64,000 bases of DNA from Anaerolineae bacterium. GTDB taxonomy: Bacteria; Chloroflexota; Anaerolineae; Aggregatilineales; Phototrophicaceae. Shown here piece by piece: positions 1 through 64,000 of this stretch. The translations under genes were made by a program, and so were the position numbers. Each line of letters opens with the position of its first letter. The stretch's first letter is position 1. Below the pieces are notes generated by a model that searched no databases, was not told where the DNA came from, and saw nothing but the letters and a program-made list of their open reading frames with translations. The DNA is taken from assembly GCA_022842885.1 (NCBI GenBank), contig JALHOR010000013.1:1-64000 (forward strand). The letters are read 5' to 3'.

Positions 1-353
1 ACACTACCACCACATCCAAAACTCAGTACTATAATGATCATAAAAAGGGCGAGATGTTTTAAAAAATATTTTATAAACCCAAATGTACTATCATAAAATC
101 GGTACCCCAGACACACATAAATCAACCCCGCTATTCCCCACAATGGCGAAAAACCAACAACACCCAAAGCTATTAGCTGCAAACACTCAATACCTATTGG
201 CGGATAAACAAAATTTGCTGCCATCAATAATATCCTCACTACCACCAGTATCCCCAGCACTATCGCCACTTTTGCCATGATATGCAGCAGTCCTAAGCGC
301 GGTTTTGCGTTTGGGGTGTTTTTGCGTTTCTTTTTGTAATCGCCGTTTTCCAT
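1..353 (-). CDS. Partial membrane protein, C-terminus off the window
   Basis: An open frame on the minus strand starts at an ATG at 353 and runs off the left edge without a stop, giving about 117 residues. The first 20 residues are strongly basic and polar (MENGDYKKKRKNT). Hydrophobic stretches follow at about residues 26-50, 55-85 and 103-113, so it is probably a small polytopic inner-membrane protein. I do not recognise the family. It is divergent from the glycyl-tRNA synthetase gene, with a 214-bp region between them. Confidence 0.55.
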   Translation of the reverse strand, partial: MENGDYKKKRKNTPNAKPRLGLLHIMAKVAIVLGILVVVRILLMAANFVYPPIGIECLQLIALGVVGFSPLWGIAGLIYVCLGYRFYDSTFGFIKYFLKHLALFMIIIVLSFGCGGS

Positions 354-518
354 AATTTTGCCTATCGCGTTATTCGCTGTTGATAGGCTTATTTTACGAT
401 GGAATGCCCATTTCGCTTTACCACATTTTTGCATTCTGTGTCATGACTACATATAATCGCTCGTATATGAAATGATGAGCCGCTGAGGTTGAATCTCGCC
501 AATCCCCATCGCAAACCC

Positions 519-524
519 TATAAT
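519..524 (+). promoter_or_regulatory. Possible -10 element of glycyl-tRNA synthetase gene
   Basis: A perfect TATAAT lies 43 bases before the ATG at 568. No good -35 sits at the standard distance (the nearest TTGAAT, at 489-494, is 24 bases upstream), so this is only a candidate. I see no T-box-like leader. Confidence 0.3.
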
Positions 525-567
525 AGCTCGCCATTACCTGTTTACCGAACAAAACGCAGGATACAGC

Positions 568-3500
568 ATGGCACAACCCCTGAATTTTCAGCAGGTTATC
601 CTGAAATTGCATGATTTTTGGTCATCACAAGGCTGCCTTATCTGGGAGCCGTATAATGTGCAGGTCGGCGCTGGCACCGGCAACCCTGCCACGCTCTTGC
701 GCGTTTTGGGTCCCGAACCGTGGCGCGTGGCATATGCTGAACCCAGTGTGCGCCCGGACGATGGACGCTTTGGCGAAAATCCCAATCGGATGCAAAAGTA
801 TTATCAATATCAAGTCATCCTAAAACCTGACCCCGGCAATCCTCAAGAAATGTATTTGCAATCGCTGGAAGCATTGGGCATTAATCCGCGTGAGCATGAT
901 ATTCGCTTTGTAGAAGACAATTGGGAATCGCCAGCACTAGGCGCGTGGGGCTTGGGTTGGGAAGTGTGGCTGGATGGGCAGGAAATCACCCAATTCACTT
1001 ATTTCCAGCAAGCGGGCGGCATTGAGCTAAAACCTGTGTCCGTTGAAATTACCTATGGTGTTGAACGCATTGTGTTGGCGTTGCAAAACAAAGAATCGGC
1101 ATGGCAAATTGATTGGTTGCCGGGCGTGACCTATGGCGACATCATGTATAACGAAGAAGTGGAACACTGCAATTATTATTTTAATATTGCCGACCCTGAG
1201 GCACTCAAAGAAGTTTACGATACCTATGAGCGCGAGATGGGACGGGCGTTAGAAGGTGATGCTGTTATCAGCGCCTATGATTATGTGCTGAAATGCAGCC
1301 ACTTGTTTAACGTGCTGGATACCCGTGGCGCTATTGGTGTGACAGAACGCGCCATTTATTTCCGGCGGATGCGCGATATGACGCGTAGCGTGGCAAAGGC
1401 ATATTTGGAAAAACGGCAAGTGTTGGGTTTCCCTATGCTCAAAATGCTGGATAAATGGGCAGTTCCGCAAATTGCCGTCCCATTGGAAAAATCATCTGCC
1501 AAGTTGGATGCTCCCGCTGATGTGCTGCTGGAAATCGGTGTGGAAGAAATGCCCGCTAGTGATGTGATGGATGTACAAAAACAGTTAGAAGCCGCCGCGC
1601 CAACTTTATTTGAATCGCTGCGGTTGGCACATGCTGGTGTACAAGTCATGGTGACGCCGCGCCGGATTGTGCTTCATGCCAAACAAGTCGCACCGCGCCA
1701 ACCTGACGAAGACCAAATCGTGAAGGGACCGCCGGCTGACCGAGCCTTTGATGCGGAGGGCAAGCCGACCAAAGCCGCCGAAGGCTTCGCCAAAGGCAAG
1801 GGCATTGATGTGAGCGCCCTCAAAATCGAAGAGGTGGATGGTGGACGCTATGTGACAGCGCAGGTTAAGCTGATTGGGCGTGCGGCATTGGAAGTCCTTG
1901 GTGAGGCATTGCCGAATTTTGTGGCGAGCATCAAGTTTGGAAAATCCATGCGCTGGAATGACACCGACATTGCTTTCTCGCGTCCGCTACGTTGGTTCTT
2001 GGCATTGTTTGGCGAAATTGTGATTCCATTTGAATACGCTGGCGTCCAAAGTGGTAGTATGACTCGCGGCATTCGTCCGTATGGGTCGCTCGAAATCCCT
2101 GTTCCAAATCAACAGGCGTATTTTGATGCGCTGCGCGAACAAGGTGTCATTCTGGATATTACAGAACGTCGCCAAATCATCTTGGAGCAAATTACGCGGC
2201 TTGCCGATGATATTAACGGCATCATTCCCGATGACCCGGCACTCTTAGATGAAGTCACGAATTTGGTAGAAGCGCCCACCGCATTGCGCGGCACGTTTGA
2301 AGTGGAGCATTTGCAATTGCCGCGCGATGTGCTGATTACCGTCATGCGGAATAAACAGCGTTACTTCGCGCTGGAAGATAAATTCGGGGTGCTGCTGCCT
2401 GTTTTTATTACGGTGCGTAATGGCGATGACCAGCATCTGGATAAAGTCATTTACGGCAACGAACAAGTATTAAAAGCCCGCTTTGCCGATGCTAGTTATT
2501 TCTACCAGCAAGATTTGAAGAAATCGCTGCCTGATTATCTCTCGCGGTTAGCCACGCTGACGTTCCAAGAAAAACTTGGCAGTATGCTGGATAAAAATGA
2601 GCGTATCGCCCGGTTAGTGAATCCCGTTGGCAAATTGCTGAATTTTGATGCGACGGATGTGGCGATTGCCCAACAAGCAGCGCATATCGCCAAAGCCGAT
2701 TTAGCCACGCAGATGGTGGTCGAGATGACTTCGCTGCAAGGCATTATGGGGCGGGAATACGCGCTCAAAGGCGATTATCCGCCAGAAGTGGCGAATGCCA
2801 TCTTTGAACATTGGTTGCCCCGTTTTGCTGGCGATATGATTCCGCGCAGCGAAGCCGGCACATTGTTGGCGCTGGCAGATAAACTCGATAGTTTGGTGGG
2901 CTTGTTTGCGGCGGGTCTAGCTCCCAAAGCCACCTCAGACCCGTATGGGCTGCGGCGGGCGATGTTGGGCATTATCCAGATTTTGATTCGTAAGGGCATC
3001 GATTTGGAATTGCCGCGTGCTTTCCGGTTGGCACTGGAAGTGCAACCGCTGCAGATGGATGCAGCGACAGCGCAGCAGTTACAAAGTTTCGCCGCTGGTC
3101 GCTTGGATGCGTGGCTGACAGAAGAACGCCAAACGACGCGCCGGGATGTGCTGCGGGCAGTGCTGGCTGAACAATCGCTTAATCCGTATCGGGCGTATAT
3201 TGCCATTAGCGAATTGGAAACGTGGGTCAATCGTGACGGGTGGGAAACCATCCTCGATAATTTTGCGCGGTGTGTTCGTATTACCCGCAGCGAAAAAATG
3301 ACCTACACCCTTGCCCCCGATGCTTTGGTTGAACCACAAGAGCAAGACCTATACGATGCCTATCTCCAAGTGGCGGATATTGCGGCAAAAGATACCAGCA
3401 TTGATACTTTATTAAGTGCCTTTGCGCCCATCGTGCCGCGCATTCAGGCGTTTTTTGACCATGTGTTGGTGAATGCCGAAGAAAAACGCCTGCGCGAAAA

Positions 3501-3576
3501 TCGGTTAGGCTTGCTGCAAGCCATTAGCGCCCTGCAAAAAGGGCGTGCCGATTTCAGCGAGTTAAGCGGATTTTAA
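568..3576 (+). CDS. glyQS: Glycine--tRNA ligase, fused alpha and beta chains
   Basis: Charges tRNA-Gly with glycine in the cytoplasm. The bacterial alpha2-beta2 type is normally encoded by separate glyQ and glyS genes; here both are in one 1002-residue chain. Residues 1-285 are the class II catalytic alpha chain (start with [13 protein letters not shown], then [11 protein letters not shown] and [16 protein letters not shown]). A short linker follows to about 315. The beta chain begins at [11 protein letters not shown] (about 320) and runs to the C-terminal anticodon-binding region. Fused forms of about this length are known in Chlamydia and some other lineages, so this is a real architecture, not an assembly artefact. 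Start chosen at the first ATG, which directly precedes the alpha-chain consensus; the SD is weak (GCAGGA). The gene stands alone, followed by a hairpin. Confidence 0.96.
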
Positions 3577-3598
3577 GCTATTGTCGTCATGATGCAGT

Positions 3599-3620
3599 GG
3601 GGTATTGGTAGCAATACCCC
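3599..3620. terminator. Hairpin after glycyl-tRNA synthetase
   Basis: GGGGTATT, a six-base loop and AATACCCC form a perfect 8-bp stem 22 bases after the synthetase stop. The only T-run (TTTTT) begins about 12 bases later, so it is a weak terminator candidate or another small palindrome. Confidence 0.35.
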
Positions 3621-3677
3621 CGCTATGATGTGTTTTTGTATCGGTAGCGTATTTGAAATGATTGAAGGATTGGGTGT

Positions 3678-4964
3678 GTGAATACTGTTAATGTCCCGTC
3701 TTCGGCGGTGACTGTGCGGACGCTGGCAAATGGATTAACCGTTCTCCTCAAAGAATCGCATACTGCCCCGGTCATTAGCTGGTGGATGATGTATCGGATA
3801 GGTAGTCGGAATGAGCGCACCGGGCAGACTGGCATTTCCCATTGGGTCGAACATATGATGTTCAAAGGCACGCCGCGTTATCCGGCAGGTGTGTTAGACA
3901 AGCTCATTGACCGCGCTGGCGGACAATGGAATGCGTTTACGTCGCTGGATTACACGATGTATTATCAAACGCTGCCGGCAGACCGCATTGAATTGGCGTT
4001 GGATGCCGAAGCGGATAGGATGACGCAAGCAAAGTTTGCCGCATCCGATGTCACTTCGGAACGGACTGTGATTATTTCGGAACGGCGCGATAACGAAAAC
4101 AGCCCCACTTTCTGGCTGAACGAAGAAATGCGCGGTGCAGCGTTCCGGGTGCATGGGTATCATCATGAAATCATCGGCGATATGACCGACTTGCATACCA
4201 TGACCCGCGATGATTTGTACGCACATTATCGCCAACACTATACCCCGGCGAATGCAGTGGCGGTGGGCGTCGGTGCTTTTGACACAAACGACATGCTGGC
4301 AAAAATCGCTCAATATTATGACGATGTGCCGACTGATTCCGCGCCAAAATTGTTTGTACGCCCAGAACCTGAACAACAAGGGGAACGCCGCATTCGCGTA
4401 GAGCGTCCCGGCAATACGGCATTTATCCGCGTTGCCTATCGTGTGCCACCATCACTGCATCCCGATTGGCTATGTTTAGAAGTGTTGGATAGCGTGCTAA
4501 CAGGACCCGGCGGTGGCGTAGATAACAAAACCAGCCGTCTCTATCAAGCGTTGGTCAAAACCGGAATAACAGCAAATATTGGCGGCGGCTTGCAAGAAAC
4601 CATTGACCCCTACCTCTATAGTTTGGGGGCGACTATCAACGATGGGCATACGCCCGAAGAAACAGAAGCGATTATTCTGGCAGAAATTGAACGAGTGCGC
4701 GAAAACGGCATTACATCGCTGGAATTAGAAAAAGCCAAAAAACAGGCACGCGCTGCCTTCGCCTACAGCACCGAAAGCATCACCAATCAAGCCTATTGGT
4801 TGGCACAGTCCGCCGCATTAGGCGATATTCGTTGGTTTGATGAATATCTTGATAAATTGCAAGCTGTTACGTTAGCGGATATTCAACGGGTGGCACAAAC
4901 TTATCTTGTGCCGCGTAATCGCACCGTCGGCTATCTGATTCCGACAGGTAGAGAGGGCGACTAA
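3678..4964 (+). CDS. M16 family zinc peptidase, catalytic subunit
   Basis: Insulinase/processing-peptidase-like metallopeptidase of 428 residues. The inverted zinc motif HxxEH is present as HWVEH (H55, E58, H59) and the third ligand is E135 in VIISER, at the spacing usual for the family. The N-terminal M16 domain (about 15-165) is followed by the inactive M16C half (about 170-425). The start is GTG at 3678, supported by AAGGA at 3665-3669, eight bases upstream. It overlaps the next gene at TAATG, so the two are translationally coupled and probably form a heterodimer of active and inactive subunits, as known for bacterial M16B pairs. The substrate cannot be told; no signal peptide is visible, so a cytoplasmic peptide-degrading role is the simplest inference. 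Confidence 0.92.
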   Translation: MNTVNVPSSAVTVRTLANGLTVLLKESHTAPVISWWMMYRIGSRNERTGQTGISHWVEHMMFKGTPRYPAGVLDKLIDRAGGQWNAFTSLDYTMYYQTLPADRIELALDAEADRMTQAKFAASDVTSERTVIISERRDNENSPTFWLNEEMRGAAFRVHGYHHEIIGDMTDLHTMTRDDLYAHYRQHYTPANAVAVGVGAFDTNDMLAKIAQYYDDVPTDSAPKLFVRPEPEQQGERRIRVERPGNTAFIRVAYRVPPSLHPDWLCLEVLDSVLTGPGGGVDNKTSRLYQALVKTGITANIGGGLQETIDPYLYSLGATINDGHTPEETEAIILAEIERVRENGITSLELEKAKKQARAAFAYSTESITNQAYWLAQSAALGDIRWFDEYLDKLQAVTLADIQRVAQTYLVPRNRTVGYLIPTGREGD

Positions 4965-6244
4965 TGGCTACTCACAATCAATTTTCGCTGCCCTCCCCAG
5001 AAAATATTACGCGGGTGGTGTTGGACAATGGCATTGTTATTTTGGCGTATGAGAACTGGCATGTGAAATCCGTCGTGATGAGTGGCTCATTGGAAGCGGG
5101 CAGCATCCATGAACTGCCTGAAGATAATGGACTGGCATCGCTGACGGCGGCGGCGCTCATGCGTGGTACGCGCCACCGCGATTTTGATACGCTGCATGGT
5201 GAATTGGAAGATATTGGCGCGGATTTGAGCATCGGTGCTGGCACCCACAGCGTTAGTTTTGGCGGCAAAGCCTTGGCAGAAGATTTGCCTGTGCTGCTGG
5301 ATGTGCTGAATGATGTGCTGCGCTACCCGACGTTCCCAGATAATTTTGTCGAGAAATTGCGCCAACAGCGGCTTACTGAACTCAATTACAGCGAATTTGA
5401 CGCCCGTTATCGGGCTGGACGGGCATTCCGCGAAACGCTGTATCCCCCAACCCATACCTATCATTTTTCATCCTATGGTTCATTAGAAACACTACCCCAT
5501 CTCACATCAGCCGCCTTGCGGGCGTTTCATCAACAACATTATCATCCAGCGGGGATGATTATTAGCATCGTTGGTGCTGTTAAGGCTGCGGACGCTGTGG
5601 CATTGGTGCAAGCCAAATTTGCCGATTGGCACAATAATGGTCAGACTGCCGCCGTTGACCTGCCTGCCATGACATTGCCAGATGAGACGCGCCGCGTCTA
5701 TGTGGGATTGCCGGGCAAAACACAAGCCAGTATCGTCATGGGGCTTATAGGACCCTCGCGCTATGCCGAAGATTATCAAGCGGCATTGCTAGCTAACAGT
5801 GTGTTGGGCGAATTTGGCATGATGGGACGCATTGGGCATGTGATTCGGGAACAATTGGGTTTGGCGTATTATGCGTATAGCCGTTTGGAAGGCGGCGCTG
5901 GTCCCGGCGCATGGAGCATCGCAGCGGGTGTCGCGCCAGAAAATGTCGAACTCGCCATTGAACGTGCTTTAGATGAAGTGCGGCGGTTGATTCAAGAACC
6001 GGTCAGCGATGAAGATTTGGCAGATAACCAATCCTATTTTACTGGACGACTGCCCTTGCGCTTAGAAAACAGCGCCGGTATTGCCGCAACGCTGCAAACG
6101 ATAGAACGCTATCATTTGGGTTTAGACTATATTCAAACTTATCATGATAAAATTTACCGTTTGACGCAAGATGATTTACTGCACGCAGGTCAGCATTATC
6201 TTGACCCCGATCGGTTTGTGATTGCTGTTGCGGGACCAGAGTAA
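4964..6244 (+). CDS. M16 family peptidase-like, non-catalytic partner
   Basis: A 426-residue M16 homologue whose start ATG overlaps the stop of the upstream M16 gene. The region that should carry HxxEH reads NGLASLTAAALMRGT, so the zinc ligands are gone. The C-terminal half keeps the family pattern GHVIREQLGLAYYAYS, where the R/Y pair that contacts substrate carbonyls normally lies. This is the expected regulatory or structural half of an M16B heterodimer. No signal peptide. The gene is followed by a palindrome-rich intergenic element. Confidence 0.9.
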   Translation: MATHNQFSLPSPENITRVVLDNGIVILAYENWHVKSVVMSGSLEAGSIHELPEDNGLASLTAAALMRGTRHRDFDTLHGELEDIGADLSIGAGTHSVSFGGKALAEDLPVLLDVLNDVLRYPTFPDNFVEKLRQQRLTELNYSEFDARYRAGRAFRETLYPPTHTYHFSSYGSLETLPHLTSAALRAFHQQHYHPAGMIISIVGAVKAADAVALVQAKFADWHNNGQTAAVDLPAMTLPDETRRVYVGLPGKTQASIVMGLIGPSRYAEDYQAALLANSVLGEFGMMGRIGHVIREQLGLAYYAYSRLEGGAGPGAWSIAAGVAPENVELAIERALDEVRRLIQEPVSDEDLADNQSYFTGRLPLRLENSAGIAATLQTIERYHLGLDYIQTYHDKIYRLTQDDLLHAGQHYLDPDRFVIAVAGPE

Positions 6245-6317
6245 GTTTGCTATACGATGATACAGGTTTAAACCGTTGCTAAAACGTCGGTTTATATTCT
6301 GATTGTGTAAAAAAGGC

Positions 6318-6460
6318 ATAACTATTCAGGTTATTTTTAGCCCTCACCCTAGCCCACCTTGCGACGGGGCTTCATCCCTCTCCCGTAGGAGAGGGACTTT
6401 AACCCCTACGTTGGATATTATCTCCCCTTCTCTTTTGGGGGATGAGGGCTGAGTAGTTAT
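6318..6460. repeat. MITE-like palindromic element
   Basis: Nested inverted repeats: ATAACTATTC at 6318-6327 matches the complement of GAGTAGTTAT at 6451-6460 with one mismatch; AGCCCTCA at 6339-6346 pairs with TGAGGGCT at 6443-6450; an inner perfect hairpin CCCTCTCC-CGTA-GGAGAGGG lies at 6376-6395. No coding potential. It resembles non-autonomous terminal-inverted-repeat elements and fills most of the gap between the M16 pair and the convergent STAS gene. Confidence 0.6.
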
Positions 6461-6492
6461 GATTTGAGCTAAAACTTTGTTTTACAATGGTA

Positions 6493-7791
6493 TTAGGGTT
6501 TATCGTCTACATCGGCATTGTTGCGCCGCGACACCATTGTTTTTTCGATGCCGGGCAAAGTGTTATGGACTAATTGTTGTATCTGCTCTGGCGACACATA
6601 CCCATGATGCAGTGCCACCGCCACATCTAATTCATCCAAAATATTTAACGATGGTGAACTGGCAAGGCTATCAGTGCCGAGCAGCACTGGAATGTCTTTT
6701 GCCAAGAATTTTTCTAGGGGCATCCGTCCACAGTGCAATCTGAGGTTGCTGCGTGGACAATGGACAACGGTGCAATCATGGTCTTTGATGCGTTGAATAT
6801 CGGCATCATCTACTTGCACAGCATGGATCAACAGTGGTTTTAAATCCAATGCGCCCAAATCTTCCAGATAAGCAATCGGTGATTTGCCCGGTGAGAGAAT
6901 CGGGGGCAAGGCAGCATCATAATATTGGTTAAATTCACCGCTGCCATCCCGCAAAAAATCGCTTTCGCCCGGACTTTCGGCAGCATGAATACATAATGGC
7001 ACGGCTTCTTGACGAGCATATGCCAACGCCTTTGCCCACAATGCCGGATGCACCGAATACGGCGCGTGCAATTCTAACCCCACTTGAAGCGTACTACTGC
7101 CACGAGTGCGGCTGCGCCAATAATCAATCAAATCTCGAATAGCTTGGAAATGCCCTTCCCAATGCTGTGGGTGCGTTTGCAGCATTTCGATATATACAAT
7201 GCCTTGTAAGCCAGAAGCCAACAGCGGTTCAATGCTTAAACCGCGCACGCTGACATCCCCAATCACCGTTGTACCCGAATCAATCAGGGTTTGGATGCCT
7301 GCTTCGGCAGCCGCTTGAAAGCGATTATCAAGGTCTTTATCCGCAGCGCGTAAAGTGCGTTCCACACGCTCCCGTATCCAAGAGACAAAATTCACCCCGG
7401 TGACATCTGGGCAGCACTGCCGCAACCAAGAAAATTCCAGATGTGTATGGGCATTGGTCAGCGGTTGGAAACTGTGCAGTGCCGCTGTAGGCGTCTCATA
7501 TAACCGATACATCACATCCAACCCGGTGATAGACAACACTTCGCGCACGCGAGCCGACGGGGCTGTGATGCATATATTCTCGGTGCGTTCATGCAAACGA
7601 TGCAATAAGCGCAGTCCGGCGGCACTCAGATAATTGACCTCAGCCATATTGAGGATAAGTTTCTGCTCAGTGGTAATCTGAGTTTCATCGAATAAACGCG
7701 CCTGTATTTGCGGCGTGCTGATACTATCCAGCCGCCCCGCCAAATTAATCATAAGCGTTTGCCCGATACGCCGAGTCTCAATGGTCATCAT
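6493..7791 (-). CDS. STAS domain fused to amidohydrolase (deaminase-like)
   Basis: A 432-residue two-domain protein. Residues 2-105 look like a STAS (anti-sigma-factor antagonist) domain; S56 in NYLSAAGLRLL sits where SpoIIAA-type proteins are phosphorylated. From about 110 a metal-dependent amidohydrolase follows: HxH in NAHTHLEFS (H115, H117), a third His in LCIHAAES, a fourth in LLIHAVQVDD and the catalytic Asp in GTDSLASS. This order resembles aminofutalosine/adenosine-type deaminases. The STAS domain occupies the place of the usual N-terminal beta-sandwich strands. The substrate is unknown. No partner kinase or anti-sigma factor gene lies nearby. A possible promoter lies at 7831-7859. 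Confidence 0.8.
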   Translation of the reverse strand: MMTIETRRIGQTLMINLAGRLDSISTPQIQARLFDETQITTEQKLILNMAEVNYLSAAGLRLLHRLHERTENICITAPSARVREVLSITGLDVMYRLYETPTAALHSFQPLTNAHTHLEFSWLRQCCPDVTGVNFVSWIRERVERTLRAADKDLDNRFQAAAEAGIQTLIDSGTTVIGDVSVRGLSIEPLLASGLQGIVYIEMLQTHPQHWEGHFQAIRDLIDYWRSRTRGSSTLQVGLELHAPYSVHPALWAKALAYARQEAVPLCIHAAESPGESDFLRDGSGEFNQYYDAALPPILSPGKSPIAYLEDLGALDLKPLLIHAVQVDDADIQRIKDHDCTVVHCPRSNLRLHCGRMPLEKFLAKDIPVLLGTDSLASSPSLNILDELDVAVALHHGYVSPEQIQQLVHNTLPGIEKTMVSRRNNADVDDKP

Positions 7792-7830
7792 AGGTTGGTT
7801 TGCCCTTTAACGGCTCTCACATGGCTATTC

Positions 7831-7859
7831 ATTATAGCGGCATTCATGAGCAAGGTAAA
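7831..7859 (-). promoter_or_regulatory. Candidate promoter of STAS-amidohydrolase gene
   Basis: On the minus strand TTTACC (7859-7854), a 17-base spacer and a perfect TATAAT (7836-7831) lie about 40 bases before the ATG at 7791. Confidence 0.45.
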
Positions 7860-7899
7860 ACGGCAGATATGGATTGGATGGATGCAAGCCGCCCATTTC

Positions 7900-8118
7900 T
7901 TAAGAGGTCGTTTTGATAGCGAATGCGAGACCTCTTTCTTCTAGGGCTTGCCGCAGGATTTTGATTGCCTTCGGTCCAACACCATGCAGTTTTAAAATGT
8001 CTTTTTCGGTAACACTGGTCAGTTGTTCAAGCCGTAAATAACCGGCACCAATGAGAGCTTGGCGGGCTGGTTGTCCTATCGGTGGTAAATCAATCTGTAG
8101 TTCATCATCGGGTGTCAT
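7900..8118 (-). CDS. Small helix-hairpin-helix protein
   Basis: Seventy-two residues. LPPIGQPARQALIGAGY and LHGVGPKAIKILRQAL form the helix-hairpin-helix pattern seen in the RNA polymerase alpha C-terminal domain and related DNA-binding modules. The start is well supported by AAAGGA a few bases upstream. It lies between the STAS gene and an FAD oxidoreductase on the same strand. Probably binds DNA non-specifically or mediates protein contacts; the precise role cannot be told. Confidence 0.75.
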   Translation of the reverse strand: MTPDDELQIDLPPIGQPARQALIGAGYLRLEQLTSVTEKDILKLHGVGPKAIKILRQALEERGLAFAIKTTS

Positions 8119-8150
8119 AATATTTCCTTTATAACAGATAAAATGTTGTT

Positions 8151-9311
8151 TTACGCCAATATCTTTGCTTCCAAGCGCCGCACATCCACCGCGCCGAGAG
8201 ATGCCCCGGTAAGCAGATGGTCTACGGCGCGTTCTGCGGTGCCAGCCCCCAACGATAAGCCATGCCCGGTAAAACCGACAGCGAAACCGACTCGTGGTTT
8301 ATCGGGCAAAGTGCCGGCTAATGGCAAGCCATCCACGCTAAAGCCCATGATGCCTGCCCACCGTCGTGCTACTGGCACGGTCACATCCGGGAAATATTGG
8401 CGCAGATACGCATCCAAAACGCGCTGCACCGGGTCTGTCGCAAAATCTTCGGTGGTATTATGTTCTTGCTCAAAATAACGATTACGTCCGCCACCCAACA
8501 GCAGGCGGTTATCAAATGTGCTGCGATAATACATATACCCATAGTCGCTGTAGCCAAGCGTTTTCATGGGTGGTTCGGGCATGGGTTCTGTCACCAGCAC
8601 TTGCCCGCGTGTGGGAATCACCTTGCCAATAAAATACGGGTCAATTTGTGGCGAATACGCATTGGTGCAAAGCAGCACATAATTTGCCTTAAAAATCACT
8701 TTGCGCGTATACACCGTCACTTGTTCGGGATGAGTCTGTTCAATGTGATACAGTTCATTGTTGGCGATGAGTTCCGCGCCACTGGTTTTTAAAACTGCCT
8801 GCGCCAATTGAACGGGCTGCACCGCACCATCATCAGGATTTTCGATGGCATTAAAATAGCCACGTCCTAGTGGGTCGCGGCTGTGATAAAGCATATCAAT
8901 ACCGGCAGCATCCAATGCCCGCGCTGCTTGCTCAATATCGGCGGCTTCTTCGCGGCTTTCCGAGAGCAATAGTGAGCCGCAAGTCGTAATACTGACTTCA
9001 TCAGTTTGTGCTGCCACACTACGCCAAAAACGAATCGTGTGTTTGGAGAGTTCCCACATTTCTTTGGCAACGGCTTCGCCATATTTTTCAATCGCCCGAT
9101 GATAATAGCTATCGAGTCCGGTAATCATGAAGCCCGCATTACGCCCACTCGCGCCTAATGCAACATCCGCTTTTTCGGTAATGACCACTTGGCGTCCGGC
9201 TTGCGCCGCAAAATACGCCGCGCCGCAGCCCACCAACCCTGCGCCCACCACCAGAAAATCCACTTCGCGCACAGGCTGATTGCCCTCTGCCTGCCAATAA
9301 GAAACACTCAT
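8151..9311 (-). CDS. FAD-dependent oxidoreductase, DAO family
   Basis: A 386-residue flavoenzyme. The dinucleotide-binding motif VVGAGLVGCGAAYFA is at about residues 21-35, after a 16-residue leader. GASGRNAGFM is typical of the D-amino-acid-oxidase/glycine-oxidase/sarcosine-oxidase superfamily, and the C-terminal segment (VGFAVGFTGHGLSLGAGTA) completes the FAD site. It should oxidise an amine or amino acid; the substrate cannot be predicted. It lies on the same strand as the downstream HHH gene (32-bp gap). Confidence 0.88.
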   Translation of the reverse strand: MSVSYWQAEGNQPVREVDFLVVGAGLVGCGAAYFAAQAGRQVVITEKADVALGASGRNAGFMITGLDSYYHRAIEKYGEAVAKEMWELSKHTIRFWRSVAAQTDEVSITTCGSLLLSESREEAADIEQAARALDAAGIDMLYHSRDPLGRGYFNAIENPDDGAVQPVQLAQAVLKTSGAELIANNELYHIEQTHPEQVTVYTRKVIFKANYVLLCTNAYSPQIDPYFIGKVIPTRGQVLVTEPMPEPPMKTLGYSDYGYMYYRSTFDNRLLLGGGRNRYFEQEHNTTEDFATDPVQRVLDAYLRQYFPDVTVPVARRWAGIMGFSVDGLPLAGTLPDKPRVGFAVGFTGHGLSLGAGTAERAVDHLLTGASLGAVDVRRLEAKILA

Positions 9312-9381
9312 CTTGGATAACTCCCTATGCCGCCAAAAATAATATTCAAATCATAACACAAGTGACAAGACCGCTAATGCA

Positions 9382-10635
9382 TCACATCATCAATATTTTC
9401 TGAATAGCCTCAACAGCGCGGGTGACGCCATCTTCCGATTGAATGATTTTGCCAACCGCTGCGGCTTTCTGGCGCATGTTGTTATCGTTTGCCAATACAG
9501 AAAGAACATCAGCCAAGGTTTTTGTGGTTAATTTGTGGCGCGGAATCGGGCGTGTCCCAACCCCAATTTCGGCAGCACGGCGCCCCCAAAAAGGTTGGTC
9601 AGCGATATGCGGCACAATGGTCATCGGCACACCTGCCCGCAATGCTGCCGCTGTTGTGCCAGCGCCACCATGATGCACCACCCCCGCCATTCGGGGGAAT
9701 AACCAGCTATGCGGCGCAGACTCCAGTAAATAGACGTTATCCGGCAAATCGGTTGCTTTTAGACCTGACCAGCCACTGCTAATCACGCCGCGCTGCCCGC
9801 TTTGGCGCAAAGCATCCAGTATCAACTGTAATGTTGCTTCAGGATTGCGATTTGACATGCTACCGAAACCAAGATACATCGGGGGCTTGCCCGCACTCAA
9901 AAAATCGGATAATGCTGGTGGCGGTGTCCAATCGGGTTCATCCAGAAACCAATAACCACTTATCGCCACATGCTCACCCCAATCTGCTGGGCGGGGAATC
10001 ACCTGCTCACTAAAGCCATACACTATGGACAAGTGGTTTAACATATGGCGAAATTGGGCAGCATTATGCCGGGGCAAATGCCATTGTTCCCGTGATGGGT
10101 TCACTACCGGGCTGAATAAGTACCATAAAAGCGACTGATAAAGAAAACTCGCGCCCAGATTCACGATACTGTTGCCATTGATAAACGGATTCGTGAGTGC
10201 TGCGCCAGAACGAGTTTTGGAGGACGGTTGCAGTAATGCCGCGATGTGGCGTTTTTTCTGGTGGGTAGCAATGCTATCTATAATCGCCAAGGTGGTGAAG
10301 CCGCTGATGATGACATCCGCCGATTCGCAAATGCGATATAAATCATGTGCGGCTTCTGTGCCATGCTCTTTGAACAATGTCCGCATGGTTTGTAATTCTT
10401 GCAGTGGATTACTGCTGCTGTTGTTCGTCCACTTTTTGCCGCCTTCGCTGTTCATCAACGCCTGAATATCTACCGAAATACCAGCAAACTCTAACCCATG
10501 AGATCGAATCCAGCCTTCAAAATTGGTTCCGGCTGCCACCTGCACCTGATAGCCTGCTCTTTGCAGCCTCTTTGCCAGCGCAATGGTGGGTTGCACATCC
10601 CCGCGTGTGCCAAACGCAATCAAGCAAATATGCAT
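9382..10635 (-). CDS. GT1 family glycosyltransferase (UGT/sterol-glucosyltransferase-like)
   Basis: About 417 residues. The N-terminal MHICLIAFGTRGDVQP matches sterol/macrolide glucosyltransferases of family GT1, and the C-terminal donor-site signature is present (VVHHGGAGTTAAALRAGVP, then PHIADQPFWGRR). The frame is open upstream to a GTG at 10671, but the ATG at 10635 has a very strong purine-rich SD (AGAGGGGGGAG) just upstream and begins right at the fold, so I prefer it. It transfers a sugar from a nucleotide donor to a lipid or small-molecule acceptor, probably in the cytoplasm. No biosynthetic cluster surrounds it. Confidence 0.9.
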   Translation of the reverse strand: MHICLIAFGTRGDVQPTIALAKRLQRAGYQVQVAAGTNFEGWIRSHGLEFAGISVDIQALMNSEGGKKWTNNSSSNPLQELQTMRTLFKEHGTEAAHDLYRICESADVIISGFTTLAIIDSIATHQKKRHIAALLQPSSKTRSGAALTNPFINGNSIVNLGASFLYQSLLWYLFSPVVNPSREQWHLPRHNAAQFRHMLNHLSIVYGFSEQVIPRPADWGEHVAISGYWFLDEPDWTPPPALSDFLSAGKPPMYLGFGSMSNRNPEATLQLILDALRQSGQRGVISSGWSGLKATDLPDNVYLLESAPHSWLFPRMAGVVHHGGAGTTAAALRAGVPMTIVPHIADQPFWGRRAAEIGVGTRPIPRHKLTTKTLADVLSVLANDNNMRQKAAAVGKIIQSEDGVTRAVEAIQKILMM

Positions 10636-10787
10636 CTCTCCCCCCTCTGATTTAATTGTGGTATTTTTCACAATAAAGTCTAATTTATCATGATTTAAGA
10701 ATATAAGTCAACAGGGGCAATAATGGCATTTGCTGGAAAATTTTATACAATGGGTTCATGTTAAACCCACACTCAGGATAAATATTT

Positions 10788-10985
10788 ATGAAAGAAATTC
10801 GGATTGTGACCTTCATTAATGACCGCGAAGGACGCGAACAAGGCGAAGAAGAACTCACGCGCATGGTCAACAGTGGTTTTCTGATTAAAGCGGCGGGTGG
10901 CGGTACGGGTGCTGATATGGTTTGGGGCTTCGTTATCCTAGAACGCGAAGTCGAAAGTTTGGAAGACAAAGGTGATGGCGCATGA
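10788..10985 (+). CDS. Small conserved-looking protein of unknown function
   Basis: Sixty-five residues, charged and soluble, with a Gly-rich turn (AAGGGTGADMVWGF). An AGGA lies before the ATG and its stop overlaps the SDR start (ATGA), so it is very probably a real gene co-translated with the SDR. I do not recognise the family. Confidence 0.65.
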   Translation: MKEIRIVTFINDREGREQGEEELTRMVNSGFLIKAAGGGTGADMVWGFVILEREVESLEDKGDGA

Positions 10986-11752
10986 GCAGTGCATTTGAGG
11001 TGCGCGGCAAAGTGGCGATTGTGACCGGCGCATCCCGTGGGATTGGGCAAAGCATCGCCGAAACGCTGGCATCTGCCGGGGCAAAAGTGGTGCTGGCAAG
11101 CCGCAAACAAGAGGAACTGGATAAAGTTGCTGCCGAAATTAAAGCCAACGGGGGCAATGTATTGGCAATCGCGGCGCACACCGGCAAAAAAGAAACGCTG
11201 CAACAACTCGTCGAAAAAACGGTTGAAGCCTATGGCACAGTGGATATTCTGGTCAACAATGCTGCCACCAATCCTCATTTTGGTCCCGCATTGGAAGCAG
11301 AAGACAGCCTGTGGCAAAAAACCATCGAAGTCAATTTGATGGGCAATGTATGGTTGTGCCAAGCGGTTGTACCCGTCATGCGCGAACACGGCGGTGGCAA
11401 AATTATCAATATTGCCTCTGTCAACGGCTTGAATCCGGGACATTTCCAAGGCATTTACAGCATGACCAAAGCGGGCGTTATCAGCCTGACGAAAACGCTA
11501 GCAATGGAATTGGGGTCGGATAATATTCAAGTCAATGCCATCGCGCCGGGGCTGGTCCAGACCAAATTTGCCCAAGTGTTGTGGGAAAATGATGCCATGA
11601 TGGAAATGGTCAAAGCTCGCACTCCAGTTGGGCGCATTGGTCAGCCAGAAGAAATCGCTGGCTTGGTCTTATGGTTAGCCTCCCCTGCCTCTAGTTTTAC
11701 GACGGGTGCAGTTTTTGTGGTGGATGGCGGCATGACAGTAGGCGCGATGTAA
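10982..11752 (+). CDS. Short-chain dehydrogenase/reductase
   Basis: A 256-residue classical SDR: TGASRGIG cofactor motif at about 16-23, NNAA in the central strand, catalytic Ser in IASVNG, YSMTK as the YxxxK pair, and a C-terminal VVDGGM typical of FabG-like enzymes. It reduces or oxidises a carbonyl or alcohol using NAD(P)H. Overlaps the small upstream gene by 4 bp. FabG-like, but no fatty acid genes adjoin, so the substrate is open. Confidence 0.92.
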   Translation: MSSAFEVRGKVAIVTGASRGIGQSIAETLASAGAKVVLASRKQEELDKVAAEIKANGGNVLAIAAHTGKKETLQQLVEKTVEAYGTVDILVNNAATNPHFGPALEAEDSLWQKTIEVNLMGNVWLCQAVVPVMREHGGGKIINIASVNGLNPGHFQGIYSMTKAGVISLTKTLAMELGSDNIQVNAIAPGLVQTKFAQVLWENDAMMEMVKARTPVGRIGQPEEIAGLVLWLASPASSFTTGAVFVVDGGMTVGAM

Positions 11753-11798
11753 AGCAATTCGCAACCATCAACCTGTGATATGGAGATGGGAAAATTTC

Positions 11799-13025
11799 AT
11801 GCGATATACAAAAAACACAGCCTCATTTTGGCATTGTGTCTTGGCGGTATTGTGTCTGTTCTTGGCATTCAATTCTCCTATTAGGGCTAGGGCGCAAGAC
11901 TCCCCCGCTGATGATCGCTTACGCCAAATTTACATCCAAATTTTGACGATAGATGATTTACAGGCACGCGCTGTTCTGACTCCAACTGAGGCAGAGACAC
12001 AGCGTGACTATTATCTAGCGCAAACCGAAGCGATTGCTGGAACGCGGCTCACGTATGCTGATTTAACTGCCCGTTTTGCCAATGATTCGGCGGCACCGCC
12101 TGCCGGCGGCTTTTTTAACTTCGTCAATATCATTTGGTTTATTGCCAGCGCCCTGATTGTGGTGGCGTTGTTCCGGCTAACACATCTTTATTTGCTCCCC
12201 ATCCTGCGCCGGATTCCGCTGCGCGTCTACGAAAAATTGCTTTATCTAGCGTGTATCGCTTCTATGCTGGCAGGATTAGCGTTTGAACCGCGCATTGGGC
12301 AGTTTATCGCGCTGCCGGGCTGTTTGGGTTTAATCGGCGCACGCGCATTTTCGATTTATTTGAATTTGCGGCATCTTGCCAAAGATATTCCCGCAGAAAA
12401 AGCGCATGTCATTCTGGAAGCGATTGCCCAAATGAATGCGCTTATTTTGTTCGTCGTCTGGACAATCAATGCGCTGGCATATCAAAGTAGCATTTTGGGC
12501 TTCATTGCCGTGATGGCGCTGCAAGCCGCGTTGGGTTTTTCGGCGATTGTGATGCCGTTGTGTTATTTCATTGGCTTTCACAACAAAGAAGCTATTCCGC
12601 GCACAATGGCAGCATCACTGCTGTTGGTGCTAATTTATGCCGGGGTGTATATCGCTGGTTTGCGCGGCACGTATTTTGATGTGTTTGCGCCCGGGGTGTA
12701 TGTGATGGGAACACTGGCATATTTTGTGGGTGTGTTGATTGTATCATCACGGTTTTATGCGGATACGCGCCGCCGTTGGTTGCAGATGCAGGCATTGGCA
12801 ATTATCAGCGGTGTGGTGGCATTGTTTATCGGCTCAGTATGGCAGATAGAAGCGATACAGGGCATCGGCGGCACATTCTTTTTCCTCTATCTGATTGAAC
12901 GCTATCTCGAAATTCCCGGCTTAGGCAAACGCTGGGCATGGGCGCTGTTAGGGCTAGGTATCTTGCTCTACATGGCATCGTTAGTGATTACCCAGTATCC
13001 GCAATTTTTTATTTTTGGTGGATAA
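11799..13025 (+). CDS. Polytopic membrane protein with signal peptide
   Basis: About 408 residues from the ATG at 11799, preceded by GGGA; an in-frame GTG at 11775 is an alternative. An N-terminal signal peptide (VLAVLCLFLAF...ARA-QDS) is followed by a soluble segment of about 80 residues with helical, charged sequence, then about nine or ten hydrophobic helices to the C-terminus. The family is not recognised. It follows the SDR on the same strand after 46 bp. Confidence 0.75.
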   Translation: MRYTKNTASFWHCVLAVLCLFLAFNSPIRARAQDSPADDRLRQIYIQILTIDDLQARAVLTPTEAETQRDYYLAQTEAIAGTRLTYADLTARFANDSAAPPAGGFFNFVNIIWFIASALIVVALFRLTHLYLLPILRRIPLRVYEKLLYLACIASMLAGLAFEPRIGQFIALPGCLGLIGARAFSIYLNLRHLAKDIPAEKAHVILEAIAQMNALILFVVWTINALAYQSSILGFIAVMALQAALGFSAIVMPLCYFIGFHNKEAIPRTMAASLLLVLIYAGVYIAGLRGTYFDVFAPGVYVMGTLAYFVGVLIVSSRFYADTRRRWLQMQALAIISGVVALFIGSVWQIEAIQGIGGTFFFLYLIERYLEIPGLGKRWAWALLGLGILLYMASLVITQYPQFFIFGG

Positions 13026-13158
13026 AAAATCTGCCATAATAGCTGCTATCAAACAGGTATTGCCATGAAAAATTGGCTATCAAATACGATTGAACTACAA
13101 AAAACACAAAAGCATAAAAGCGACAATTTGACCGATAATCAAGCCGTCGCTTGTTTTG

Positions 13159-13182
13159 ACTCAGCACTTAGTCCTCAGCACT
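13159..13182. repeat. Dispersed CAGCACT/AGTGCTGAG repeat, copy 1
   Basis: ACTCAGCACTTAGTCCTCAGCACT, printed here in two blocks: ACTCAGCACTTAG and TCCTCAGCACT. The same word recurs at 17002, 56572, 62567, 62845 and 63762. It lies just before the SD of an aldo/keto reductase gene. Confidence 0.6.
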
Positions 13183-13203
13183 ATTGCAAAAGGAGAAACA
13201 CGC

Positions 13204-14214
13204 ATGAAATATAATCGTCTGGGCAACACTGGATTACTGACCACTGACCTTACGCTTGGCACGATGATTTTTGGTGAACAGAATGAACGCAGCACGCCCG
13301 AAGCCGAAGCATTGCAAATCATTGACCGCTATTTGGATGCAGGTGGCAATCATTTGGATACTGCTAATGTGTATGTCGGTGGACGCAGTGAAGAAATTGT
13401 TGGCAAAGCACTCAAAAATCGGCGGCATAATGTGATTTTGGCGACCAAAGTTCGCTTCCCGATGAGCAGTGACCGCAACGAACAGGGTTTATCGCGCCAC
13501 CATATTATTCAGCAGGTGGAAGCCAGTTTGCGCCGTTTGCAAACCGATTATATTGATTTGTACTACATGCACGGACCCGACCCGCTGACCCCCATTGCAG
13601 AATCGCTGCGGGTATTTGATGAGTTGGTGACATCTGGCAAAGTGCGCTATATCGGTGTTTCCAATTTTAAAGCGTGGCAATTGATGAAAGCCTTAGCAGT
13701 CAGTGATGCTCATGGATATGCCCGGTTTGTCGCCGCCCAATATCAATATAGTTTGGTCAAACGCGATATTGAATATGAATTTGAGGACTTATTGCGGGCA
13801 GAGGGTGTGGGCTTGACCCCTTGGGGCGCGTTGGGTGGTGGCTTTTTATCCGGCAAATACAAACGCGGCGAAAAACCAACTTTGGGACGCATCGCTACCA
13901 CAGGCGACGAAACTGAAGAAGCATGGGAACGACGCAGCAATGAACGCAATTGGGCAATTATTGATGCTGTTGGCACCATTGCCGAAGCGCGGGGCGTAAC
14001 ATATTCGCAAGTGGCATTGGCGTGGGTGCGGGCGCAGCCGATGACCAGCAGTGTGATTATCGGCGTGCGAACCCTTGACCAGTTGAGTGATAATTTAGCA
14101 GCAGCCACTTTAGATTTAACATCTGATGAACTGGCAACACTTCATCAAGCCAGCACCCTACCCGAACTCTATCCGTATCGCATGATTGATGTGTATACCC
14201 GACGGCAGGTGTAA
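13204..14214 (+). CDS. Aldo/keto reductase
   Basis: A 336-residue AKR (TIM barrel, NADPH-dependent carbonyl reduction). Catalytic tetrad visible: D and Y in HLDTANVYVGG, K in LATKV, H in YYMHGPD. The cofactor-binding region (GVRTLDQLSDNLAA) is near the C-terminus. ATG at 13204 chosen because AAAGGAG lies nine bases upstream; the longer frame from 13156 would read through the dispersed repeat. The gene stands alone. Confidence 0.93.
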   Translation: MKYNRLGNTGLLTTDLTLGTMIFGEQNERSTPEAEALQIIDRYLDAGGNHLDTANVYVGGRSEEIVGKALKNRRHNVILATKVRFPMSSDRNEQGLSRHHIIQQVEASLRRLQTDYIDLYYMHGPDPLTPIAESLRVFDELVTSGKVRYIGVSNFKAWQLMKALAVSDAHGYARFVAAQYQYSLVKRDIEYEFEDLLRAEGVGLTPWGALGGGFLSGKYKRGEKPTLGRIATTGDETEEAWERRSNERNWAIIDAVGTIAEARGVTYSQVALAWVRAQPMTSSVIIGVRTLDQLSDNLAAATLDLTSDELATLHQASTLPELYPYRMIDVYTRRQV

Positions 14215-14246
14215 TCTTAGCTAGAACTTATTTCAAAAATCATGTT

Positions 14247-14270
14247 GGTAGGACACGGCATGGCATGTCC
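14247..14270. repeat. Dispersed GTAG palindrome, degenerate copy
   Basis: GGTAGGACACGGCATGGCATGTCC is an imperfect palindrome. Left flank ATTTCAAAAATC is shared with the copy at 39284 and resembles that at 16851. Confidence 0.6.
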
Positions 14271-14297
14271 AAATCGAATTTTGAGATGACTGCTAAT

Positions 14298-14684
14298 TTA
14301 ATCTAATAACGTTCTGACGTACTTTAACGCATCACCCATGCTGTAAAATACAGGATATTTCATATTGCACCGGCGTTGAATCTCGTTCACAAAAGCAATG
14401 CTGCGGGCATTCCCCACTACTGAAATCGGAACAATGCGCGGGTCAGTTGCCCCACCTTTGTTCCGAAAGGTCACAACGGCTTGATGAATCGCCTTTTCAA
14501 AATCATCGTCTGACATAACGAGTTGGCTAATATCACCAACGCGGTAAAGATGGGGTACCCTTGTGGTTTCCAAATATTCCATTGTGGCATGGAAGACGGC
14601 TTTGCCTTCTTCGGTGGTGACAATCCCGCTGGTACGGACGATCATGATTGGCTCAAATGGTTGAAAATGAAACATAACTGGCAT
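14298..14684 (-). CDS. Small SpoIIAA/STAS-like hypothetical protein
   Basis: About 128 residues from the ATG at 14684, with GGAG ten bases upstream; an upstream in-frame ATG at 14735 would add 17 residues without family sense. The pattern (RTSGIVTTEEGKAVFHATMEYLE, then VVGNARSIAFVNEI) resembles SpoIIAA-like/STAS folds found in signalling proteins, but I cannot assign it with certainty. Stand-alone. Confidence 0.55.
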   Translation of the reverse strand: MPVMFHFQPFEPIMIVRTSGIVTTEEGKAVFHATMEYLETTRVPHLYRVGDISQLVMSDDDFEKAIHQAVVTFRNKGGATDPRIVPISVVGNARSIAFVNEIQRRCNMKYPVFYSMGDALKYVRTLLD

Positions 14685-14904
14685 AACAAAAAGACTCCAA
14701 GTGTGAGGGTGTGTAAAACAGCAGCTTGCATTCATAATGCAACCTGCTGTATCTCACAAGATACCATAATAAGGGGCTGTAAGTTCTTGAAAACTATTGG
14801 AAGATGGTCGAATAATTGCTGAAAACAGGAGATTAATCAGTACACAAATAGATAAGGAATACGGGGATTGCCCCGCATTCGTGACTTAGAAAAGGGATTC
14901 TCAG

Positions 14905-15189
14905 CTAGGCTTTGTCTTCAGTGGGTGTGGCGGTTGCCATATTGGCAGTTGGTTTGGATGCATCCGTTGTTTCGGCAGTGGTGTCGGTTTCATCTTCCCA
15001 ACTGATAATCCAGATACATAATCCGGCAACCAACACGGTTGCGATCACCAAGGCAATCCATTGCGAAGGCTGTAAACCCACATCTTGCGCTTCGATGACC
15101 AACATCGTGACCATACCGACCGATAGCACAATCCAAGCTGCCAAGCGCGGGTGGTGTATCGCCCATTTGACTAAGGGGAAATTCTGCAT
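14905..15189 (-). CDS. Small two-helix membrane protein
   Basis: About 94 residues from the ATG at 15189 (MQNFPLVKW), which has AGGAG and AGGG just upstream. Two transmembrane helices (about 15-35 and 43-62) are followed by an acidic Thr/Ala-rich tail. Longer in-frame ATGs exist to 15243. No family recognised. Confidence 0.6.
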   Translation of the reverse strand: MQNFPLVKWAIHHPRLAAWIVLSVGMVTMLVIEAQDVGLQPSQWIALVIATVLVAGLCIWIISWEDETDTTAETTDASKPTANMATATPTEDKA

Positions 15190-15267
15190 GTGTACCCTAC
15201 TCCTCATGACCATAACGGCGCGAGTATAACAAAAAGCCAACACAATGTCACGCCTGATGCTAGGTTG

Positions 15268-15681
15268 TTATTCATCTTTTAACTGCTCAATTCGGGAATG
15301 CTGCCCTAACCAAGCGGCGATGCTATCGGTGGTTTGTTCGCCTTTGGCAACCGATAACACAAATTCGTATTCGGTGCGTTCATCCCAATTGGGTTGGATG
15401 CCGTTGAGTTCCAAAAAGCGCGTCACTGCCCGAATCGCCGTGCGTTTGTTGCCATCAGCAAACAGATGATGATATGCCAACGAGTGCATCAGCGCCGCAG
15501 CTTTATCTAGCACCGACGGGAATTGCGGCTCGCCGAATAAACTCAAGCGTGGGCGACGCACGGCATATTGCAACATATTCCGGTCTCGCACGAAAGGCAA
15601 CTCCCCTATCATTTGGGCGTTGATGTCGTATAAATCATTGGCAGTCAAATAAATAATCGGTTTATCGTCCTGCGAGTTCAT
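15268..15681 (-). CDS. Doc-type Fic protein 2 (death-on-curing family)
   Basis: A 137-residue protein with the Doc/Fic signature HxFxDGNKR (HHLFADGNKRTA) and the flanking helices of the Doc family. P1 Doc phosphorylates EF-Tu and is neutralised by Phd; related Fic proteins AMPylate targets. Its first 20 bases overlap the end of the upstream Doc gene, so both are co-expressed. No Phd-like or other antitoxin gene of ordinary size adjoins. The catalytic motif looks intact. Confidence 0.85.
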   Translation of the reverse strand: MNSQDDKPIIYLTANDLYDINAQMIGELPFVRDRNMLQYAVRRPRLSLFGEPQFPSVLDKAAALMHSLAYHHLFADGNKRTAIRAVTRFLELNGIQPNWDERTEYEFVLSVAKGEQTTDSIAAWLGQHSRIEQLKDE

Positions 15682-16144
15682 TCAGCAACCACCTATGGTC
15701 AAGTAAGAGTCGGTCAATATGTTGGGTATCGAGGTTTACATCGGGTTCTAGGGAAACTTCGCCATCTTCCAAAATCAGCCAATTTGCCAATGCCAGCATG
15801 TCTTGATGACCTTCTGCCACTGCCACAATCATGTCTAATGCCTCAGTGGGAGTCCAGCGCACTTGCTGCCCATTTACTTCTAGCATGAGCAGCATCGCAA
15901 CGGTGGCAGTCCGTTTGTTGCCATCTTTAAATGGATGATTACGGGCGATAGAATGCATGAGTGCCGCGGCTTTTTCGCGCAGCGTTGGGTAAGCATCGGC
16001 ACCAAAGGCGCTTGCTTGCGGGCGGGCTTCTGCTGCCAACAGCAAATCAATATCGCGGACTTTTTGTTTGCCTGCCATGATATGTTCATCATCCAAAACT
16101 TTGCCGTTGATAAAAATCAGTTCGCTGTAGGTCAAATACCGCAT
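15662..16144 (-). CDS. Doc-type Fic protein 1 (death-on-curing family)
   Basis: A 160-residue paralogue of the gene that follows it, with signature NHPFKDGNKRTA (His nucleophile region and anion-binding loop intact). The N-terminus MRYLTYSELIFINGKVL is typical of Doc proteins. A C-terminal extension of about 35 residues (from LEDGEVSLE) is absent from most short Doc proteins; it contains a helix (DRLLLDHRWLLNEL) that might act as a built-in inhibitor, which is speculative. Divergent from the gene at 16285. Confidence 0.86.
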   Translation of the reverse strand: MRYLTYSELIFINGKVLDDEHIMAGKQKVRDIDLLLAAEARPQASAFGADAYPTLREKAAALMHSIARNHPFKDGNKRTATVAMLLMLEVNGQQVRWTPTEALDMIVAVAEGHQDMLALANWLILEDGEVSLEPDVNLDTQHIDRLLLDHRWLLNELAGR

Positions 16145-16284
16145 TATCGCACCATCCGTTGATTGATAGATTTACTATACACCTGTTGCGATATATTGAG
16201 AAATCTTGGCACGAAATTGACTGGACTCTGGGCAAGATTGGTCTATGATTCGCTGGGTTTGGAACGCAAGAGGAAAAATCACGC

Positions 16285-16785
16285 ATGAAAATAAAGCCGT
16301 TATATGTTGGCTTGGTCGTTTTGGCAGTTGCCAGCATCATCATTATCACTGCCACGCTGGTGCCGGCGCAGCTTAATCCGGCTTATGCCGTTGCCGAAAC
16401 TTTTGTGAAAGCGGCTGGCAATGGGGATGATGTGACAGCAATGGCACAATTGAGCGCCGAATTACAAGAATATGTCACAACCGTTTGTCCACAGGGCAGC
16501 GTGTCCGCATGTATAGACGCCTATACCCCGCCGGATTGGGGCAATTTTTTGAACGCAGTTTTCCGACGCTCACAGCCAGATGGCGCAGCCGCATGGGATA
16601 TTCAATATTTAGCAACCTATGCCGAAAATCAGGGCTTCAGCGGCGTGTGTATTTACGTGCGAACTGAAAAAGTGAGCGATGCTGTTTGGCAAGTGGTGCG
16701 TTGGTCAGGCTGGATTAGCTGCGATGAACCCAACGCGGGCTTAAGCACTTTGATGGCAGCGGATGCTCCGAATGCTGCGCCGTGA
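16285..16785 (+). CDS. Membrane-anchored extracytoplasmic hypothetical protein
   Basis: A 166-residue protein: N-terminal uncleaved signal or anchor helix (YVGLVVLAVASIIIITATLV), then a domain with helical AVAETFVKAAGNGDD start resembling lumazine-binding/DUF4878-type accessory folds. Four Cys residues lie in the exported part. AGAGGA lies upstream of the ATG. Function unknown. Confidence 0.65.
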   Translation: MKIKPLYVGLVVLAVASIIIITATLVPAQLNPAYAVAETFVKAAGNGDDVTAMAQLSAELQEYVTTVCPQGSVSACIDAYTPPDWGNFLNAVFRRSQPDGAAAWDIQYLATYAENQGFSGVCIYVRTEKVSDAVWQVVRWSGWISCDEPNAGLSTLMAADAPNAAP

Positions 16786-16850
16786 TTTTGGCTGTTAGCG
16801 ATTAGCTTGTGGCTTTTAGCTTGAAGTCATTTCAAAATTTGATTTTTCCG

Positions 16851-16878
16851 GTAGGGACACGGCATGCCGTGTCCCTAC
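16851..16878. repeat. Dispersed GTAG palindrome, perfect 28 bp
   Basis: GTAGGGACACGGCA at 16851-16864 is followed by its exact reverse complement. Flanks (CATTTCAAAATTTG left, CAGATTTTTGAAGTAA right) are also roughly inverted, so the whole element spans about 16820-16900. Confidence 0.75.
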
Positions 16879-16989
16879 AAACCAGATTTTTGAAGTAAGT
16901 TCTTAACAGTGTTTTACAACCGAGGATTTTTATCCGTTAGTTTAGTCCAAATTTGTTGTGGCTAGTGACACTGGCATGGATTTTATACT

Positions 16990-17487
16990 GTGAATGTTCG
17001 CCTCAGCACTCAGCACTTAGCACTCAGCACTTTTTATATATGGCGCAAGGCACAACGGTATCCTTTCTGTTGGGTGAGTTTCATATTCCTCATTGCCGCT
17101 TGTACGCCGCTTATTCCGGCAACAACGCCGCCACAGTTGCAACATACCCCCGGTGCCTATGTTGTTATTGATGAGCGCACATTGGATGCTGGTATTTTTC
17201 AGGTCACGTATCCGGCGGGATGGCATGTTGTCAAAAACAGCATTGCTGCTGCCCCTTTATCATTTGTGCTGGTATCGCCCGATGACAAGATGACGATTCA
17301 AATGTGGGTTACAGATGCCCGCTGCGCTTCCCCCACGCCAGAGCCGGATAAAGTGCTGCATTTTGCGGTTTTGGAGATGCAATATCAACAGCATGTTTGT
17401 TTTATCGGCACAGCACCCCAAGACCAAGAGCAGGCATTTAGGGTGATATGGGAACAAGTTATCGCTTCTTGGGAAGAAACATCGTAG
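16990..17487 (+). CDS. Small lipoprotein
   Basis: Up to 165 residues with a clear lipobox (FLIAAC, Cys at about 38), so the mature part would be tethered to the membrane. The start is uncertain: the frame opens at GTG 16990, but the first 18 residues (RLSTQHLALST) are encoded by the dispersed CAGCACT repeat at 17002-17031 and there is no SD. A repeat seems to have landed at or over the original start, leaving the hydrophobic signal (about 24-38) intact. The mature domain has a WHVVKNSIAAAP motif typical of the lipoproteins in this window (compare 52343). Function unknown. Confidence 0.6.
   Translation: MNVRLSTQHLALSTFYIWRKAQRYPFCWVSFIFLIAACTPLIPATTPPQLQHTPGAYVVIDERTLDAGIFQVTYPAGWHVVKNSIAAAPLSFVLVSPDDKMTIQMWVTDARCASPTPEPDKVLHFAVLEMQYQQHVCFIGTAPQDQEQAFRVIWEQVIASWEETS
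17002..17031. repeat. Dispersed CAGCACT repeat, copy 2
   Basis: Four copies of the 7-mer CAGCACT or its variant TAGCACT in 30 bases (CTCAGCACTCAGCACTTAG, then CACTCAGCAC). Overlaps the 5' end of the lipoprotein frame. Confidence 0.65.
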
Positions 17488-17672
17488 CATGTGGATAGCT
17501 GAGTTTTGAAGATGTATGTACTATTCTATTTTTTCTTGTATTCACGATACTTTCCAGATATGGGAAATCCTCAAAAACTCATTCAGATTAAAGATGTTTG
17601 GTTCAACAACTTTGACACCAATGAAGGTTAAACACACCGATAGATAAACTATTTTATGTGCAGATGCAGTTT

Positions 17673-17701
17673 TTGGCGCAATTACTTTGAAACCCTACAA
17701 T
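17673..17701 (+). promoter_or_regulatory. Candidate promoter of AT-rich orphan gene
   Basis: TTGGCG (17673-17678), 17-base spacer, TACAAT (17696-17701), then 34 bases to the ATG at 17736. AGAAAGA serves as a weak SD. The 248 bp before the gene are AT-rich and hold nothing else I can support. Confidence 0.45.
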
Positions 17702-17735
17702 TAAGTTGTGTCTTTGAGTTAGAAAGAAAATCACT

Positions 17736-18323
17736 ATGAAAATCCAGAATTATCCTTCGTCTGATAGTATATCAGTTGAACCTTTCGAGAATCTTGTTAA
17801 CGTTTATTATCAAACGCAGGGTTACATCACATCATCAAATAAGTGGTTCTGGGTTTGGGAAGATGGGAAAAAACAACGTGGTTACCAAGACATTGATGTA
17901 CTCGCTATCAATGAAAAAGAAACAATCATTGTTAGTGTTACTGGAAATTTAGACGATAAAATCAGGTTTGGCAACAACAAGTCAATGCGTGAGGATCAGC
18001 GTAATAGCTTAGAAAATTATTTTAAGCGTGTCGAAGAATATCTAACTCAAGTTGAGCAATATAAATGGTTAATCGCACCCAATCGAAATATATGCAGAGT
18101 TATTGCTTATGTTTGGGGAGAACAAAGTGAACCACTTGTAACTCGTTTACGAGAGGACGATGGATTTAAGGCTCTGAATATCGACTTAATCTCTGCAAAC
18201 ACAATTATTGAAAAACTTTATGAATTTGTTGAGAGTAGCCAACAGAAGGGCTTGAAGACCAATAACTCACTTATCAAGTTAGTTCAAATATTTCGAAATA
18301 TCGGCTATAAATCGAAAACTTAG
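17736..18323 (+). CDS. AT-rich orphan, PD-(D/E)XK-nuclease-like fold
   Basis: A 195-residue protein with markedly more A/T-ending codons and more Asn, Lys and Ile than its neighbours. GYQDIDVLAINEKETIIVSVTG has the shape of a PD-(D/E)XK restriction-endonuclease core (acidic residue, turn, second strand), but where an active enzyme has E-x-K it shows S-V-T, so catalytic residues seem absent. The rest is helical and charged. It has its own promoter-like sequence and sits in an AT-rich island beside a gene remnant, which suggests acquisition by transfer. Function unknown; possibly a defence or DNA-repair relative. Confidence 0.6.
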   Translation: MKIQNYPSSDSISVEPFENLVNVYYQTQGYITSSNKWFWVWEDGKKQRGYQDIDVLAINEKETIIVSVTGNLDDKIRFGNNKSMREDQRNSLENYFKRVEEYLTQVEQYKWLIAPNRNICRVIAYVWGEQSEPLVTRLREDDGFKALNIDLISANTIIEKLYEFVESSQQKGLKTNNSLIKLVQIFRNIGYKSKT

Positions 18324-18425
18324 AGTAAATTCTGTGCCATAAGAAAGAGGTTTGAGTGCAAAACAAATACTTTGAACTCAAAATGTCTATTAATTAGATA
18401 TATTATCACAAACAATTTTTATTGA

Positions 18426-18575
18426 TTGCATACAAATTGCCGCCTGCCCCAGCCCATCCGCACTCAACCTTACACTCAGCAAGTCAATATCGCCAGTGGA
18501 ACAGGCTTGCTGGAAGAGCATCGCGGATTGAATCGCTCGGCAAAAACGGATGATTTTCTAAAGATGGTCGCGTAA
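18426..18575 (+). pseudogene. Possible 3' remnant of a gene cut by the AT-rich island
   Basis: After the AT-rich stretch the base composition returns to that of the neighbourhood at about 18440, and one frame stays open to a TAA at 18573 (…QPYTQQVNIASGTGL…, …RSAKTDDFLKMVA). There is no start codon or SD. It reads like the last 45 or so codons of a gene whose front was replaced. No family recognised; low certainty. Confidence 0.25.
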
Positions 18576-19238
18576 AAATGGCACTATTTTTTCAGCAAAT
18601 TGTTCGGCGGCGGCAGGCAGCAGATGCATCCCATCAAACGTATAGGTATAGCCCCATTTTTGACGTTCTGTTTCATAATCATTCCAACCTGTGCGGCTGC
18701 GTTCCCCAATCTGGCGAATAAATGCCAAATCTACGCCTGCCCGTTGAATCGGTTGTTGGGGCGTAAATGCAGCGGCTAAATCCAGCATGGGGATATTGAG
18801 CGATTCGGCAACTTCACGGGTGCGCGTATGATAAATCTCGCGCAGTTGCACCAATTCCGAGTTGTATTCCGTCGGCGCAAGCCCAACTAAAGGCTGCACA
18901 AATTGCAATTGGATGTGCTGCAATAAGTCCCGATAAGCAGAAGTAAAATCATCGGGCGATACCATGCCATGCTCAAGTTTTTTCGTCGATTGATAATAGG
19001 GGCGCACGGCGGGATATAAATAAGAAACCGCATCATTCCCGCCGACCATCACAAACATCGCATCGGGTGTATGCTCGGCGATAACCTCATCTACGCGCCG
19101 CAGCAAATTAATGACCGTATCGCCAGCAACTCCGGCGTTGATAATCGTATGTTCAGGGAGTTGCTCCACGACATGCGTCACAAAATTGCCACCGTACCCG
19201 CCCCAAGTGAGGCTATCGCCCAGAAAAATCACCCGCAT
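18558..19238 (-). CDS. SGNH/GDSL-family hydrolase
   Basis: About 226 residues from the ATG at 19238. Block I IFLGDSLTWGG supplies the nucleophilic Ser, block III is VGGNDAVS, and block V DGMHL supplies Asp and His. No signal peptide in this reading, so an intracellular esterase/lipase-like enzyme is likely. The start lies one base past the stop of the M42 peptidase gene, so the two are coupled. An upstream in-frame ATG at 19316 would add 26 residues encoded inside the low-complexity tail of the peptidase gene and is unlikely. Confidence 0.88.
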   Translation of the reverse strand: MRVIFLGDSLTWGGYGGNFVTHVVEQLPEHTIINAGVAGDTVINLLRRVDEVIAEHTPDAMFVMVGGNDAVSYLYPAVRPYYQSTKKLEHGMVSPDDFTSAYRDLLQHIQLQFVQPLVGLAPTEYNSELVQLREIYHTRTREVAESLNIPMLDLAAAFTPQQPIQRAGVDLAFIRQIGERSRTGWNDYETERQKWGYTYTFDGMHLLPAAAEQFAEKIVPFLRDHL

Positions 19239-19239
19239 C

Positions 19240-20373
19240 TTAATCGCTATCGCTCTCATCTTTATTGTTATCATGATGGTTATTGTCACTATCGCTGTCG
19301 TTTTTGTCCTCACCATCTAATGCCAGCGAGTCCATAAAATCAGCATCCAAAGCGGCGATAAAATGTGCCATCAAGCGCCCGGCACGTTCCACATCACGCA
19401 TATCCAACGTTTCCACTGGCGAATGCATATTGCGTATCGGCACACCGAATAATGCGGTCGGAATACCCGACTGCGCCACTTGAATCGCCCAAGCATCGGT
19501 GCCAGACGCGCCAGGAATCGGCTCAATCTGATACTTAATTTCGTAGTGTTTGGCGACTTTGATAATTTTATCGTAGAGTTTGGGGTGAATATTGGGACCC
19601 AAAGCGATAGCAACGCCGCCGCCCATCTCTAAAGCATCATCGCTGCTAATGCCCGGCTGTGCCGCAAAAGTGACATCTAACGCAATCGCTATATCAGGAT
19701 TGATGTGATGGGCTGCGGTTTTAGCGCCGATTAAACCGGTTTCTTCCTGAACAGTTGCTGTGGCATACACATCCCAACTATGCTGCATCTTCTGGAGTTC
19801 CACCAAACAATAAGTGACAGCCGCCACACAGCAGCGGTCATCCATGGCTTTTGCCGCAAACCGTTTGCCAGCCAGTTCTAACATGGGCGCGTCCGGCGTG
19901 ATAAGGTTGCCAATGCTCACCAATGACTCAACTTCATCGGCGGGCAAACCAACATCAATGACCAATGCTTCATAAGAGGGATACTGTTTGCGGTCATTTT
20001 CTGTCAGCAAATGCGGTGGCGCTGCCGCTACAATGCCCGGCAGCGGTTGTTTGCCATGCACAATGACAGGCTGTGCCAGCATCACGCGGTTATCTAGCCC
20101 GGCTACGCGCTGCACATAAATAAACCCATCCACAATCTCACGTACCATCAGCCCAATTTCGTCCATGTGTGCTGCCAGCATAATTTTCCGGCGCGGTGCA
20201 ATGGGGCGCGTGGCATGTTTGATGCCAATCAGACTGCCGAGTTTATCTTGGTCAAATGTATCTACAAAAGGCTGCCAACTCGCTTGAATCAGGTTGCTGA
20301 TGGGGGCTTCGTAACCCGACGGGGCATGGGCTTCGACTAGCGTTTTTAAATGTGTTTTTAGATTAAAGGTCAT
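19240..20373 (-). CDS. M42 family metallo-aminopeptidase
   Basis: A 377-residue tetrahedral-aminopeptidase/glutamyl-aminopeptidase-like enzyme (often annotated as endoglucanase or YsdC/FrvX). Co-catalytic metal ligands are visible: H in LAAHMDE, D in AMDDRC, the EE pair in VQEETG, D in ALDV and H in RNMHS. It should remove N-terminal residues from peptides in the cytoplasm. After the end of the normal fold (about 350) it carries an odd tail of about 25 residues rich in Asp, Asn, Ser and His (DSDSDNNHHDNNKDE). Coupled to the downstream SGNH gene. Confidence 0.92.
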   Translation of the reverse strand: MTFNLKTHLKTLVEAHAPSGYEAPISNLIQASWQPFVDTFDQDKLGSLIGIKHATRPIAPRRKIMLAAHMDEIGLMVREIVDGFIYVQRVAGLDNRVMLAQPVIVHGKQPLPGIVAAAPPHLLTENDRKQYPSYEALVIDVGLPADEVESLVSIGNLITPDAPMLELAGKRFAAKAMDDRCCVAAVTYCLVELQKMQHSWDVYATATVQEETGLIGAKTAAHHINPDIAIALDVTFAAQPGISSDDALEMGGGVAIALGPNIHPKLYDKIIKVAKHYEIKYQIEPIPGASGTDAWAIQVAQSGIPTALFGVPIRNMHSPVETLDMRDVERAGRLMAHFIAALDADFMDSLALDGEDKNDSDSDNNHHDNNKDESDSD

Positions 20374-20463
20374 TCTCGTAACCCTATATTTTCAAATTTA
20401 GGATGAATAGGCAATGCTGCTACAAATTTTAGCGCGGAAATGCCGGAATAGCAGTGCGGATTA

Positions 20464-20498
20464 AAAAAGGTCACAAACATATCATTTGTGACCTTTTT
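20464..20498. terminator. Bidirectional intrinsic terminator
   Basis: AAAAAGGTCACAAA, loop CATATCA and TTTGTGACCTTTTT make a perfect 14-bp stem with A/T tracts at both ends. It lies downstream of the rhomboid operon on the minus strand. Confidence 0.85.
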
Positions 20499-20541
20499 AT
20501 AAATCATGCAGTGATGCTAAGAAACCGACGATAGGCGCTCG

Positions 20542-21258
20542 TTATTCATCCAAATAGTCAAACGGGTCAGGTTGGGGGGCTGGTTTAAAGAACATGGTCG
20601 CCGCAAACATAATGGCAACCCCCGCCACAAAACCGCCAATATGCGCCCAATGCGCCACCCCATCGGATGAAATCCAGCCGACCCCTTGCAAAAAGTCTAA
20701 AACGAACCAATACCCCAAGAAAATGACGGCGGGCAGTTTCATCTCCCAGAAGAAGGGTTTAAACAAACCGACCATCGTGCGAACTCGTGCGCCCGGATAC
20801 AAGAATAAAAATGCGCCCATCACGCCGGCAATCGCGCCCGATGCACCAATGACAAAGGCAGTTTGCCCTGTGAGGGTGCAAGCAATCCCGCCGAACAAAA
20901 CATGCCCTAACGTGGCGGCTGAACCTGCGGCGATATAGAAAACAGCGAACCACACGCGCCCAAAATATTCTTCGACCTTTTTGCCAAAGACCCACAAGAA
21001 CAACATATTGCCGAATAGATGCATGATGTCGGCGTGGAGGAACATGCTTCTAAAATTATCCAATGCCAAGATAGGCAGTGGTTCGACGCCCACTTTGCAC
21101 ACATCCAGCGCATAAGCACGCAGAAACGCCGTAAAAGCGGTGCCGCCTTTTGCCTGTACCGAAAGCTCCCAAATGAAAACCAGAATGTTTATGGCAATCA
21201 GCAGGTACACCAAGACTGGTTGATATTTGCTTCTGCCGACAACGCTCAGTGGTAACAT
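20542..21258 (-). CDS. Rhomboid family intramembrane serine protease, third in trio
   Basis: A 238-residue polytopic protein. The catalytic Ser lies in GASGAIAG, the catalytic His in HWAHIGGF and the HxxxN oxyanion-hole motif is HLFGN, so all active residues are present. Cleaves single-pass membrane proteins within the bilayer. It ends in a short polar tail with PAPQPDPFDYLDE, echoed in the two upstream paralogues. Last gene of a three-rhomboid run (gaps 13 and 36 bp), followed by a strong terminator. Confidence 0.93.
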   Translation of the reverse strand: MLPLSVVGRSKYQPVLVYLLIAINILVFIWELSVQAKGGTAFTAFLRAYALDVCKVGVEPLPILALDNFRSMFLHADIMHLFGNMLFLWVFGKKVEEYFGRVWFAVFYIAAGSAATLGHVLFGGIACTLTGQTAFVIGASGAIAGVMGAFLFLYPGARVRTMVGLFKPFFWEMKLPAVIFLGYWFVLDFLQGVGWISSDGVAHWAHIGGFVAGVAIMFAATMFFKPAPQPDPFDYLDE

Positions 21259-21294
21259 ATGCCATCATCTCCGCTGTAAAACTGGCTCAAAAAT

Positions 21295-22008
21295 TTAGCG
21301 TTCTAATTGTTCAAGTTGGTCTACTTTGGGCGCAGGCACAAACAACGTTGCCATGAACAGCAGCACCAAACCGCTGACAAAGCCGCCGATATGCGCCCAA
21401 TGCGCCACATTCCCGGCATCGGGGAAGATTAAGCCCATCACATCGGTTGCTACCCACACCAGCAGATAAACCGCCGCCGGAACATTGATGACCGTAACGG
21501 GAATCCGAAACAGCAAAATTGCGGTGCGAATACGTGAACCCGGATAGAGGAATAAGAACGCGCCCATAATGCCAGCAATCGCGCCCGATGCCCCGACCAA
21601 AATATCTTTGCCAAACTCATTGACTGGGCAAGCGACCCCACCCAAAATCACATGGGCAATCGTCGCCAGAAAACCGACAATCAGATAAAACGTCAGGAAG
21701 CGTTTTGCCCCAAAATATTCTTCTACGCGAGGCGCAAAAATCCACAAGAAAATCATGTTAAACAGGATATGCATCGGGCTGCCATGCAAGAACATCGTGA
21801 ACAGCGCATTACGGAACGTTAGCGTAATCGGTTCGATGCCAATCTGGCAGGAATTGAGCGCGTAGGTCTGGAAAAAGTGTTTTATGGCGGCTTCGCCTGA
21901 TAAAAACACCGGTATCTGTATCAAAAAGACCAACACATTGAGCGCAATCAAGGCGAAGGTCATATACGGGCGAAAATCACGCCGACCAATGGTGCCAATC
22001 GGTAACAT
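21295..22008 (-). CDS. Rhomboid family intramembrane serine protease, second in trio
   Basis: A 237-residue paralogue with intact active site: Ser in GASGAIAG, His in HWAHIGGF, HxxxN as HILFN. Six or so transmembrane helices. C-terminal tail PAPKVDQLEQLER. Probably co-transcribed with its neighbours. Confidence 0.93.
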   Translation of the reverse strand: MLPIGTIGRRDFRPYMTFALIALNVLVFLIQIPVFLSGEAAIKHFFQTYALNSCQIGIEPITLTFRNALFTMFLHGSPMHILFNMIFLWIFAPRVEEYFGAKRFLTFYLIVGFLATIAHVILGGVACPVNEFGKDILVGASGAIAGIMGAFLFLYPGSRIRTAILLFRIPVTVINVPAAVYLLVWVATDVMGLIFPDAGNVAHWAHIGGFVSGLVLLFMATLFVPAPKVDQLEQLER

Positions 22009-22021
22009 AATGGACTACCTT

Positions 22022-22708
22022 CTAATCTAAATGCTCAAGCGGGTCGCCTTTGGGCGCTGGTTTAAAGAGTGTCACTACAAACATCAAGCCAAAGCCCGTG
22101 ACAAATCCACCCATTTCATCCCAATAGGGCGCAATTGTCCCAGACAGGGGGCCCCCTTCAGCGATGAGGGCTTGCATGGCAAGATATGCCGCCACGAAGA
22201 AAATCGCCGGAAAGTCGAATTTGCGTGCCATCACCGGGATAAAGGTTTCCACTCGTTTGGCAGGATATAAGAATAAAAACGCGCCCATCACACCGGCAAT
22301 CGCGCCCGATGTCCCAATCAAGGGAGTGCAATCGCCGCGATTAAACAAGATGCTGGCAATATGCCCGCCAAAACCCGCGATAAAGAAAAACATCAAGAAG
22401 CGGCGATGCCCCAAAAATGCCTCAACCACGGGCGCAAAAATCCACAAAAAGACCATATTCATCAAAAATTGCGTAAAACTACCATGCAAAAAGAGGCTGC
22501 GAACCCCATCTATGAGGGTTTCACTGAATGCTTGCTGCCCAACTTGGCACGGCACCAAAGCAAAATTCTGGAAATAATTTTCCATGGGTTGCCCTTGCTG
22601 CGCGGCATACCCAATTTCCCAGATGAAAAATGCCAACGTTAGCACCAGCAGGGCAAAACTAGCATATGCCCGAAAGTCATTTTTACCCACCACACGATAC
22701 GGTATCAT
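22022..22708 (-). CDS. Rhomboid-like protein lacking catalytic His, first in trio
   Basis: A 228-residue rhomboid fold with the Ser loop kept (GTSGAIAGVMGAF), but the catalytic His position of the last helix reads YWDEMGGF instead of HWAHIGGF, and the His of HxxxN reads QFLMN. It should therefore be proteolytically dead, like the iRhom/pseudorhomboid class, unless Glu compensates. The C-terminal tail PAPKGDPLEHLD matches the active paralogues. As the first gene of the operon it may bind substrates or regulate the other two; that is inference. Confidence 0.88.
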   Translation of the reverse strand: MIPYRVVGKNDFRAYASFALLVLTLAFFIWEIGYAAQQGQPMENYFQNFALVPCQVGQQAFSETLIDGVRSLFLHGSFTQFLMNMVFLWIFAPVVEAFLGHRRFLMFFFIAGFGGHIASILFNRGDCTPLIGTSGAIAGVMGAFLFLYPAKRVETFIPVMARKFDFPAIFFVAAYLAMQALIAEGGPLSGTIAPYWDEMGGFVTGFGLMFVVTLFKPAPKGDPLEHLD

Positions 22709-22849
22709 TTGCGGTTCTACTCCTCAATTCAAAATCGTGTGCTGATTTAGTAACACAATATCACATAATCGGTTGTGAATGCAACAAACGATTCGGGTCT
22801 GTTGCCTATACGTTAAGATAGGAATTGGGGTTGTGCCGTGCAAATAAGG

Positions 22850-23344
22850 TTATGGTGCTTGCAGGTAAGCCGCAAGTTCAGTGAGGGTTGGGAGGGTAGC
22901 AGTGCGGTGAACTTCTTGTCCGCTGGCATCAAAGACCAGAAAAGTGGGGGTACTCACAAATTTAAAACGTTCCAGCAAATCGCGCCCCGGTGTGGCATGA
23001 ATATCCAACAGCAGCACGTTAAATCCGGTTGCTTCTAACTGAGGTGTTGTTTCGCGCACGGCGGAGACTTGTCCCAAACAGCCGAGTCAGTAGTTGCTAT
23101 ACAGCAGCAGCAAACTAGGCGAGCCATTGTTTAAGTAAGTCTCAACTTGTGCCGCTGTCGTAATCTCAGGTGTGGCAGGATAGCGCCCCAGCCACGCCAC
23201 CCCCACTACCGCGAATACATACCACGCCATTATTCCAGCACGCACCCAAGGATTGCCACGCTGCCAACGCCACAGCAAGCCTAACAACCCTACCCCGGCG
23301 CTGCCCGCCAACAACAAAAAGGAATATTGATTAAAAAAATTCAT
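22850..23344 (-). CDS. Membrane-anchored thioredoxin-like protein, candidate selenoprotein (UxxC)
   Basis: Two in-frame open stretches are separated only by one TGA codon. Read through, they give 164 residues: transmembrane helices at about 8-27 and 36-53, then a thioredoxin fold. The active site reads YSNY-(TGA)-LGC-LGQV, so TGA is codon 86, exactly where the first Cys of CxxC should be; the second Cys is C89. The cis-Pro segment STPTF (P133) and the final helix are intact, and no other stop or shift is seen. The simplest reading is selenocysteine (UxxC); a nonsense mutation of a Cys codon is the alternative. The start lies 9 bp after the stop of the upstream gene, so the two are probably co-translated. 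It should act as a thiol redox protein at the membrane. Confidence 0.72.
23087..23089 (-). other. Candidate selenocysteine codon (TGA)
   Basis: In-frame TGA at codon 86 of the thioredoxin-like gene. In the RNA, GACU (using GA of UGA) can pair with AGUC and UGU with ACA around a UUGGG loop, with a four-base bulge. Alternatively CGGC can pair with GCCG enclosing GGGA/UCUC. The first loop is nearer the UGA than usual for bacterial SECIS elements, so the fold is suggestive only. Confidence 0.5.
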
Positions 23345-23353
23345 CCCGTGCGA

Positions 23354-23716
23354 TTAGTTGTCTTCAGTGTGTTCTTGGGCTTTGATAATCGCGCTTTCCC
23401 ACCGATCATCTAATTCGATGACATGGGTTTCGGCATCAAGAGTTTCTTTCACCCATTGCCAGGCTTCATGATGGTCATAGCGCGGATTGATGGCGAATAA
23501 CACGCGCCCAATGAGGCGGCGCTGGAAAAACGACCCCGATGGTGGTTGTAAGATACAACTCATATTGCTGACGAATTCCAAAACTTCTGGGTCGGCAGAT
23601 AACCAAAAACACCATAACCCTCTATCCAAGAAAGGGTCGGATAGATGATAGGGGCGTGGCGTTGGTGGTAAGCGGCGGGGAGGTTGCAAAGGGTTTGTCC
23701 CATCAGAATAATTCAC
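23354..23716 (-). CDS. Hypothetical protein upstream of thioredoxin-like gene
   Basis: About 120 residues from a GTG at 23716, chosen because GAGGAGA lies seven bases upstream; a TTG at 23731 would place the SD inside the gene. Pro-rich start (LQPPRRLPPTPRPYH), then a Trp-rich segment (DRGLWCFWLSADPEVLEF) and an acidic C-terminus. No membrane segment. The family is not recognised. Its stop is 9 bp from the start of the thioredoxin-like gene, which suggests a shared function. Confidence 0.65.
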   Translation of the reverse strand: MNYSDGTNPLQPPRRLPPTPRPYHLSDPFLDRGLWCFWLSADPEVLEFVSNMSCILQPPSGSFFQRRLIGRVLFAINPRYDHHEAWQWVKETLDAETHVIELDDRWESAIIKAQEHTEDN

Positions 23717-23836
23717 AAAATTTCTCCTCAATTGCCGGAAAAAAGCCTCATGAATTTATCATAAGCGATTTTTCCTAGCACCACTCCCCTGAAAAAAGGG
23801 GGGATTTATAGTGCGCCGACGTGGGTTCTGATAGGC

Positions 23837-24079
23837 TTAGTCGGCATCAGGTGGTGGCACAGGCAGCGCATCCAACGCAGTCTCTTTCCACTTTTTGCCT
23901 TCTTCAATCAGCATGACCGGGATACCATCCCGAATAGGGTATTTATAACCTGAATCAGCACATACTAACCAGCAATCATGCACTAATTCGAGCGTGCCGG
24001 GGTTTTCGCCTTTGTCTTTGTAATGTACGGCTTCTGGGCAACGCAGCATCGCCAGAAAATCCGGTGAAATGGCAACCAT
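23837..24079 (-). CDS. Trm112-like small protein (UPF0434-like)
   Basis: Eighty residues. LRCPEAVHYK near the start and YKYPIRDGIPVMLIEE near the end match the YcaR/Trm112 family, small proteins that in some systems activate methyltransferases. The usual zinc Cys pairs are only partly kept (one Cys in RCP, then CWLVC), so metal binding is doubtful. Stand-alone. Confidence 0.75.
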   Translation of the reverse strand: MVAISPDFLAMLRCPEAVHYKDKGENPGTLELVHDCWLVCADSGYKYPIRDGIPVMLIEEGKKWKETALDALPVPPPDAD

Positions 24080-24213
24080 GGGTTTGTTCCTAAGATATAT
24101 TCATGTAAACAGTGTGTATCGTTCCTAAGTATACCGTTGCCCGCTAAGTGGCGTCAACTATCAGCGTTCTACCAAAACTATCAGCCCGACTTCACTGTCT
24201 TCATGGGTTTAGT

Positions 24214-24243
24214 TTGCGTGCGGTTGGATTTTGTTGCTATAAT
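24214..24243 (+). promoter_or_regulatory. Candidate promoter of winged-helix gene
   Basis: TTGCGT (24214-24219), 18-base spacer and TATAAT (24238-24243). The ATG at 24283 follows after 39 bases, with TGGAG as SD. Confidence 0.5.
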
Positions 24244-24282
24244 TTAGCTATTCCTGCTGACAGGTTTACTTGGAGACTGCCT

Positions 24283-24960
24283 ATGTCTGTTGAATTGTCG
24301 TTGCCTTTAAAACAACTGGAGCCATTGACTGGGGCGCTGGACACGCTGCGTTTGCTGACCCAACGTTCAGCCGACGAAGATACTATTTGTGATGTTCTTA
24401 AACTGAGTACGATTGCGTTTGGCAAGGTCAAACGTCGCCTTGTGACGAATGGGTATGTCACGATGCGGAGTGATGGCATCTTTGAACTGACGCAAAAAGG
24501 GCGCAATGCTACCGATGAACTGCGCCACTATGACGAAAATGCCCCTCTCTTGGGGGCGGGTGCCAATGGCAAAGTCCAGCGGCGCGTTTTGGTGGCGCTA
24601 GCACGCACGTTAGTTGCCGGGCAATCTTCACCGGTGATGATTGGGTTTGCCCCGGATGATACAGGGTTGTTTCCAGTAGATGCGGATGTGGTCTTGCGTC
24701 TAAGCGCGATGAATGCCCAATTAAGTGTCAGTGGCGACCAGATGATTCGCCCCGGCGGCGGTATTTTCCGTCATGAGATTCAGCTAACGCCCCAATTCTA
24801 TGACCAAGTGCGGCTGAAGATGCAGGTATTCCAGTTGTCGGCAGATGGTGAAGACATCAGCGATTGTGGCGGCTTATATGTGGATGTGGATGTCGAAGCT
24901 GATGGAGACCCCGGCGGGATGATTGCTTATGGCGCACAATTATCGTTTGATATGCGCTAA
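24283..24960 (+). CDS. Winged-helix-like protein with C-terminal beta domain
   Basis: A 225-residue protein from the ATG at 24283 (TGGAG seven bases upstream; the frame is open back to 24148 but lacks an SD there). Residues 15-85 have the look of a winged helix (DVLKLSTIAFGKVKRRLVTNGYVTMRSDGIFELTQKG). The second half is a beta-rich domain with acidic strands (GLYVDVDVEADGDPGG). Probably cytoplasmic; a DNA-binding or regulatory role is inferred only from the first domain. Confidence 0.65.
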   Translation: MSVELSLPLKQLEPLTGALDTLRLLTQRSADEDTICDVLKLSTIAFGKVKRRLVTNGYVTMRSDGIFELTQKGRNATDELRHYDENAPLLGAGANGKVQRRVLVALARTLVAGQSSPVMIGFAPDDTGLFPVDADVVLRLSAMNAQLSVSGDQMIRPGGGIFRHEIQLTPQFYDQVRLKMQVFQLSADGEDISDCGGLYVDVDVEADGDPGGMIAYGAQLSFDMR

Positions 24961-25007
24961 ACAGCGAGAAATTTTTACTGTTTTATCGGGTTATTTTTTG
25001 ATTTTTT

Positions 25008-25036
25008 GTAGAGGCGCGTTTTAAACCCGCCTCTAC
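25008..25036. repeat. Dispersed GTAG palindrome, variant
   Basis: GTAGAGGCGCGTTT pairs with AAACCCGCCTCTAC with one mismatch. Lies between two convergent genes, preceded by T-runs, so it may double as a terminator. Confidence 0.55.
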
Positions 25037-25076
25037 CGGATGCAATGGAGAAACTTCTTGCAGCAACGCGGCAACA

Positions 25077-25454
25077 TTACCCCGCTAAGGTTCCAAAAAT
25101 GATGAAAGATGCCATCACTAAGAGGGCGATCACATAAGCGGCTGACCCAACGCGCAGCAACATCCGATTCCGATTGGCAGTATCACTATGTTTCATCTTC
25201 GCCAATGCCGCCAATGCCGTTTCATTGGCAGGATTCACTTTTAAGACGCGGGTCAACCATTGGATACGTTCATTTTTGCCCGTCGCAATTTTTGCCATCC
25301 ACATCATAACTCGTTCATTTTTGCGGTCATCGCGCAAAATTTGCATGAACATCATTTTTGCCCCTTGGCGATTGCCGCTTTTGGCAGCTTGAACTGCCAA
25401 ATTAAACAGTTCTTCGCGGTTGGGGCTATCGGTGGTTGCCATTTTTTTGACCAT
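25077..25454 (-). CDS. TPR-like protein with C-terminal membrane anchor
   Basis: A 125-residue protein: helical repeats (AVQAAKSGNRQGAKMMFMQILRDD; WLTRVLKVNPANETALAALAKM) of tetratricopeptide type, then one transmembrane helix (AAYVIALLVMASFIIFG) at the C-terminus. Tail-anchored topology puts the TPR in the cytoplasm. AGGAGG six bases before the ATG fixes the start. Partner unknown. Confidence 0.75.
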   Translation of the reverse strand: MVKKMATTDSPNREELFNLAVQAAKSGNRQGAKMMFMQILRDDRKNERVMMWMAKIATGKNERIQWLTRVLKVNPANETALAALAKMKHSDTANRNRMLLRVGSAAYVIALLVMASFIIFGTLAG

Positions 25455-25523
25455 TTATACCTCCTACACACAACTTAATTCGCAAAAATCATGCCCACAG
25501 CCATTTAGCTTTGTCACTATTGA

Positions 25524-26543
25524 TTATAAGCGATTTTCGCTTTGGGCTGTGTCTTGTAGGATAGGCGCATGATGGGCTGATGGGTTATCTATCACCGGGA
25601 CTGCTGCCGATGGGCTTTCGGTTGTTTTTTCGATAATATAACGCGGACGTTTGCGGGTTTCGTCTAGGTTGCGCCACAAATATTCCCCTAAAATCCCCAT
25701 AATGAGCATTTGCGCCCCACTAACGACCAACACAACAACCATCAACGATGTCCAACCGGGGATTTCTTCATAGATGATGATGCGGCGTAGGACAATGATG
25801 AGCGCATACAATAACCCCAACAAACTGACACTGATACCGAGCAACGAGGCTGCCCGCACCGGGAAATACGAGAATGCAACAAATGAATCGACAAAATATT
25901 TCAGTTTTTTGGCAAATGTCCACATGGAACGCCCATAGCGTTTTTCGCGTTCCTTGCGATTATAATATAACACTTGCGGGTCGAACCCTAACCAGAGAAT
26001 TAACCCCATCAGATAGGTATTGTTCTCTTGAATGGCATTAATCAGGTCACACACTTGGCGGTCAATCAGGAAAAAGTCAAACCCGCGTTTGGGCATCGTC
26101 TTGATGGCAAAACGCCGGAATAAGCTATAAAACGCATCTGCCATCATCGAGGTTATGCCGGGGTCATCGCGTTCTTGCCGTGCTGCCAACACGACTTTAT
26201 TGCCCTTGCGCCATAATGCCAACATCTCATGAATCAGTTCTGGTGGGTCTTGCAAATCGGCAGCGATAGCGGCGATGACATCCCCATGAGATTGGCTTAA
26301 ACCTGCCATAATCGCTGGATTTGAGCCGAAGTTACGCGATAATTTCACAACGCGCATCCGACTTTCGGTGAGTGCCAATTCATGCAGTACTGCCAACGAA
26401 TTATCTTTGGAGCCATCATCTACAAAGATAAATTCAAACGTATCGTCGGCATTTTGTTGGGCAAGAGCTTGGAATTTCGCCAGCAAATCCGGCAAACTAA
26501 CCGCATTGTGATAAACAGGCACCACGAGAGAAACGAGCGTCAT
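25524..26543 (-). CDS. GT2 family glycosyltransferase, DPM1/GtrB-like
   Basis: About 339 residues from the ATG at 26543 (AAGGA ten bases upstream), 13 bp after the stop of the preceding gene. GT-A catalytic domain: VVPVYHNA start, VDDGSKDNS, ADLQDPPE (DxD-like), and the QEERDDP-type segment as ARQERDDPG. Two C-terminal transmembrane helices (about 230-255 and 265-290) match polyprenyl-phosphate hexosyltransferases. It probably loads a sugar onto undecaprenyl phosphate at the inner face of the membrane. The neighbouring large membrane protein is the likely partner that uses or flips the lipid-linked sugar. Confidence 0.9.
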   Translation of the reverse strand: MTLVSLVVPVYHNAVSLPDLLAKFQALAQQNADDTFEFIFVDDGSKDNSLAVLHELALTESRMRVVKLSRNFGSNPAIMAGLSQSHGDVIAAIAADLQDPPELIHEMLALWRKGNKVVLAARQERDDPGITSMMADAFYSLFRRFAIKTMPKRGFDFFLIDRQVCDLINAIQENNTYLMGLILWLGFDPQVLYYNRKEREKRYGRSMWTFAKKLKYFVDSFVAFSYFPVRAASLLGISVSLLGLLYALIIVLRRIIIYEEIPGWTSLMVVVLVVSGAQMLIMGILGEYLWRNLDETRKRPRYIIEKTTESPSAAVPVIDNPSAHHAPILQDTAQSENRL

Positions 26544-26556
26544 GAGAAAATTATCC

Positions 26557-28680
26557 TTATGGTTGAGCCAATTGTGCCAGCACAAAAAGTCCAGCATCGT
26601 CTAGAACGGTTAATGTGTGCTGCGGGTGAAATGCCAACGTGCTGGGTCGCAATGATACCTGAACAGGCATGTCAGCCCCTAACGGATACAGTGTTAAATC
26701 GGCTTGCTGCGCCCACGCCCAATTGAGCGTCGTTTCGTTGCTAAATCGCAAGCCCTGTAACCCGGCATTGGGTGGTGCAACAGGAACTTCCAGCGTGAAA
26801 GCTGTTACGGTTGCTTCAGCAGCGGTTTCCACCTGTAACCATCCGGCATATTCGGCTGGAACAGTGAGGATAATCGGTTGTGGTATGTCTGTCGCTGTCA
26901 GGTGAACCTCAAAAGTTTCTGTGCCACCCATCACATATAATTGTAGTTGATTCAGCGCCATTGGATATTGTGTTTGATAATCTATTTTGGGGATTGCCGA
27001 AAATAATACAACCCCATTGCGCTGCATCTGTTCATCTAAAGCTGCCCAGACCGGGTGATATGCCACACTATATTTGAGCCTCGCATTCGTCAGCCATGTT
27101 TCACGATTATCCGGTGACCCTTCTTGCAAAATAGCATCTACCACTGCCCCATGCTGATACAACCCATGCACCAGAAAATAACTTAATACTGTTTCATCGT
27201 GATACAAGACTCGTTCTCCGGGTTGAATCTTCTCTAACAGTGCTTCAGCCGCACTCGCGTTCAAATACCAATTATGACGTGCTGCTGTTGGTTCAATGGT
27301 TTCTAATGTTTGTGACACCCCATAAACCACTGTATCGCCAGTGAACTGGATGGCGCGGGTTGTTAGCATGATAATCATCAAAAGAATCCAACCCCGCAGC
27401 GAGAGCAACCAGCGATTGTGCCGGATAGGACGGGCGACATTTGATAGCCCACGATGTAACTCCAACGCTAACCATGATACCCCGGTTATCAAAACATGCG
27501 CCATCACGCCCGCAAAAAAAACAATTTGTAAACCAATATACACCCGCCGAAAACCATCTTCGGGCAAGACCGGTTCAGCATTAAACAAGGTGATGAAACA
27601 AATACTACCTAACATCAGTACAACCCAAACCAAGCGCACCCGGCGCACAACATCTAATGTCAGCAAGGCAAACGCCACGATAAAAATCACAAACAAAACG
27701 CCTTGGGTCGAAATTGAATCGAGACTGCTGCTAATCAGCGGCAGCGCCCCGGCAAGTACCTCCCGAAAACCCGCTTCTTGATATGCCCCAATCACCAGTT
27801 TTAACCCAAAACGTGGGTAATCCAACAAAAAATTGAGCGCCAGAAATCCGGCAATCATGGCTGGCGTACCCAACACAGCCAACCAATCGGCACGATTTTT
27901 GGGCAAAGCACCGGGGAAAACAAACAGTCCCCACGCCCCGGCACTATATAACACCCCTGCTGGATGCAGCAGCATCAAAAGTGGTGTGCTGGCAAGCAGT
28001 ATCCATGCCGTATAGTGTCCCCGCTTTAGCATTGCCGCCCATACCAAAAAGGCTGCCATCAAGACGATATTCGATGGCACAATGGCATGGAGTCCCTGCC
28101 CCGGATACAGCGTGACTGCTGCATAAAACAACACAATGCCTGCGACGCTGCGCCCCCATAACACACTCATCAAAGTCGCAATTGCCACCGCCTGTAACAC
28201 TACCCCTGCCAGCATCACAGTCTCATAAGTAGTTTCCCATGACATGCCCAAACGATGCAGGAATTGATAGATCGCACCTGATAAGGGAACATAAAATGTT
28301 AAAATACGCCGCCCACTACGGAAAGTACTGCCAATTCCCGGCTGTGCATAATCCAGAACTTGTGTGATTTGGGTATCCACATCCACTAATGCTGGGCATA
28401 ATCCCATACACTCCGGGATACGAGCGCCATTCCACAAATAGGTATATACATCATCAATTTCTGGGGGTTGGCTGCGCGGCTCCAAAATTGCCCAAGTAAA
28501 ACCGCCACGTATAGCGATATAAAAGATGATTCCAGCCAACAGCAGCAGCAGCGGCAGATATTGTGCTACAGGTTGTAAACGTTGGCTGATGGCATGATAC
28601 AGCCGCAGTAGTGGCGGCAGCCAAAATGGAGTCAGAAGTGGTTCAGGAGTGGCAGAAGTTGGCAAAGGCATGGTTGGCAA
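26557..28680 (-). CDS. Large polytopic membrane protein, possible GT-C glycosyltransferase
   Basis: A 707-residue protein with a cytoplasmic Pro-rich start, about 11 transmembrane helices (about 40-460) and a C-terminal extracytoplasmic domain of about 240 residues. The first exported loop after helix 1 contains PEIDDVYTYLWNG, an acidic pair as in GT-C enzymes, but I cannot match a named family. It is coupled to the GT2 gene downstream, which fits a lipid-linked sugar pathway. Confidence 0.65.
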   Translation of the reverse strand: MPTMPLPTSATPEPLLTPFWLPPLLRLYHAISQRLQPVAQYLPLLLLLAGIIFYIAIRGGFTWAILEPRSQPPEIDDVYTYLWNGARIPECMGLCPALVDVDTQITQVLDYAQPGIGSTFRSGRRILTFYVPLSGAIYQFLHRLGMSWETTYETVMLAGVVLQAVAIATLMSVLWGRSVAGIVLFYAAVTLYPGQGLHAIVPSNIVLMAAFLVWAAMLKRGHYTAWILLASTPLLMLLHPAGVLYSAGAWGLFVFPGALPKNRADWLAVLGTPAMIAGFLALNFLLDYPRFGLKLVIGAYQEAGFREVLAGALPLISSSLDSISTQGVLFVIFIVAFALLTLDVVRRVRLVWVVLMLGSICFITLFNAEPVLPEDGFRRVYIGLQIVFFAGVMAHVLITGVSWLALELHRGLSNVARPIRHNRWLLSLRGWILLMIIMLTTRAIQFTGDTVVYGVSQTLETIEPTAARHNWYLNASAAEALLEKIQPGERVLYHDETVLSYFLVHGLYQHGAVVDAILQEGSPDNRETWLTNARLKYSVAYHPVWAALDEQMQRNGVVLFSAIPKIDYQTQYPMALNQLQLYVMGGTETFEVHLTATDIPQPIILTVPAEYAGWLQVETAAEATVTAFTLEVPVAPPNAGLQGLRFSNETTLNWAWAQQADLTLYPLGADMPVQVSLRPSTLAFHPQHTLTVLDDAGLFVLAQLAQP

Positions 28681-28802
28681 TGGGCAATGATTGATACCAC
28701 AATTGGGAATAATTGCATATGAGTTTGGTGTATAACAAGGTTAAGTTGGCTTTGGGCGTATAGCCTAAGCTCTTACTATACCCTGTTTTTCACCGGTTTC
28801 CA

Positions 28803-28871
28803 GTCACCACGATGTATTACCCACTATAAGCACCTATATGCTATCAGGGGTGGTAAACATGCCGTGGTGAC
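28803..28871. repeat. Long imperfect palindrome
   Basis: GTCACCACG (28803-28811) pairs with CGTGGTGAC (28863-28871); inside, ATGTATTACC matches the complement of GGTAAACAT with small bulges. It lies in a 240-bp gap between two minus-strand genes, so the transcript could fold into a long hairpin. The rest of the gap shows nothing else. Confidence 0.5.
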
Positions 28872-28920
28872 GGAAAGTAATTATCTTCAGCAAATGGCAC
28901 ATAAACACCAATGCTGCAAT

Positions 28921-29913
28921 CTACCAATAGTGTTGTTTATGCTGGCGATAATACTCAATGGTTTTTCGCAACCCGTCTTCTAACAAGGTGGTTGGTTGCC
29001 AGCCAGCAAGCTGTCGAATTTTGCTGATGTCCGAGTAAAAATCGCCGGGTTCTTGCGCTTTGCGTTCTGGTGAGAAGGGCGCAAATTCCCATGAGCCTGT
29101 ACCAGCCGCCCGAATCATCGTTTCTGCCAGTTCAATAAAATCAGTCGGGGCATCCACCCCAATGTTGATGACTTCGCCATAAGCAGCATCGGTTTGGGCG
29201 CACATCAAAATCGCGTCTACGCAATCTTGGATATACAAGAAATCGCGTAGGATTTTGCCATCACCAAAGACACGGATAGGCTGCCCATCTACCACTTGCC
29301 GCACAAACCAGTTGACCACACCATAACGCGGATGCTGCATTTGGTGGCGTTCTCCATAAATATTTGTCAAACGCAACAGCACACACTGCACGCCATGAAT
29401 ATCATGATAAATTTGCATGATTTTTTCGGCGGTGAGGTTCGAGATTTCGTAAATGCCGCGCGGATGCGTGGGGGCATCTTCGCTGACAGGAAGTTTGGTA
29501 GCGGGTCCGTATTGCCCACGAGTTCCGGTGTGAATCACTTTGGCAGCACGATTGTGGATTTTGCAGGCTTCCATCAAAGTGGCTGTGCCTTTGATATTGA
29601 TGTCAATATCTGGGAAGGGGTCGGTTAAACTCAAAACGTGATCCACTTGTCCGGCAAGGTGAAAAATATAATCTTGGTCTTTGACCAGATAATTCAGTGC
29701 ATGGAAATCCCGAATATCAGCAAAGTTAAGCGTGACACGATCTTTAATCGGCTCAAGATTGAAGAGGTTGCCGCCGTAACCCGGCAGCATCGCATCTACA
29801 ATCGTAACTTTTGCCCCTAATTCGATAAGTTTGATAGCTAGATTGCTGCCAATAAAGCCTGTACCACCGGTAATCAACGCCGTTTTTCCGGCGAAAGCAT
29901 CAACATTAATCAT
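28921..29913 (-). CDS. NAD-dependent sugar epimerase/dehydratase (extended SDR)
   Basis: A 330-residue extended SDR. GGTGFIGSNLA near the start binds NAD. Thr/Ser in HTGTRGQYG and Tyr in GIYEISN fill the first part of the catalytic triad, but the YxxxK Lys is Asn (TAC GAA ATC TCG AAC). LRLTNIYGERHQ and the FGDGKILRDFLYIQD segment are typical of UDP-sugar epimerases and decarboxylases. It should modify a nucleotide sugar for the glycan pathway with the DegT enzyme next door (38-bp gap). The odd residue is noted as a finding. Confidence 0.88.
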   Translation of the reverse strand: MINVDAFAGKTALITGGTGFIGSNLAIKLIELGAKVTIVDAMLPGYGGNLFNLEPIKDRVTLNFADIRDFHALNYLVKDQDYIFHLAGQVDHVLSLTDPFPDIDINIKGTATLMEACKIHNRAAKVIHTGTRGQYGPATKLPVSEDAPTHPRGIYEISNLTAEKIMQIYHDIHGVQCVLLRLTNIYGERHQMQHPRYGVVNWFVRQVVDGQPIRVFGDGKILRDFLYIQDCVDAILMCAQTDAAYGEVINIGVDAPTDFIELAETMIRAAGTGSWEFAPFSPERKAQEPGDFYSDISKIRQLAGWQPTTLLEDGLRKTIEYYRQHKQHYW

Positions 29914-29951
29914 GGTTTTATCCTATGATGATTGGAACAAGACGCGACAAC

Positions 29952-31055
29952 TTAAGCCTGAGCAAGCCCGGCAACAATCCGATTCACCGCATCGGCAACG
30001 GTTTCTGCATCTTGTGATTTCATCCCGATATACAAAGGTAACGACACAATTTCTTCTGTAATACGTTTTGTGAGGGGCAAATCGGTCGTGCCAAACGTAT
30101 CAATATGCGGTTGCTGTAAATGCACGGGTGCGGGGTAATGAATCTTGGTAGAAATGCCCTGCTCTTGCAATTGCTGCATCAATTTATCGCGGTGAGGATA
30201 ACGAATAACATACAGGTGATAGACATGTTCATGATTGGGCGCGGTATATGGGCGCGTCACACCCTCTAGGGCAGTATTATAAATTTGGGCAATGGCTTGG
30301 CGGTTGGTATTGTGTTCGTCCAGATGTGCCAACCGCACGCGCAAAATGGCGGCTTGCATTTCATCCAAACGGCTATTCACGCCTTTTTCAACATAATGAT
30401 AGGTAGAGGCTTGCCCATAGTTGCGGAGGCGTTTTAACCGTGCTGCAATATTGGCATCATGGGTGAAAATAGCACCACCATCACCGAATGCGCCTAAATT
30501 TTTGGTGGGGTAAAAGCTAAAGGCGGCAATATGTCCCATCGTACCTGCCAGAGCGCCATGATGTTTTGCGCCGTGCGATTGGGCGCAATCTTCCACCAGA
30601 ATGAGCGAATGTTTATCGGCAAGTTGTTTCAACGCGGTCATATCCGCTGTTTGTCCATACAAATGAACGGGGATGATGGCTTTGGTTTGAGGTGTGATAG
30701 CCGCTTCAACGGCTGCTGGACTTATGGTATAGGTGTCTTCCAGAACTTCCACTAGCACCGGGGTTGCGCCAGTTTGTTCAATAGCATTCACGGTGGGTTG
30801 TGCCGTATGCGATACCGTGATAACTTCATCCCCGCGCCCAATATCATATGCTTTGAGGGCTAATTCAATGGCATCAGTGCCATTTGCAACGCTGACGGTA
30901 TATCCGCCGCCGTGATAAGCCGCAAATTCTGCTTCAAAGGCTTCTACTTCTGGACCTAAAATATACCAACCACTCCGCAAGACACGCTGTACCGCTTCAT
31001 TCATCTCATCGCGCAGCATATCGTAGATAGGATTAAGGTTATTGAAAGGAATCAT
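29952..31055 (-). CDS. DegT/DnrJ/EryC1 family sugar aminotransferase
   Basis: A 367-residue PLP enzyme, fold type I. NGTDAIELAL near the start, EDCAQSHGA, and the PLP Lys in FSFYPTKNLGAFGDGG. NSRLDEMQAAIL is the usual substrate-loop motif. Converts a keto-sugar nucleotide into an amino sugar (for example QdtB/FdtB/WecE type); the exact sugar cannot be told. Probably in one transcript with the epimerase downstream. Confidence 0.92.
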   Translation of the reverse strand: MIPFNNLNPIYDMLRDEMNEAVQRVLRSGWYILGPEVEAFEAEFAAYHGGGYTVSVANGTDAIELALKAYDIGRGDEVITVSHTAQPTVNAIEQTGATPVLVEVLEDTYTISPAAVEAAITPQTKAIIPVHLYGQTADMTALKQLADKHSLILVEDCAQSHGAKHHGALAGTMGHIAAFSFYPTKNLGAFGDGGAIFTHDANIAARLKRLRNYGQASTYHYVEKGVNSRLDEMQAAILRVRLAHLDEHNTNRQAIAQIYNTALEGVTRPYTAPNHEHVYHLYVIRYPHRDKLMQQLQEQGISTKIHYPAPVHLQQPHIDTFGTTDLPLTKRITEEIVSLPLYIGMKSQDAETVADAVNRIVAGLAQA

Positions 31056-31221
31056 AGGGTCTCGCTATAGTAGGATTGTTGACGAGTAAAAACTATAATC
31101 AGTCTTCCCTAAAAAGTACAGCCACTCTTGAAAGGCTTTATTGTTGTTTAACAACGCAGTCACGGGCAGGCGGTGTTCCTACCAAGCGCATGTCATCAGG
31201 TGGTTTATTGATTGGGCTGGC

Positions 31222-33180
31222 TTACTTGCCACCAATACTTTTTTCTGGGTTAGCAACCGGGTTAGACAATGGCACTTCAAACCAGAATAAGCTGCCTTTA
31301 CCGGGTTCGCTTTTGAAGAACATTTCCCCGCCCGACCGTTCTACAATATTCCTGACCAAGTGCAGCCCCAACCCCGTGCCTTCGATATTTTGGGTTTCTT
31401 TGGTCTTCGCCCGGAAGAAAGGCTTAAACAGATTTTTTTGTTGTGCCACTGGGATACCATAGCCTGTATCCTGAACGCGGCAAATGGCTTTTTCCCCGAC
31501 TTTTTCAATAGATACCGTAATCGTACCGCCCTCTGGGGTGTATTTGATGGCATTGTGGATGAGGTTGGCGATGGCTTCGCGCAATTGGAAAATATCCCCA
31601 TCTACGGGAAGCGGTTGGTGTTGAATCATCAATGCCAAAGTCTGGTCTTTACGATGCGCCATAGATTGATGTTTATCAAATGTCTCGCGCACTAACCCTA
31701 CCAAATCAAAGATACTATTGGTGTTTTGCACCATCATTTGTTCAATGCGTTCTAGCGATAAAATACCCGATACCATCTGCTGCATCTGCTTAATGCCTTC
31801 AGCAATATAATCCATATATTTGATATTTTTCTCGGTCAGCACGGCTTTCAAATCGGTTCGTAACATATCCAAAAAGCCCTTCATGCTGGTCAAGGGCGAG
31901 CGCAAATCGTGGCTGGCGATGCGAATCATGTCGGTTTTGAGTTGTTCTAATTTGCTAACATGGTTGTAAAGCGTTTGCATCTCTAATAATTGGTGGCGTG
32001 TTTTGCGATACAGATTGGCATTATCCAACATCGCGGCGATGCGACCAGTCAGCAAGCGCAAAAATTGGAATGTCTCTTGCGTAAACCGCCCCGGAATTTT
32101 GGATTCTAAGTTAAGCAACCCCAACAAACGCTCTTGATACACCAACGGAATCAGAATCAGTTCGCAAGTGCCTGTCAAAAGTTCGACATAGCCGGGCGTC
32201 TGATACACATTTTGGAAAAGGCGCGGTTTTTGGTCGAACATGGTTTGCGCCAATAATGTACTGGATTGCTTGAGGACGCGCTGCACTTTATCTACATCAT
32301 AATCCCCAATCATGGGGGTAATTTGATATTCATTTTCATCATTAGATAAGGCGATAAAACCAGCCGTGGCATTGCCCAAACGCACTGCTGCATCTAACGT
32401 TAATTGCAACACATAATCAATATTAATATTGTCAGAAATTTCACCTTCTATTTGGCGCAGCAGCGTTAAATCTTCAATGTGGTGGCTGAGTTCTTCCTGA
32501 ATCCGTTTGAGTGCCGTCATATCGCGGATGAGGCTCATGACTTCTTCATGGTTTAACGCCACCATGCGCGTTTCATAAAAGTGTTTTTCACCATCTACTT
32601 CTAATTCATAATCAAAGGTTTGCAGTTCATCATCCGCTTGTGCTTGTGCCAAGGTTGCCAATACTTGCGTAATCACCGGTTTGGGTAAATCCAGTTCGCG
32701 GATATTCTGCCCAACTACTGCCGCAGTGGGGATACCCGGTGTTTCCGTGGGGCTGCGATGAATTTCTGTATATGTCCCATCCATTGTCTGTACCACAATC
32801 GTATCCGGCAGGGCATTTAACAGCGCCCGCAGCCGCCATTCATTCTGATATTGTGGCGTAATATCTTGGATGAGCATGTGCAACTGGTTGGGTGCTTCGG
32901 ATGAGGGCATCACGGTCAGGCGAATCATGCGACTTTCGTCAAATGCCAGCACAAAATCTTCGCCCAAGATATGCCCTGCCGCCGCTTGTTGGAACAACAT
33001 GTGTAACGTATCTTGATGGTCGGCATGGATGATGTTGAAGAAATCTAGGGTGAGCAGTTTTGCCGGAGATACTTCTAAAAGGGCTGCGGTATTGGGGGTG
33101 GCAGTCAAAATGTGGCGGGTGCCAAGATGCAGCGTTAGGAATGCCTGCCCGGTGGCAGCGAGCAGTTGCTGGTGAAACAT
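31222..33180 (-). CDS. PAS-PAS-GAF sensor histidine kinase (soluble)
   Basis: A 652-residue kinase from the ATG at 33180, chosen for AGAGGG seven bases upstream; the frame stays open to 33333. Two PAS-like domains (about 15-110 and 115-225), GAF (about 250-390), HisKA with the phospho-His H424 in RIASHDLRSPL, and HATPase_c with NLIHNAIKYTPEGG (N box), VQDTGYGIP (G1) and GTGLGLHLV (G2). No transmembrane segment, so it senses an internal signal. No response regulator is adjacent. A TATAAT lies on the minus strand at 33266-33271. It is a paralogue of the next kinase upstream. Confidence 0.93.
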   Translation of the reverse strand: MFHQQLLAATGQAFLTLHLGTRHILTATPNTAALLEVSPAKLLTLDFFNIIHADHQDTLHMLFQQAAAGHILGEDFVLAFDESRMIRLTVMPSSEAPNQLHMLIQDITPQYQNEWRLRALLNALPDTIVVQTMDGTYTEIHRSPTETPGIPTAAVVGQNIRELDLPKPVITQVLATLAQAQADDELQTFDYELEVDGEKHFYETRMVALNHEEVMSLIRDMTALKRIQEELSHHIEDLTLLRQIEGEISDNINIDYVLQLTLDAAVRLGNATAGFIALSNDENEYQITPMIGDYDVDKVQRVLKQSSTLLAQTMFDQKPRLFQNVYQTPGYVELLTGTCELILIPLVYQERLLGLLNLESKIPGRFTQETFQFLRLLTGRIAAMLDNANLYRKTRHQLLEMQTLYNHVSKLEQLKTDMIRIASHDLRSPLTSMKGFLDMLRTDLKAVLTEKNIKYMDYIAEGIKQMQQMVSGILSLERIEQMMVQNTNSIFDLVGLVRETFDKHQSMAHRKDQTLALMIQHQPLPVDGDIFQLREAIANLIHNAIKYTPEGGTITVSIEKVGEKAICRVQDTGYGIPVAQQKNLFKPFFRAKTKETQNIEGTGLGLHLVRNIVERSGGEMFFKSEPGKGSLFWFEVPLSNPVANPEKSIGGK

Positions 33181-33360
33181 AGGATGACCCTCTTGATAGT
33201 ACGTTGGGGCAGGCGATGGTAACATTCGATAATAATCCCGTAACAAAATAACAAAAACTATTTCTATTATAGCCGCTTTTTGAACAGCGTGTGACAGAAA
33301 GTTCTCAATTATGGAAAAATGAGTACTTGGCAAATGTTGGGTTGGTTGGGCAAGCTGGGA

Positions 33361-36003
33361 TTAGGGTGTGGTTTGGCGTGGTAGTTGAAAGCCAAAAGTG
33401 CTGCCTTTGCCATAGAGACTGCGGAAATGCACCGTGCCGCCGTGTCTTTCGACAATATTTTTGACAAGATGCAAACCCAAGCCAGTGCCTTCAATCTCGC
33501 GCGTGGCGGCACTGCCAGCGCGGAAAAAGGGCTGGAATAAATGTGCCTGTTGTTCTTCGGGGATACCATAACCGGTATCTTGCACTTCAAACCGCAAGGT
33601 CTCGCCGCTTTCTTCCAAGCGGACGGTTACACTGCCACCTTCAGGCGTATATTTGATGGCGTTGCTAATAAAATTAACGATGGCTTCATATAATTCAGCC
33701 GCATCCCCGATAACCGATTCCGGTACAAGTGTGGGATTTTCTAGCTGAAAATTCAACAACTTGGCGGCAGCTTGCGGTTGATATTCGCGCATGGCTTGCT
33801 GCACCAATGTGAGTACGTTTAAGCGCGTATAGGTGCCACCTGTTGCCCGTTGTTCAATCCGTTCCAGCGTAAGAATATCATCCATAATCTGGTTCATACG
33901 GTCAGCAGAGCGCCGCATCATATCTACCGCTTCCTGATACAACGGCTCGAATTTTTCTCTGTCCATATGGAAAATTTCAAGATAGCCCAACAATACTGAC
34001 AATGGATTTTTCAGGTCATGATTGGCAATGCGAATCATATCGCGTTGCGTTTGTTGCAATCGTTCCAACCGTTGATTCAAGGCTTGGGTTTCCTGAAGTT
34101 GCTGGGTGGCGTAGGCATACAAATGAGCATTTTCTACGGCAACTGCCAAGCGCCCCACAATCAGTTGGATAAACTCGACAATATCATGATTAAAGCGGGT
34201 TGGGTCGGCAGTTTCTAGGTTGAGGAGACCCACCAAACGTTCATGTGAAATTAGGGGGAAAGCCAGCAAAGCGCGGGTGGTGGGAATATCTTCGTGATAA
34301 TCAGGGTCAGCCCTAACATCCAAAATCAATTCTGGTTCTTGGTTTAGCAGCGCCCGCCCCACAATCCCGGTATCGTAACGCAGCACCTGCCCTACAATAG
34401 CTGGCGAAAATTCACCACTCACTGCCGTAATCGTGACCGTTTCTTCACGAGTGAGTGCGATGAAGCCGGCATCAGCACCGCTGAGGTGCATCGCTGCCGC
34501 CAGCCCAAATTTGCCCACTTGCTCAATATTAAGCGTACTGTTGATTTCGGTTTCCACTTGGCGCAGCACCGCAAATTGTTCCAAACGTTGATTCAGCAAG
34601 TGTTCATTCTGTTTACGTTGACGAATATCACGCACAATCATTTGCAAGTGCAGCGGTTTTCCGGCAGTATCGCGCACTAACGTGAGATTGACTTCAGTCA
34701 AAATGTTAGAGCCATCCGGGCGTACAAAAGTCTGTTCGTAAACGGGCAGTGTGTCACCATTCAAAAGTTGCTGCTGGCGTGTGATGTGATTGGCAACTTG
34801 ATTGGATTTTAAATAATGTTGGGTCGGTGTACCAATCAGGTCGTCTACATCCATCTGCATAAGGTCGGCAGCTTGGGTGTTGGCAATCAAAATTTTCCCA
34901 TCCAAATCCACGATGAAAATAGCATCATGACTATTTTCAAACAGCGCCCGGTAGCGGCGTTCATTGGCGTGGAGGGCAACTTCGGTCTGTTTACGGGCAG
35001 TGCCATCTCGCAGGGAAATTAAGCGCCCTTTCAACTTGCCCTGTTTATCGCGCAGTGGAGCGCGGGACACTTCCAGATAATGTTCATTCAGCAAAAATGA
35101 GTCATAGATGCGTCCGGTGTCTTCTTCGTCCAAACCGCCTAGCCACTCCATTGGAATAAATTTTTGGATAGGTTGCCCAAGCAGGGTTTTGGCATCCTGC
35201 TTGAGTAAGCGTGTCAACGGCGGGTTGACCATGAGAACACGATTGTCCTGATTTAAGACGATAACCCCATCGGGCAATTTGTTGAGCAAGGTCTCCGGTG
35301 CGAAGACCTGAATGGCGGCACTGTTATCGGATAGTGCTAATGGCGCGATCAGCAGCAGTGAGATAGCAAATGCCAGCGGCGTGATGTCCACACCTGCAAA
35401 CGGTGATAGCCCAAAATTAGAGATGATGTTGGCACCTAGAGGCAGGATAATGGCAATGAGGATAGTGATACGTTGCACCGATTGGTACACGGGGGAATCA
35501 ATTGCCATTCGCAGCAAAATATAGCCGCCTGCCAGTACCAGAAAATAGGCATAAATTGTCTGAATCACATAAATCACAGCTATCCACGTTGGGATAGTAC
35601 TGAGTCGCATTGGATCAATCAACCGGAAAATCGTATTGTCAAGCACCGCCGCATCATTCGCTAGCGTTGCCAGTGTAATTGCTGGCAAGACCAATAGCAG
35701 CCCAATGTGAACGCCATGAAGTTCCGGTTTGCCACCTGCATAACGCAGCGTAAAAACGATCCATGCCACAGGTGCAATGACCACACCGATATATTTGGCT
35801 TTGCCCCATAGCAGTGCCAGCGGGGTACCCAACTGGACAAATTCTAAACACACCAAAAAAACCCATGCCGCGACCAGCACTAACAATACCATGAAGACAG
35901 TGACACTTGGCGAATGCCGCTGACGGCGGGCAACAGGCAGCATCAATAACAAACCAATGATAATAATCGTTGCCAATACGAGATAAAATGATTCGGTCAT
36001 CAT
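33361..36003 (-). CDS. Membrane sensor histidine kinase, 7TM-PAS-PAS-GAF
   Basis: An 880-residue kinase. Seven transmembrane helices at about 5-225 have the HisKA_7TM look (LLWGKAKYIGVVIAPVAWIVF). Then PAS (about 235-335), PAS (345-460), GAF (480-625), HisKA with H662 in RIANHDLKNPL, and HATPase_c ending the protein (NFISNAIKYTPEGG, VQDTGYGIP, GTGLGLHLV). The C-terminal 400 residues are strongly similar to those of the kinase that follows, so the pair arose by duplication with a swapped N-terminus. No response regulator nearby. Confidence 0.93.
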   Translation of the reverse strand: MMTESFYLVLATIIIIGLLLMLPVARRQRHSPSVTVFMVLLVLVAAWVFLVCLEFVQLGTPLALLWGKAKYIGVVIAPVAWIVFTLRYAGGKPELHGVHIGLLLVLPAITLATLANDAAVLDNTIFRLIDPMRLSTIPTWIAVIYVIQTIYAYFLVLAGGYILLRMAIDSPVYQSVQRITILIAIILPLGANIISNFGLSPFAGVDITPLAFAISLLLIAPLALSDNSAAIQVFAPETLLNKLPDGVIVLNQDNRVLMVNPPLTRLLKQDAKTLLGQPIQKFIPMEWLGGLDEEDTGRIYDSFLLNEHYLEVSRAPLRDKQGKLKGRLISLRDGTARKQTEVALHANERRYRALFENSHDAIFIVDLDGKILIANTQAADLMQMDVDDLIGTPTQHYLKSNQVANHITRQQQLLNGDTLPVYEQTFVRPDGSNILTEVNLTLVRDTAGKPLHLQMIVRDIRQRKQNEHLLNQRLEQFAVLRQVETEINSTLNIEQVGKFGLAAAMHLSGADAGFIALTREETVTITAVSGEFSPAIVGQVLRYDTGIVGRALLNQEPELILDVRADPDYHEDIPTTRALLAFPLISHERLVGLLNLETADPTRFNHDIVEFIQLIVGRLAVAVENAHLYAYATQQLQETQALNQRLERLQQTQRDMIRIANHDLKNPLSVLLGYLEIFHMDREKFEPLYQEAVDMMRRSADRMNQIMDDILTLERIEQRATGGTYTRLNVLTLVQQAMREYQPQAAAKLLNFQLENPTLVPESVIGDAAELYEAIVNFISNAIKYTPEGGSVTVRLEESGETLRFEVQDTGYGIPEEQQAHLFQPFFRAGSAATREIEGTGLGLHLVKNIVERHGGTVHFRSLYGKGSTFGFQLPRQTTP

Positions 36004-36275
36004 TCCCGCGACTATCCTGACTAATTTTGCATTGCATGGGTATATCTTGTCTTTAGTGTAGCACAGCTAATCATACACGCCAGAAAAAGCAGCAAGTCCT
36101 TGGTTTTAAGGGCTAACACGCTCTTTTCCCAAACCTTTATCAACCAAAATCAATTCTTGACCTTACAATTTTATAACTTAACGATGGTTGCCTGCTTTGA
36201 AAGATTGTGCAAGATTTAGCCGTGTGCTTTAATTGAATCGCCATCATTGTCCATGAAGATGTTTGTGAGGGAAAA

Positions 36276-39260
36276 ATGGTCAACGTTTTCATCTCGTACT
36301 CGCGCCGTGATTTGGAATTTGGAAAACAACTTCATACCGCCCTCACTGGGCAAGGGCGGGATGTATGGATGGATTGGGAAGATATTCCGCTGTCATCAGA
36401 CTGGTGGACAGAAATCTGTAAAGGGATAGAAGCCGCCGATAATTTTGTCCTCATTATGAGTCCCGATTCGATTGGCTCACCTGTTTGCCAATTGGAAATT
36501 TTATATGCCCGCGAACAAAACAAGCGCATTATCCCACTGTTTCACCGTGACCCGGAAAAAGACAAATCGTTTGATTTGGTGGTTGAGCGCATTAAAAACG
36601 ATGATTACCTGCGAAAAATGATGGGTGATCGGGATGCCCGTAAACTTTCGGAAGAAAATTGGGATGTGCTAGGCAGCTTAAACTGGATTTATTTTCGTTC
36701 AGAAGATGATTTTCATGTCAAATTCAAGAACATGATTGATGTGATTGATACTGACCCGGCGCATGTGCGGCAGCATACGCGCTTGCAGGTGCAGGCGTTG
36801 GAATGGGATCATCAGCAGAAAAATCGTAGTTTTTTGCTGGTGGGCGATGAAATTGCCGCCGCCGAAACATGGTTAAAAGCATCGGTTGACGCCAAAAAAT
36901 CGCCAGCACCCACGCAGCTACAACAAGACTATATCAAAGATAGCCGCCAAGCCGAATCTGCCCGCAAACGTATTTTACGCAGCCTGACGATTGCATCGGC
37001 AATTTTGGGGATTATGATTGTGGTCGCATTCATCGCAGTGATTGCTGCTGTGAATCAAGCCAATGTCGCGCAGAACCGCGCCGATGCTGCCCAAGCCCAA
37101 GCTCAAGCCGCCGCGACTGATGTTTTTATTATCGGCTCTACACTAACGCCGTATCCGCCGACTTTAACCGCTGTTGCCGTCGAAATTGAACAACAACAAG
37201 AACGTTTAGCAGCACAAAACCTGCTGGCAAAAGCCAATGATATTCTGGCGAATCCACCCGGCAACCCAGAAACTGCCGCCTTGTTAGCACTCCATACGCT
37301 GCCTATCAATATCTCCCCCAACGCACTCAATATTTTGGAACAATCCTATCCCAATATTCATACTGCGGCGCTCTATGATGATGATGGCGGCGTCACAGTA
37401 GTGAATTACAGCCCGGATGGCACGCGCCTTGTGAGTGGGACAGACAGCGGCAAATTATATGTTCGGGATATTGCCAGTGGCGAACTGCTGCAAACATTGG
37501 ATGCTCATACAGGCTTGATTTGGGATATGGGTTACAGCCCAGATGGGCGTTATTTGGCAACCGCCAGCGCGGATAACACGCTCAAATTATGGGATACCAG
37601 CACTTGGGAAACCGCACGAGTCTTGGAACATCCCGACGTGGTAGGGACGCTGAATTTTAGTCCTAATGGCGAATGGCTGGTAACAGGCGCGGATGATGGT
37701 ATGGTGCGTATATGGGTGATTGCCACCGGGGAGATGCTGCGCGTGCTGGAGGCGCATCAAGGTTCGGTAAATACTGTGGTTTTCAGCCCAGATGGACAAC
37801 TGCTCTTTACAGTCGGGAATGATGCACTGGGACGTTTGTGGGACTTAACCACTTGGGAAACGCGCCATGTGATGGCTGGGCATGATGATTGGATTTATGA
37901 TGCTGATTTTAGCCCGGATGGCACGCTAGTCGTTACGGGCAGTGCCGATACCACATTCCGGTTATGGGATGTCGCTACTGGCAAGGAAAAACACATCTTT
38001 AACGGGCATACAGGAGCAGTTTACGGCGCTATTTTTAATAAGGATGGCACAAAAATCCTTACTTCTAGCGCGGATAACACGGTTCAGATATGGAATACCA
38101 GCACTTATGAAAATATACGGGTTCTTGCGGGGCATACCGACGCCGTGAATTATGCCGATTGGAGTTCTGATGAGCAAGCCGCTGTGAGTGCCAGCAGCGA
38201 TGGCACGCTGCGCGTATGGCGCTTAGTGGATAATTTTGATGCGCTCAAACTCCCGCCGTTTGAAGACATTGTGTATGCAGCGCGTTTCAGCCGTGATGGG
38301 CGCTATTTGGCGGTGGCGGGTGGTGATAGCAATATCACAATTGTGGATAAACAAACTCGTCAAAGCCGGGTTTTGAGTGGGCATAGTGGCGTGGTTTATA
38401 ATGTCACTTTCAGCCCGGATGCCAGCCAAATCGTCAGTGCCTCACTGGATGGCACAGCCCGCTTGTGGGATATTGCCACTGGTGAAACGATTCGCGTGTT
38501 CCAAGGGCATCAGGCTCCGGTCAACAGCGTCAGTTTTAATCTGGATGCCACCCTCTTAGCCACCACCAGCGATGATAAGACTATTATCATTTGGGATGTG
38601 GCAACAGGGTCGGCATTGCATACCCTGAGTGGACATACTGCCGAAGTTTTTGCGGCGCGTTTTAGCCGTTCCAATGCCTATCTTGCCAGCGGCAGCGTGG
38701 ATGGCACGGTGCGCTTGTGGGATACAACCACATGGGAAACGGTGCGCGTGCTAGAAGGACATACTGATACGGTTAGTTCGGTTGCCTTTAGCCCCGATAG
38801 CCAACTCTTGGTGACAGGCAGCTATGATGGCACTGCCCGCATTTGGGATGTGGAGATGGGTGAATCAATTGGGATTCTGCAACAGCATATTGGCAATATT
38901 AATTCTGTGGCATTCAGCTCCGATGGCACCTATATTTTAACAGGCAGCAACGATACCACTACTATCATGTGGAATGTGGCACAGCAGCGGGCAGTGCGGA
39001 TTTTTGAGGGGCATGATGGCGCGGTCTATGCAGTGGATTTCAGCGCCGACGGAGAGGATATTGTCACCGCCAGCGCCGATAGAACAGTGCGCTTCTGGAA
39101 AGCCGATTTTCATCAACTCATAGATTTGGTGTGCAGCGTGTTGATTCGGGATTTGAGCGAGGAGGAACGCCGTTTTTATGGTCTCACGGAGAGCAGCGGG
39201 CAAATCTGTGATGTTCTTAAACAACCGGGTGTCTTGCCAGAACGTCCACCGCAATCGTAA
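36276..39260 (+). CDS. TIR domain - transmembrane - 14-repeat WD40 protein
   Basis: A 994-residue protein. Residues 1-145 form a TIR domain (VFISYSRRDLEFG start; the NADase-type Glu is E74 in SPVCQLEI). A conserved link (about 160-225) precedes one transmembrane helix (236-259) and a coiled coil (260-320) with the motif STLTPYPPTLTAV. From about 360 come 14 WD40 repeats, enough for two seven-bladed propellers. The topology puts TIR in the cytoplasm and WD40 outside if it inserts as read. TIR domains of this type can cleave NAD or signal by assembly; the target is unknown. GAGGG lies before the ATG. It is followed by a paralogue. Confidence 0.9.
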   Translation: MVNVFISYSRRDLEFGKQLHTALTGQGRDVWMDWEDIPLSSDWWTEICKGIEAADNFVLIMSPDSIGSPVCQLEILYAREQNKRIIPLFHRDPEKDKSFDLVVERIKNDDYLRKMMGDRDARKLSEENWDVLGSLNWIYFRSEDDFHVKFKNMIDVIDTDPAHVRQHTRLQVQALEWDHQQKNRSFLLVGDEIAAAETWLKASVDAKKSPAPTQLQQDYIKDSRQAESARKRILRSLTIASAILGIMIVVAFIAVIAAVNQANVAQNRADAAQAQAQAAATDVFIIGSTLTPYPPTLTAVAVEIEQQQERLAAQNLLAKANDILANPPGNPETAALLALHTLPINISPNALNILEQSYPNIHTAALYDDDGGVTVVNYSPDGTRLVSGTDSGKLYVRDIASGELLQTLDAHTGLIWDMGYSPDGRYLATASADNTLKLWDTSTWETARVLEHPDVVGTLNFSPNGEWLVTGADDGMVRIWVIATGEMLRVLEAHQGSVNTVVFSPDGQLLFTVGNDALGRLWDLTTWETRHVMAGHDDWIYDADFSPDGTLVVTGSADTTFRLWDVATGKEKHIFNGHTGAVYGAIFNKDGTKILTSSADNTVQIWNTSTYENIRVLAGHTDAVNYADWSSDEQAAVSASSDGTLRVWRLVDNFDALKLPPFEDIVYAARFSRDGRYLAVAGGDSNITIVDKQTRQSRVLSGHSGVVYNVTFSPDASQIVSASLDGTARLWDIATGETIRVFQGHQAPVNSVSFNLDATLLATTSDDKTIIIWDVATGSALHTLSGHTAEVFAARFSRSNAYLASGSVDGTVRLWDTTTWETVRVLEGHTDTVSSVAFSPDSQLLVTGSYDGTARIWDVEMGESIGILQQHIGNINSVAFSSDGTYILTGSNDTTTIMWNVAQQRAVRIFEGHDGAVYAVDFSADGEDIVTASADRTVRFWKADFHQLIDLVCSVLIRDLSEEERRFYGLTESSGQICDVLKQPGVLPERPPQS

Positions 39261-39283
39261 ATAGAGAATTTGTTTCAAAAATC

Positions 39284-39311
39284 GTAGAGACATGGTATGC
39301 CGTGTCTCTAC
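39284..39311. repeat. Dispersed GTAG palindrome between the TIR-WD40 genes
   Basis: GTAGAGACATGGTA and TGCCGTGTCTCTAC form a 28-bp near-perfect palindrome, preceded by TTTCAAAAATC as at 14230. Confidence 0.7.
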
Positions 39312-39397
39312 CCCATAATACGATAGAATTTGCTCGTTATTTTTATGAAATCATTTTTGATTTTGAAGTAATTATCCTATGTTTCCACACCTTTTTT

Positions 39398-39426
39398 TTT
39401 ACTACTAACTCATTTACAGCTATAAT
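39398..39426 (+). promoter_or_regulatory. Candidate promoter of second TIR-WD40 gene
   Basis: TTTACT (39398-39403), 17-base spacer, perfect TATAAT (39421-39426), 38 bases before the ATG at 39465. Confidence 0.5.
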
Positions 39427-39464
39427 CAAACACAACCCTTTCCTAACCTATTATAGGTATCCTC

Positions 39465-42400
39465 ATGCCAAATATTTTTATTTCATATTCTCGCAAAAAT
39501 ACTGAATTTGGGCGTAAGCTCCATCAGGCATTTGCCTCACAAGGGCGTGATGTCTGGATGGATTGGGAGGATATACCCTTATCGTCTGATTGGTGGCATG
39601 AAATTTCGCGTGGGATTGAAACATCGGATAATTTTCTGTTGATTATGACTCCCGATGCGCTGGGTTCGCCCGTCTGCCATTTGGAAATTGAACATGCTTA
39701 CCAGCATCACAAACGCCTCATCCCGATTTTTCATCTTGACCCAGAAAAAGATAATTCATTTGCGATGATTCAAGCGCGTATTGAAGCCGATGATTATTTG
39801 CGGCAGATGATGGGGAGTCGTGATGCCCTGAAGTTGGCTGAGGAAAACTGGAATAAAATTAGCAGCATCAACTGGATTTTTTGCAAGCCTGATGATGATT
39901 TTAATGCCAAACTCAAGGAAATTAGTGCCATTCTGGATACTGATTTGGCACATATTCGCCAGCATACGCGCCTTGAGGTACAAGCATTAGAATGGCAATC
40001 GCAACAAGCCAACCCTAGTTTTTTGCTGAACGGGGATGAAATCACCCATAACGAAACCTGGTTGAAAACCGCCGATACTGAGAAAAAAGTTCCCGTCCCT
40101 ACCCCATTGCAGCGTCAATATGTTGAGGAAAGTCGGGCGTTTGAAAATAGGCGGCGGCTTTTGCTGCGACGCTTAACGATGGCATCCGGCATTCTGGCAG
40201 TCCTGATTGTATTGGCGTTGGGGGCAGTGTTGGTGAGCATTGACCGAACACAGGCGGCAGTTGCCGAATCAGAATTGGCGGCAAATAGTGCGGCGACGGC
40301 AATAGCGGCGGAAGGAGAAGCCCAAAACCAAGCGGCGACAGCAGTCGCATTTCAAGTAACGGCTGAATATAAAGCCGATGTCGCTGCCACAGAACGCGCC
40401 ATTATCGGTGCGACCCTCACACCCTATCCGCCGACCCTCACCGCTGCGGCGCAGGATATTGAGATGGCACGCCAACTGGCGAATATCGCTGAAACCCAAG
40501 TGAGCAATATCGGCGCGACCCTCACACCCTATCCGCCAACGCTCACAGCAGCGGCGCAAGATATTGAGGTGGCACGCCAACTGGCGAATATCGCTGAAAC
40601 CCAAATGAGCAATATCGGCGCGACCCTTACACCCTATCCACCAACACTAACGGCAGTGGCGGAACAAGTTGAGGAAGGGCAGCGGCGTCTTGAATCGCTG
40701 CGATTGGCGGCGGCTGCCAATGATTTGATAGACACGGGCAATGCCGAAACTGTTGCCTTATTAGCGATTCGGGCAGCACAAGGCGGTTACAGTCCATTTT
40801 TGGATACCGTCTTAAACAAAGCCTTAGACCGTCTATATACAGCAGACGCATTGCAAGCCAATGATGCATCCGTCGAAAATGCTCTTTTTCATCCCAATGG
40901 GGAATGGATTGTGACGGGCAGTGATGATGGCATTGCGCGATTTTGGGATGGGAATACAGGCGAAATCTTACGCGAATTTGCTGGACACACCAATGTTCTG
41001 TGGGATACAACCCTTAATGCGGATGGCACTTGGCTGGCAACCGCCAGCGCCGACGGCACCGCCAAAGTGTGGGATAGTACCACTGGTGAAATTTTATTTA
41101 CATTAGAACATCCTGCCCAAGTGAACAATGTTTTATTTCGCTCCGATAGTCAAATACTGCTGACAACGTGCAATGATGGGTTGGTACGCTTATGGGACTT
41201 AACGACAGGCACGCTTGCTCAGACTTTCACGGGGCATACCTATTGGGTACTCGCAGCGGCGTTTAGTTCAGATGAAACCCAAATCGCAACTGGGGATGGT
41301 GCTGGTGTGGTGATTGTGTGGGATGCAGCGACTGGAGACATTTTGTATCAACTGCACGACCATCTGAATTTTATTACTGATGTGATGTATCGCCCGGATA
41401 ATAGTATGCTTTTAACTGCCAGCCGCGATTTATCGGTACGGATTTATGACCCGGCAAATGGCGAACCTATTGGGCAGGCTCGGCTCATGTCGGCTTTCCC
41501 ACAGGATTTAGCCTTTAATCCAGCGGGGGATATTCTGCTGATTTCCGATGCCAGCGGTTCAATTGCATACACTAACTTTAGCACCGGTCTGTCCGGTGTC
41601 CTGAGTGGGCATACCAACCTTGTTCAACAAGCCAATTTTTCACCAGATGGTGTATGGATCGTATCTGCCAGCGATGATGGTACTGTCCGTTTATGGTCGT
41701 TATATTCCTATAATGTCCAGTTAAAAGGTCACACGGAAGGCATTTACGATAGCGTATTTTGGTCGGAGGATACTCAACTGGTGACCATTAGCACAGATAA
41801 AACCTTACGCTCTTGGGATACTCGCACTGGTGAGCAGACCGGGCAAATAGACCTAAGAAGCGGCGGACTTGTGCTGGATTTTAGCCCCGATGAGCGTTAC
41901 TTGGCAATCGGCGGTGATGCTGGGATGCTGCTGCTGCTCGATCCTGAAAATGGCGCAATCCTCCAAGATTTTGTGGGACATGGTGATGCTATTTTGGGGG
42001 TTCGTTTTTCCCCCGATGGCACCCGGCTTGCCTCTGGGGGCGATGACGGCACCGTCCGGGTATGGGACATCAATACTGGGCGTGAGTTATTCCAGATGAC
42101 GCATGATGCATTTGTCAACAGCGTGAATTATAGCCCTGATGGTCGCCAAATTCTGTCTAGCAGCTATGATGGGACTGCGAAAATTTGGGATGCAACCGAT
42201 GGTAGCCTCATTGCCACGCTCAATCATAACGATTTAGTCATCAATGCTGTTTTTAGCCCAAATGGGAGGCTGATTGCAACCGTCTCCGGCGATAATCTCT
42301 ATTTGTGGGATGCCACTAATCAGACCATCATTCGGACGATGACCGGGCATACCAGCACCATATTCAACGCAGTATTTAGCCCCGATGGGAGTCTGTTAGC

Positions 42401-42677
42401 AACCGCCGCCGCCGATAGAACAGCGCGGATTTGGGAGGTCGCCACTGGGGAAATGCTGCGTGTCGTGCCGGGACACATTGCCGATGTGAACCATGTGGCG
42501 TTTAGTTCCGATGGTCGTTTTATCGTCACAGCCAGCAATGATTCTACAGCTCGCCTTCATTTTGTCCGGTTTGAAGACGTGATTGCGTATGCTTGTTCGC
42601 GGTTGGTACGCGATTTAACGGCGTTAGAACGGCAGCGTTACGGCGTGTTGGACAATCTGCCGATTTGCTCATCCTAA
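39465..42677 (+). CDS. TIR domain - transmembrane - 14-repeat WD40 protein, paralogue
   Basis: A 1070-residue paralogue of the upstream gene with the same order: TIR (1-145, IFISYSRKNTEFG, E74 in SPVCHLEI), link region, transmembrane helix (about 235-258), coiled-coil linker, 14 WD40 repeats and the shared C-terminal box (CSRLVRDLTALERQRYG). The linker is longer because the module IGATLTPYPPTLTA... (35 residues) occurs three times in tandem; the upstream protein has it once. The third copy is partial. The gene has its own promoter-like sequence. Confidence 0.9.
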   Translation: MPNIFISYSRKNTEFGRKLHQAFASQGRDVWMDWEDIPLSSDWWHEISRGIETSDNFLLIMTPDALGSPVCHLEIEHAYQHHKRLIPIFHLDPEKDNSFAMIQARIEADDYLRQMMGSRDALKLAEENWNKISSINWIFCKPDDDFNAKLKEISAILDTDLAHIRQHTRLEVQALEWQSQQANPSFLLNGDEITHNETWLKTADTEKKVPVPTPLQRQYVEESRAFENRRRLLLRRLTMASGILAVLIVLALGAVLVSIDRTQAAVAESELAANSAATAIAAEGEAQNQAATAVAFQVTAEYKADVAATERAIIGATLTPYPPTLTAAAQDIEMARQLANIAETQVSNIGATLTPYPPTLTAAAQDIEVARQLANIAETQMSNIGATLTPYPPTLTAVAEQVEEGQRRLESLRLAAAANDLIDTGNAETVALLAIRAAQGGYSPFLDTVLNKALDRLYTADALQANDASVENALFHPNGEWIVTGSDDGIARFWDGNTGEILREFAGHTNVLWDTTLNADGTWLATASADGTAKVWDSTTGEILFTLEHPAQVNNVLFRSDSQILLTTCNDGLVRLWDLTTGTLAQTFTGHTYWVLAAAFSSDETQIATGDGAGVVIVWDAATGDILYQLHDHLNFITDVMYRPDNSMLLTASRDLSVRIYDPANGEPIGQARLMSAFPQDLAFNPAGDILLISDASGSIAYTNFSTGLSGVLSGHTNLVQQANFSPDGVWIVSASDDGTVRLWSLYSYNVQLKGHTEGIYDSVFWSEDTQLVTISTDKTLRSWDTRTGEQTGQIDLRSGGLVLDFSPDERYLAIGGDAGMLLLLDPENGAILQDFVGHGDAILGVRFSPDGTRLASGGDDGTVRVWDINTGRELFQMTHDAFVNSVNYSPDGRQILSSSYDGTAKIWDATDGSLIATLNHNDLVINAVFSPNGRLIATVSGDNLYLWDATNQTIIRTMTGHTSTIFNAVFSPDGSLLATAAADRTARIWEVATGEMLRVVPGHIADVNHVAFSSDGRFIVTASNDSTARLHFVRFEDVIAYACSRLVRDLTALERQRYGVLDNLPICSS
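40404..40655 (+). repeat. 105-bp in-frame tandem repeat
   Basis: Two full 105-bp units (40404-40508 and 40509-40613) and a third, partial one (40614-40655), nearly identical, encode the 35-residue linker module of the second TIR-WD40 protein. High identity implies recent duplication. Confidence 0.85.
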
Positions 42678-42786
42678 ACTAGCGCGGGACAAATCAGCAC
42701 AAAATCATTAAAAATTTTCACCCGTTCCGCCCATAAAGTCCGTTATAATGAGGGCGAAAGATTGGTTGTTGTGAGGAAAGACACGG

Positions 42787-43743
42787 ATGGACTTTATTAT
42801 CGAAACGCGGGATTTGAAAAAACATTTTGGCAGCTTTGATGCGCTGCGCGGTGTCAATATTCATGTACCTGCCGGGTCAATTTATGGCTTTGTGGGACCC
42901 AATGGCGCGGGCAAAACCACCACCATGCGAATTTTGACAACCCTCACCCGCCCGTCAGTGGGCGAAGCCTTCGTTGCCGGGCATTCTGTTCTGACCGATA
43001 GGCGGGCAGTGCGGCGGGCAATTGGCTATATGCCCGATGAATTTGGTGTCTACGAAGATTTGCGCGTGTGGGAATATCTGGATTTTTTTGCCGCCTGTTA
43101 TGACATCCCAGAAAGTGACCGCCGCCGCTTGGTGGGTGATCTGCTGGAATTGGTGGACTTGGCGCATCGCAAAGATGATATGGTGGACAAACTCAGCCGT
43201 GGCATGAAACAGCGCCTCTCGTTAGCCCGTACGCTGGCACATGACCCGCAGGTGTTGATTCTGGATGAGCCGGCTTCTGGGCTAGATCCCCGCGCCCGTG
43301 TGGAAATCCGCGAATTGTTGGGTGAATTAGCGAACATGGGTAAGACGATTTTTTTCTCGTCGCATATTCTGGCAGATGTAGAAGATATTTGTTCGCACAT
43401 CGGCATTATCGAAGCCGGGCAAATTATCATGGAAGGCAGCCTCGACGAACTGAAGCGCCAACTCATGGAAACCCGCGAAATTATCATCAGCCTCAAAGAC
43501 CATGAAGCCGCCGAAAAAGTGAAATCATTGGTCTTGGGCATACGCGACGTGGTGAAAGCCGAAATCATCACGCCCAAAGGCGGGCGCTACCGCGTGCGTG
43601 TGGATTTTGCAGGCACTGATGATGAAGTCGCGGCACTGAACCAAAATTTGATGTCAGCCGGGGTACAGGTGATGGGTTTCCAAGAAGAAGAAAAAGACCT
43701 CGAAACCATGTTCATGCGCGTCACCAAAGGGCTGGTAACGTAA
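42787..43743 (+). CDS. ABC transporter ATP-binding protein, orphan
   Basis: A 318-residue ATPase of the CcmA/DrrA type: Walker A GPNGAGKTT, signature LSRGMKQRLSL, Walker B VLILDEPASGLD and switch His in SSHI. The C-terminal 90 residues form the extra domain of these exporters. No permease gene follows; the next gene lies on the other strand. TATAAT at 42744-42749 may be its -10. It must work with a permease encoded elsewhere. Confidence 0.92.
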   Translation: MDFIIETRDLKKHFGSFDALRGVNIHVPAGSIYGFVGPNGAGKTTTMRILTTLTRPSVGEAFVAGHSVLTDRRAVRRAIGYMPDEFGVYEDLRVWEYLDFFAACYDIPESDRRRLVGDLLELVDLAHRKDDMVDKLSRGMKQRLSLARTLAHDPQVLILDEPASGLDPRARVEIRELLGELANMGKTIFFSSHILADVEDICSHIGIIEAGQIIMEGSLDELKRQLMETREIIISLKDHEAAEKVKSLVLGIRDVVKAEIITPKGGRYRVRVDFAGTDDEVAALNQNLMSAGVQVMGFQEEEKDLETMFMRVTKGLVT

Positions 43744-43775
43744 GGGTGAATTGGTGGAATTGATTGCAAAAATGA

Positions 43776-43802
43776 GTCGGACACGGCACGCCGTGTCCCT
43801 AC
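43776..43802. repeat. Dispersed GTAG-type palindrome
   Basis: GGACACGGC-AC-GCCGTGTCC is a 20-bp core palindrome at 43779-43798 with CTAC after it, between convergent genes; it could also stop transcription. Confidence 0.6.
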
Positions 43803-43829
43803 AGAAAAATTGAATTCAATAAACCGTCG

Positions 43830-44459
43830 CTACCCCAATTCTTCTTCATCATCTTGTGGTTGCGGTGTGGGAACATACACGGGGTACAAACCGATGAGAA
43901 TCTCATAATATTGGTCGTGCCGCGCTGTTTCCACACTCACATAGCGGTTCATCAGCACTTCCAACTCCTGATATAACTGGGTCGCTTGTTCCCGATTCAG
44001 GCGCAAAACACCGCGCCGAATCATCAATGCTGCTGGGTCAGGCGCGGTGGTTTTTAAATCAATGTTGCCTTCGCGCACACTGCGGCGGATATTCTCGCCT
44101 GTTTCGCGCAGCATCGTTTCCAGCAAAATATCCAATGCCGGATTTTGCCCTTCGGTAGTTGCCAGCGTCAGCAAAGACCGGTCTACAATAAATTGTTTTG
44201 CCGCGATTTGATAATATTTTTCTTCTACTGCCCCAGACATTGCCCGCGTTTCTACCACCTGAATAATGCCATGTTTCTCCAACATTTTGATGTGATAATA
44301 CAAGCGCGTGAATGGTACCTCCAGCGCCTCGGCAATTTCATGAACATTTTTGCACTGATGCGAAATTTCTTGAACAATTTGCATTCGCAGCGGGTCAAAA
44401 TAAACTTTGAGAGCCTCTAAGTTATCCAGCGTTAAACTATCAGCCGGCTGATAGAACAT
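43830..44459 (-). CDS. ArsR-like winged-helix transcription regulator
   Basis: A 209-residue protein. Residues 10-85 form a winged helix (LEALKVYFDPLRMQIVQEI, then VHEIAEALEVPFTRLYYHIKMLEKHGII). The C-terminal 120 residues are helical and probably form the dimer or sensor domain, ending in an acidic tail (QDDEEELG). No metal-site Cys pairs of classical ArsR are seen. It is convergent with the ABC ATPase gene, so a regulatory link is possible but not shown. Confidence 0.85.
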   Translation of the reverse strand: MFYQPADSLTLDNLEALKVYFDPLRMQIVQEISHQCKNVHEIAEALEVPFTRLYYHIKMLEKHGIIQVVETRAMSGAVEEKYYQIAAKQFIVDRSLLTLATTEGQNPALDILLETMLRETGENIRRSVREGNIDLKTTAPDPAALMIRRGVLRLNREQATQLYQELEVLMNRYVSVETARHDQYYEILIGLYPVYVPTPQPQDDEEELG

Positions 44460-44679
44460 AAGCGCACTCCTTAAAAAGTAATTATCGCTTGGAAATGCCG
44501 TTAGTTATAGCACACATGAGCCAATAACAGAACCTTCTGCTTAAACTTAGCACCCCCTGTTTTAGTCTTTTATACATCTACGCCACGAATCAATTCCGTT
44601 GATATAGATAACACACACCATCACCTGTTTAGGGAAAGGCAAGATATTTATGTATCGCCAACACTTTTCTGCTATAGTG

Positions 44680-44697
44680 AAAAGACCTGTGTCTTTT
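44680..44697 (+). other. Small hairpin with U-run upstream of folK
   Basis: AAAAGAC-CTGT-GTCTTTT, then T, forms a 7-bp stem between a possible -10 (TATAGT at 44673-44678) and the folK start. If the -10 is right, it would sit at the very 5' end of the transcript; if not, it is a weak terminator. Confidence 0.3.
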
Positions 44698-44726
44698 TAT
44701 TAGTTTCTTATGCGTGCGGACGAAAG

Positions 44727-45242
44727 ATGGCTAAACTTAATGATGTCTATATTCTGGCAGGTTCAAACCATGAGCCTGAAAAGAATCTGCAATTAGGGGT
44801 CAAAATACTCGGGGAATACTTCAACATTGTGACGGTTTCCCCAGTTTATGAAACGTTGGCAGTGGGCGGCAGTGCTGATGACCCGCATTACCTAAATGCT
44901 GCAATTTTTATTGAGACGTTTGTGATTCTGGAATTTTTGCAGCGGCGTTTACGTCAAATTGAAGCGACGTGTGGGCGAGTGCGGTTTGATGCCGATGGGA
45001 ACAAATCCAAAATCGTGACATTAGATTTGGACATCCTGCTGTTTAACCATGAAGTGAGCCAATCTATCGTTGCCCCATTGCCCCATCCCGATATTCTCAA
45101 CCATGCTCATGCCATCATCCCACTGGCAGATATTGCGCCTGATTTTATTCATCCAGTGACGAAGAAAAAGATGAAAGAGATTGCGACGCACTTCCAGAAT
45201 AAACCCGGGTTAAAGCGGCGCGATGACATCCTGCCACTTTAA
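44727..45242 (+). CDS. folK: HPPK, dihydropterin pyrophosphokinase (divergent)
   Basis: A 171-residue protein of the 6-hydroxymethyl-7,8-dihydropterin pyrophosphokinase family (folate pathway). AGSNHEPEKNL, VSPVYET, YLNAAI and VTLDLDILLFN match the family in order. The Mg-binding Asp pair (DLDI) is kept, but the stretch usually reading RxxRxxWGPRTLD here reads NKSKIVTLD, so the Arg residues that hold ATP are lost or replaced by Lys. It may have altered kinetics or substrate. folE follows on the same strand. Confidence 0.8.
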   Translation: MAKLNDVYILAGSNHEPEKNLQLGVKILGEYFNIVTVSPVYETLAVGGSADDPHYLNAAIFIETFVILEFLQRRLRQIEATCGRVRFDADGNKSKIVTLDLDILLFNHEVSQSIVAPLPHPDILNHAHAIIPLADIAPDFIHPVTKKKMKEIATHFQNKPGLKRRDDILPL

Positions 45243-45391
45243 CATTGTGTGAAGAATGCTTTAGGAACAGCGTTCTGTCATCCACTTTTAAGGCTAGGCT
45301 CACTAACGAATGGCAACATTCAGGTGTGTGATAGCGAGTGTCGCTTTGCCAGTACACTAATTTTGGACTATGGACACTTCTAAGGAAAACA

Positions 45392-46153
45392 ATGATGACG
45401 AATTCACGTTTTAATGGCAATGGATACCACCCCAGCAACGGCAATGGGCATCATGGTCATGACCACGATACCCGCGAAGTAGAATTTGTGGTGGTTGGCG
45501 AAACAGAAATGGACGCCCACCTGCGCGATGCCGATTTTCTGGCAAAATACGAACTGAATTATCCCTCGGTGGATAAAGACGCAATCAAAGCGGCTGTCAC
45601 ACAAATATTGGAAGCAGTTGGCGAAGACCCCAATCGGGAAGGGTTACTGGCAACCCCCAAACGTGTCGCCAATGCGTATGAAGAATTACTAAGTGGCTAC
45701 CGCACCGACCCGGCAGAACTGGTCAATAATGCCGTCTTTGATGTGGAATACGATGATAATATGGTGATTGTGCGTGATATTGAATATTTCAGCCTGTGCG
45801 AACATCACATGCTGCCCTTCATGGGTCATGCCCACGTCGCCTATATTCCCGGCACAAAAGTGATTGGTCTCTCCAAAATTCCGCGTATTGTGGACATGTT
45901 CAGCCGTCGCTTGCAAGTGCAGGAACGCCTGACACAGCAAATCGCTGAATTTGTGGAAGAAATTTTGGGCGCAAAAGGCGTGGCAGTGGCGATGGATGGC
46001 ATTCACATGTGCAGCATGATGCGCGGTGTCGAAAAACTCCACAGCGGCATGACCACCACCGCTTTCCGCGGTATCTTTAAGCAAGACCGCGAACTCCGCA
46101 AAGAATTTATGGCACATTTAGACCGTGCTAGTGGCAAAAGATCGTTGCTCTAA
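45392..46153 (+). CDS. folE: GTP cyclohydrolase I
   Basis: A 253-residue enzyme that makes dihydroneopterin triphosphate from GTP, the first step of folate synthesis. The catalytic domain (about 65-250) has the zinc ligands in [10 protein letters not shown] and [12 protein letters not shown] at 45392 chosen for TAAGGA just upstream. The N-terminal 60 residues are unusual: a Gly/Asn/His-rich stretch ([11 protein letters not shown]) and an acidic helix. The neighbour folK supports the pathway. Followed by a terminator. Confidence 0.95.
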
Positions 46154-46178
46154 AAACGCTCTGATAGGTATTGACACC

Positions 46179-46208
46179 AAAACGCAGGCAATTGAGACCT
46201 GCGTTTTT
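46179..46208 (+). terminator. Intrinsic terminator of folK-folE
   Basis: AAAACGCAGG, loop of nine, CCTGCGTTTTT: a 10-bp stem ending in a T-run, 26 bases after the folE stop. Confidence 0.85.
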
Positions 46209-46344
46209 GATTCTGATTGAAATATTGTGTTATAAATAGAAAAAAAGGAGTACAATCAATTGACATGACGGTTTGTTACGATAACTGCCATTGAATGCTA
46301 TGCTCGACCTTTTTACACCCTCACAAGTTTAAGGTAGTGGCGTT

Positions 46345-46899
46345 ATGGAAATTTATTGTGCGCGGTTGCTGCTGCGCGAGATTGTTTTAGAAGATGCCCC
46401 AGCATTGTTAGAACATGGGCTAGCGCCCCAGAATCGGCGCTATGAGCCGTATAGCCCGCCGGATGCCATGCACTTTCGTGAGATGGTCAAATGGATGATT
46501 ACTGAACAACGTCCCCACCCCCGCAGCTACTATTACCTCGCCATTGCATTACGCGAAAATCCGGCGTTTGCCATTGGGTCAATCCACCTGACGATTCACA
46601 GCCACTCACAGCGGCAAGGTGAAATTGGTTATCTGATGGGAATGCCGTATCAACGCAAAGGTTATACCACTGAAGCTGCTGAAAAGGTGCTGGCGTTTGG
46701 TTTTGAGACGCTTGGTTTAAAACGCATCGTTGCCGATGACATCATCAACGAAAATATTGCCAGCATTCGTGTCGCCGAACATCTGGGGATGCGTCTTGAA
46801 GCGTGTTCGCATGACTCGCAATATTTTAATGGGCGTTGGTGGGATACCTTGACCTATGGTATTCGTCATGACGAATGGTGTCGGCGGCACACACACTAA
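46345..46899 (+). CDS. GNAT N-acetyltransferase, RimJ/RimL-like
   Basis: A 184-residue acetyltransferase. The acetyl-CoA loop is PYQRKGYTTEAA, followed by the RimJ/L pattern NIASIRVAEHLGM. Acetylates an amine on a protein or small molecule; substrate unknown. AAGG lies about nine bases before the ATG. Stand-alone, convergent with the CinA-like gene. Confidence 0.9.
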   Translation: MEIYCARLLLREIVLEDAPALLEHGLAPQNRRYEPYSPPDAMHFREMVKWMITEQRPHPRSYYYLAIALRENPAFAIGSIHLTIHSHSQRQGEIGYLMGMPYQRKGYTTEAAEKVLAFGFETLGLKRIVADDIINENIASIRVAEHLGMRLEACSHDSQYFNGRWWDTLTYGIRHDEWCRRHTH

Positions 46900-46918
46900 G
46901 ATGCTATATCGAAACGCA

Positions 46919-47401
46919 TTATTGCGCCAAGGACAAGACCAAGTGCAGCGCGGCGACGACGCTGGCTAATTTGTTACCCGTTCTATCGCTTGACCATTGG
47001 TAGCGTTCCACGCGCACATCATCGGCTGTTGCTAAACCAATATAAACCAATCCAACTGGTTTTTCGGGCGTGCCACCCCCGGGACCGGCAATGCCTGTAA
47101 TGCTCACGCCAATATCCGTTTGCAGCACCCGCCGAATCCCGGTTGCCATTTCATGCGCGGTTTGTTCGCTCACTGCGCCATACTGTATTAATGTTGCCTC
47201 TTGCACGCCGAGCAATTGGTGTTTGGCAGCATTGCTATAACTAACAATACCACCCATCACATATGCCGAACTACCAGAAACGTCAGTCAAATAACTCATC
47301 AGCAAGCCGCCTGTACATGATTCAGCGGCGGCAATCGTCATGTGCTGTTCACGTAAATAGTGTCCAACTTGTTCAGCTAACTTCAAAATTTCAGCGGACA
47401 T
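46919..47401 (-). CDS. pncC: CinA C-terminal-type nicotinamide-nucleotide amidohydrolase
   Basis: A 160-residue stand-alone CinA_C domain. AAAESCTGGLLMSYLTDVSG carries the catalytic Ser; GIAGPGGGTPEKPVG is the signature loop. It hydrolyses NMN to nicotinate mononucleotide, part of NAD recycling. Divergent from the gene at 47455; a TATAAT on the plus strand at 47430-47435 lies between. Confidence 0.92.
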   Translation of the reverse strand: MSAEILKLAEQVGHYLREQHMTIAAAESCTGGLLMSYLTDVSGSSAYVMGGIVSYSNAAKHQLLGVQEATLIQYGAVSEQTAHEMATGIRRVLQTDIGVSITGIAGPGGGTPEKPVGLVYIGLATADDVRVERYQWSSDRTGNKLASVVAALHLVLSLAQ

Positions 47402-47454
47402 CTTATAGCTTTCCTTAGACTATTCAGAGTATAATTTTAGCAGCATCGCGTGAA

Positions 47455-48288
47455 ATGAGGCATATTGTGGCATCCGTGATTCAACCGGGCTGGTTGTTGC
47501 TATTCATGTGCAGTGCGGTACTGCTCATGATAGGTTGGTATTTGTTGCAACGCAGCACCCGTGAGGTCGAATACAGTGTGCCATTGATGACACCTGTTTA
47601 TGCGGCAGCCCCGATATGGACACCACAACCTTTATATACGGTTGTGCCGCCACCGATAGTTCCAACCTCAGCTAGCACTGATATAGTGGGCATTCCTAAA
47701 TCATCGCTCATCCTAGAAAAGCCAACATGCTATGATAATCCCGCCCATCATCTGATGTGTGTGGGACGAATATATAATTCTTTGGATGTGCCTATTGAAA
47801 ATATCCAAGTGGATATTCAAGTTTCATCGGATGATGGCACATTTATCAAAACGGCTCTATCTGAACAGCGTGTGTTGCCGCCCGATAGCTATGCCCCGTA
47901 TCATGCCCGTTTTACGGATTATCAAAAGCTGTACGAAGAATCTATTACAGTAGATGTTTCGCCCCACGACCCAACTTACAGTCCGTATGTTCCGTTATCG
48001 CTGCCATTATTCGGTGAAAAATTTTCTCAAAAAAACCCTCATGGACAATATTTGCTCGCTGGAACAGTCTATAATGCTCAACCCTATTCTTTACAGCAGG
48101 TCGAAATTGTGGGGATGCTGCTGGATAATCTGGGGCGAATAACTGGGTATCGGGTATTACGGCTGCCGGATGGCTTAAAAGCGGGCGAAAAACGCTCCAT
48201 CGAACTGCACTTAACCTCAGAAATTCTTGATTCGTATCTCACCTATCGCTTAACGGCTTCTGGTTGGAACGAACCCGCTGCTGATTAA
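47455..48288 (+). CDS. Membrane-anchored protein with two beta-sandwich (FxLYD-like) domains
   Basis: A 277-residue protein with one N-terminal transmembrane helix (about 10-28), a Pro-rich spacer and two copies of a beta domain: CVGRIYNSLDVPIENIQVDI (from about 100) and LAGTVYNAQPYSLQQVEIVG (from about 205). This pattern resembles FxLYD domains of exported proteins. No SD is clear; a -10-like TATAAT only 20 bases before the ATG suggests a very short leader. Function unknown. Confidence 0.7.
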   Translation: MRHIVASVIQPGWLLLFMCSAVLLMIGWYLLQRSTREVEYSVPLMTPVYAAAPIWTPQPLYTVVPPPIVPTSASTDIVGIPKSSLILEKPTCYDNPAHHLMCVGRIYNSLDVPIENIQVDIQVSSDDGTFIKTALSEQRVLPPDSYAPYHARFTDYQKLYEESITVDVSPHDPTYSPYVPLSLPLFGEKFSQKNPHGQYLLAGTVYNAQPYSLQQVEIVGMLLDNLGRITGYRVLRLPDGLKAGEKRSIELHLTSEILDSYLTYRLTASGWNEPAAD

Positions 48289-48389
48289 TCTCCTAAATAC
48301 CTAGCGTATTGTTGTAGCTCTCAAACACTGTGGATTGTAATTTGATTCCTGTAAAAACTATCCATCGAAAATTTGTTTTATTCTGATTT

Positions 48390-49469
48390 TTACTCCACTT
48401 TTTTGACAAACTCAAGTGTTTTTTCAATAACTTCCTCCACACCAATGCCATCTTGTTGCCAATCCCATGCCTGTTCCCCACTGGCTACCACCCCACCCTC
48501 CTTAATTTTAGCGGGTTTCCAGAGTGCCAATGTCTGCGGTGTATATGGCGCGTAACGCAGGGGGTCGCTCGGTCCAAAAATAGTAATGGTTTTTGTACCA
48601 GATGCTGCTGCCAAATGGGTTAAACCGGTATCATTGCCCATATAGAACTGCGCCCCGCCTGCCAACGCGCCTATCTCCGCAAATGTGAGATTACCCAAAA
48701 AAACGACGGCAGGAATTTTGAGATGTTGTTGCAGTGCCTCCACAATCGGCTTATCGTCCGGTCCCACCACAATCACCAACTTAAGACTGAGCGTATCAGC
48801 GAGTGCGTGGGCAATTGCTGCCCATTTTTCCGGCGGATACCGTTTGCTGTCCATCATCATGCCGGGGTTGCTGCCACCAGCAGGGTTGATAACAAAATAG
48901 GGGGCTGTCATTTTTTCGGCGCGTAATTTTTTCTCGATGGCATTTTGGGCTTTGGGCAAAACGGGCAGATTGGCATAACAACCCGTAGTATTGATACCGA
49001 GCGCAACAGCCGTATCCAAATAAATTTCGGCTTCGTGCATGGCAGCAGTGGGAATGACCGGAACACCAATGGTATAGCCAAAACCGCGGTCATTGCTATC
49101 TAGCCCGACCCGAACTTTGATGCCGGATAACAAGACCGCTAGGCTCATCAGAGGGGAACGCACCAGCGAAACTGCCATATCAAATTTGCCGCGCCGCAGC
49201 GTATAAACCAATTTGGCAAAACCAGTCAGCGATTTTGCTGGATTGGCGGCACTACCCGTATCCAAAATGGCATCTACATCGGGGTGATATTCAATGGCAC
49301 GACGCGACCAGCCCCCAACTGCCCAAGTGATATGCGCGAGGGGATACCCACGCCGCAAGGCAGTGAGGGTAGCAGTTGCCATCACCACATCCCCAATGCA
49401 GCAAGGCAGGATGATGACAATACGGCGTATGCGGGTGAAGAACAGCACCCGCCGATAACGCGGCATCAT
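48390..49469 (-). CDS. GT9 family (heptosyltransferase-like) glycosyltransferase
   Basis: A 359-residue GT-B fold enzyme: CCIGDVVMATATLTALRRGYP at the N-terminus, NPAGG in the middle and the donor loop GNDTGLTHLAAASGTKTITIFGPSDP. It adds a sugar to a cell-surface glycan or lipid-linked oligosaccharide. Its ATG overlaps the stop of the SLATT-like gene by 4 bp, so they are coupled. Confidence 0.92.
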   Translation of the reverse strand: MMPRYRRVLFFTRIRRIVIILPCCIGDVVMATATLTALRRGYPLAHITWAVGGWSRRAIEYHPDVDAILDTGSAANPAKSLTGFAKLVYTLRRGKFDMAVSLVRSPLMSLAVLLSGIKVRVGLDSNDRGFGYTIGVPVIPTAAMHEAEIYLDTAVALGINTTGCYANLPVLPKAQNAIEKKLRAEKMTAPYFVINPAGGSNPGMMMDSKRYPPEKWAAIAHALADTLSLKLVIVVGPDDKPIVEALQQHLKIPAVVFLGNLTFAEIGALAGGAQFYMGNDTGLTHLAAASGTKTITIFGPSDPLRYAPYTPQTLALWKPAKIKEGGVVASGEQAWDWQQDGIGVEEVIEKTLEFVKKVE

Positions 49470-50341
49470 CCGACAGTAGGCGGTGTGCCAGCAACATCAC
49501 TAGAGGCGACAACGTGCGGTTGGCGCGTCCGTATCCGCACCTGCAAACTTTCGTAAGCATCCAGTTGTTTTTTAAGTTCTTCTATATCCATCGGCTTGCT
49601 GGAGACATTGTTTTCCCCAAAGAAGTTCGCCAAGTCATCCTGCCGAATTTTGCTCATGCGCTGGTTGAAAATGACGAAGCCTTCACGGTGGCTGGTGATG
49701 CGCTGCCCACTTTCGGTCACATAAATTTCGCCGGATAGGGCGATGAAATCCCACATTTCACCCTGATAATTTTCTGTCACGCGCCGATAATGCCGCCAGC
49801 GTTCTTCTGGACGCCGGAATTGGGCAATGGAGGTAAGAATGGCGACGAATATACCAATCAACGATACTAACACCGTGATAGTGATGTCGCCAATGACTTT
49901 TGTCTCTGGATCGCCGGTGCCACTGTTCAACACAGGAATCAACACGCCCAAGATAATTTGCCACCAGCGAATTAGTTCATTGGCGTTACGTTCCCGGTTG
50001 GCGCGATTATTCGTCCAAATGAGTTGTTCCAGCCAATTTTGCAGGATAATTTTCTCTTGGGATTTATCAATATCGAGTCCCTGAATAATTTTCACCATCT
50101 GGTCACGGATTTTGCGGATATACCCCTCATCATCGCGTTTGGAAGTCAAGGCGACCGATGGCAAAATCATCAGAATCGTATCCAGAATTAGAAATGCGAT
50201 GGAGCGTATGGTGGTAAAAATACGCTCGATAATTTCCCAGAAAAATAATATTAATGCTTGGAACCACCTGGGCAAGGTTGACCAAACGGTTTTCGGATCT
50301 TGTTCGGGTGTTTCGGTACGGTCAGATTTTTTCTCGCTCAT
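49466..50341 (-). CDS. SLATT/DUF4231-like two-helix membrane protein
   Basis: A 291-residue protein. The central region ANELIRWWQIILGVLIPVL (helix), DITITVLVSLIGIFVAILTSIAQF (helix) and ERWRHYRRVTENYQGEMWDF matches DUF4231, a member of the SLATT fold (two transmembrane helices, best known from nucleotide-sensing defence systems). An additional N-terminal hydrophobic stretch lies at about 28-65. The C-terminus is a soluble coil. Strong SD (GGGGGGA). It overlaps the following GT9 gene by 4 bp. No nucleotide cyclase or SLOG gene is near, so a housekeeping or envelope role is as likely as defence. Confidence 0.75.
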   Translation of the reverse strand: MSEKKSDRTETPEQDPKTVWSTLPRWFQALILFFWEIIERIFTTIRSIAFLILDTILMILPSVALTSKRDDEGYIRKIRDQMVKIIQGLDIDKSQEKIILQNWLEQLIWTNNRANRERNANELIRWWQIILGVLIPVLNSGTGDPETKVIGDITITVLVSLIGIFVAILTSIAQFRRPEERWRHYRRVTENYQGEMWDFIALSGEIYVTESGQRITSHREGFVIFNQRMSKIRQDDLANFFGENNVSSKPMDIEELKKQLDAYESLQVRIRTRQPHVVASSDVAGTPPTVG

Positions 50342-50502
50342 TATATCCCCCCGGTGTATCGGGCTTATATATCGTCAATCATAACGCGGAACTAAACGAC
50401 AGGCAATCAATTGATGGTTGGCTGTTGCAAAATCGTTACACTTAACCAAAAGCATAACCGAAAAAACCATGCAAAAGGCGAACAAATGGTTTAACATTTG
50501 GT

Positions 50503-52362
50503 TCATTTTTCGCCGCGCAAGATGACCAACGCCACAAACACCGGCAGCCGCAGCATCCGGCGAATGCGCCAAGGTTGTTTGTAGAGGCGATACAACCATT
50601 CCAAGCCATAGCGTCGCATCGTTTCTGGCGCACGCGGCACAACCCCAGCGATAAAATCCAACGCGCCGCCAATACCCATCGCCATTTTCACGCGCAAACG
50701 CGGCAAATTACGAGCAATCCATTTGTCTTGTTCGGGCGCACCATATGCCACTAAGAGAATATCGGCGCTGCTGGCATTAATTCTTTCAACGATGCTATCT
50801 TCTTCTTCGGACGCCGGACTACCCGCATAAGTGCCGACAATTTGTAGTGCAGGAAATTGTTCGCATAATATCGCCGCCGCTGTGTCCGCAATGCCGGGCG
50901 CTGCACCCAATAAAAATAAGCGCCAGCCTTTTTTGGCAGCATGTTCAGCGATAATCACTGTGCCATCTGACCCAGTGACGCGCTGGGGTAATTCGCTGCC
51001 GATAATGCGGGCTGCCCATAACAATCCCACACCATCCGGGATGCATAAATCAGCGCGTTGCAATATATTTTTAAAATTTGAATCGCGCCGTGCCATGACC
51101 AAAAATTCAGGATTCGTCGTGCAAACATGATAAGCACGTTTGCCGTGTTTCACCCATTTTTCAATGAGTGCCATCCAATTGGCGTAGGTAATACGGTCTA
51201 TGGGAATATTGAGCAAACGCAAGGTGTCCTGCCAGCGCGGAATTTTATCGTTGTCTGTGTGCGGCGTTAAATGCGGTGCAGCGATACTCACAGGTTCATC
51301 TTTGAGGACTTGCCGCGCCGAATGCAAGACCATTTCCGGCGTGACCATCTTCATGCAGGTGCGGGCGGCGCAGCCTTCGCGCAATCCCACTGAATGCCCT
51401 ACATAACTACACGGGCTGCATTCTGGGGCGCTGCGGAGAATTGTCAATTGTCCACCGGGCGACCACGGCGCATAGGCTTGATGATTGCTGGGACCAAAAA
51501 TCACCATCATCGGTGTGCGGACGGCGGCGGCTAAATGCGAAACACCACTATCCGCGCCAATGTATAAATCGGCAGAGCGCAGCACGTCGGCAAGTTGCGT
51601 GAGGGTCGTTTTGCCTGTTAAATCCACTGCCGGGGCGCTCATGGCAGATAACACTTTTTCCGCGCCATCATCCGGCGTACCCACTAACACAATTTGCGCG
51701 TTAAATTCCTGATGAAGTGTATCGGCAACTTGGGCGAAGGCTTCTGGCGACCAGCGTCGTGCCAAGCTATACCCGCCGCTGCCCGGATGAATCACGACGC
51801 GCTGCCCATGATAGGCAGCTAAGGGCAAAATGCCGTCATCAAACGCGACTCGCGCCCGTTGTGGTTGCACATTCGCTCCCACTAATCCCACCATTTCCAG
51901 CCAATATTCGGCTTGATGCCGAGCGCCAAAACCGTCATCAGGCAAGCTATCGGTCAAAAACCAAGCATTGCCATTCTCCAGCCCAATAATTTTTTCTGCG
52001 CCTGTGGCTTTGGCAATGAGGGCAAATTTGAGTGTGCCAAATTTGAGCGTAAAATGATGAAAGAAAAGCACCGTATCATACTTGCCAGCGCGTAACTGCC
52101 CAATGCGCCGCAAATTCGCCGGACGAAAAAATGCCAACGAATTGTTAAAACCGCGACGGTCAAAAACCAGCAAATCATCAATCAATGATTTTTCAATCAC
52201 ATGCGCCGCATGGCTGGAAGTCAACAAGGCGATATGGGCGGTGGGATGTGCCGCCCGCAGTGCCGCTATCGCGGGCGTCGTCAGGATTAAATCACCAATA
52301 TCCCCAAGCTGTACCAGCAAAAAACGCTGGTTAGGTGGGGTGTCAGTTGCCGGGGGTAACAT
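50503..52362 (-). CDS. GT9-GT26 fusion glycosyltransferase
   Basis: About 619 residues from the ATG at 52362 (GAGG ten bases upstream; longer frame to 52503 runs inside the preceding gene). Residues 10-360 are a GT9 domain (FLLVQLGDIGDLILTTPA; VIHPGSGG; GADSGVSHLAAA; the Cys cluster ECSPCSYVG). Residues about 400-600 are a WecG/TagA/CpsF (GT26) domain: NPEFLVMARRD, CIPDGVGLLWAA, LLGAAPGIA, YGAPEQDKWIARN. GT26 enzymes add N-acetylmannosaminuronate, N-acetylmannosamine or glucose to lipid-linked intermediates. One chain with both suggests two successive steps of one glycan. Confidence 0.92.
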   Translation of the reverse strand: MLPPATDTPPNQRFLLVQLGDIGDLILTTPAIAALRAAHPTAHIALLTSSHAAHVIEKSLIDDLLVFDRRGFNNSLAFFRPANLRRIGQLRAGKYDTVLFFHHFTLKFGTLKFALIAKATGAEKIIGLENGNAWFLTDSLPDDGFGARHQAEYWLEMVGLVGANVQPQRARVAFDDGILPLAAYHGQRVVIHPGSGGYSLARRWSPEAFAQVADTLHQEFNAQIVLVGTPDDGAEKVLSAMSAPAVDLTGKTTLTQLADVLRSADLYIGADSGVSHLAAAVRTPMMVIFGPSNHQAYAPWSPGGQLTILRSAPECSPCSYVGHSVGLREGCAARTCMKMVTPEMVLHSARQVLKDEPVSIAAPHLTPHTDNDKIPRWQDTLRLLNIPIDRITYANWMALIEKWVKHGKRAYHVCTTNPEFLVMARRDSNFKNILQRADLCIPDGVGLLWAARIIGSELPQRVTGSDGTVIIAEHAAKKGWRLFLLGAAPGIADTAAAILCEQFPALQIVGTYAGSPASEEEDSIVERINASSADILLVAYGAPEQDKWIARNLPRLRVKMAMGIGGALDFIAGVVPRAPETMRRYGLEWLYRLYKQPWRIRRMLRLPVFVALVILRGEK

Positions 52363-53116
52363 CCACAGTCGCCTCTGCGGTGATTTCAGCAGGTGGAGGA
52401 ACTTGGAAAACAACACTATCCAAAATCGCCTGAAGTTCGTTTTTGCCTGTGTCCATCGCAGTGATAGGGTCAGCATACATATAAAATAGTGTCTTAGTGC
52501 CATTCACATCAATGCCAGCCAGCCAACCACGAGTATCTGCCATGCCTTCCGGGCAATCTACGGCGCTCCATTGGGTACCAACCGCCGCTAACCCGCCAAT
52601 GGTATAGCTGCGCTGAACATCAGTGCCGATGTTGCAGCCTATTTCAACAATCAGTAGCCGCAGCAGACGCAGCCCATCAATCCATAAATTTTCTTGCCCA
52701 TATGCCGGGTCAAAGGGATTGCCTGTGGTCACGCCGATGTAATTCCACAAGACGACAATGGTGCCAGAACCGCCCGTGATGGGACCGAAATAGAGCGCCA
52801 AAGATTGTTCGATAATGCCGGATACATCCCGATAGATAACCGTATCGTAATGGGTATTCCAACCTTCTGGCAGTGACAGCGTTAGAGGTGGGGCAATGCC
52901 TTCGCCAGCGAATGGTTCAACCATAATAGCGGTTGCCGAGGGCGTTACAGGCAGCGGTGTTGCGCTAGGAATGAGCGTCGGTAGCACAAAGGGCGTCGCT
53001 GAGGGCAGCGGCGGCAAGGTCGCCGTTGGCAGGGGTGTCGGCGCGGCTTGCGGATTGCACGCTGCCAAAACCAGCATCCATGCCACCATAATCACACTGT
53101 AGGTAAATCGTCGCAT
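52343..53116 (-). CDS. Lipoprotein of unknown function
   Basis: A 257-residue protein with signal and lipobox MLVLAAC (Cys20), then a Pro/Thr/Ser-rich stretch of about 45 residues, then a beta-rich domain (LTLSLPEGWNTHYDTVIYRD) like that of the lipoprotein at 16990. It ends overlapping the GT9-GT26 gene by 20 bp, so the two are co-expressed. Function unknown. Confidence 0.75.
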   Translation of the reverse strand: MRRFTYSVIMVAWMLVLAACNPQAAPTPLPTATLPPLPSATPFVLPTLIPSATPLPVTPSATAIMVEPFAGEGIAPPLTLSLPEGWNTHYDTVIYRDVSGIIEQSLALYFGPITGGSGTIVVLWNYIGVTTGNPFDPAYGQENLWIDGLRLLRLLIVEIGCNIGTDVQRSYTIGGLAAVGTQWSAVDCPEGMADTRGWLAGIDVNGTKTLFYMYADPITAMDTGKNELQAILDSVVFQVPPPAEITAEATVDVTPGN

Positions 53117-53194
53117 CTCAACATGCCTGATGTTTAGCGGTTAGCTTTTAGCGATGAAAGCCTGTTTTAGATTTGTAATATACTGCAACTTTTC

Positions 53195-53272
53195 ACCACA
53201 GAGACACGGAGAACACCGAGATTTCACAGAGAAGAAGACTTAAATCTTTGTGTCCTTTGTGTTCTTCGCGGT
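53195..53272. repeat. MITE-like imperfect inverted repeat (ACCACAGAGACAC type)
   Basis: ACCACAGAGACACGGAGAACAC on the left (printed as two parts: ACCACAGAGACAC, GGAGAACAC) resembles the complement of the right end GTGTCCTTTGTGTTC-TTCGCGGT. No coding potential. Similar elements occur in many environmental bacterial genomes. Confidence 0.5.
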
Positions 53273-53309
53273 TCAAAAAATCACGCCCTACCATTTAGAT
53301 GATTGTCCT

Positions 53310-54230
53310 CTAGGTGCTGCTTGGTGGGCGAAAACGTCCCGTATCATCATCAGGATTAACAGGCGGTTCTTCGATTTGGATTGCCCGCATTTTGCCCGTA
53401 TCATCATCTGCCGGAGCCGGTTGGGCTGGTGGCGGTGTGTCATCAAACTGGAATGATGGCGGTGTAAATTGCGGACGCACTTGCTGCCCGGTAGCGGGGT
53501 CTATGGGACGCATCGCACTGGCAGGCGGCACAAATTGCCCTGTTCCCGGTTGTACTGCCGGATATTGCCCGGTAGCAGGTTTTACAGGGATAAATTGCCC
53601 GGTAGACGGCGGCACAGCACCATACTGTCCGGTTGCCCGCACTGCCGGATACTGCCCGGTGGCTTGGGGGACAGGTGGCAGTCGGAAAAACAAGAAATAC
53701 AGAATCGCACCGATGAGAGTCATCAATGCCAATGCCACAATCGCGCCTAAACCACTCAAAAATAATTTGCTGATAAGCGACCGTTGTTCGGCTTCGGTCA
53801 AAGTGCTGCTGTCATCGGCAGCCGGGGCAACCGTTGTGAGAATGGGTTGCGTGCCAAAATCGTAGGGTGTGGGTATATCAGTTTCCGTCACCGATGTAAC
53901 ATAGGTTTCCGGCGTGGTAAATGTAAAATCGGCGCTGGTCATCGTGACGGTGTATTGCCCAGCGGCTAACCCAGCAAAACAGATGATGCCCTGTGCTTTA
54001 CGCGGCGAATCATCCAGCAAAAGGCTTTGGATGATCATATTATCAATATCTGCCAAACCAGCACTCACGCCCCGCGTCAAAAAAGGTTCATTGGCATCGC
54101 GCAGTCCATCGCCATTGCGGTCTTCAAAGACGCGCACGCACACTTGCCCGCCCGTGGTTTGTGCCTGTGCTAAACTGCTGATAAGCATGATGAGCAGCAG
54201 CGCCAGCATTAATTTTCGCAACATGTTCAT
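53310..54230 (-). CDS. Exported SdrD-B-like protein with cytoplasmic TGQ repeats
   Basis: A 306-residue protein: signal peptide (about 1-23), one SdrD-B-like beta domain (VCVRVFEDRNGDGLRDANEP, Ca-binding-like Asp/Asn pattern), a transmembrane helix at about 165-188, then a Pro-rich tail with six copies of [AGS]TGQ[YFQ] (ATGQYPAV, STGQFIPV and others) and the motifs DDDTGKM and DDDTGRF. The tail should be cytoplasmic and may bind a partner. Same strand as, and 25 bp after, the related protein at 54256. Confidence 0.75.
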   Translation of the reverse strand: MNMLRKLMLALLLIMLISSLAQAQTTGGQVCVRVFEDRNGDGLRDANEPFLTRGVSAGLADIDNMIIQSLLLDDSPRKAQGIICFAGLAAGQYTVTMTSADFTFTTPETYVTSVTETDIPTPYDFGTQPILTTVAPAADDSSTLTEAEQRSLISKLFLSGLGAIVALALMTLIGAILYFLFFRLPPVPQATGQYPAVRATGQYGAVPPSTGQFIPVKPATGQYPAVQPGTGQFVPPASAMRPIDPATGQQVRPQFTPPSFQFDDTPPPAQPAPADDDTGKMRAIQIEEPPVNPDDDTGRFRPPSST

Positions 54231-54255
54231 AAAGTTTCTATCCTTTCGCTGGCAG

Positions 54256-55938
54256 CTATAACCGCCGAATCACCAGAGATAAGCCGATGCCGCCCACTAA
54301 CACAATGCCTGCCAGCCCCAGAAAGACCAAGCCTAGCACACTGCGAAAATCGGTGGGTGCGTCTGCTGCGACATCGCTACCCGTATCATCGCCCGTGGTG
54401 TCATTCACGCTGGCATTTTCGGCTGTGGGGATAACCACCGTTTCGACACCTTCGGCTGCGCCAAAGGTGATTCTGAAGGGAATCCCGGTTTGGACGCTGA
54501 CGGTTAAAGAAGCCGGTGTGGTCAATCCGTAGCCTTCGGGTGCGGTAGCCGTAATCAAATAGTTGCCACTCGCCACTTCTTCAAAACAGAAAGGCGTCGT
54601 TTCGTCCGTGGTGATATGCGTTGCCACTTCTTCGCCATTGGGCTGTGCCAACTGAATCATACCGCCCGCCAGTGGCGTTTCGTTGCTGCCCTGAATCCGA
54701 TTTTGGTCTTTATCTTCAAACATCAGCACGCATACCCCATCCTTGAGTTCGACGGGATTGCCCGTGATGCCCGCTGTCACCGCCACCGTTGCCGCTGGTG
54801 TTGGGCTAGCTGGCACTGGACTGGGTGTGAACGTCTGTGTCGGCGTCGCAGAGACCTCTGGTTCAGCAGGCGTATTGGTATTGGCTGGCAGTGCCGGAAT
54901 GGTAGCTTCCGTGGTAGCGGTTGGCTGCGTGGTGGCGGCAACTGCTACGCTGGCGATAGTGGCAGTTGCTGCCGCAGGCGCAACCGTGTTGCTGGCTGTC
55001 GTCGGTGCTGCTGTACTTGCGCTGCTGCCCGAACCACCGGATGATGTGCCAGCATTTTCGCCGGGGGGCTGAATAATAATCTGCTGCCCAACGGAGATAA
55101 AACCACCCTGAAGATTGTTCAATTCCCGGATGCGGCTTAATGGCACGCCATACGCCACCGCAATCGCGGCTAAGGTATCACCAGATTGAACGGTATGAAT
55201 AATGCCATCGCTGGCATCAGTATCTTGGACGCCTACACGCTGCGCGATTGCCTGTGCCGGGGTGCTAGTGGCGGCGGGAACGACGGGGGCAGAACCGCCC
55301 GGTGTGCCACCGCCAGCGGTGGGTACAGCACCGGAACCGGTAGCCATCAGCGAGGCTTGGTCAAAAAAGACATTGTTCGGGTCGTTGGGATACCGTTGGG
55401 TGGCATAGATAAATATCGTCACGCGCCCAGACGGAACAACGGCTTCGACAGCGACTTCTTGCCAAGAATTCACGCTGGTCAGCCAATTTGACCATGTAAC
55501 ATTGCCTAGGTAGTTATCGCCTGTATTGCTGCCGATACCGATACGCACTTGTGCGCCGGTTGCACCAAATACATTTTCAATAAACACCCAAGCACTTGCC
55601 CGCAAGCGCGTTCCTTCAGCAATACCATCCACAATTTGCCACACGCCCCCAGTGAATGTGCCGCCACCACGCCCGATTTTTTGAGCGCGGCGTCCTTCAT
55701 AAACATGAGGGGCGGATTCATTGGGGAAATATTCAGGTTTGACATTCATCCAGCCTTCGGTGCGGGGAGTTTCTGCGTACCACCCCACCCAACTGCGGGC
55801 TGTTCCCAAACCTTGATAATCTTCGCCTTCAAAGCCGGGATTTTGCAGCATATTTTGTTGTGCAACAGTGGGGGTGATGTGCAGCACCAACAATAACAAC
55901 AGTGCCATCATCCCATAAAAATGTCGGTTGCCGGACAT
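54256..55938 (-). CDS. Surface-anchored protein with CBM-like, LysM and SdrD-B-like domains
   Basis: A 560-residue exported protein: signal peptide (1-26), beta-sandwich carbohydrate-binding-like domain (MLQNPGFEGEDYQG to about 195), LysM (HTVQSGDTLAAIAVAYGV, about 247-292), a long Ser/Thr/Ala/Pro-rich stalk, an SdrD-B-like domain (CVLMFEDKDQNRIQGSNETP, about 400-490) and a C-terminal transmembrane helix with RRL. LysM binds peptidoglycan or chitin-like sugars. A cell-envelope structural or adhesive role is likely. Forms a pair with the next gene, which has a related SdrD-B-like domain. Confidence 0.85.
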   Translation of the reverse strand: MSGNRHFYGMMALLLLLVLHITPTVAQQNMLQNPGFEGEDYQGLGTARSWVGWYAETPRTEGWMNVKPEYFPNESAPHVYEGRRAQKIGRGGGTFTGGVWQIVDGIAEGTRLRASAWVFIENVFGATGAQVRIGIGSNTGDNYLGNVTWSNWLTSVNSWQEVAVEAVVPSGRVTIFIYATQRYPNDPNNVFFDQASLMATGSGAVPTAGGGTPGGSAPVVPAATSTPAQAIAQRVGVQDTDASDGIIHTVQSGDTLAAIAVAYGVPLSRIRELNNLQGGFISVGQQIIIQPPGENAGTSSGGSGSSASTAAPTTASNTVAPAAATATIASVAVAATTQPTATTEATIPALPANTNTPAEPEVSATPTQTFTPSPVPASPTPAATVAVTAGITGNPVELKDGVCVLMFEDKDQNRIQGSNETPLAGGMIQLAQPNGEEVATHITTDETTPFCFEEVASGNYLITATAPEGYGLTTPASLTVSVQTGIPFRITFGAAEGVETVVIPTAENASVNDTTGDDTGSDVAADAPTDFRSVLGLVFLGLAGIVLVGGIGLSLVIRRL

Positions 55939-56037
55939 TCAATTTCTCCGTCATACATCGTCTCGAACAGGCATAAAACCTGCGCGGCGCATTGTATCAT
56001 GTGCCTATAGCCCATGACAGGGTGCTGTCCCCACCGA

Positions 56038-56055
56038 TAGTCCAACGCTGGACTA
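56038..56055. other. Small perfect hairpin
   Basis: TAGTCCA-ACGC-TGGACTA, a 7-bp stem in the 164-bp gap between the GT39-like gene end and the surface protein start. No T-run, so not a clear terminator. Confidence 0.3.
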
Positions 56056-56102
56056 AGGTTCTATCCGCACAACATCATTTTCAGATAGGGTGTGAAGGTT
56101 AC

Positions 56103-57815
56103 TTAGTCTTGTAATCCAATTTCCAAGACATATACCGGACGTTTAATCAATTCGCGCTCATATTGTGCCAAAATTTGCCATTCAGCATTCTCAATTCTGT
56201 CCCAGAATGGGTCATAATCTGCCATCAGCAGGTACACTTTTTCGCCTGTGGGCAATGCCTGCAAAGAGCGCGTGAGGGCGGCACGCGGCGTATAAAACGG
56301 CAAACATTCCAGCCGCATATCAGCATAAAACATCAGCAAATGGCACAAATTCCAAGTGACATAAACCCGGCGCGGTGGCAAATTATTCAGATACACGGCG
56401 GCAGATTGAACAGCCTCATCCCCCAAAAAATAACCCGCTACATATTCAGTACGGTTCGTATCGCTGAAAGGCAATTGATGTGGTTGGGTCCAAGTTTGCT
56501 GCAAAAATGGCAGCGACCACATAAAAAACCAGAGCAGGATGCCGATAAGGACAGAAAAACGAAGAAAAAGAAGTGCTGAGTGCTGAGTGCTAAGTGCTGA
56601 GTAGTTATCCGAAAATTCTTGTGGTAGGGGCGAGGCATGCCTCGCCCCTGCGGAAAATGTTGTTTTTCCGATAGGCTCTGATTGTTCGGAACTAGCCCCG
56701 GCTTTTGCTGAACGCTGAATGCTGATAGCTGATTTGCTCAATCGTCCTTGCAAAATTGCGGCGGCACCCATTGCCACCAGCAGCGATAATGGCGCGGCGG
56801 TGGGCATAAAATAACGCATGGTATGAATGCGAGCAATGAGCAACGTCAGCGTTGTAATCAAGATGAGCCACCAGCTAACCAGCAATATGCCCCGCCACAA
56901 TTTGCGGTCAATGCGCCGGAAAAACCATAAACCGCCAATCACAGAAACTGCTGCCACCAGCAAAAAAACAGGCGAAAAAAATTCTGCCATCATTGGCAAA
57001 ATGCGCGTGAAATAGCGCAAAGGCTGAAGAAAATAGCCGTCACTGTTGGCATCGGCAACGGCGGCATCATCCACCAAAATGAAGCGCCCCGGCGTGCCAT
57101 GCGCTTGAATGGCGGGAATCACCATCGGCAACCAGAAGGCAATCACAATCAACGCCGCTAAAACTAACGGCGGCAAATACAACCGGATACCGTGCGCGAT
57201 TTGGGGCAGCAATGCGCTGCGTTTCCAAGGATAAAAAATGAGGGCAGCGCCTACAGGTAATAAAGTCACTGGCACGACGGTCAATTTTGCTAGCGTACAC
57301 AATGCCAGCAGCACACCCAAAATTGCCCCTTCGTTGAACGAAGGTCGCCGCGCAAAAATCCAACTGCGCCACACGCTTAAACAAATAAAACCACTTGCTA
57401 GTGCATCTGCCAATGCCATACGTTCATAAAAGAATGCCAGAGGCAAACAGGCATAAATCGCTGCTGCCAATACGCCTGTCAAATGCGATGCGAACAAGCG
57501 CCCAATTAAATAGAGCGTTGCACCTGTGATGACCGAAAACAGTGCCAGCGATAAACGCCCGACAGGCAGCATGGTCTGGATGGTATTATCGGCTTCAAAC
57601 AGCCCCATCCAAAAATACACCAACACCTTGCCATGTGCGAAGCGCCCCGGATTTTCGGCAAAGTCCCATACACGCACTGCTCGCGCTAAGTGAAAGCCTT
57701 CATCCACATAGGGTTGCTGCACATCAATCTCATGGGTGCGAATCATAAAATGGCACAGCAGCACAATCACAACGATGGCAGGGCTATAGAGCAGGCGGCG
57801 CAGTGGCATCTTCAT
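56103..57815 (-). CDS. GT39/ArnT-like membrane glycosyltransferase
   Basis: A 570-residue polytopic protein of the dolichyl/polyprenyl-phosphate-mannose transferase type. The first exported loop contains PYVDEGFHLARAVRVWDF, the acidic motif that binds the lipid-phosphate sugar; about 11 helices follow, then a soluble tail. It transfers a sugar from a polyprenyl-phosphate donor on the outer face. Residues about 362-415 are encoded by two dispersed repeats (56572-56732) that entered in frame, making a polar loop between helices (YSALSTQHSALL is the read-through of the AGTGCTGAG repeat). The gene may therefore be intact or impaired. Confidence 0.85.
   Translation of the reverse strand: MKMPLRRLLYSPAIVVIVLLCHFMIRTHEIDVQQPYVDEGFHLARAVRVWDFAENPGRFAHGKVLVYFWMGLFEADNTIQTMLPVGRLSLALFSVITGATLYLIGRLFASHLTGVLAAAIYACLPLAFFYERMALADALASGFICLSVWRSWIFARRPSFNEGAILGVLLALCTLAKLTVVPVTLLPVGAALIFYPWKRSALLPQIAHGIRLYLPPLVLAALIVIAFWLPMVIPAIQAHGTPGRFILVDDAAVADANSDGYFLQPLRYFTRILPMMAEFFSPVFLLVAAVSVIGGLWFFRRIDRKLWRGILLVSWWLILITTLTLLIARIHTMRYFMPTAAPLSLLVAMGAAAILQGRLSKSAISIQRSAKAGASSEQSEPIGKTTFSAGARHASPLPQEFSDNYSALSTQHSALLFLRFSVLIGILLWFFMWSLPFLQQTWTQPHQLPFSDTNRTEYVAGYFLGDEAVQSAAVYLNNLPPRRVYVTWNLCHLLMFYADMRLECLPFYTPRAALTRSLQALPTGEKVYLLMADYDPFWDRIENAEWQILAQYERELIKRPVYVLEIGLQD
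56572..56732. repeat. Dispersed repeats inserted inside a coding sequence
   Basis: Three parts: AGTGCTGAG-type array at 56572-56604; GTAG palindrome at 56624-56651 (GTAGGGGCGAGGCA plus its near-exact complement); a degenerate CTGAACGCTGAATGC-type array at 56707-56732. All lie within the GT39-like gene and leave its frame open. Confidence 0.75.
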
Positions 57816-58006
57816 ATCACAATTCAGGCATGGCGAAAAATCGCCTGATTTTAACCCTGCGACTTTGCGAATGCCTAGAGGGGTGTTGATGATTGAATAT
57901 TTCGGTTTCGGTACTAGGGTAACTTTCGTATAGGGCAGTACCAGCGCAAAAGATTAAATACGATTAAAATCATCATACGCCTTGTTCACAAATTTCAACA
58001 TGGATT

Positions 58007-58927
58007 ATGGATAATCATTTTTCGCGTTACCTTAAATTACTTGACCAATTGACGGATGCCGAATGGTTAAAAATACAGACCTATGTGCTGCTTTTGCTAC
58101 AACAATGTAGCACGAACACCTCTGTTGAGCGCCTGCATGGGGCGATTTTGGATACTTTTACCCTTGAAGAGTTACGGACACTTCATGACCATCTCACCCA
58201 TGTAATTCAGACCTATGATGATAGCCCTCAAAAATCACAACCTGCCTCAAAAATTTCTCTTTCGGTTAGCACAGAAGCGATAGTCAAAATTGGTCTCATT
58301 GCCGATATGCATGGGGATAATGATGGTTTTCAACAGGCACTGGCTATTTTTGATAGGGAAGGTGTGACACAAATTCTGTGTGCAGGCGATATTGTGGATC
58401 GCGGTCCGGAAGCCGATAGCATAGTGCAAACAATTTTGGAACGCGGTATTGCTTGCATTTCGGGCAATCATGACCAAACAGTGTTGGCGAATCAGGCAAA
58501 GTGGCGTGTGGCAAATAAACCTGAACGGCTGAAAGAACTTGGGCGCATTATCAGTGATGAAACTGTCGCTTTTTTGCAGCAACTCCCAGAAAATGCCCAC
58601 TTTACCATCGCAGGAAAACATATTTTGATGGGTCATGGCACCCCTTGGTCAGATGTATTGGGGATTTTTCCAGAGAGTCGCGCAGGTCTCTATAAGCAGC
58701 TTGTGGATCGCTACGGCGCGGATACCGATATTCTTATTTTGGGGCATACTCATCAGCCGATGCAAGCCCGTACAGGCAATCTGTGGATTTTTAATCCCGG
58801 TTCTATTTATGGGGTTACGATTCGAGATAGTCACACTTGCGCGATTCTGGCACTGCCAGAGATGAATTTTACGGTTTATGATGTGCAAACAGGCAATATC
58901 CTTCCTGTTCCGATAACAGAACGCTGA
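58007..58927 (+). CDS. Metallophosphoesterase, YfcE-like, with N-terminal helical domain
   Basis: A 306-residue protein. The phosphoesterase core begins at about 93: GLIADMHGDNDG, CAGDIVDRG, SGNHDQ, MGHGTP and LGHTHQP give the dinuclear metal site. The first 90 residues form a helical domain (LLDQLTDAEWLKIQTYVLLLL) that I do not recognise. It hydrolyses a phosphomonoester or diester; substrate unknown. Six bases separate its stop from the MNT gene, so they may be one transcript. Confidence 0.88.
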   Translation: MDNHFSRYLKLLDQLTDAEWLKIQTYVLLLLQQCSTNTSVERLHGAILDTFTLEELRTLHDHLTHVIQTYDDSPQKSQPASKISLSVSTEAIVKIGLIADMHGDNDGFQQALAIFDREGVTQILCAGDIVDRGPEADSIVQTILERGIACISGNHDQTVLANQAKWRVANKPERLKELGRIISDETVAFLQQLPENAHFTIAGKHILMGHGTPWSDVLGIFPESRAGLYKQLVDRYGADTDILILGHTHQPMQARTGNLWIFNPGSIYGVTIRDSHTCAILALPEMNFTVYDVQTGNILPVPITER

Positions 58928-58933
58928 CCACCG

Positions 58934-59257
58934 ATGCAACATCCAAAATTAATGCTCATTCTTGAGGATTTACGCCAGCGATTGGCGCAATTATACGGGG
59001 AACGCCTCGTGCAACTCGTCTTGTACGGCTCACAAGCGCGGGGAGATGCCGTTGCTGATTCCGATGTTGATGTGCTGGTGGTGCTGGCAAGTGAGGTCAA
59101 TTCTGCCATAGAAATTGAACAAACTGGCGAAATCATTACGGATTTGTGTTTGGAATATGGCGCTATGGTGATGTGTTTATTTGTTTCTGAAGGACGTTTC
59201 AAAAATGATGATACGCCCATCTTAATTCATGTTCGCAAAGAAGGGATGTTAGTGTGA
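58934..59257 (+). CDS. mntA: MNT-type nucleotidyltransferase antitoxin
   Basis: A 107-residue minimal nucleotidyltransferase: YGSQARGDAVADSDVDVLV holds the GSxxRG and DxD motifs. In MNT-HEPN (type VII) toxin-antitoxin pairs the enzyme AMPylates the HEPN RNase toxin. Its TGA stop overlaps the GTG start of the HEPN frame. Confidence 0.9.
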   Translation: MQHPKLMLILEDLRQRLAQLYGERLVQLVLYGSQARGDAVADSDVDVLVVLASEVNSAIEIEQTGEIITDLCLEYGAMVMCLFVSEGRFKNDDTPILIHVRKEGMLV

Positions 59258-59642
59258 CGCCACAGCAAGAAAAATATCTGCAACTGGCTCAGGATAACTT
59301 AAAAGCGGCAAGCACAATTTATGAGATGGAGTTGTATCGTATTGCTGTTTCCCGCGCTTATTATGCTATGTTTTATGCAGCATCAGCTATGTTGCTTGGG
59401 CAAGGTATCATAACCTCAAGACATGGGCAGCCTTTGCAGAGCAGTTTGTGAAAACAGGAAAAATTGACCGTGAGTTCCATACCAACCTTGCTAGAGCGCA
59501 AACAAGCCGAGAAATTGCTGATTATGATATAGGCAATGCTATTTCAAAAGCACAGGTTGAGATGCAAATCCAGCGAGCAACAGCATTCATCGCAATGGCG
59601 ACACAATTTTTGACTGCTGAAACAGATACACCTGATGCATGA
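59254..59642 (+). pseudogene. hepT: HEPN toxin gene split by a frameshift
   Basis: The frame from GTG 59254 gives the first half of a HEPN protein (AVSRAYYAMFYAASAMLLGQG) and stops at 59449-59451. The second half (AFAEQFVKTGKIDREFH to the TGA at 59640) lies in another frame. The best join is at about 59416-59422: adding one base to TCAAGACA would read TSKTWAAFAEQF. So a one-base loss has broken the gene, or it is a sequencing error. The catalytic Rx4-6H motif of HEPN RNases is not obvious. Confidence 0.75.
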
Positions 59643-59700
59643 CATTTCTAAAACTGAGTGTCGAATAAAATGACAAAATACTCACATTTAGGAAAACAAC

Positions 59701-59991
59701 ATGATTTTAGAAGCTGTGATTTTACATATTCGCGCGGGTGAAAGTGCCGCATTTGAAGCCGTTTTCAAACAAGCCGTTCCCATCATCAGCAGTATGAAGG
59801 GCTTTATCCAGATTGAATTGCAAAAATGCATGGAAGTGGCGGATCAATATTTGCTCTTGGTACAGTGGGAAACGCTGGAAGACCATACACAAGGGTTTCG
59901 CGGGTCGCCGGAATACCAAGAATGGCGAAAACTGCTGCATCATTTTTATGAGCCGTTCCCGGTAGTCGAGCATTATGAGCGCATTTTATGA
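59701..59991 (+). CDS. Antibiotic biosynthesis monooxygenase (ABM) family protein
   Basis: A 96-residue dimeric ferredoxin-like fold: VILHIRAGESAAFEAVF, MKGFIQIELQKCME, YLLLVQWETLEDHTQGF and a C-terminal strand. Members include quinol monooxygenases and heme-degrading enzymes; the active site cannot be assigned from sequence. Its last 6 bases overlap the convergent membrane-protein gene. Confidence 0.85.
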   Translation: MILEAVILHIRAGESAAFEAVFKQAVPIISSMKGFIQIELQKCMEVADQYLLLVQWETLEDHTQGFRGSPEYQEWRKLLHHFYEPFPVVEHYERIL

Positions 59992-61008
59992 TGGGTCATC
60001 GTTGGGCTTTTGGCGCAGGCGGTCTTCAAACTCATCGTGAAAAATCATCTCGCCATCTTCGCCGACTGCCATCATCGGCGGCGCACTTGCCAACCGCTGC
60101 ATGATGCTGGCTTCCAAATCATCCAGCGTGCGTTTGGTTTTGCCATCACCCTGTTTATATTTTTCGCCATAATACCAATCGGCAAAAGTACGAGCTGCCA
60201 TTGCCATGATGACCGACGCTGGCAGCAAGCCTAAACCCAAAGTGACAATCCCCGAACTCAGCAGGGTAAACACAAACGCGATGATTCCCGCCGCTTGTTT
60301 GTAACGCTCATGCGGTAAATTGGGCAAATATTCATGGATAACCAACCGATGAAAGGCATGGAACACGAGGGCGTTGCTGCTGGCAATGAGCATAAAAATC
60401 AGGCTAGATGCAATGAACGATAACACGCCCATCGCTATAAATTCAAACAAAATAACCCACGCAAATTCTAGCATGTACCATGATGGCAAGTTGCCATACC
60501 ATACGGCAATCCCAAAGAGGGTCGCCAGCGGAATTGCCCACCACCCGCGCCGTAACGCCGCCCAATTAAAGGTTTTAACAGTATCGAATACGCTTGATTG
60601 CGGCGCAAACTCGGCGATTTCTAGGTCATCATTTTTATGCTTGACCCCTAAATTACCCTGCCAATCGGCATAATGGCTGGCACAATACGCCGCTGCTACT
60701 CCGGCAATGGGCGCGAAAATGGCAATGAAGGGCGCACTGATGACCGTCACAAAAATGCCGACTCCTACCGTTAGCCAGCGGCGATACTGTTGTATATCGG
60801 TGTCATCATTGAAAATCATCCGATTCACCAGCGTGATGGACACACCCAAGATGACCCCTAAGCCCAAGCCACCCAAACCACCCATAATAGCGCCCACGAT
60901 GCTGCCCAATAATGGAAACACAAAACTCCCGGCAAGCGCCCCAAGGCAACCGCCGTAGAGTGTGCCATCCCGCACGAACCGCGAAAATGTGGTTTGCGAT
61001 TTATTCAT
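59986..61008 (-). CDS. Polytopic membrane protein of unknown function
   Basis: A 340-residue protein with Gly-rich transmembrane hairpins near the start (GAIMGGLGGLGLGVILGVS) and about eight helices in total, then a soluble C-terminal tail of about 60 residues (EASIMQRLASAPPMMAVGEDGEMIF). No family recognised. Confidence 0.7.
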   Translation of the reverse strand: MNKSQTTFSRFVRDGTLYGGCLGALAGSFVFPLLGSIVGAIMGGLGGLGLGVILGVSITLVNRMIFNDDTDIQQYRRWLTVGVGIFVTVISAPFIAIFAPIAGVAAAYCASHYADWQGNLGVKHKNDDLEIAEFAPQSSVFDTVKTFNWAALRRGWWAIPLATLFGIAVWYGNLPSWYMLEFAWVILFEFIAMGVLSFIASSLIFMLIASSNALVFHAFHRLVIHEYLPNLPHERYKQAAGIIAFVFTLLSSGIVTLGLGLLPASVIMAMAARTFADWYYGEKYKQGDGKTKRTLDDLEASIMQRLASAPPMMAVGEDGEMIFHDEFEDRLRQKPNDDPS

Positions 61009-61145
61009 GGTTTTTGGCTTTTGGCTGTTTGCTCACATTATCATAAAGTTGTTTTTAATCGGTCAGATTCATTTAGTAAGTGAAACAATGTATTCAAAAC
61101 ATGGGCGGATGTATTGTTGTGCGCCCCTACCCAATTGTTTTGCCT

Positions 61146-61194
61146 CGGAACTAGGGACTGCGGACTAGGGACTTTTGACTCAGCCCTCAGTCCT
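61146..61194. repeat. Dispersed GGACTAGGGACT repeat with CAGCCCTCAGTCC
   Basis: GAACTAGGGACTGCGGACTA followed by GGGACTTTTGACTCAGCCC. The first part recurs at 62819-62840, where it directly adjoins a CAGCACT array. Confidence 0.55.
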
Positions 61195-61221
61195 TTTAAC
61201 TTTGTACTTTCATCTTTTAAC

Positions 61222-62484
61222 TTATTCCCGCTTTTTCTTGGTTTTGCGCCGATGATGCCGCCAGCGCAGCAATAACCCAACCACCGCGATTGCCCCCACG
61301 CCTGCCGCTGCATTTATTGCCATCTGCCGCACATGCCATTCTGCCTGATGATTCAGATAATCCAAAATCGCCGCTGTGCCTTGACTCACGACTTCCGGCG
61401 GCGGGGAGATAAGGGGATTGTTCTTTATATAGAGACCTGAACCATAACACGGATTTTCCACTAATTGCCGCAACTGTCCAATTTCTGTTGCCAGAAGTTG
61501 AAACTGATTGGCACTTAAATCAAGATAACAAAGTGTTTTTAGATTGCTAATTTCTACTGGCAGACTGCTTAATTGGTTGCGATTAAGATAAAGTTTTTGC
61601 AAGTTGGTAAGATTGCCAATTTCGGGCGGTAAACTTCTTAATTGGTTGTAAACAAGACCTAGTTCTTGCAAGTTAGAGAGATTGCCGATTTCTGGTGGTA
61701 AATCGTTCAGCGGATTATGGCTGAGATGAAGTTTTTGCAAGTTGGTAAGATTGCCAATTTCGGGCGGTAAACTTCTTAATTGATTGCTAGTGAGATAAAG
61801 TTTTTGCAAGTTGATGAGATTGCCAATTTCGGGTGGTAGATTGCTTAATTGATTATCATCAAGCAGAAGATTCTGTAAGTTGGTAAGGTTGCCAATAATT
61901 TCTGTGGGAAAATTCTTTAAGGGATTGCCACTTAGATTAAGCGATTGCAAGTTAATAAGATTGCCAATTTCGAGTGGCAAACTACCTAAATGATTGCTGG
62001 ATATAGCAAGTTCTTGTAAGTGGGTAAGATTACCAATTTCGGGTGGTAGACTAATTAAGCCATTAAAATACATCTCCAAAGTACGTAGATTTACCAACTT
62101 GCCAATTTCCGGCGGTAAATCCGTCAATTGATTGGCTGCTAACCCAAGATATTCTAGGTTGGTCAAATTGCCAATTTCGGGCGGCACACTGGTTAAACCG
62201 TTATACTCTACCCCAAGCGTTTTTAGATTGGTCAACAGCCCAATTTCCGATGGAAGAACAGAGAGGCTCGTTTCTGAGAGATTAAGACTTTGAAGCTGTG
62301 TTAGGTAAAAAATTTCCGGTGGTAGATCATCCAACCATAAACCTGACAAATCCAACTCAGTTGCGCCAGTGGCGGCGGCTTGGGCGATGCGCTCACGGGC
62401 AATGTCTTGGGGCGTTGGGGCATCTTGTGCAGTAGCAATATGAACCAGCAGCAAGCACAGCAGAAAAATCAATAAGCGGCGCAT
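61222..62484 (-). CDS. Exported leucine-rich repeat protein with C-terminal membrane anchor
   Basis: A 420-residue protein: signal peptide (1-19, ends ATAQ), then about 13 leucine-rich repeats of 23 residues with consensus LPPEIGNLTNLQxLxLxxNxL, a cap segment with Cys, and a C-terminal transmembrane helix with a basic tail (RWRHHRRKTKKKRE). The LRR type matches those of bacterial and plant receptor ectodomains. The 69-bp DNA units are nearly identical in places, so copy number may vary. It would display a binding surface outside the cell. Confidence 0.88.
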   Translation of the reverse strand: MRRLLIFLLCLLLVHIATAQDAPTPQDIARERIAQAAATGATELDLSGLWLDDLPPEIFYLTQLQSLNLSETSLSVLPSEIGLLTNLKTLGVEYNGLTSVPPEIGNLTNLEYLGLAANQLTDLPPEIGKLVNLRTLEMYFNGLISLPPEIGNLTHLQELAISSNHLGSLPLEIGNLINLQSLNLSGNPLKNFPTEIIGNLTNLQNLLLDDNQLSNLPPEIGNLINLQKLYLTSNQLRSLPPEIGNLTNLQKLHLSHNPLNDLPPEIGNLSNLQELGLVYNQLRSLPPEIGNLTNLQKLYLNRNQLSSLPVEISNLKTLCYLDLSANQFQLLATEIGQLRQLVENPCYGSGLYIKNNPLISPPPEVVSQGTAAILDYLNHQAEWHVRQMAINAAAGVGAIAVVGLLLRWRHHRRKTKKKRE

Positions 62485-62566
62485 GGGGTGTCCTTCGTAT
62501 TAATCGCTTACACCCATTGTAGCAGCAAAAGTGACATTTTAACCGATGCTTTGCCTATGAATCGCA

Positions 62567-62595
62567 AGTGCTGAGTGCTGAGGACGAAGTGCTGA
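62567..62595. repeat. Dispersed AGTGCTGAG repeat, copy
   Basis: AGTGCTGAGTGCTGAGGAC followed by GAAGTGCTGA; nearly identical to the copy at 63762-63792, including the GAGGACGAAGTGC part. Confidence 0.65.
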
Positions 62596-62750
62596 TGCAA
62601 AAGGAACGAGTTAAAAATCGAAAGCAGCTCAGTTGCAAAATTCGATTATCGTTGCATTATGCCGCCAGAAACTAAAGTTTCCGGCTGCCAAAAAGCCAAG
62701 TCTGCTAAAGAGACTGAATCGATAACGCTTAAATCTCAGTCGCAAGGGGT

Positions 62751-62778
62751 GTAGTGTCGAGGCATGCCTCGACACTAC
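62751..62778. repeat. Dispersed GTAG palindrome, perfect 28 bp
   Basis: GTAGTGTCGAGGCA followed by its exact reverse complement. Same centre (GGCATGCC) as the copies at 16851 and 56624, with different outer arms that still pair. Confidence 0.75.
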
Positions 62779-62818
62779 GGAAAAATACTCGTTTTGAACA
62801 TGAACCAAAGATTTATAG

Positions 62819-62875
62819 GACTAGGGACTGCGGACTAGGGTTTGACTCAGCACTCAGCACTTAGAACTCAGCACT
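62819..62875. repeat. Composite GGACTAGGG plus CAGCACT repeat
   Basis: GACTAGGGACTGCGGACTAG at the left, then CTCAGCACTCAGCACTTAG and a further CTCAGCACT. Confidence 0.6.
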
Positions 62876-62883
62876 ATTTCTGT

Positions 62884-63741
62884 TTATACAAACAACGGCT
62901 CTAACTGCTGCGCCTGCATAATCAACTCTGCTTGAATATCATCACTCATCGGTGAAAAATGATTGCCAGCCGCGACAACTTTGGGCAGCAAGCGCGTATC
63001 GCCAGCAGCAGCGATGACCGCCACACCCGGCTGCGACAGCGCAAAATCTACGCCCTGTTGAATTTTCTCGTCCATATCAAAGGGTTCATACCATGTGTGA
63101 TAGGTCTGCTCACGGTTGCCCCACGGTTCTTTGGCGATCGATTTGATAATCATCACGGCAACATCGCGTTCTTGGCACACACGCAGCAATTCTTCGGCAT
63201 CATGGCGATACTGCGCGTTGGCATATAACACCGGATTAATGGGGAACATGACGCTATCCAAATCAAAACGGCGTAACGCTTCCAACTGAATCGCCGCCGC
63301 CTCTAGCCCATGCCCGGTAATGCCCAACCAGCGCGTTAAGCCTTGTTCGCGGGCTTCTTGCAGCGTTTCCATCGCGCCACCGGGGGCAAATGCTGCGTCT
63401 AATTCATCAAAGCGCGTGACCGCATGGAGTTGATGCAGTTCTAACTTATCCGTGTGCAGTAGCCGCAGCGATTTTTCTAATTCTGCCCATGCGCCGTCGC
63501 GCCCGCGTTCTGTGGTTTTACAGCCCAAGAAAAATTTTTCTCGATGATTTTTGAGCCAAGGTCCCGTCAACGTTTCCGCCAAGCCATATGACGGGGCAAT
63601 ATCAATATGGTTAATGCCTGCCGCCAATGCCAAATCCAACGCTTGATTAGCATCGTCCTGTGTGACTCTACCAAGCGCCGCCCCGCCAAAAATCACGATG
63701 CTGCTGTGGTGTCCGGTATGTCCTAAACGCCGTGTCTGCAT
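62884..63741 (-). CDS. Aldo/keto reductase, second
   Basis: A 285-residue AKR. Catalytic residues: D in HIDIAPSYG with its Tyr, K in LGCKTTERG, H in LHQLHAV. Shorter than the AKR at 13204 and of a different subfamily (MQTRRLGHTGHHSSIV start, as in bacterial aldo/keto reductases with metal-free sites). The promoter region carries an AGTGCTGAG repeat within 50 bp. Substrate unknown. Confidence 0.9.
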   Translation of the reverse strand: MQTRRLGHTGHHSSIVIFGGAALGRVTQDDANQALDLALAAGINHIDIAPSYGLAETLTGPWLKNHREKFFLGCKTTERGRDGAWAELEKSLRLLHTDKLELHQLHAVTRFDELDAAFAPGGAMETLQEAREQGLTRWLGITGHGLEAAAIQLEALRRFDLDSVMFPINPVLYANAQYRHDAEELLRVCQERDVAVMIIKSIAKEPWGNREQTYHTWYEPFDMDEKIQQGVDFALSQPGVAVIAAAGDTRLLPKVVAAGNHFSPMSDDIQAELIMQAQQLEPLFV

Positions 63742-63761
63742 AAAAAACCTCCTTTGAAAAT

Positions 63762-63792
63762 AGTGCTGAGTGCTGAGGACGAAGTGCTGAGT
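63762..63792. repeat. Dispersed AGTGCTGAG repeat, copy
   Basis: AGTGCTGAGTGCTGAGGACG, then AAGTGCTGAG, 20 bases before the AKR start on its transcribed side. Confidence 0.65.
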
Positions 63793-63879
63793 TCAAAAAT
63801 GCCATGCTGCTGATTTATGAGTCCAATCGAATTTACATCTCTTTCGGGTCTATTCAGTTTGCAAGAGTCACGCTTATGG

Positions 63880-64000
63880 TTAAAACTCATGTGTCTTGCG
63901 AAGATGGTCTAACAACGCCTGACTCCCCGCCAAAACCAACTCATAAACCTCATCGAATTGATTGTTATAGTACGGGTCAGGTACTTCGGTTCTGGTCAAA
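63880..64000 (-). CDS. Partial low-molecular-weight protein-tyrosine phosphatase
   Basis: The C-terminal 39 codons only; the gene continues past the right edge. EVPDPYYNNQFDEVYELV holds the general-acid DP pair of LMW-PTPs, and LLDHLRK is the usual last helix. It removes phosphate from tyrosines or related residues. The P-loop lies outside the window. Confidence 0.85.
   Translation of the reverse strand, partial: LTRTEVPDPYYNNQFDEVYELVLAGSQALLDHLRKTHEF

Follow-up and report, generated by a model that had tools for sequence, protein, structure and literature searches.

The minus-strand gene at positions 22850 to 23344 of the window (the whole 64,000-nucleotide stretch of DNA analyzed here) encodes, with high probability, a membrane-anchored thioredoxin-like selenoprotein, in which SelB and tRNA-Sec would read UGA codon 86 as selenocysteine (Sec) by means of a downstream hairpin. 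On sequence grounds, readthrough of the UGA to Sec is very likely, and the comparisons described below likewise support an exchange of UGA and Cys codons among relatives, the presence of the decoding machinery, selection after the UGA, a hairpin shared by the family, and a thioredoxin fold.

An in-frame UGA at the active site of a thioredoxin-like gene

The frame runs from 23344 to 22850 as 164 codons followed by TAA, and its sole internal TGA is codon 86 (23089-23087). An earlier sequence-only reading had given the same coordinates and the same codon, which are borne out here; the strand, which it left unstated, is minus. The features of the gene and its immediate surroundings are as follows.

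22850..23344, minus strand: candidate selenoprotein coding sequence, 164 residues, residue 86 being Sec; ATG at 23344, TAA at 22852-22850
23087..23089, minus strand: in-frame UGA, codon 86, first position of UxxC, putative selenocysteine
23078..23080, minus strand: codon of Cys89, the resolving cysteine of UxxC
23354..23731, minus strand: preceding gene, encoding a 125-aa protein; ends 9 nt before the selenoprotein start

The translation of the candidate reads MNFFNQYSFLLLAG...LLLLYSNY-U-LGCLGQVSAVR...FVSTPTFLVFD...LAAYLQAP. As had been noted from the sequence alone, the TGA falls exactly on the first Cys of a CxxC motif (YSNY-U-LGC), accompanied by a cis-Pro segment (STPTF) and by two hydrophobic helices upstream. 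Of the six possible frames, the candidate one has the best codon-usage scores both before and after the TGA. The full-length ATG itself has no good Shine-Dalgarno sequence (upstream ...CAACTAATCGCACGGG-ATG), which weakens the earlier argument that the downstream half alone has no usable one, and this argument for readthrough was dropped. The position of the start, 9 nt past the stop of the preceding gene, suggests translational coupling, and the two genes are probably cotranscribed; the preceding 125-aa protein has no match in Pfam. Just downstream of the selenoprotein gene lie three tandem genes resembling rhomboid-family proteases (20542-22708, minus strand). At 15268-16144 of the window, also on the minus strand, two adjacent ORFs look Fic/Doc-like by eye, with HxFxDGNKR motifs, and are possibly a toxin-antitoxin remnant.

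UGA and cysteine codons exchange recurrently among homologs

Homologs were sought at the order level (151 genomes, matches in 68) and, with a profile, at the phylum level (400 genomes, matches in 102). A total of 121 distinct Chloroflexota homologs were read through TGA and then aligned; one contig pattern scan used a Cys-only pattern and therefore reports Cys forms only. The column of window codon 86, and exactly this column, holds either TGA (69/121) or Cys (52/121), so that the alignment of homologs proposed in the sequence-only reading came out in favor of Sec. All in-frame TGAs (69/69) fall in this one column, which excludes chance, and other internal stops, which that reading would have counted against Sec, occur in none of the 121 homologs. 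The second Cys is kept in 114 of the 121 and is replaced by Ser in seven TGA forms (UxxS), and conserved proline 133 is invariant in the aligned relatives. Given that TGA is one base away from TGC and TGT, a sequencing error or the simple mutation of a Cys codon to a stop might be considered, but distinct homologs with TGA in the same column, 69 in all, include the two nearest family members (G006 and G010); this reading is already contradicted by the homologous sequences, and we give it hardly any credence.

When the Sec/Cys column is left out of tree construction, the resulting tree needs at least 15 Sec/Cys changes, which indicates that the exchange recurs. The TGA form of G006 clusters with the window protein (SH-aLRT 89) within a supported, mostly TGA set of ten, and the nearest Sec relative of the window protein is 48% identical to it. 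The same genome also encodes a Cys paralog with the motif NYCTGC (L049, G000:C22:24427-25700), which is placed in a separate, Cys-dominated region of the tree. The same-genus genome G001 holds neither selA nor a copy from the Sec clade of the window protein, so that loss is possible.

The UxxS variants (motifs HYUASS, HYUAKS, HYUARS, and DTUGAS) retain Sec and have Ser in place of the resolving Cys. They were found in L143, L147, L149, and L150 (tandem pairs; also L164), and in L159, L161, and L162; in one family, a UxxS copy stands in tandem with a UxxC copy, with TGA in both. The family comprises two-helix and single-helix forms. No constant gene neighbor was found around the family genes, and plasmid and phage searches returned no family match. 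One subfamily has genes for an MBL-fold hydrolase and a metalloenzyme as neighbors, and a classical thioredoxin gene (trxA) adjoins the single-helix TGA form in two instances (L155:1880-2311 and L163:1141-1509), where it is a possible electron partner.

The genome holds the selenocysteine machinery

Contig C13, to which the window belongs, comes from a Chloroflexota assembly of 6.0 Mb and 252 contigs that is 93.7% complete. This assembly contains selA (550.7 bits), selB (377.7 bits, against a cutoff of 242), selD (381.5 bits), and tRNA-Sec (71.8 bits; reported by ARAGORN as tRNA-SeC with anticodon tca), all on contigs other than that of the window. The earlier remark that none of the sel genes lies in the window thus holds, with no tRNA-Sec found within it either, and the genome-wide search for them that was suggested at the time supports Sec. 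By sequence reading, selD (L089, reverse strand near 2415, G000:C88) itself contains one in-frame TGA, in MTTDIKLTALAACAGUAAKLGPRD, and we take its place in CAGUAAKLGPRD to be the known Sec position of SelD. With the sel genes, the tRNA-Sec, and a Sec-type selD in place, decoding of UGA as Sec is expected here on independent grounds. A search of the same genome for molybdopterin oxidoreductases found none with TGA.

The machinery also bears on whether UGA might be read as another residue, through reassignment to Trp or Cys or through near-cognate readthrough. Such decoding would likewise leave the frame open through the UGA. However, TGA is the stop of 5 of the 44 long ORFs in the window, which shows that it is an ordinary stop here and that the code is not globally reassigned; moreover, the genome has a dedicated tRNA-Sec (TCA anticodon) and all sel genes, and the residue exchanged with UGA is always the catalytic Cys. 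We therefore regard decoding as another residue as extremely improbable.

Testing of 66 genomes for selA gave a match in each of the 25 with a TGA form; a few of these matches, being contig-end fragments, fall below the curated cutoff, and the fragment in G051 is weak. The gene was detected in 25 of the 41 Cys-only genomes and was absent from the other 16, two weak matches being counted as absent. The association of selA with the TGA form is significant by Fisher's test when kinship is ignored (p = 0.0002, or 0.0013 with G051 counted as absent); a phylogenetic pair test of the Sec form against selA had only four supported pairs.

A hairpin at fixed distance from the UGA

The hairpin considered here lies shortly after the UGA.

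23049..23067, minus strand: site at which TGA relatives have a conserved SECIS-like hairpin; only a short CGC/GCG stem with a CGUGC apex is left here

In the TGA forms, its consensus is GCCC(A/G)UC-GU(G/C)-GA(U/C)GGGC, with the loop fixed at 27 nt after the UGA codon. These forms have a mean of 6.06 of 7 pairs, compared to 4.43 +/- 0.10 after synonymous codon randomization, and sliding the register by 1 to 3 nt leaves 1.4 to 2.9 pairs. Cys forms, in contrast, have a mean of 3.37 pairs where 3.13 are expected. Thus, the hairpin exceeds what codon choice explains in the TGA forms and not in the Cys forms. The pair 27-35 is A-U in 35 TGA forms of the comparable set, G-C in 29, and off-diagonal in 3; its covariation is strong in TGA forms (p = 2e-15) and not in Cys forms (p = 0.47; Fisher's test in both cases, with sequences counted rather than independent events). 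Position 27 lies in an Ile (AUC) or Val (GUC) codon, and position 35 lies in an Asp codon, GAU or GAC, where the change is silent. Generic shuffles of the 48 nt after the UGA separated TGA from Cys forms weakly (p = 0.036), which is why the fixed register and synonymous randomization are needed.

Published limits for bacterial SECIS elements are a loop of 3 to 9 nt containing G, a stem of at least 4 bp, a position 16 to 37 nt after the UGA, and an MFE of -7.5 or lower (PMC13188914). The family hairpin lies within the loop and spacing limits of that study. The window copy forms 4 of the 7 pairs with a 3-bp inner stem and has an MFE of -7.1 kcal/mol over 48 nt, and so misses the stem and MFE limits; its hairpin is no better than that of synonymous-random codons and is among the four weakest of the set. 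The SECIS check envisaged in the sequence-only reading accordingly has a divided outcome, in that the family has a SECIS-like hairpin but that of the window copy itself is weak. In the selD gene of the same genome, the loop of a 7-bp hairpin is GUG and lies 33 nt after the UGA, which suggests that a GUG apex suits the SelB of this organism. Taken at the level of sequence, the SECIS of the window copy is probably weak yet functional.

Selection after the UGA, and decay as a possible rival

The main rival to a functional but weak SECIS is decay of readthrough. The gene would then have inherited its UGA from a Sec-containing ancestor, its SECIS would have eroded, readthrough would be poor or lost, and the Cys paralog on contig C22 would work instead. 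Such a history would fit the weak hairpin, the presence of the Cys paralog in the same genome, and the loss of selA from the only same-genus genome. It is less easily reconciled with the intact sel genes and Sec-type selD of this genome, or with the 78 codons after the UGA, which over a long branch retain the invariant residues of the family, contain no stop, and show normal codon usage. In addition, the GUG apex, shared with the best hairpin of selD, and the innermost stem persist. We therefore consider decay improbable.

Purifying selection acts after the TGA in close TGA pairs: in most close or moderately close pairs, downstream dN/dS is 0.06 to 0.25 (dS about 0.2 to 1), about as low as before the UGA in the same pairs. 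Some TGA pairs had too few changes for dN/dS to be used, and between the window copy and its nearest TGA relatives dS is saturated, so these values cover other family members. The preference for Sec insertion over decay in the sequence-only reading is supported by the sel genes and tRNA-Sec, the Cys-or-TGA column, the lack of other stops, and the family hairpin.

A predicted membrane-anchored thioredoxin domain

In the AlphaFold model (pLDDT 90.8), a thioredoxin fold comes after two helices (residues 8-26 and 32-52).

23267..23323, minus strand: predicted transmembrane helix 1, residues 8-26 (AlphaFold model)
23189..23251, minus strand: predicted transmembrane helix 2, residues 32-52 (AlphaFold model); a basic loop lies between the helices
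22859..23161, minus strand: thioredoxin-fold domain, residues 62-162
22946..22948, minus strand: codon of conserved proline 133, cis-Pro position (alignment of relatives)

Sec86 directly precedes a helix (residues 87-105) and Pro133 is at the cis-Pro place, so that a thioredoxin fold with UxxC at a helix start and a cis-Pro is present in the predicted model. Among PDB structures, the model is matched best by thioredoxins and by the gamma domain of DsbD (1uc7, 1vrs). Against PF00085, the window protein scores 19.1 (gathering threshold 23.5), and 24 of 27 relatives match at an E value of 0.01 or lower. Basic residues are lacking at the N terminus, and three of them, with no acidic residue, occur in the interhelix loop; an outward-facing thioredoxin domain is what the positive-inside rule would predict. 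Also encoded in the genome are two CcdA-like proteins, one of them a CcdA-TlpA fusion of 651 aa, which might act as electron donors; their roles are assigned by sequence reading.

From these features, we infer an extracytoplasmic reductase with Sec86 as the nucleophile and Cys89 as the resolving residue. SelB and tRNA-Sec would decode UGA codon 86 as Sec, guided by the hairpin just downstream, and the two N-terminal helices would anchor the thioredoxin domain in the membrane, with the domain outside. Sec86 would then attack a substrate disulfide or oxidized thiol, Cys89 would resolve the mixed selenenylsulfide, and rereduction might proceed via a CcdA/DsbD-type transmembrane carrier. Selenium insertion in the window copy, its orientation, its redox direction, and its partner are in this sense predictions.

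Relation to known selenoproteins and thioredoxins

UxxC thioredoxin-like selenoproteins have long been known (PMC9312934, PMC2398784, PMC13188914), whereas the phylum-wide membrane-anchored family, UxxS variants included, seems to be uncatalogued. Sec-containing thioredoxin (PF00085, UxxC) is listed as experimentally verified (PMC9312934, PMC13188914) and likewise has a thioredoxin fold, Sec as the first residue of UxxC, and a cis-Pro; the window protein differs from it by two N-terminal transmembrane helices and by YSNYULGC in place of a WCGPC-type motif. UxxC selenoproteins from marine metagenomes comprise Trx-like 1 and 3 and a thiol:disulfide interchange protein (PMC2398784). The marine Trx-like proteins, compared here by description only, also have UxxC in a thioredoxin-like domain, many Cys homologs, and a predicted redox role, and the word "membrane" is absent from the text of that study (PMC2398784).

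The DsbD gamma domain is both a predicted fold match and the best NCBIfam match of the window protein, at 18.3 bits against a cutoff of 330. In contrast to DsbD, however, the window protein is a stand-alone anchored domain that lacks the CcdA-like core and hence the full DsbD architecture. TlpA/ResA/CcsX and TxlA/HCF164 are membrane-tethered extracytoplasmic thioredoxins. The window protein departs from these in having two helices and a short loop rather than one anchor, and neither the TlpA nor the ResA model of NCBIfam matched it at cutoff. No NCBIfam model, selenoprotein models such as TsoB, GOS_C, and SaoT included, scored over its cutoff for the window protein or the scanned relatives; the best match to a selenoprotein model was TsoB, with 30.6 of 805 bits in relative L155. 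Judged by titles and abstracts, the consulted papers that pair selenoproteins with Chloroflexi or Anaerolineae do not describe the family.

It is thus likely that we are dealing with an undescribed, Chloroflexota-wide family of membrane-anchored thioredoxin-like selenoproteins, with two-helix and single-helix members, recurrent Sec/Cys exchange, a conserved SECIS at fixed distance, and UxxS variants without the resolving Cys, of which some are tandem duplicates. As standard annotation would truncate or discard such genes, it has probably missed a selenoprotein family that is widespread in a phylum largely without cultured members. The 69 Sec and 52 Cys versions of this family, with at least 15 exchanges, amount to a natural experiment on the retention versus loss of Sec, and the family is also useful for asking how much of a bacterial SECIS suffices. 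With the UxxS forms comes the question of what substitutes for the resolving Cys. A distant thioredoxin-like protein with an N-terminal leader, which has WUGSC in L167 (G474) and WCGSC in L166 (G498), is possibly another Sec/Cys pair.
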